16,216 nucleotides of DNA from Deltaproteobacteria bacterium (GTDB taxonomy: Bacteria > Desulfobacterota > Desulfobacteria > Desulfobacterales > JAFDDL01). Position numbers and translations under genes: made by a program. How positions within the stretch are numbered: position 1 is the first letter of the stretch; every line of letters starts with the position of its first letter. The notes beneath the pieces were generated by a model that was given only the letters and a program-made list of their open reading frames with translations, did not search any database and was not told the DNA's origin. The stretch is taken from positions 1-16,216 of the forward strand of contig JAFDDL010000058.1 in NCBI GenBank assembly GCA_019310865.1, in the 5' to 3' direction. Positions 1-16,216 of the stretch are shown here, piece by piece.

Positions 1-1338
1 GTTTAGTGTTGAAACCCAATAGACATCCACGCCGAAGGCCTCATAATCCGATAGGCGGCTGTGGTCCTGTTCGGATAAAAAGGGGCCGTGCTCGCAGGAT
101 GCTTCATGAAAATAGATGGCTCCCAACCGGCCATCACAGGCCAGGTTAATGATGTCACGGTGCTCCAGCAGATTCGGGAAAAATTTTAAAACCAGAATAC
201 CGGGATCGTCACCGATGATGTTCCCCACGTCGGCGGTTGCGTATTGGTGAGCGCAAAGGTCCTTTGCCGTAAAATCCCGCCGCCCCACAGCGCAGGCCGC
301 ATCAGTGGTGGTGCAGGGTTCTTTTGGGCCGTTAACCAGAAATCGGACATTGTCCAACCCGTCGCGGTCATTGGGTATAACGGCAACCGGTTTGTTCAAA
401 TGATGGCATTTTGACGCCGGTAGTTGGTCCATATTCGCTTCCAGGGATTTCATCTCCGGGTAGGAAAAGAACGTGAAACCCCTGGCGGATATCCGGTCGG
501 ATCGGCGTTTATACGGTTTGGGGACCCGGTACACCCTGGCGGATATGAGCGGGTTGACGATGGGGTGTTTGCTGCCGTTTACGATTTCCAGGTAGATGCG
601 AATGCCCCGGGTTTTGATGGGATCGAGAATGGTTGCCGGCAGATGCTCACCGAGGGAAAAACCGCTTTGCAGGACCACGTAATGCTCGTTGAGATACATG
701 GAACAGGTGGTGACGACCCCCTTTCCCGGCGGGATGGTCAGTGACGATACCGGCTGGCTGACTTGGTGGCGGTTTAAAATTTCCCGGCCGTTTTCCCGGA
801 ATAAAATTCGTCCAATGGTATCTTTGTCCAGGCCAGGTTTGAGGTTGCACACCACCTTGTGAGGGGAGATCCAAATGCTGCCGTCACTCGACACGGTGGT
901 CGATTCGGGTAGTTTGAGTTCAGAGCGTTCAATGGCGGACAAAACCTCGTCCGATGTGAGCAGGGCATCCGGGTTGCAGTAGACGAGCCGGCCCACCGGC
1001 AGGCCACGCGTAAAAAAATCCTTGAACGTACCCAGACTTGGATAGCCGGCAATGACCGACGAGGCCTTTTGGGTAAGAATGAGTCGGTCGCCGGTGAGCT
1101 TTTCGGGATTCGGCGGCTCGCATTGTATGCTGATTCCCAGGCGTGCGATTCGGGATCGTTCGCTGAAGACAAGATTTGCGGACTGTGTATTGAGCCGCTG
1201 GATAAAATTATCCGAAAGCTGGAATTCAGTTTCAAAAGTGATCGCACGTGCATTGCTTTTCAGTACACGGGTAATGACCCCATCGCCCGATTGAAGAAAG
1301 CCCCGATAAGAGCGATTGTCCCATTTGCGTTGACTCAT
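1..1338 (-). CDS. Partial large protein of unknown function (3' end outside window)
   Basis: An uninterrupted reading frame of 446 codons runs from an ATG at 1338 to the left edge, so the C-terminus is missing. The start is well supported: AAGGAG lies seven bases upstream of the ATG (N-terminus MSQRKWDNRS). I do not recognise the family. The protein looks soluble, with no signal peptide or membrane segment. The last visible 70 residues hold a Cys/His-containing stretch (HEASCEHGPFLSEQDHSRLS) that could be a metal or cofactor site, but this is only a guess. It is the third gene of a minus-strand run behind the thioesterase, with 46 bases between them, so co-transcription is likely. Several shorter frames overlapping it on both strands are shadows. 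Codon usage is GC-rich, like its upstream neighbours. I am confident it is a gene and have no confidence in any function. Confidence 0.85.
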   Translation of the reverse strand, partial: MSQRKWDNRSYRGFLQSGDGVITRVLKSNARAITFETEFQLSDNFIQRLNTQSANLVFSERSRIARLGISIQCEPPNPEKLTGDRLILTQKASSVIAGYPSLGTFKDFFTRGLPVGRLVYCNPDALLTSDEVLSAIERSELKLPESTTVSSDGSIWISPHKVVCNLKPGLDKDTIGRILFRENGREILNRHQVSQPVSSLTIPPGKGVVTTCSMYLNEHYVVLQSGFSLGEHLPATILDPIKTRGIRIYLEIVNGSKHPIVNPLISARVYRVPKPYKRRSDRISARGFTFFSYPEMKSLEANMDQLPASKCHHLNKPVAVIPNDRDGLDNVRFLVNGPKEPCTTTDAACAVGRRDFTAKDLCAHQYATADVGNIIGDDPGILVLKFFPNLLEHRDIINLACDGRLGAIYFHEASCEHGPFLSEQDHSRLSDYEAFGVDVYWVSTLN

Positions 1339-1384
1339 GATGCTCCTTGGATTTATCGATTCATTCATCCGGTCGGGCATTTCC

Positions 1385-1861
1385 TCATTTTATGCCCACC
1401 ATGAGCCGTGACGGAACCCGAATCGCCACAACTTCCCCCCGGGCGCATTCCAGGTCACCGGCATACAAGGAGCAGGTGATCACGGACTTTTTATCGGTGG
1501 CTTCCTTGACCCGGGACCGGACCACCAACTCCGCATCGATGGGCGTCGGTTTTAAATAGCTGACATTCAGGTTTCCGGTGACAAAGGTAATTTCCGGATC
1601 GGTTCCCGGTTGCCTGCCTTCGGCCTGATAGGCTGCGGCAGCGGCGGTTCCTGTGCAGTTGCAATCAATGAGACTGGCGATCAGCCCCCCGTAAACAACG
1701 CCGGGAAACGCCGTGTGGTATGAGTGGGGCCGGAAACGAAGGACGCCCTCTTTGCCGTTCCAGTGCGTTTTAAATTGCAGCCCATGAGGGTTGTTTTTAC
1801 CGCACCCATAACAGATGGCCGCTTCGTCCGGGTAATAGTCTTGAATCGCTTTCTGGGTCAT
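1385..1861 (-). CDS. PaaI-like hotdog-fold thioesterase
   Basis: This 158-aa protein has the hallmarks of the 4HBT/PaaI hotdog superfamily, which hydrolyses acyl-CoA thioesters in the cytoplasm. It has an N-terminal CYGCGKNNPHGLQ segment, then the central-helix motif (HTAFPGVVYGGLIASLIDCN) with the usual Gly-Gly and acidic/Asn residues around residues 50-70. Beta strands with the pattern NVSYLKPTPIDAELVVRSRV follow at about 100-120, and one domain fills the whole length, as is normal for the family. I place the start at the ATG at 1861 (MTQKAIQDYY), which has AAGGAG ten bases upstream. A longer frame starts with TTG at 1885, but that codon lies upstream of the Shine-Dalgarno and directly abuts the preceding stop. 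It follows the PEP-binding gene by 24 bases, so they are probably translated from one message. The substrate cannot be told from sequence. The CxxCGxxNPxGL-type N-terminus is common in uncharacterised PaaI-family members. Confidence 0.85.
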   Translation of the reverse strand: MTQKAIQDYYPDEAAICYGCGKNNPHGLQFKTHWNGKEGVLRFRPHSYHTAFPGVVYGGLIASLIDCNCTGTAAAAAYQAEGRQPGTDPEITFVTGNLNVSYLKPTPIDAELVVRSRVKEATDKKSVITCSLYAGDLECARGEVVAIRVPSRLMVGIK

Positions 1862-1885
1862 GGGGAAACGTCTCCTTAAATACAA

Positions 1886-4840
1886 TCAAGATAACGGATA
1901 GCAAATTGCACAATGTGACTTGGTTCCGTCCACCTTTAACTCAGGCGCCGGGTCGATTGTTACATGGGAAATATAGTCAAGTGACCGGCTCACCGGGTGG
2001 CCGGTCAACCAGTCCCAATCCAGAAAATCGGTTTTGTTGTCCCCGACGGTGATATATGTGATACCCAGCCCGGTAATATTGTGGAAAAAATGAGATCCCT
2101 GGGACGGTTCCGCCTTGAGTTCCGAATGAACGGTTTCGATAATGGCCCCCACACCGTAAATGTCGGCCCAGCGGACCGGAATGCCCAGCCAGCGATCCGC
2201 AGAACCCCATCGGCCGGGACCCACCAGGAGGTATTTGCGGTTCGCTTTGGCCAGCAAGGCGTTCAACCGGCCAATTTCCCGCGCGATCTCCGGTGTCTTA
2301 GACGGATCGAACGCATCGGGCTTTACATAGACAATGTCGGTGACGGGCTCCTGCGTGGCGTTTCCCAGGGCGTTGGTGGAATAGCAAACCGCCCGGTCGA
2401 TATCGTCCTGGTTGATTTCCAGTTTGGAAAACGCCGAAGCCGCGGACATGGGCCGAAGTTGAAGCAGGGCAAAGGTGGATCGGCCTTCGGAAGATTCGGA
2501 TAGATTGACGGAGAATTCCAGCTCCACGGGGCATCCCATCCCTTCCTGGCCCGTGACGAGAACATCGCGAAGTAGATCCGGAAGCGGCACCAAATTATAC
2601 TTCAGGATCTGGGCGAAAGTCAGAACGCGGGGCCCGCGGATATGCGTGGTTTCGCGAATGCGATGCTCTTCGGCAATGTAGGTACCTGCCAAAAGTTTCA
2701 TGGGCGGTTCCGTCTCGGCATCCGACACCTCGCGTTTCTCCAGAGCCATGTCCTCGTTGACATCCAATACCTGAGGGACACCGTTTATCTTCAGGGCATA
2801 GAAGTACCGCTGGGCATTTTGAAGTATGTCATCGACTTTTGATCGCTGGGGCAGAAGTTTCGGGTATTTGGGGGAAAAGCGAAGCGTTTTTTCACCTTCC
2901 ATGACCATTTTGCCCAGCCCCATGGCGATTGTTGCGACGCCCTCTTCGGGTTTCATGGGCGGGAATGGATAGAAGTTATGAGACTGGGCCACACCGGATA
3001 CGGCGGGATAGAAAAATTCACCATAATCGCCGCCCACCAGTTCCTGGACGATAACCGCCATTTTTTCTTCTTCGGTCCGATGCCCGACACGCCGGGCAAA
3101 AGCCTTTGGATCTTGAAAGTAAGTAGATGCATAGACGAGTTTTACGGCGGTTAGCAGATGTTCCAGGCGGGAGTCGATATCCGGTTGATTGTTGGGGATC
3201 ATGTAGGTTCGGTAAAGGCCTGCATATGCATGCGCGTGGGCGTCTTCCAATAGACTCGATGACCGAACGGCCAGGGGATAGTGAATATGGGAAATATAAG
3301 CGCGAAGATCCCGAATGATCCAGTCCGGCATTTCTGCAGCGAGGAATTTTTCCGCCACGGCCTCGTTGGGGATATCCCCCTTTGAAAGGTAACCCAGCTC
3401 GTTTGTTTCAACAAACGAGTCAAATCCGTCGGTGGTGATGACCAGGGTTTGGGGGATGATGACATCCACGGATTTGAATTTTTCATTCAACACTCGGTCG
3501 GATTTGAGCAGGTTTGAAAAAAAAGCCAAACCCCGGGCTTTTCCGCCCAGGGAGCCTTTTCCGATTTTTAAAAAATCCGTGTCGGTATCAAAGTCGGATT
3601 CAAAATTGGCTACGACACCGTGCTGGCGCCGCTTTCGGCGCGCTTTGATAATGGCTGCAAGCGATTCGCGGTGTTTTTCAAGGTCATGGGCGAAATCGGC
3701 ATGGGTGATGGGTCTGAGCTTTTGAGCCAGCATAATTTCGGTCCGTGCGAAAAACCATCTGGAAAAGTCATTCCGATTACAATGCAGATAAAACGATTCG
3801 ATGGGCAGGGTTGTCAGGATTTTCTCCAATGCCCGCATGTTAGAGGCCCGATTGATGACCTGTCCATCGGGAAAACGAAAGACAAAATCTCCAAATCCGA
3901 GATGGCTCAGGAAAAAGGATCGGACTTCGGCATGCAGCGACTGGGAATTTTTATCCACAAATTCCGCCGACACCTGGTCTGCTTTTTCCCGGTTTTTCGG
4001 TTCTGAGCTGGTCAACAACAGCGGTATGTCAAATCGATCCGATTTGATTCGCTCCAGTAGCCGGATACCGGCTTCGTCATCCATTTTACAGCTGCGCTCA
4101 AAGCGAACATCTGAGATAACCCCTAAAATATACGGTTCATATTTCTCAAACAGACCGATGGCTTCTTCGTAATTGCTTGCCACAAGAATTTTCGGGCGCG
4201 CGCGCATGGTGAGCAATCGGTGGTCTTCATTGAGCCCTTCTTCCAACACCGCCTGGGTTTGTATGACCAGTTCCCGGTACAAAATCGGTAGGAGTGATGT
4301 GATGTAATAGGGGGAGTCTTCCACGAACAGAATGACGCGGATGCCGGCGGATTCTAAGCGGTCTTCGGCGCTTTTGATCAGTGCCACGAGAATATCCGTA
4401 TTGCCCGACCAGGCGAATATCCGATCCACTCCGTCTGGCCTGGCCACATCGGGAAAACACGCCAGTGTCGGAGGAATTCGATGCGTCATGAGCACAACGG
4501 GTAGGTTGGGATGTTTTTCCTTGATCTTTTGTCCGAGCACGAACGAGTCCATCCCCCACACCCGGGGCATGGTGATGACCATATCCACATGTTTTTCATC
4601 CAGTTCGGCCAGGGCCGCTTCCCCGGAAGACGCCCAATGAATCCGCGGCGGATGGCTCAAATTCAGCCCCTTGTATTCATGAATGATTCTTTCGGAAAGT
4701 CGACAGTCCTGGTCCATGATCCAGGCATCGTAGGGTGTGGATACCAGGAGAATATCGCGCACCTTCTTTTGCATCAGTTCATGAAAAACTTTGAACCGGG
4801 GATCAAAATCCTCTGTGAAATAGTCAATATCGATAACCAC
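1886..4840 (-). CDS. Tandem receiver domains fused to PEP/pyruvate-binding (PPDK-N) ATP-grasp protein
   Basis: This is a large cytoplasmic protein of 984 aa. Numbering from the GTG start: a receiver-like domain at about 25-165; a second receiver at about 168-315 with the acidic pair (FVEDS), a phospho-acceptor Asp near 244 (GVISDVRF), a Thr (LLLTSSE) and a Lys (FVDKN); a linker; then a PPDK N-terminal nucleotide-binding domain at about 425-800 with a Gly-rich loop (GKGSLGGKARG) and LAVRSSSLLED. The first receiver has a Thr where the Asp should be (DMVITMP). The C-terminus carries GPGRWGSADRWLG and a His-rich SQGSHFFHNITG segment. The swivelling His domain and PEP-binding barrel of true PEP synthase or PPDK are absent, so a classical synthase reaction is unlikely; a regulated ATP-dependent phosphotransfer role is inferred. 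The GTG at 4840 is chosen because GGAGGAGG precedes it by eight bases. The in-frame ATG at 4864 has no Shine-Dalgarno. It is the first gene of a probable three-gene operon. Confidence 0.85.
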   Translation of the reverse strand: MVIDIDYFTEDFDPRFKVFHELMQKKVRDILLVSTPYDAWIMDQDCRLSERIIHEYKGLNLSHPPRIHWASSGEAALAELDEKHVDMVITMPRVWGMDSFVLGQKIKEKHPNLPVVLMTHRIPPTLACFPDVARPDGVDRIFAWSGNTDILVALIKSAEDRLESAGIRVILFVEDSPYYITSLLPILYRELVIQTQAVLEEGLNEDHRLLTMRARPKILVASNYEEAIGLFEKYEPYILGVISDVRFERSCKMDDEAGIRLLERIKSDRFDIPLLLTSSEPKNREKADQVSAEFVDKNSQSLHAEVRSFFLSHLGFGDFVFRFPDGQVINRASNMRALEKILTTLPIESFYLHCNRNDFSRWFFARTEIMLAQKLRPITHADFAHDLEKHRESLAAIIKARRKRRQHGVVANFESDFDTDTDFLKIGKGSLGGKARGLAFFSNLLKSDRVLNEKFKSVDVIIPQTLVITTDGFDSFVETNELGYLSKGDIPNEAVAEKFLAAEMPDWIIRDLRAYISHIHYPLAVRSSSLLEDAHAHAYAGLYRTYMIPNNQPDIDSRLEHLLTAVKLVYASTYFQDPKAFARRVGHRTEEEKMAVIVQELVGGDYGEFFYPAVSGVAQSHNFYPFPPMKPEEGVATIAMGLGKMVMEGEKTLRFSPKYPKLLPQRSKVDDILQNAQRYFYALKINGVPQVLDVNEDMALEKREVSDAETEPPMKLLAGTYIAEEHRIRETTHIRGPRVLTFAQILKYNLVPLPDLLRDVLVTGQEGMGCPVELEFSVNLSESSEGRSTFALLQLRPMSAASAFSKLEINQDDIDRAVCYSTNALGNATQEPVTDIVYVKPDAFDPSKTPEIAREIGRLNALLAKANRKYLLVGPGRWGSADRWLGIPVRWADIYGVGAIIETVHSELKAEPSQGSHFFHNITGLGITYITVGDNKTDFLDWDWLTGHPVSRSLDYISHVTIDPAPELKVDGTKSHCAICYPLS

Positions 4841-4874
4841 GGCGATTTCCTCCTCCGGGCACATTCATGATCTT

Positions 4875-4897
4875 AGAAGTGGTTTAAAACCACTTCT
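4875..4897. promoter_or_regulatory. Perfect 23-bp palindrome in divergent intergenic region, candidate operator
   Basis: Two 11-bp arms (AGAAGTGGTTT and its exact complement) flank a single central base. It lies 35 bp upstream of the GTG start of the receiver/PEP-binding gene and 97 bp upstream of the LUD-domain gene. There is no T-run on either side, so a terminator is unlikely. The near-zero loop argues for a dimeric repressor or activator site in DNA rather than an RNA hairpin. The regulator is unknown. Confidence 0.55.
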
Positions 4898-4993
4898 GAA
4901 CATTTCCTGGATAATTCTTTTTAAATGTGTAACATAAAACTGGAAAGAGCAAGCTGGAATTAATTTTTTACAACCATAATTGAGGAGCATAAA

Positions 4994-5647
4994 ATGGACA
5001 AATCGATTCGAAAGTATTGGGAAAAACGTCTCGAAGATCTGACAGGTGCTTTTGAAGCGAACAATTTTGAGGTGTTCATTGCCGATTCGACCGCTGTGGC
5101 CAAGGACATCGTCGTTGATCAAATTTTGCCCGATCTCGGTGCAAAAAGCGTGTCTTTTGGCGGCTCCATAACCGTGGTGGCCTGCGGGCTCTATTCCCAT
5201 TTCAAGGACAATGATAAATATGACGTTATCGATACCTTTGATCGGGGCGTGCCCATGGATGAAATGCTAGAGCGACGCCGGCAATCGCTGCATGTGGATC
5301 TGTTTTTATCCAGCACCAACGCCATGACCGAAAGCGGTCAGCTGGTGAATCTGGACATGCTCGGCAACCGGATTGCCGGCATTACCTTCGGTCCTAAAAA
5401 TGTTATCATTCTGGTGGGGCGAAACAAATTGACCGCCGATCTGGAAGAAGCCATGTTTCGGATCAAGAATTATGCAGCGCCGATCAACGCCATGCGACTA
5501 AAGATGAAAACCCCTTGCGCCAAGACCGGCATCTGTGAAGAGTGTAAAAGCCCGAGCCGTATTTGCAATACCTGGATGATCACGGAAAAATCATTTGGGA
5601 AAGGACGGGTGAAGATTGTTTTGATCAACGAAGATCTCGGTTTTTAA
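4994..5647 (+). CDS. LUD-domain (LutB/LutC-like) lactate-utilisation-type protein
   Basis: This 217-aa soluble protein covers a single LUD domain (PF02589, formerly DUF162). The N-terminal half is a Rossmann-like region, with LGAKSVSFGGSITV at about 46-59 and VDLFLSSTNAMTESGQLVNLD at about 99-119, typical of the stand-alone LUD family. The C-terminal part has four cysteines spaced C-x5-C-x2-C-x6-C (CAKTGICEECKSPSRIC), which could bind an Fe-S cluster or zinc. LUD proteins take part in lactate oxidation with LutA/LutB in other bacteria, but no LutA or LutB partner lies here, so the substrate is not established. The ATG at 4994 has GAGGAG seven bases upstream. The next gene, a UMF1-type transporter, begins about 54 bp downstream on the same strand, so the two may be co-transcribed. 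The short leader contains the palindrome at 4875-4897. Confidence 0.88.
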   Translation: MDKSIRKYWEKRLEDLTGAFEANNFEVFIADSTAVAKDIVVDQILPDLGAKSVSFGGSITVVACGLYSHFKDNDKYDVIDTFDRGVPMDEMLERRRQSLHVDLFLSSTNAMTESGQLVNLDMLGNRIAGITFGPKNVIILVGRNKLTADLEEAMFRIKNYAAPINAMRLKMKTPCAKTGICEECKSPSRICNTWMITEKSFGKGRVKIVLINEDLGF

Positions 5648-5701
5648 TCTGCAAATCGACAACACAACCTTATGGAAACCAGACCCGGAAAGCACGCCGC
5701 A

Positions 5702-7042
5702 ATGAGCATCACCGGAAAAAAGGCCATCTGGGGATGGGCCCTGTACGACTGGGCGAACTCGGCGTTTGCCACAACGGTCATGGCTGGGTTTTTCCCGATA
5801 TTTTTCAAGGAATACTGGAGTGCCGGGGCCAACATAAATCTAAGTACGGCCCGGCTCGGTTTTGCCAATGCTGCGGCTGGCCTGCTGGTGGCATTGATGG
5901 CGCCGGTAATGGGCGCCATTGCGGACGCAGCGGGCGCCCGAAAACGGTTTCTCATCGGATTTGCCTACCTGGGTGTATTGATGACTGCCGGGCTTTTTAT
6001 GGTGGGAAAGGGTCAGTGGATCTGGGCGGTATGCATCTATGTTCTGGGAACCATCGGGTTTTCCGGGGCCAACGTGTTCTATGATGCATTGCTGCCGTCC
6101 GTTGCGGGCGTCCAACGGCTTGAACGGGTGTCGAGTTTTGGCTATGCCATGGGTTATCTGGGTGGGGGGCTCCTGTTTTTGATCAACGTGCTTATGATGA
6201 CCCTGCCCCATCGATTTGGATTGGCCGATGCCGGACAGGCCGTCCGATTTTCGTTTTTATCCGTGGCGCTGTGGTGGGGCGGGTTTACGGTTTTCACCCT
6301 TTATTGGGTGCCCGAAGAAAAGCTGACGGATAACCGGGCCGGGGTTCGAAAAGCGGTGGTTGAGGGTTTAAAACGGTTTTTTTCAATTTTCCGCCGAATT
6401 CGCACTTCGAAAGCCGTTTGGCTTTTTCTGCTGGCCTACTGGTTTTATATTGATGGCGTCGACACCATCGTCAGAATGGCGGTGGACTATGGCCTCTCCC
6501 TTGGATTTCCTCGCAATGATCTAATTCTTGCGTTGTTGATCGTGCAATTTGTGGGTTTTCCGGCCGCATTGATTTTCGGGCGTCTCGGAGAAAAATGGGG
6601 TGTTCGCAAGTCCATCTACCTGGCGCTTTTCATCTATGTGCTCATCACCGCCTGGGGAGTGGGGATGACGAGCAGCGTGGACTTTTATCTGCTAGCGGTA
6701 ATGATCGGGCTTGTTCAGGGGGGGATCCAGGCGCTGAGTCGATCTTACTACTCCCGATTGATACCGGCGGACCAGCCGGCACTCTATTTTGGGTTTTACA
6801 ACCTTTTGGGAAAGTTCGCCGTCATTCTCGGACCGGCGCTCATGGGGGCGGCGGGGCTCATTGCCCGGCGGCTCCTGCTGCCCCCAACAACTGATCCGGA
6901 AGTGATTGCCCAGGGCGCGCGCCTGGCATCGCGCTGGGGCATCGGGTCCATCGTCATCCTTTTTGTCATCGGGGGCATTCTGTTTTACGTTGCCGGCAGA
7001 GAAGATAAAACGCATCCACTTCCAGGCGATTTAACGTCATAG
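5702..7042 (+). CDS. UMF1-type (Atg22-like) major facilitator superfamily transporter
   Basis: This 446-aa integral membrane protein has about 12 hydrophobic segments spread over its length. The N-terminus is diagnostic: AIWGWALYDWANSAFATTVM followed by AGFFPIFFKEYW is the signature of the UMF1/Atg22-like MFS family (PF11700). Later segments (GTIGFSGANVFYDALLPSVA, and GLVQGGIQALSRSYYSRLIP near residue 340) also match that family. The conserved Ser-Arg loop in the second half resembles the MFS loop motif. The substrate is unknown; in yeast the family releases amino acids from the vacuole. I choose the ATG at 5702 (MSITGKKAIW) because the family motif begins directly after it. An in-frame ATG at 5672 would add ten residues, and neither start has a strong Shine-Dalgarno. 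It lies behind the LUD gene and converges with alanine racemase, with only three bases between the stop codons and no room for an intergenic terminator. Confidence 0.9.
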   Translation: MSITGKKAIWGWALYDWANSAFATTVMAGFFPIFFKEYWSAGANINLSTARLGFANAAAGLLVALMAPVMGAIADAAGARKRFLIGFAYLGVLMTAGLFMVGKGQWIWAVCIYVLGTIGFSGANVFYDALLPSVAGVQRLERVSSFGYAMGYLGGGLLFLINVLMMTLPHRFGLADAGQAVRFSFLSVALWWGGFTVFTLYWVPEEKLTDNRAGVRKAVVEGLKRFFSIFRRIRTSKAVWLFLLAYWFYIDGVDTIVRMAVDYGLSLGFPRNDLILALLIVQFVGFPAALIFGRLGEKWGVRKSIYLALFIYVLITAWGVGMTSSVDFYLLAVMIGLVQGGIQALSRSYYSRLIPADQPALYFGFYNLLGKFAVILGPALMGAAGLIARRLLLPPTTDPEVIAQGARLASRWGIGSIVILFVIGGILFYVAGREDKTHPLPGDLTS

Positions 7043-7045
7043 AAT

Positions 7046-8164
7046 TTATGATGGCAGATAAATTCGGGGCACCCGTTTCCCTACGGCGCAGACCACATCA
7101 TTAACGATGGTGCCGGTCATCTCGGCCATTTTCGCAATTGACGGATCGGTTCCGAACAGAACCGCCTCATCGCCCACTTGTACTTCCGGGATATCCGATA
7201 CATCCACCATGAACATATCCATGCAGACGCGACCGGTTATCGAGGCCTTTTGTCCCCGAATGGTCACATATCCACGGTTTGACAACTGCCGGCTGTAACC
7301 GTCCGCATATCCCATGGGCAACACGGCGATGGTGGCCGGCCGGGTTGTGTGGTAGGTGCGGCCGTAACTCACCGGGCTGCCGGCGGGCATGTTTCGAAGC
7401 AGGGCGATTCGGGTTTTTAATACCATGGCCGGTCTCAACGGCACCGTTCGACCGGCTTCGGGGGAGGGATACAGGCCGTATATCATAATGCCCGGCCTGA
7501 CCAGATCGTAATTGGCTTCGGGAAAATCGAGCACACCACCGCTATTGGCCATATGTTTCATGGGAATCTTGATGCCGGCATGCTCGATCTCACGAATGAG
7601 CGAGTCAAAGCGACTGATTTGCATACGGGCAAACGATTTGTCCGCCTCATCAGATGTGGAAAAATGACTGAAAATTCCTTTGATGGTCAGGTTGTTTAAT
7701 CGGCCCACTGCAGCCAGAAAATCCGCTGCATCTTTCGGTGTAATACCCATTCGGCCCATTCCGGTATCGATCTTGATGTGAACCGTTGCCGTGGTGCCGG
7801 TATTCGCTGCCGCCATGTCAAGCTGCTGAGCCATTTCAAGGGAGGTGATGGACTGCTCCAAGTTCCAGTCCATCACATTGGGGATTTCATCCGGCTGGAT
7901 CGCACCCAAGGTCAGGATCGGAACGGTAATGCCGGCGTCTCTCAGAGCCTTTCCCTCCTCGGGAATGGCCACCGCCAGGCAGTCCGCACCACTTTTCAGC
8001 GCGGCCCGGCTGACCGGAACCGCCCCGTGTCCGTAGCCGTCGGCCTTGACAACGGCCATGAGCTGCGTTTGGGAACCAATTTTTTTTCGTATGGCGGCTA
8101 TATTTTCGGAAATGGCGTCAAGATCCACCAGGGCCCGGCTTGCGCGAATTGTCGAAGTCATCAT
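7046..8164 (-). CDS. alr: Alanine racemase (PLP-dependent)
   Basis: This 372-aa protein is full length for Alr, which interconverts L- and D-alanine for peptidoglycan synthesis in the cytoplasm. The PLP-binding lysine sits in AVVKADGYGHG (Lys40). The substrate- and phosphate-binding regions HIKIDTGMGRMG and HMANSGG, and the C-terminal catalytic tyrosine motif LPMGYADGYSR (second catalytic base on the other monomer), are all present. GRVCMDMFMVDVSD matches the family's C-terminal beta domain. AAGGAG lies five bases before the ATG at 8164 and eight before the in-frame ATG at 8161, so the start could be either. It stands alone on the minus strand, facing the transporter gene end to end. The upstream region is decayed sequence and shows no clear promoter to me. 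Composition matches the core half of the window. Confidence 0.96.
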   Translation of the reverse strand: MMTSTIRASRALVDLDAISENIAAIRKKIGSQTQLMAVVKADGYGHGAVPVSRAALKSGADCLAVAIPEEGKALRDAGITVPILTLGAIQPDEIPNVMDWNLEQSITSLEMAQQLDMAAANTGTTATVHIKIDTGMGRMGITPKDAADFLAAVGRLNNLTIKGIFSHFSTSDEADKSFARMQISRFDSLIREIEHAGIKIPMKHMANSGGVLDFPEANYDLVRPGIMIYGLYPSPEAGRTVPLRPAMVLKTRIALLRNMPAGSPVSYGRTYHTTRPATIAVLPMGYADGYSRQLSNRGYVTIRGQKASITGRVCMDMFMVDVSDIPEVQVGDEAVLFGTDPSIAKMAEMTGTIVNDVVCAVGKRVPRIYLPS

Positions 8165-8232
8165 CCATGCTCCTTACGGAAAATTACACTTTTAAAAGAA
8201 GGCGTTTTGTTTGTAAGAAGTTAACTTTTTTC

Positions 8233-8260
8233 AAGGGAAAATGGGCTTGAACTTTCCCTT
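8233..8260 (+). terminator. Inverted repeat followed by T-run, terminator-like on + strand
   Basis: Arms AAGGGAAA and TTTCCCTT (8 bp, loop 12) are followed four bases later by seven T residues. Read on the plus strand it resembles a weak intrinsic terminator, yet no plus-strand gene ends here, because alanine racemase and the AAA+ stub are on the minus strand. It may belong to a lost gene or be fortuitous. The stem is AT-rich, so confidence is low. Confidence 0.3.
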
Positions 8261-8275
8261 ATCGTTTTTTTCCAA

Positions 8276-8398
8276 TCAGAGGTCCTTTCCGACACCTTTT
8301 TCCCCTGTAATAACAACATATAATCCTTTATCTGCAACGTGCTTGATTTGGCTGTTAATCCGTTTAATGGCACGGCTAACACCAATTAATGGACTCAT
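8276..8398 (-). pseudogene. Fragment of sigma-54-dependent activator AAA+ domain
   Basis: A 40-codon frame (ATG at 8398) reads MSPLIGVSRAIKRINSQIKH, continues VADKGLYVVI and ends TGEKGVGKDL before a TGA. It matches the start of the NtrC-type sigma-54 interaction domain: the LIGxSxAIxxV helix, the VADxxxxVLITGExGxGKEL strand and the Walker A loop. A normal domain continues for about 190 more residues with Walker B and GAFTGA; none of that follows in this frame. An upstream stop cuts off any N-terminal sensory domain. It therefore looks like a severed remnant, not a functional regulator. Beyond the stop, the same frame reads KGKFKPIFP, vaguely like the next conserved strand, so an internal deletion plus stop is possible. 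It lies about 110 bp upstream of alanine racemase on the same strand. Confidence 0.6.
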
Positions 8399-8676
8399 AA
8401 TAAGTCACCATGATTGTGGTTTCTTGAAAACTCAGTGCAATAATTGATTTACAGATGAGCGGCGATGTTTACCGCATTTTCATATAACCGCTCATTATTG
8501 CCAGGTTCAAATTTTTTCAGGATCTCATCTTTTCATCTATAGACAGTCCCATAAAAACTTTAACAGAAGAATACTTCGACTTGTCAAGAAAAAAATCGTT
8601 TCTTGTTGAAAAAAGATTATTATTCGTGATGGCGAAAAGATGGATGTATATATTCTTCAGAGATATAGCTGCCAGG
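8399..8676. other. AT-rich gap with no supported gene
   Basis: About 280 bases separate the AAA+ stub from the alkyltransferase fragment. I see no convincing gene. A 71-codon minus-strand frame at 8517-8732 overlaps the alkyltransferase fragment in another frame and has no recognisable features. Two inverted repeats occur: ATGAGCGG at 8455-8462 with CCGCTCAT at 8488-8495, and CAAGAAA at 8585-8591 with TTTCTTG at 8599-8605. Neither has a convincing role. Confidence 0.4.
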
Positions 8677-8850
8677 TTATGTGTTTTTCTCCAAATTAAG
8701 TAAATATTCTTTCCGCCATATTTTCCCTCCATAACCTGTCATTTTCCCATCTTTGCCAACTACTCTATGGCAAGGAATAAGAATACCAATTCTATTATCT
8801 CCGTTGGCTTTGCCAACCCAGTGAACGTTGTTCTTAATGTTGAAAGTCAT
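8677..8850 (-). pseudogene. C-terminal fragment of O6-alkylguanine-DNA alkyltransferase
   Basis: A 57-codon frame carries the core of the Ogt/MGMT active-site domain: [20 protein letters not shown], then [12 protein letters not shown] and a C-terminal KEYLLNLE. The alkyl-acceptor cysteine in IPCHRV is intact. What is missing is the N-terminal two thirds of the protein, including the DNA-binding helix region (FQKxVWxALxxIPYGxTxSY). Homology begins around residue 6. AAGAGG lies eight bases upstream of the ATG at 8850, so a short peptide could in principle be translated, but a stand-alone domain this small is not expected to repair DNA. An in-frame stop lies eight codons upstream of the ATG. A second, more complete member of the family lies at the right edge (15893 onwards) and is clearly divergent in sequence, so this is not a recent duplicate of that copy. 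Confidence 0.65.
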
Positions 8851-8861
8851 GTTACTACCTC

Positions 8862-9071
8862 TTGACTGCTTTTAAATTGAATTCAACAGATTATGATCAG
8901 AGTCCTGGTAAATGTGTAATAAGTAAAATTACGGTCCGGATTATTTCCTGTGGGCAAGGGTGGCAGGTATTATTAAAATGGGGTATATTGCCGAGTGGCT
9001 ATTGGCAGTGCCCAAATGATTGCAATGATCCAGAATGCTATCAAACCGCTGCCAACGACTTGAATTCTTAA
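8862..9071 (+). CDS. Possible small cysteine-containing ORF, unrecognised
   Basis: This 69-codon frame starts with TTG and has no clear Shine-Dalgarno. It has five cysteines, four of them in the C-terminal half-domain (the last three in [14 protein letters not shown]). Its stop codon overlaps the candidate ATG of the receiver gene as TAATG, an arrangement typical of translational coupling. I do not recognise a family. It may be the tail of a truncated gene or a chance frame. The coupling and the Cys cluster are the only support. Confidence 0.25.
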
Positions 9072-9448
9072 TGCAATTGGAGAAAAAATTGACAGTATGG
9101 GTTGTGGAAGACAAACCGTCTATTCGAAGGGCCTTGGAAAGATTACTTAGGTCAGCCGGGCATCTTGTGAAAACATTCGCATCGGCCCGCGAATTTTTTG
9201 ATTATGGTGACACCAAAGACGGCATTCTTATTCTTGATTTGGATATGCCGGACCGAAATGAATTTGACTTGCGAATGGAGTTGGCTACTGTAGACGCGAA
9301 CATTCCCATCCTCCTCCTTACTGCCCATTACGGCAACCAGGCTCAGCATGATGCGATGTTAGTCGGCGCACACGCTATTATACAAAAGCCGTTTGATGGT
9401 GAGGACTTATTAGATGCCGTTAACTTAGCAATTCAAGATCAAAGATAA
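9071..9448 (+). CDS. Stand-alone FixJ-like response regulator receiver domain
   Basis: This protein of about 125 aa consists of one CheY-like receiver domain with no output domain. The N-terminus (VWVVEDKPSIRRALERLLRS) closely follows the FixJ/NarL-type pattern. The acidic pair is Glu13-Asp14, the phospho-acceptor is Asp56 in LDLDMP, the Thr is in ILLLTAHYG and the Lys is in IIQKPFDGEDLL. The usual small residues after the MP turn (xMSG) are replaced by DRNEF, which is odd. Numbering uses the ATG at 9071. That ATG has no Shine-Dalgarno, while a TTG at 9089 has GGAG six bases before it and would start the protein at TVWVVED, so the true start may be 9089. A further ATG at 9035 seems less likely. 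The histidine kinase at 10351 could be its partner, but they are not adjacent. It may act as a phosphate sink or a single-domain signalling protein. Confidence 0.85.
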   Translation: MQLEKKLTVWVVEDKPSIRRALERLLRSAGHLVKTFASAREFFDYGDTKDGILILDLDMPDRNEFDLRMELATVDANIPILLLTAHYGNQAQHDAMLVGAHAIIQKPFDGEDLLDAVNLAIQDQR

Positions 9449-9461
9449 ACTGGGTTTAGAA

Positions 9462-9908
9462 ATGAATAAGGCCAATAAATACAGAACATTCCTTTTTTTC
9501 TATACGATCTGTTTGATCGTCGCCACAGCGCTAATTGCTTATTTTGAAATCGAGCATGATTTTCTGAAAAAACACTTTTTCAAAAAAAAGCCTGAGTATC
9601 CGTATTCCTACAAGAAATGCGAATCTGCAGCCAATTTAGATCATAAAAACATATTGTATATGAAATATTTAATCCCGTGCAAGGACAAGCAGCATGACAA
9701 ATTATTAAGCCGCCGGCTACCAAAAATAAAGCACAAAATAAATACGGGAATAACCCCGGCTATGAAGGAAATGGTAGAAGCCGGGAATCTTACAGCGTTT
9801 AAAAAAGAATTCTTAAAAATCATAAATCGGGACATGGACGTGCCCGTAAAAGAAGTGTATTTCGAAGAATTCCATCGCGTAAAAACCGGGAGCGGATTGT
9901 TGCCTTAA
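9462..9908 (+). CDS. Small single-span membrane protein of unknown function
   Basis: This 148-aa protein has one hydrophobic segment at about residues 9-26 (TFLFFYTICLIVATALIAYF), preceded by three Lys/Arg residues, so the long C-terminal part is probably periplasmic with an uncleaved anchor, though the flanking charges leave the topology open. The remainder is very Lys-rich and has two cysteines (YKKCESAANLD and YLIPCKDKQ) that could form a disulfide. I do not recognise a family. It begins 13 bases after the receiver gene on the same strand, so the two may share a transcript, possibly as a sensory accessory. The Shine-Dalgarno upstream of the ATG is weak. AT-rich composition matches the surrounding accessory stretch. 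Confidence 0.6.
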   Translation: MNKANKYRTFLFFYTICLIVATALIAYFEIEHDFLKKHFFKKKPEYPYSYKKCESAANLDHKNILYMKYLIPCKDKQHDKLLSRRLPKIKHKINTGITPAMKEMVEAGNLTAFKKEFLKIINRDMDVPVKEVYFEEFHRVKTGSGLLP

Positions 9909-9977
9909 AAAATCCAGCGTTTGAAGGCCAGGCTGATTGCAAGTGACTGTATTCGATGTAAAACAAGGCAGGAACGT

Positions 9978-10169
9978 ATGAAATGTATGCAGGTTTTGAA
10001 AAATCTAATAATCATCGCGCTCACATCACAGGCTTTTGCTTTTAAGTTAAACGGGTGAACTTATATTTACAGCCCATATGAAAAAGTGTACATGCAAGCG
10101 ATCCTCTCTTTGCGAATGACTGAAAAATGGCACAAAAACCATGCCGATTACTACCTAAATATATTATAA
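9978..10169 (+). pseudogene. Signal-peptide mini-ORF interrupted by TGA
   Basis: An ATG at 9978 with AGGA upstream opens a 26-codon frame reading MKCMQVLKNLIIIALTSQAF then AFKLNG before TGA at 10056. This has a charged start, a hydrophobic core and a SQAFA cleavage-like end, typical of a Sec signal peptide. The same frame then stays open for 36 more codons (including YSPYEKVYMQAILSLRMTEKW) up to TAA at 10167. The simplest reading is a decayed secreted-protein gene with one nonsense mutation. A chance open stretch of this length is not improbable, so confidence is modest. Confidence 0.35.
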
Positions 10170-10350
10170 TTTTCTTTTCCCAGATGTTTCCCAGAAGTGC
10201 AGCCACTGTAACCAACTTGTTTTTCAACATAAATAATTAAATAGGCATTAATACTCAAACATAATTGAGTATTAATGCGAGCATCATTTGGTATCCTTTT
10301 TGCAGTTGTCAGCTGTTGTGTTATGAATCAGGAGGTGGCGTCCGGGGGCA
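10170..10350. other. Leader region of the HDOD-kinase gene
   Basis: About 180 AT-rich bases precede the HDOD-kinase start. They contain the 14-bp perfect inverted repeat at 10245-10278 and an AGGAGG at 10330-10335 that is rather far (15 bases) from the ATG at 10351. I see no convincing -35/-10 pair. A 62-codon minus-strand frame at 10042-10230 has no support. Confidence 0.4.
10245..10278. repeat. Perfect 14-bp inverted repeat
   Basis: Arms GCATTAATACTCAA and TTGAGTATTAATGC match without mismatch around a 6-base loop (ACATAA). It lies 73 bp upstream of the HDOD-kinase ATG. There is no T-run on either side. It may be an operator for a dimeric regulator, a cruciform or a scar of a mobile element; the sequence alone does not decide. 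Confidence 0.6.
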
Positions 10351-12513
10351 ATGGTGGAAGGGACTCGAAAAATATTGGCAATGCTCAAAAACACCAGAAA
10401 TTTACCCAGCCTACCGCAGGTCCTTCTCAAGCTTATTAACGCCTGCAATAACGAAACATGTACACCCCGGCAATTGGCGAAGATCATTTTCAAGGACCCC
10501 TCCCTCAGCACCCAGGTACTCCAGCTCGTCAACGCCGCCCATGGCGGTCAGAGTGAAGAAATCACCACTCTTGACAAGGTAATAACCTGCCTGAAACCGG
10601 ATACAATTAAAAACATCGCAAACAATGCTGCGGTGCGCCATGTGTTCCGCAGCCCCCAGGAAAGAGATGGTTTCAATCTGCACAGGTTCTGGTGGCATTC
10701 TATGATGTGCGCATCCCTGTCCAAAGCCATTGCCCAGGAAACCGGCTACCGGTCGCCGGAAGAAGCTTTTCTGTCAGGACTTTTGCACGATATCGGCAAA
10801 CTGCTCCTCTGGGTCAATTTTAGAAAAGAATATACAGCATTATTGCATGAAGCGAAAGACGACCCCGGACAGTTCATAATCGGTGAAATGAAACTCGGTG
10901 CGGCGCATAATGAAGTCGGTGCCAGGCTGATCCGGCAGTGGGAAATGAGTTCCTTTATGGCTGATGCCATTCACTACCACCATGACCATCCGGGACGGAT
11001 AAAGGAAGCTCTGCCCCTGATCAAGATTGTTTATGTGGCCAATGTCTTGAGCTACGGGCCGGAAAGAGCAGCACGCGAGAACAACCAGGCCGAAGTTAGA
11101 TCGATCCTAAAACTCGATGCCTCCCGGTTGGAAATACTGGCGGGGAATGCAATGGATGAAACCCTGAAGGTAGCCCGGTCTTTTGGGATTCCGGCGGAAC
11201 CGTACGCAGAACAGGCGACCTGGGATTCTCCGGCGAACGATGCACTCTTATGGGAGGTAAAAATTTTTTCTCTTCTTTACGGGACGGTCCAGAGTCTGCT
11301 CCGAACGAGCAACCGAGAAGAAATTCTCCGGACAATAGCCCAGGCCTACAGGGTATTGATAAATAGCAAACAGGTATTTTTTTTCCTCTATGAGGCTGAG
11401 AAAGACGCCTTGATCGGCCAGTCAACTCCCGGTGATATGAGTAGCCGGTTGATTGAAGAGCTGGTGATTCCCTTAAACACAGGCAAAAGTATCTTTACCC
11501 GATCGCTGTTAGAGGGCACACGGGTCGAGCCCGTTGTCTCCCGAAAAAAAGAAACCCTATCCATCACAGATGAACAAATTCTGCGGCAATTGGGAACCGA
11601 CGGCATGATATGCCTTCCTTTGCAGATTCAGGGAAATCCATTGGGCCTCATTGTAATGGGATTCCACGAGCACCAAGCCGCTTCCATCACCAAACAGAAA
11701 AAAATGTTGAGCCTAATCGCCGGCCATGCGGCCATGAGCCTGCACATCGACAACCTAAAACGAACCCAAACCAAAATCATTCAGGATGAACGGGTCAAAG
11801 CGGTAGCCTCTATTTCCCGAAAAGTGGTGCATGAAGTCAACAATCCCTTGGGAATTATCATGAACTATTTAAAAATCATTGGTCTCAAGCTGCCCGAAAA
11901 ACACCCGGCCCAGGCGGGGTTAAATATAATCGGAGAGGAAATAATTCGGATGGGACAGATTATCCAGCAACTTAACGATTATTCAAGTTCCAAAATAAAG
12001 GAAATGGCGCTCCTTGATGTCAACCGACTCCTGACCGACATTTTAGAGCTTATGCACGAGCACCTCTTTCGGCTGGCCGGGATCGAGGCGCGGCTCACCC
12101 CGGATCCCAGAGCCCCACTCATTCTCAGCGAAAAGGATGGGCTCAAGCAGGTATTTATCAATCTGATCAACAACGCGGTAGAAGCCATGCCCGAAGGTGG
12201 GCACATAGGCATTGCGACCAAATACATCCCGGCGACCGGAACCAAATTATCGAAAGCGGGTGAAAAAAAAGGCGGAAGCCTTGAAATCACCGTGAAAGAC
12301 GATGGTCCTGGAATCCCTGAGAAAATTCAAGAACAGCTATTTGAGCCCATTTTCGACACCAAGAAGGAGGGCTGTGGACTTGGGTTATCCATCGTTCACG
12401 GTATCATCCGGGAACTGGACGGTACGATTACCTGCCAAAGTCAGACGGGAGTCGGGACAACATTTACGCTTACCCTGCCGGTCCCTACAATCTTAATCAA
12501 TAAGGTTAAATGA
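10351..12513 (+). CDS. HDOD-GAF-histidine kinase signalling protein
   Basis: This is a 720-aa soluble protein. Residues 15-215 form an HDOD domain (NLPSLPQVLLKLINA start, IIFKDPSLSTQVLQLVNAA). HD-type metal-ligand candidates are retained: His116 (WWHS), His146-Asp147 (LLHDIGK), His186 (AAHNEVG) and His209-211. Residues 300-465 fit a GAF-like sensor (QVFFFLYEAEKD, GMICLPLQIQGNPLGLIVMG). Residues 480-715 form a histidine kinase: H-box KVVHEVNNPLGI with His494, N-box FINLINNAVEAMPEGG, G1 DDGPGIP, F-box FEPIFDTK and G2 GCGLGLSIV. There is no transmembrane segment, so it should sense a cytoplasmic signal and autophosphorylate. The likely partner is a separate response regulator; the stand-alone receiver at 9071 is the nearest candidate. 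The ATG at 10351 gives a complete HDOD domain, but its Shine-Dalgarno is poorly spaced and the ATG at 10381 is an alternative. Confidence 0.93.
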   Translation: MVEGTRKILAMLKNTRNLPSLPQVLLKLINACNNETCTPRQLAKIIFKDPSLSTQVLQLVNAAHGGQSEEITTLDKVITCLKPDTIKNIANNAAVRHVFRSPQERDGFNLHRFWWHSMMCASLSKAIAQETGYRSPEEAFLSGLLHDIGKLLLWVNFRKEYTALLHEAKDDPGQFIIGEMKLGAAHNEVGARLIRQWEMSSFMADAIHYHHDHPGRIKEALPLIKIVYVANVLSYGPERAARENNQAEVRSILKLDASRLEILAGNAMDETLKVARSFGIPAEPYAEQATWDSPANDALLWEVKIFSLLYGTVQSLLRTSNREEILRTIAQAYRVLINSKQVFFFLYEAEKDALIGQSTPGDMSSRLIEELVIPLNTGKSIFTRSLLEGTRVEPVVSRKKETLSITDEQILRQLGTDGMICLPLQIQGNPLGLIVMGFHEHQAASITKQKKMLSLIAGHAAMSLHIDNLKRTQTKIIQDERVKAVASISRKVVHEVNNPLGIIMNYLKIIGLKLPEKHPAQAGLNIIGEEIIRMGQIIQQLNDYSSSKIKEMALLDVNRLLTDILELMHEHLFRLAGIEARLTPDPRAPLILSEKDGLKQVFINLINNAVEAMPEGGHIGIATKYIPATGTKLSKAGEKKGGSLEITVKDDGPGIPEKIQEQLFEPIFDTKKEGCGLGLSIVHGIIRELDGTITCQSQTGVGTTFTLTLPVPTILINKVK

Positions 12514-12517
12514 TTTC

Positions 12518-12559
12518 AACAAGTTTATTAAAAAGAGGCCGCTTCTTAAACGACTTGTT
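12518..12559. terminator. Long imperfect hairpin between convergent genes
   Basis: Outer arms AACAAGT and ACTTGTT pair exactly. Inner arms TTAAAAAG and CTTCTTAA pair with one mismatch, giving a stem-loop of about 42 bases. It starts four bases after the kinase stop and covers the last codons and stop of the acetyltransferase gene on the other strand. Such a shared hairpin between convergent genes could end transcription from both sides, although the T-run is poor. Confidence 0.45.
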
Positions 12560-12992
12560 CGATGTTCTTAGATATTACGCTTATATCTGAACGATGAACC
12601 CAGCCGATGTTTTTCCAAAATTCAATACCATTTGCATTGTCATTAAAAATAAAAATGTGGCATTTCTGAAGCTCAGCATTCGTTAGTTTCTGCAAGGATT
12701 TTCCAACGAGCCGGCTTGCGAGACCTTGTCGCCGGAAGTCATGGTGAACAGATAGATGATGGATATATCCCCGCCGGCCGTCATGACCGGCCAATATAGC
12801 ACCGACTACTTTCCCGCCTGTGTTTGTAGCGACGAAGCTCATCCCAGGATTACGCTCAAGATACGACTTAATGCATTCTCTTGAATCAGCCCTGCTCAAT
12901 CCCACACCCTCAGACTGTTTCCACAGAGCGAAAACACTGTTGTATAAATCAATAGTAAAAGGTGATATCGTTATATTGGTTGCAGCGCGCAT
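12546..12992 (-). CDS. GNAT-family N-acetyltransferase
   Basis: This 148-aa protein is one complete GNAT domain, which transfers an acetyl group from acetyl-CoA to an amine. Motif A is clear at about residues 75-100: IHHLSVHHDFRRQGLASRLV, containing the acetyl-CoA pyrophosphate loop (RRQGLA). The preceding strand VVGAILAGHDGRRGYI and the C-terminal motif B (HIFIFNDNANGIEFWKNIGW) also fit, and are reminiscent of YpeA/RimI-like small acetyltransferases. The acceptor is unknown. The ATG at 12992 has only a weak GGGA upstream. A short hairpin (TTCCAAAC and GTTGGGAA, 7 of 8 paired) occupies the leader just before the start and might hide the ribosome site. It is the last gene of an all-minus-strand block of unrelated single genes, which fits cassette-like cargo, but no attC-like site flanks it. 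Confidence 0.9.
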   Translation of the reverse strand: MRAATNITISPFTIDLYNSVFALWKQSEGVGLSRADSRECIKSYLERNPGMSFVATNTGGKVVGAILAGHDGRRGYIHHLSVHHDFRRQGLASRLVGKSLQKLTNAELQKCHIFIFNDNANGIEFWKNIGWVHRSDISVISKNIEQVV

Positions 12993-13052
12993 TTTCCCAA
13001 CTGTCTGTTTGGAATTACAATCAATCCATCAAATGTAAGTAGATATTGTTTA

Positions 13053-13877
13053 TCACTTTGCAGACAAAGACATATTGTACGCAAGCCATTCACGTATTGC
13101 AACAAAGTACGTATCTCGCGCAAATTTCTCAATAGCAGGATTATGGCCGCATTTTTCGAACTCGCGATACTCCAACTGCGGAAGATACGATTTCAGGCTG
13201 TCTCTAATCATTTTGCCAGGATGAGGATCGTATGATCCGTGCAACATGATTACCGGAGAGTTAATCGCTGAGAATGCTTTAGGATACAGCCCGATTTCTT
13301 GACAACGAACCAAATCCTCCCAAGTCTCCGTGTGAGCCTTCATATCGACTGGTTCGCTTCTGGTCGGCGATGCCGATGGCATTGGGTCGAAACTGTCTGT
13401 CATTTCGTGCCATTTCATTATTCGATCGTTCAGGCGAAGATCCAGGTCAGCCGTGTGCTGTGGATGTTTGGCTATGTATTCGCCAATACGCTCTTCACGG
13501 ATCTTAGCCCCAAGTGCTCGCGATTTCCTGTCGAAGGTACCACATCCAACGAGGACGATCGGCCCGGCGCTGGATGGGTGCTCAGCGGCATACGCGAGAG
13601 CAAGCATTGCTCCCCACGATTCGCCAACGAGTGCCGGGGGTTGACTAGTGCGAACAGACTGAACGACATCATGAAGATCTTCAACATGTCGAGCAACAGT
13701 TAGCGGCTCATCTCCTCCAGAACCGCGTTGCCATGGTTCGATGGCTGAAAATGTATCAGATAGTCCTCGGGCCAGCTCTTCCGCACTGCCGATAGCTCCA
13801 GGCCCGCCGTGCAGTACAATCACCTTCGGGCCGGTGCTGCTATGTCTGCGAATTCTCAATTTCCCTACCGTTTTCAT
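13053..13877 (-). CDS. Alpha/beta hydrolase (proline iminopeptidase-like)
   Basis: This 274-aa alpha/beta-hydrolase fold protein has an intact catalytic triad: the nucleophile Ser87 in VGESWGAML, the acid Asp217 in HGSYDPHPG and His245 in KCGHNPAIE. The oxyanion motif HGGPG at 23-27 is the form found in prolyl aminopeptidases and related hydrolases. There is no signal peptide, so it is cytoplasmic. The substrate cannot be assigned; peptides or esters are both possible. The ATG at 13877 lacks a clear Shine-Dalgarno and lies only nine bases after the stop of a severed methyltransferase tail, so the upstream junction is probably a rearrangement point. Sixty bases separate its stop from the acetyltransferase start. 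A 134-codon plus-strand frame at 13299-13703 is a shadow. Confidence 0.9.
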   Translation of the reverse strand: MKTVGKLRIRRHSSTGPKVIVLHGGPGAIGSAEELARGLSDTFSAIEPWQRGSGGDEPLTVARHVEDLHDVVQSVRTSQPPALVGESWGAMLALAYAAEHPSSAGPIVLVGCGTFDRKSRALGAKIREERIGEYIAKHPQHTADLDLRLNDRIMKWHEMTDSFDPMPSASPTRSEPVDMKAHTETWEDLVRCQEIGLYPKAFSAINSPVIMLHGSYDPHPGKMIRDSLKSYLPQLEYREFEKCGHNPAIEKFARDTYFVAIREWLAYNMSLSAK

Positions 13878-13886
13878 TATAAATTT

Positions 13887-14036
13887 CTATATTGGTAATC
13901 CTGGAATGATACGACCCTTTACTTTTTCCTTGTAATCCAGGTATTTCGTTCCAATTGCTCGTTCCAAACCGTCTTCCTCGATAAGGATTAAAAATATAAA
14001 ACCTGACCACCATACCGGCACCAGCGTAACACCCAT
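13887..14036 (-). pseudogene. C-terminal tail of isoprenylcysteine methyltransferase-like protein
   Basis: A 49-codon frame from ATG at 14036 reads a short hydrophobic segment (LVPVWWSGFIFLILIEEDGL) followed by RAIGTKYLDYKEKVKGRIIP and GLPI. This matches the last transmembrane segment and the conserved tail of the bacterial ICMT/methyltransferase family (EExxL...FGxEYxxYxxxVxxRIIPGL). The rest of the protein, normally four or more membrane spans and the SAM-binding RHPxY region, is missing. The frame extends upstream only 11 codons to a stop. It sits between the nitroreductase stop and the hydrolase start, so it marks a deletion or recombination junction. A competing 76-codon frame over the same DNA (13840-14070) shows no family features. 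Confidence 0.6.
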
Positions 14037-14071
14037 TAGGGAGCCATGGATTATTGAGATATGGGTTCATT

Positions 14072-14992
14072 TCATCTTTTAACTTCTATTGATGCAAACG
14101 TCCTACGTATTCCTTTTTCATACTTCACTTTCGAATATCCGAATATCACAAATATCCCTTCTCGACTTGCAAATTTGATTCCTTGTTTTTTTCTGAATTC
14201 TTTTGCTTTTCTTCCGCTTTGAATGAACGGATGTACTCCACCAATCATACATGTACCCAATCCCAGTGTTTCAGCTGCAATCATAGAATATGTCGCTGAG
14301 ACAATCGGATCTGCGGGATCTGTGTATGGTGACCCATAAAAATACATTGCTAAAGGAGCATCATAATTTACAAGATTAACGCCATTCCGCATATTTTCTG
14401 TGTAGATATGAAACAAAGGTTTGATAAATTTTTTGAACATTTCATCGTTGGCCTTACCCCAGAAAGGACGCATTAGAAACAAAAACCAGTTAGATACAAT
14501 CCATTTCATACCTTCCAAATAAGAACAAAAATCTTCTGCAAAAGCTCTCACTTTATCCCTGGAGCTCAAGACAAAAACATTAACATCAGACGGCGGTAAT
14601 CCCATTGGGGCTGTCTGGGCCGCGTCCAATATTTTCTTAATCAGACCATTATCAACGGGTGTTTCTTTGAATTCTCTTATACTTCTTCTACGCTGTAAAA
14701 GAGATTGCAATTGTTCGTATGTTGTAGTTTTCTCTTTTACAGGTAAATCGAATAAATCATCAGCCGATAATGTACGCCCCAATATTTCTATTGCACCTGA
14801 CGGACAAATTGCCATGCAATGACCACAACCGATACATCCAAAAATCGGATGATCGTTTACCTTTACTTTGCCATTCTCTATTTCTATGCCAAAATCTTTG
14901 CAAACGGCTACGCATAGTCCACACCCTGTACATTTTTCTTCATTAATCCTGATTTCAGCCGCAACTTTTGTTCTTGATGTTGGAATTGCCAA
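14072..14992 (-). CDS. Ferredoxin-nitroreductase fusion flavoprotein
   Basis: This 306-aa protein has two [4Fe-4S] ferredoxin motifs, at Cys21, 24, 27, 31 (CTGCGLCVAVC) and Cys53, 56, 59, 63 (CIGCGHCMAIC), followed from about residue 90 by a nitroreductase-family FMN domain (RRRSIREFKETPVD, ILDAAQTAPMGLPPSDVNVF, and the C-terminal AAETLGLGTCMIGG). Such fusions are common in strict anaerobes and pass electrons from ferredoxin-type donors to FMN; the acceptor is unknown. Translation must begin at TTG 14992 (MAIPTSRTKV), because no ATG is suitably placed and AGGAAG lies just upstream. It begins 37 bp after a cassette-type recombination point at 15030/15029, exactly the spacing seen in the neighbouring cassette, so it is probably cassette cargo. 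Its own closing attC was not found; the sequence after its stop is the severed methyltransferase tail. Confidence 0.92.
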   Translation of the reverse strand: MAIPTSRTKVAAEIRINEEKCTGCGLCVAVCKDFGIEIENGKVKVNDHPIFGCIGCGHCMAICPSGAIEILGRTLSADDLFDLPVKEKTTTYEQLQSLLQRRRSIREFKETPVDNGLIKKILDAAQTAPMGLPPSDVNVFVLSSRDKVRAFAEDFCSYLEGMKWIVSNWFLFLMRPFWGKANDEMFKKFIKPLFHIYTENMRNGVNLVNYDAPLAMYFYGSPYTDPADPIVSATYSMIAAETLGLGTCMIGGVHPFIQSGRKAKEFRKKQGIKFASREGIFVIFGYSKVKYEKGIRRTFASIEVKR

Positions 14993-15023
14993 TATCTTCT
15001 TCCTATGTTTTTGATTGCGTGAC

Positions 15024-15095
15024 GCACAACGCTTGGCATCACCTGGATCGAAAACCGCAAAGTTTTTTTAGATCAGATACATGCCTTTGTTGGAC
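15024..15095 (-). repeat. attC-like integron recombination site (72 bp)
   Basis: Read on the minus strand it starts with GTCCAAC (RYYYAAC core, R'') and ends with AAGC plus GTTGTGC (GTTRRRY-like core with one deviation, R'). Between them GGCAT pairs with ATGCC, and CTGATC pairs with GATCCAG with one extra base, separated by an AT-rich loop. An imperfect palindrome of this size, with paired L and R boxes and an extrahelical base, is the anatomy of an attC site. It lies ten bases after the stop of the orphan gene and 37 bp before the nitroreductase start, the usual compact placement. Confidence 0.7.
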
Positions 15096-15814
15096 GATTG
15101 TTTGGCTAAAATTCAATTGATTGAGAGGCCTTCCTCTCAACCTCCTCTTCTTCTGATATCAAGGAATCAATAATTTTTCTTTTGTCTGTCTCTGGTTCAA
15201 ACAGGTCCCGAAGAGCATAATAAGCCTCGTAACCGTCAGGATTTGTCGAATAATAAAAATCTTTGGCTAACTCTGAAAATGAATCAAGGTTTGCTTGGTC
15301 AATACATGCTTGCGTGTAGTAAGTGATGAGAATGCTGAGAATATTCTCGAACTCATGAAAAAACGACACGTCTGAAAGAAGGTCATTTCTACCGGGATAA
15401 TTGTCCAGACCATATAGAAGCAGGGATTTAAGGTTCTTATTGGCTTCTTTGTAGTATCTCCTGATCAATGGATAATTTGGATTCTTCGCAGCCTTTTCCT
15501 TAGAGTAACTTTCAAGTATCTTTTTTGATAATTTCTGTTTGCCTTCAAAAAATGCGACTAGCTCTCTCTGGCTTTGGTTTTCCGGTTTTGCATTTCTTTC
15601 TTCTATTTCTTCACTATCATCATCATCGTCTTCAAAATACTCGAAGCCAAGTTCTTCCATTTTGCCAATATAGTTTTTCGGATGGTTACGAAAAATTTTA
15701 TTCACTTTGTCACGAATGGCTTCATTTTTTAATTTTTCGGAGTCATCAAGGACGGAATCTTTGTCTTTTTTGCCCATTTCAGGATAGTTTCCTAATTTTT
15801 AATTTTACGTCCAA
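15030..15814 (-). mobile_element. Candidate integron gene cassette with one orphan gene
   Basis: On the minus strand this 785-bp unit begins with TTGGAC just after the G of a GCG|TTGGAC core at 15815-15809. It carries one gene in the forward direction and ends at the G of the AAGCG|TTGTGC core. Its closing R'' core, GTCCAAC, is the exact complement of G+TTGGAC at its start. This is expected because both come from the same attC of the circular cassette. Leader length (37 bp) and trailer length (10 bp) are typical. No integrase gene is visible in the window. Confidence 0.65.
15106..15777 (-). CDS. Acidic orphan protein encoded in the cassette
   Basis: This 223-aa soluble protein is highly charged. 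It has a Lys/Asp-rich N-terminus (MGKKDKDSVLDDSEKLKNEA), an acidic run near residues 45-60 (EYFEDDDDDSEEIEERNA), a predicted helical middle with many aromatic residues (YYKEANKNLKSLLLYGLDNY, FFHEFENILSILITYYTQAC) and an acidic tail (EEEEVERK). There is no signal peptide, membrane segment or recognised motif. Integron cassettes often carry orphan proteins, so lack of a match fits the context. The start is the ATG at 15777; an AGGA lies 12 bases upstream, a little far. The gene fills the cassette with a 37-bp leader and a 10-bp trailer. No function can be assigned; the long acidic run and helical pattern leave a protein- or nucleic-acid-binding role open, but that is a guess. Confidence 0.8.
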   Translation of the reverse strand: MGKKDKDSVLDDSEKLKNEAIRDKVNKIFRNHPKNYIGKMEELGFEYFEDDDDDSEEIEERNAKPENQSQRELVAFFEGKQKLSKKILESYSKEKAAKNPNYPLIRRYYKEANKNLKSLLLYGLDNYPGRNDLLSDVSFFHEFENILSILITYYTQACIDQANLDSFSELAKDFYYSTNPDGYEAYYALRDLFEPETDKRKIIDSLISEEEEVERKASQSIEF

Positions 15815-15849
15815 CGCTGAGTCGACTGAACTTCACCAGAGCGACGCAG
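15809..15849 (-). repeat. Incomplete attC-like site (3' half)
   Basis: On the minus strand, CAGTCGACTCAGC leads into the canonical core GTTGGAC, as in the L'-R' half of attC sites. A short stem (CTGCGTCG with CGACTCAG, 7 of 8 paired) can form upstream. I find no RYYYAAC partner core between here and the Ogt stop at 15893, so the first half is missing or too diverged to see. Confidence 0.45.
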
Positions 15850-15892
15850 GAGCAACTGTAAAAAATATATCATCATATTTCGTGTTTTTGTT

Positions 15893-16216
15893 TCAAATAA
15901 AATGATACTTTTCATCATCCTTTACAAACATGTTGGTGCGTTCAAGTTTTAACAAACGTTTTTTAACAGGCAATCCACCACCATAACCAATCAGCTCCCC
16001 GTTACTGCCAATTATGCGATGACAGGGGATGATAAGACCTATGGAGTTTGCTCCATTTGCACCGGCAACTGCTCGAACAGCTTTTTCGTTGTCAATGTCT
16101 TTTGCCAGCTCCAAGTATGTTGATGTAACGCCATAAGGTACTTTCATTAAGGCACGCCAAACACTTTTTTGAAAATCAGTCCCTACCATCAAAATAGGAA
16201 TATCAAAGCTTTTCCT
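15893..16216 (-). CDS. ogt: Methylated-DNA-protein cysteine methyltransferase (Ogt-type), partial
   Basis: The frame runs off the right edge, so the N-terminus lies outside; 107 residues are visible. They contain the full active-site domain: GTDFQKSVWRALMKVPYGVT (DNA-binding helix-turn-helix region), AVRAVAGANGANSIG, the acceptor cysteine in LIIPCHRIIG and the closing GELIGYGGGLPVKKRLLKLE. The protein removes O6-alkyl groups from guanine by transferring them irreversibly to the cysteine. An internal TTG or ATG near 16190 is not the real start, because homology (SFDIPILM) continues upstream of it. The gene lies directly upstream of a cassette-type core site on the same strand, but the matching half-site after its stop is incomplete, so whether it is itself cassette cargo is unclear. 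The C-terminal tail after LERTN (MFVKDDEKYHFI) is non-conserved. Confidence 0.9.
   Translation of the reverse strand, partial: RKSFDIPILMVGTDFQKSVWRALMKVPYGVTSTYLELAKDIDNEKAVRAVAGANGANSIGLIIPCHRIIGSNGELIGYGGGLPVKKRLLKLERTNMFVKDDEKYHFI

Follow-up and report, generated by a model that had tools for sequence, protein, structure and literature searches.

A probable lone integron gene cassette, with cargo from a large family of unnamed proteins, in a deltaproteobacterial contig

The window analysed here is the whole 16,216-nucleotide stretch of contig JAFDDL010000058.1. On its minus strand, a compact unit with one open reading frame lies between a methylguanine-DNA-methyltransferase (MGMT)-like gene (16192-15893) and a ferredoxin-nitroreductase gene. 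The features of the unit are as follows.

15030..15814, minus strand: predicted integron gene cassette in its inserted form, marked by complementary cores, an attC model match and related units in unrelated flanks
15809..15815, minus strand: opening core GTTGGAC, which forms the left junction as the R' half-site; strands should cross over between G 15815 and TTGGAC
15778..15814, minus strand: leader of 37 nt, resembling five of six compared copies
15106..15777, minus strand: ORF of 223 aa, ATG to TAG, acidic (pI 4.78), of an unnamed family
15096..15105, minus strand: trailer of 10 nt, from the stop codon to attC
15024..15095, minus strand: attC site (model R1), a 72-nt hairpin whose final six bases are the recipient side
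15089..15095, minus strand: R'' core GTCCAAC (RYYYAAC), the exact complement of the opening core
15071..15085, minus strand: L'' arm (GGCAT, GTA, TCTGATC), from the R1 alignment and reading by eye
15035..15049, minus strand: L' arm (GATCCAG, GTG, ATGCC), pairing with L'', from the R1 alignment and reading by eye
15024..15030, minus strand: right junction GTTGTGC, one position off GTTRRRY, with the GTT triplet intact

The first-pass annotation had placed these elements correctly, including the 37-nt leader, the 10-nt trailer, the single 223-aa ORF and the 72-nt hairpin. A sequence scan of the window showed that the R'' core matches RYYYAAC and that the opening core, the cassette's own R', matches GTTRRRY. 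The complementarity claimed for the closing and opening cores is exact (7/7) and even extends to 8 bases, GTTGGACG and CGTCCAAC. In integrons, the R' end of an inserted cassette past the G (here TTGTGC, 15029-15024) is recipient DNA, so the cassette proper is 15814-15030. The unit originally drawn as 15024..15814 therefore had its parts in the right places but included six last bases that are the recipient's. The complement of the right junction, GCACAAC, does not occur on the window's minus strand.

For 3/665 ORFs, a GTTRRRY core lay within 90 nt upstream and the exact complement of that core no more than 60 nt downstream; the count covered ORFs of at least 100 aa from part of the loci studied and is insensitive, overlooking most genuine array cassettes. 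The three ORFs are that of the window, the homologous one in L006 and one in L091. Folding the bottom strand of the attC (15095-15024) as a single strand, as had been proposed, gives -7.3 kcal/mol, a modest gain over shuffled sequences (z -1.26), so the energy by itself would not settle the matter. A strict GTTRRRY attC scan returned zero sites in the window because GTTGTGC departs from the consensus at one position. Nor was the window site among those of a further, relaxed attC scan that required a z of -1.2.

A covariance model, R1, was built from the aligned ends of 16 attC sites, none of them from the window, which were gathered in family-holding genomes from contigs that have an array or match the integrase. 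In the training alignment 71.2% of structure cells pair, compared with 54.9% for shuffled sequences and 30.6-45.4% when the pairing partner is slid along, the structure having been drawn from the training sequences themselves and thus being favoured over the slid comparison. The first-pass annotation had named an attC covariance model as a check, and this relatives-trained one found the site: over 58 sources (273 kb), R1 matched window positions 15024-15095 with 32.7 bits (E 6.2e-5). This was the top match outside the training set, and the single higher one, L006 6091-6153, is a training site. When the window was searched alone with filters off, the site scored 19.7 bits (E 0.0053) and the runner-up 8.3 bits; these two values for one site disagree, for no reason that we can give. 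In 25 non-cassette loci (85 kb), R1 with filters off gave zero matches at E≤3. R1 does miss sites: the attCs that belong to the family copies in L001 and L006 fall under its threshold.

The probability that the unit is an accident, namely a hairpin behind an ordinary gene with fortuitous cores, is close to nil. The modest fold energy would suit an accident, but the R1 scores, the 3/665 count and the matching positions of the cores in other genomes all speak against it. It is the covariance model and the homologous copies that set the site apart from background.

Other hairpins were also seen. One at window positions 12514-12563, between an HDOD-kinase gene and a GNAT gene, is probably a terminator and is not an attC by R1. 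Another, at L003 19395-19451, is a 57-nt near-perfect palindrome with an energy z of about -8 to -11.

A genome scan yielded ten loci encoding relatives, and L029 came from a separate scan. The opening core GTTGGAC is common to L002, L003, L006 and L029; L001 has TTTGGAC and L005 has GTTGAAC. Compared with the window, L001 preserves the opening, the leader (30/37) and the trailer with R'' (14/17), and L006 preserves both cores and the trailer (13/15), with a dissimilar leader (z 0.4). Leader similarity between the window and L001-L005 has z values of 4.8 to 9.4. L005 carries both GTTGAAC and CGTCCAAC around a frame-broken ORF, which makes its ORF values in the pairwise z comparison invalid. 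Several copies (L002, L003, L004/L010 and L029) are missing one end: L002 and L003 retain the opening, L004 and L010 terminate in CGTCCAAG, and L029, though degraded, still has the opening. In L004 after 2556 and in L010 after 3085, a terminator-like hairpin stands 3' of CGTCCAA, in the place of attC. L010 additionally has a broken ORF and a tandem duplication of the stretch after CGTCCAA.

The leaders of the window, L001, L003, L004, L005 and L044 are alike and end near ...CTATCC..AA-ATG. No obvious Shine-Dalgarno sequence was seen near the start in these six; L007 and L008 have AGGAA.

Upstream of the leader, the DNA is unrelated to that of the window in 6/6 compared copies (z -1.4 to 0.2). 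The first-pass annotation had counted homologues that lack the palindrome but share the neighbouring DNA as evidence against a cassette; among the copies compared, related units sit in unrelated flanks. In the L006 array, the family cassette lies between attCs 4520-4607 and 6091-6153, and its own attC, read from its cores, is at 5321-5445. The L001 copy comes after attCs 8138-8269 and 9896-9969; the cassette enclosed by these two has a histidine-kinase-like gene (named by sequence only). The rule relating cassette start and R'' was followed in six arrays, where 10/15 neighbouring pairs agree at all 4 free core positions. In total 55/60 positions agree, compared with a shuffled mean of 31.8, and 0/20,000 shuffles reach 55.

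Conservation between copies stops at the inverted 8-mer, and the hairpin beyond it differs among the window, L001 and L006, as would be expected of a non-cassette element that has the 8-bp inverted repeats GTTGGACG/CGTCCAAC as its ends and a transposase to mobilise it. We regard such an element as highly improbable, because by eye no target-site duplication flanks the 8-mers in the window, L001, L005 or L006, the window DNA past the right 8-mer matches attC sites, and L006 and L001 are in attC arrays. The original reading of a complete integron-type cassette is upheld by the cores, the R1 match and the related units in unrelated flanks and arrays. That the window unit is a genuine integron cassette is close to certain.

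The window protein had been described as an acidic orphan. It is acidic, as its pI shows, but it is no orphan: 745 homologues were found at E≤1e-3, a profile search recovered 928 family members among 7998 scored candidates, and some members occur in ordinary chromosomal contexts. The best 120 of the 745 homologues are 78-100% identical to the window protein and 75-100% identical to one another (median 86%). Family members were present in 9/395, 27/291, 12/257, 1/11, 14/85 and 35/389 genomes of six overlapping samples. Searches of Pfam, NCBIfam, PADLOC and PHROGs gave no significant match or name for the window protein. AlphaFold2 predicts it to consist entirely of helices (mean pLDDT 89.4, pTM 0.71). 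Sequence and fold searches gave no significant match to a TPR-like helical-repeat protein: TPR family profiles left the protein unmatched, and Foldseek with the model gave zero matches at E≤0.001. From fold and conservation we guess that it may be an acidic helical-repeat adaptor, located in the cytoplasm and with another protein as its partner; neither a fold match nor a shared neighbour gene backs this guess. The window ORF and that of L001 are 87% identical in DNA but only 57% identical at 53 fourfold sites, which speaks for purifying selection on the window ORF. Relatives of about 300 aa with an extra N-terminal stretch rich in cysteines were noted at L078 1477-2376, L080 1465-2364 and L056 1231-2124. 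The one in L080 adjoins an RF-1-domain gene.

Non-cassette homologues (L025, L026, L007, L008 and L047; 61-71% identity) have neither core at the cassette positions and a different leader. Below about 72% identity, the copies compared are without the core pair at cassette positions, except for L006 and the fragment L029. In a tree of 34 proteins, from which L005, L010, L029 and other fragments were omitted, the cassette copy L006 falls outside the clade of the remaining cassette copies. That clade is joined, on a well-supported branch, by L025 and L026, which are not cassettes, and it includes the core-less L044. A single clade for the six cassette-type copies was not rejected (p 0.153, or p 0.311 with L044 added), and these copies may have a single origin.

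The integron integrase profile TIGR02249 matched a full-length integrase above the NCBIfam cut-off in 5/9 family-holding genomes (G003-G007) and in 0/14 controls. Sub-cut-off matches occurred in 9/9 and 14/14, respectively. G006 and G007 hold non-cassette copies only, so the count among genomes with cassette-type copies is 3/6 (G003, G004 and G005). G001, which holds both L001 and L006, as well as G002 and G009, has just weaker matches or fragments. At L006 2107-2418 (minus strand), about 2.2 kb from the family cassette, there is a truncated N-terminal part of an integron integrase (E 3.5e-28). An intI gene and further attC sites had been suggested as things to look for in the flanks, and neither is in the window. 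A Pfam scan of 14 ORFs found no recombinase, and Pfam together with tblastn found no integron integrase. The tblastn queries were seven long frames of integrase loci in the relatives; they hit the window three times, weakly, and the top hit (E 0.006) is inside the MFS gene. R1, both filtered and unfiltered, found no second attC.

The best matches (56%) of a 992-aa protein at 1886-4864 are in genomes of the phylum of G001, taken as Desulfobacterota. The DNA thus looks deltaproteobacterial, as the first-pass annotation had proposed. The chromosomal (sedentary) integron of that proposal is not displayed by the window, which has one attC and no integrase. The flanking nitroreductase, sought at E≤1e-40 with no positive control, was found in 0/85 genomes, and no empty site was found. 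At window positions 13880-14071 (minus strand), between the nitroreductase and alpha/beta hydrolase genes, there is presumably a remnant resembling the C-terminal part of isoprenylcysteine carboxyl methyltransferase.

On the upstream side of the opening core the window extends for about 400 bases, to 16216, and a sedentary chromosomal integron could have its integrase and more cassettes past that end. The above-cut-off integrase in three of the six genomes with cassette-type copies and the two copies in attC arrays (L001 and L006) would agree with this. However, R1 sees no attC in the stretch that separates the MGMT-like gene from the opening core, or beyond the nitroreductase, and we consider membership of such an integron unlikely. 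Since the cassette stands alone between the MGMT-like and ferredoxin-nitroreductase genes, it is either a lone cassette or the remainder of an array. Very probably the unit is a single integron gene cassette outside any visible array, perhaps a lone cassette inserted at an attG-type site, or else what is left of an array. In the mechanism that we propose for it, an integron integrase would come from elsewhere in the cell and would swap strands between the G and TT of the core with attI, attC or another G/TT-type site. The gene would travel as a circle, and its chromosomal form would read TTGGAC...GTCCAAC-hairpin-G. We infer that the window's own copy may still be mobile and that its host would own an integrase.

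The absence of one end from L002, L003, L004/L010 and L029 means that many copies may be relics. The window unit could likewise be a one-time cassette, with an attC that folds but has lost its mobility and a gene that selection retains. The off-consensus right core GTTGTGC, the incomplete copies elsewhere and the purifying selection on the ORF fit such a relic. On the other hand, R'', the L arms and the opening are intact and the site is among the better R1 scorers. We hold a relic to be a real possibility, though less likely than not.

The attC is 72 nt long in the window, about 65-70 nt in L001 and 125 nt in L006, and beyond R'' the three bodies are dissimilar (z -1.2 to 1.5). L001 and L004 are 92% identical at 59 fourfold sites, yet they diverge at the last R'' base (z -0.2 beyond it). 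Beyond-R'' z values of 2.6 to 4.1 were obtained for window/L002, window/L004, L003/L004 and L004/L006. By a passage in each of PMC8352920 and PMC8618304, attCs of chromosomal integrons tend to resemble each other within a taxon. From the sequence comparison, the gene and both R cores might move together unchanged, with one attC body between R'' and R' being replaced by another, but we find this doubtful. Fourfold identity among the window, L001 and L006 is 36-57%, and drift can explain the dissimilarity of their bodies. L004 looks as if it had simply lost its attC and had the terminator-like hairpin instead. Given drift and attC loss as alternatives, body exchange stays a weak lead.

Among known systems, the window unit is close to integron gene cassettes. 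With those of the L085 and L091 arrays it has in common the R''/R' and L''/L' boxes, the complementarity of opening and closing, a single ORF oriented like the attC, AACAA following R'', and a right end with AGCGTT. Unlike them, it stands alone and its right junction is off consensus. Passages in PMC12444791 and PMC12901181 describe attG as a site of cassette insertion outside integrons. Like attG-inserted cassettes, that of the window is one cassette among ordinary genes with a G/TT junction; it differs in that no empty site was found for it. A CALIN is a cluster of attC sites without an integrase, and the window likewise has an attC without a nearby integrase, but a single one; the default CALIN threshold of IntegronFinder is two attC, as given in a passage of PMC12444791. 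The non-cassette homologues belong to the same family but are without the cores and leader of the window.

About 80% of integron cassette ORFs are of unknown function, according to a passage in PMC3548836. Here, one unnamed cassette cargo proves to be a member of a large protein family, whose non-cassette relatives occur in genomes of the same phylum. Cassette genesis is not known to have been solved. If attC bodies were swapped, and not drifting or deleted, the family and its non-cassette relatives would be a natural record of attC gain, that is, of cassette genesis. As a family with both resident and mobile forms, it offers, through their comparison, a handle on the function of the protein and on the origins of cassettes.
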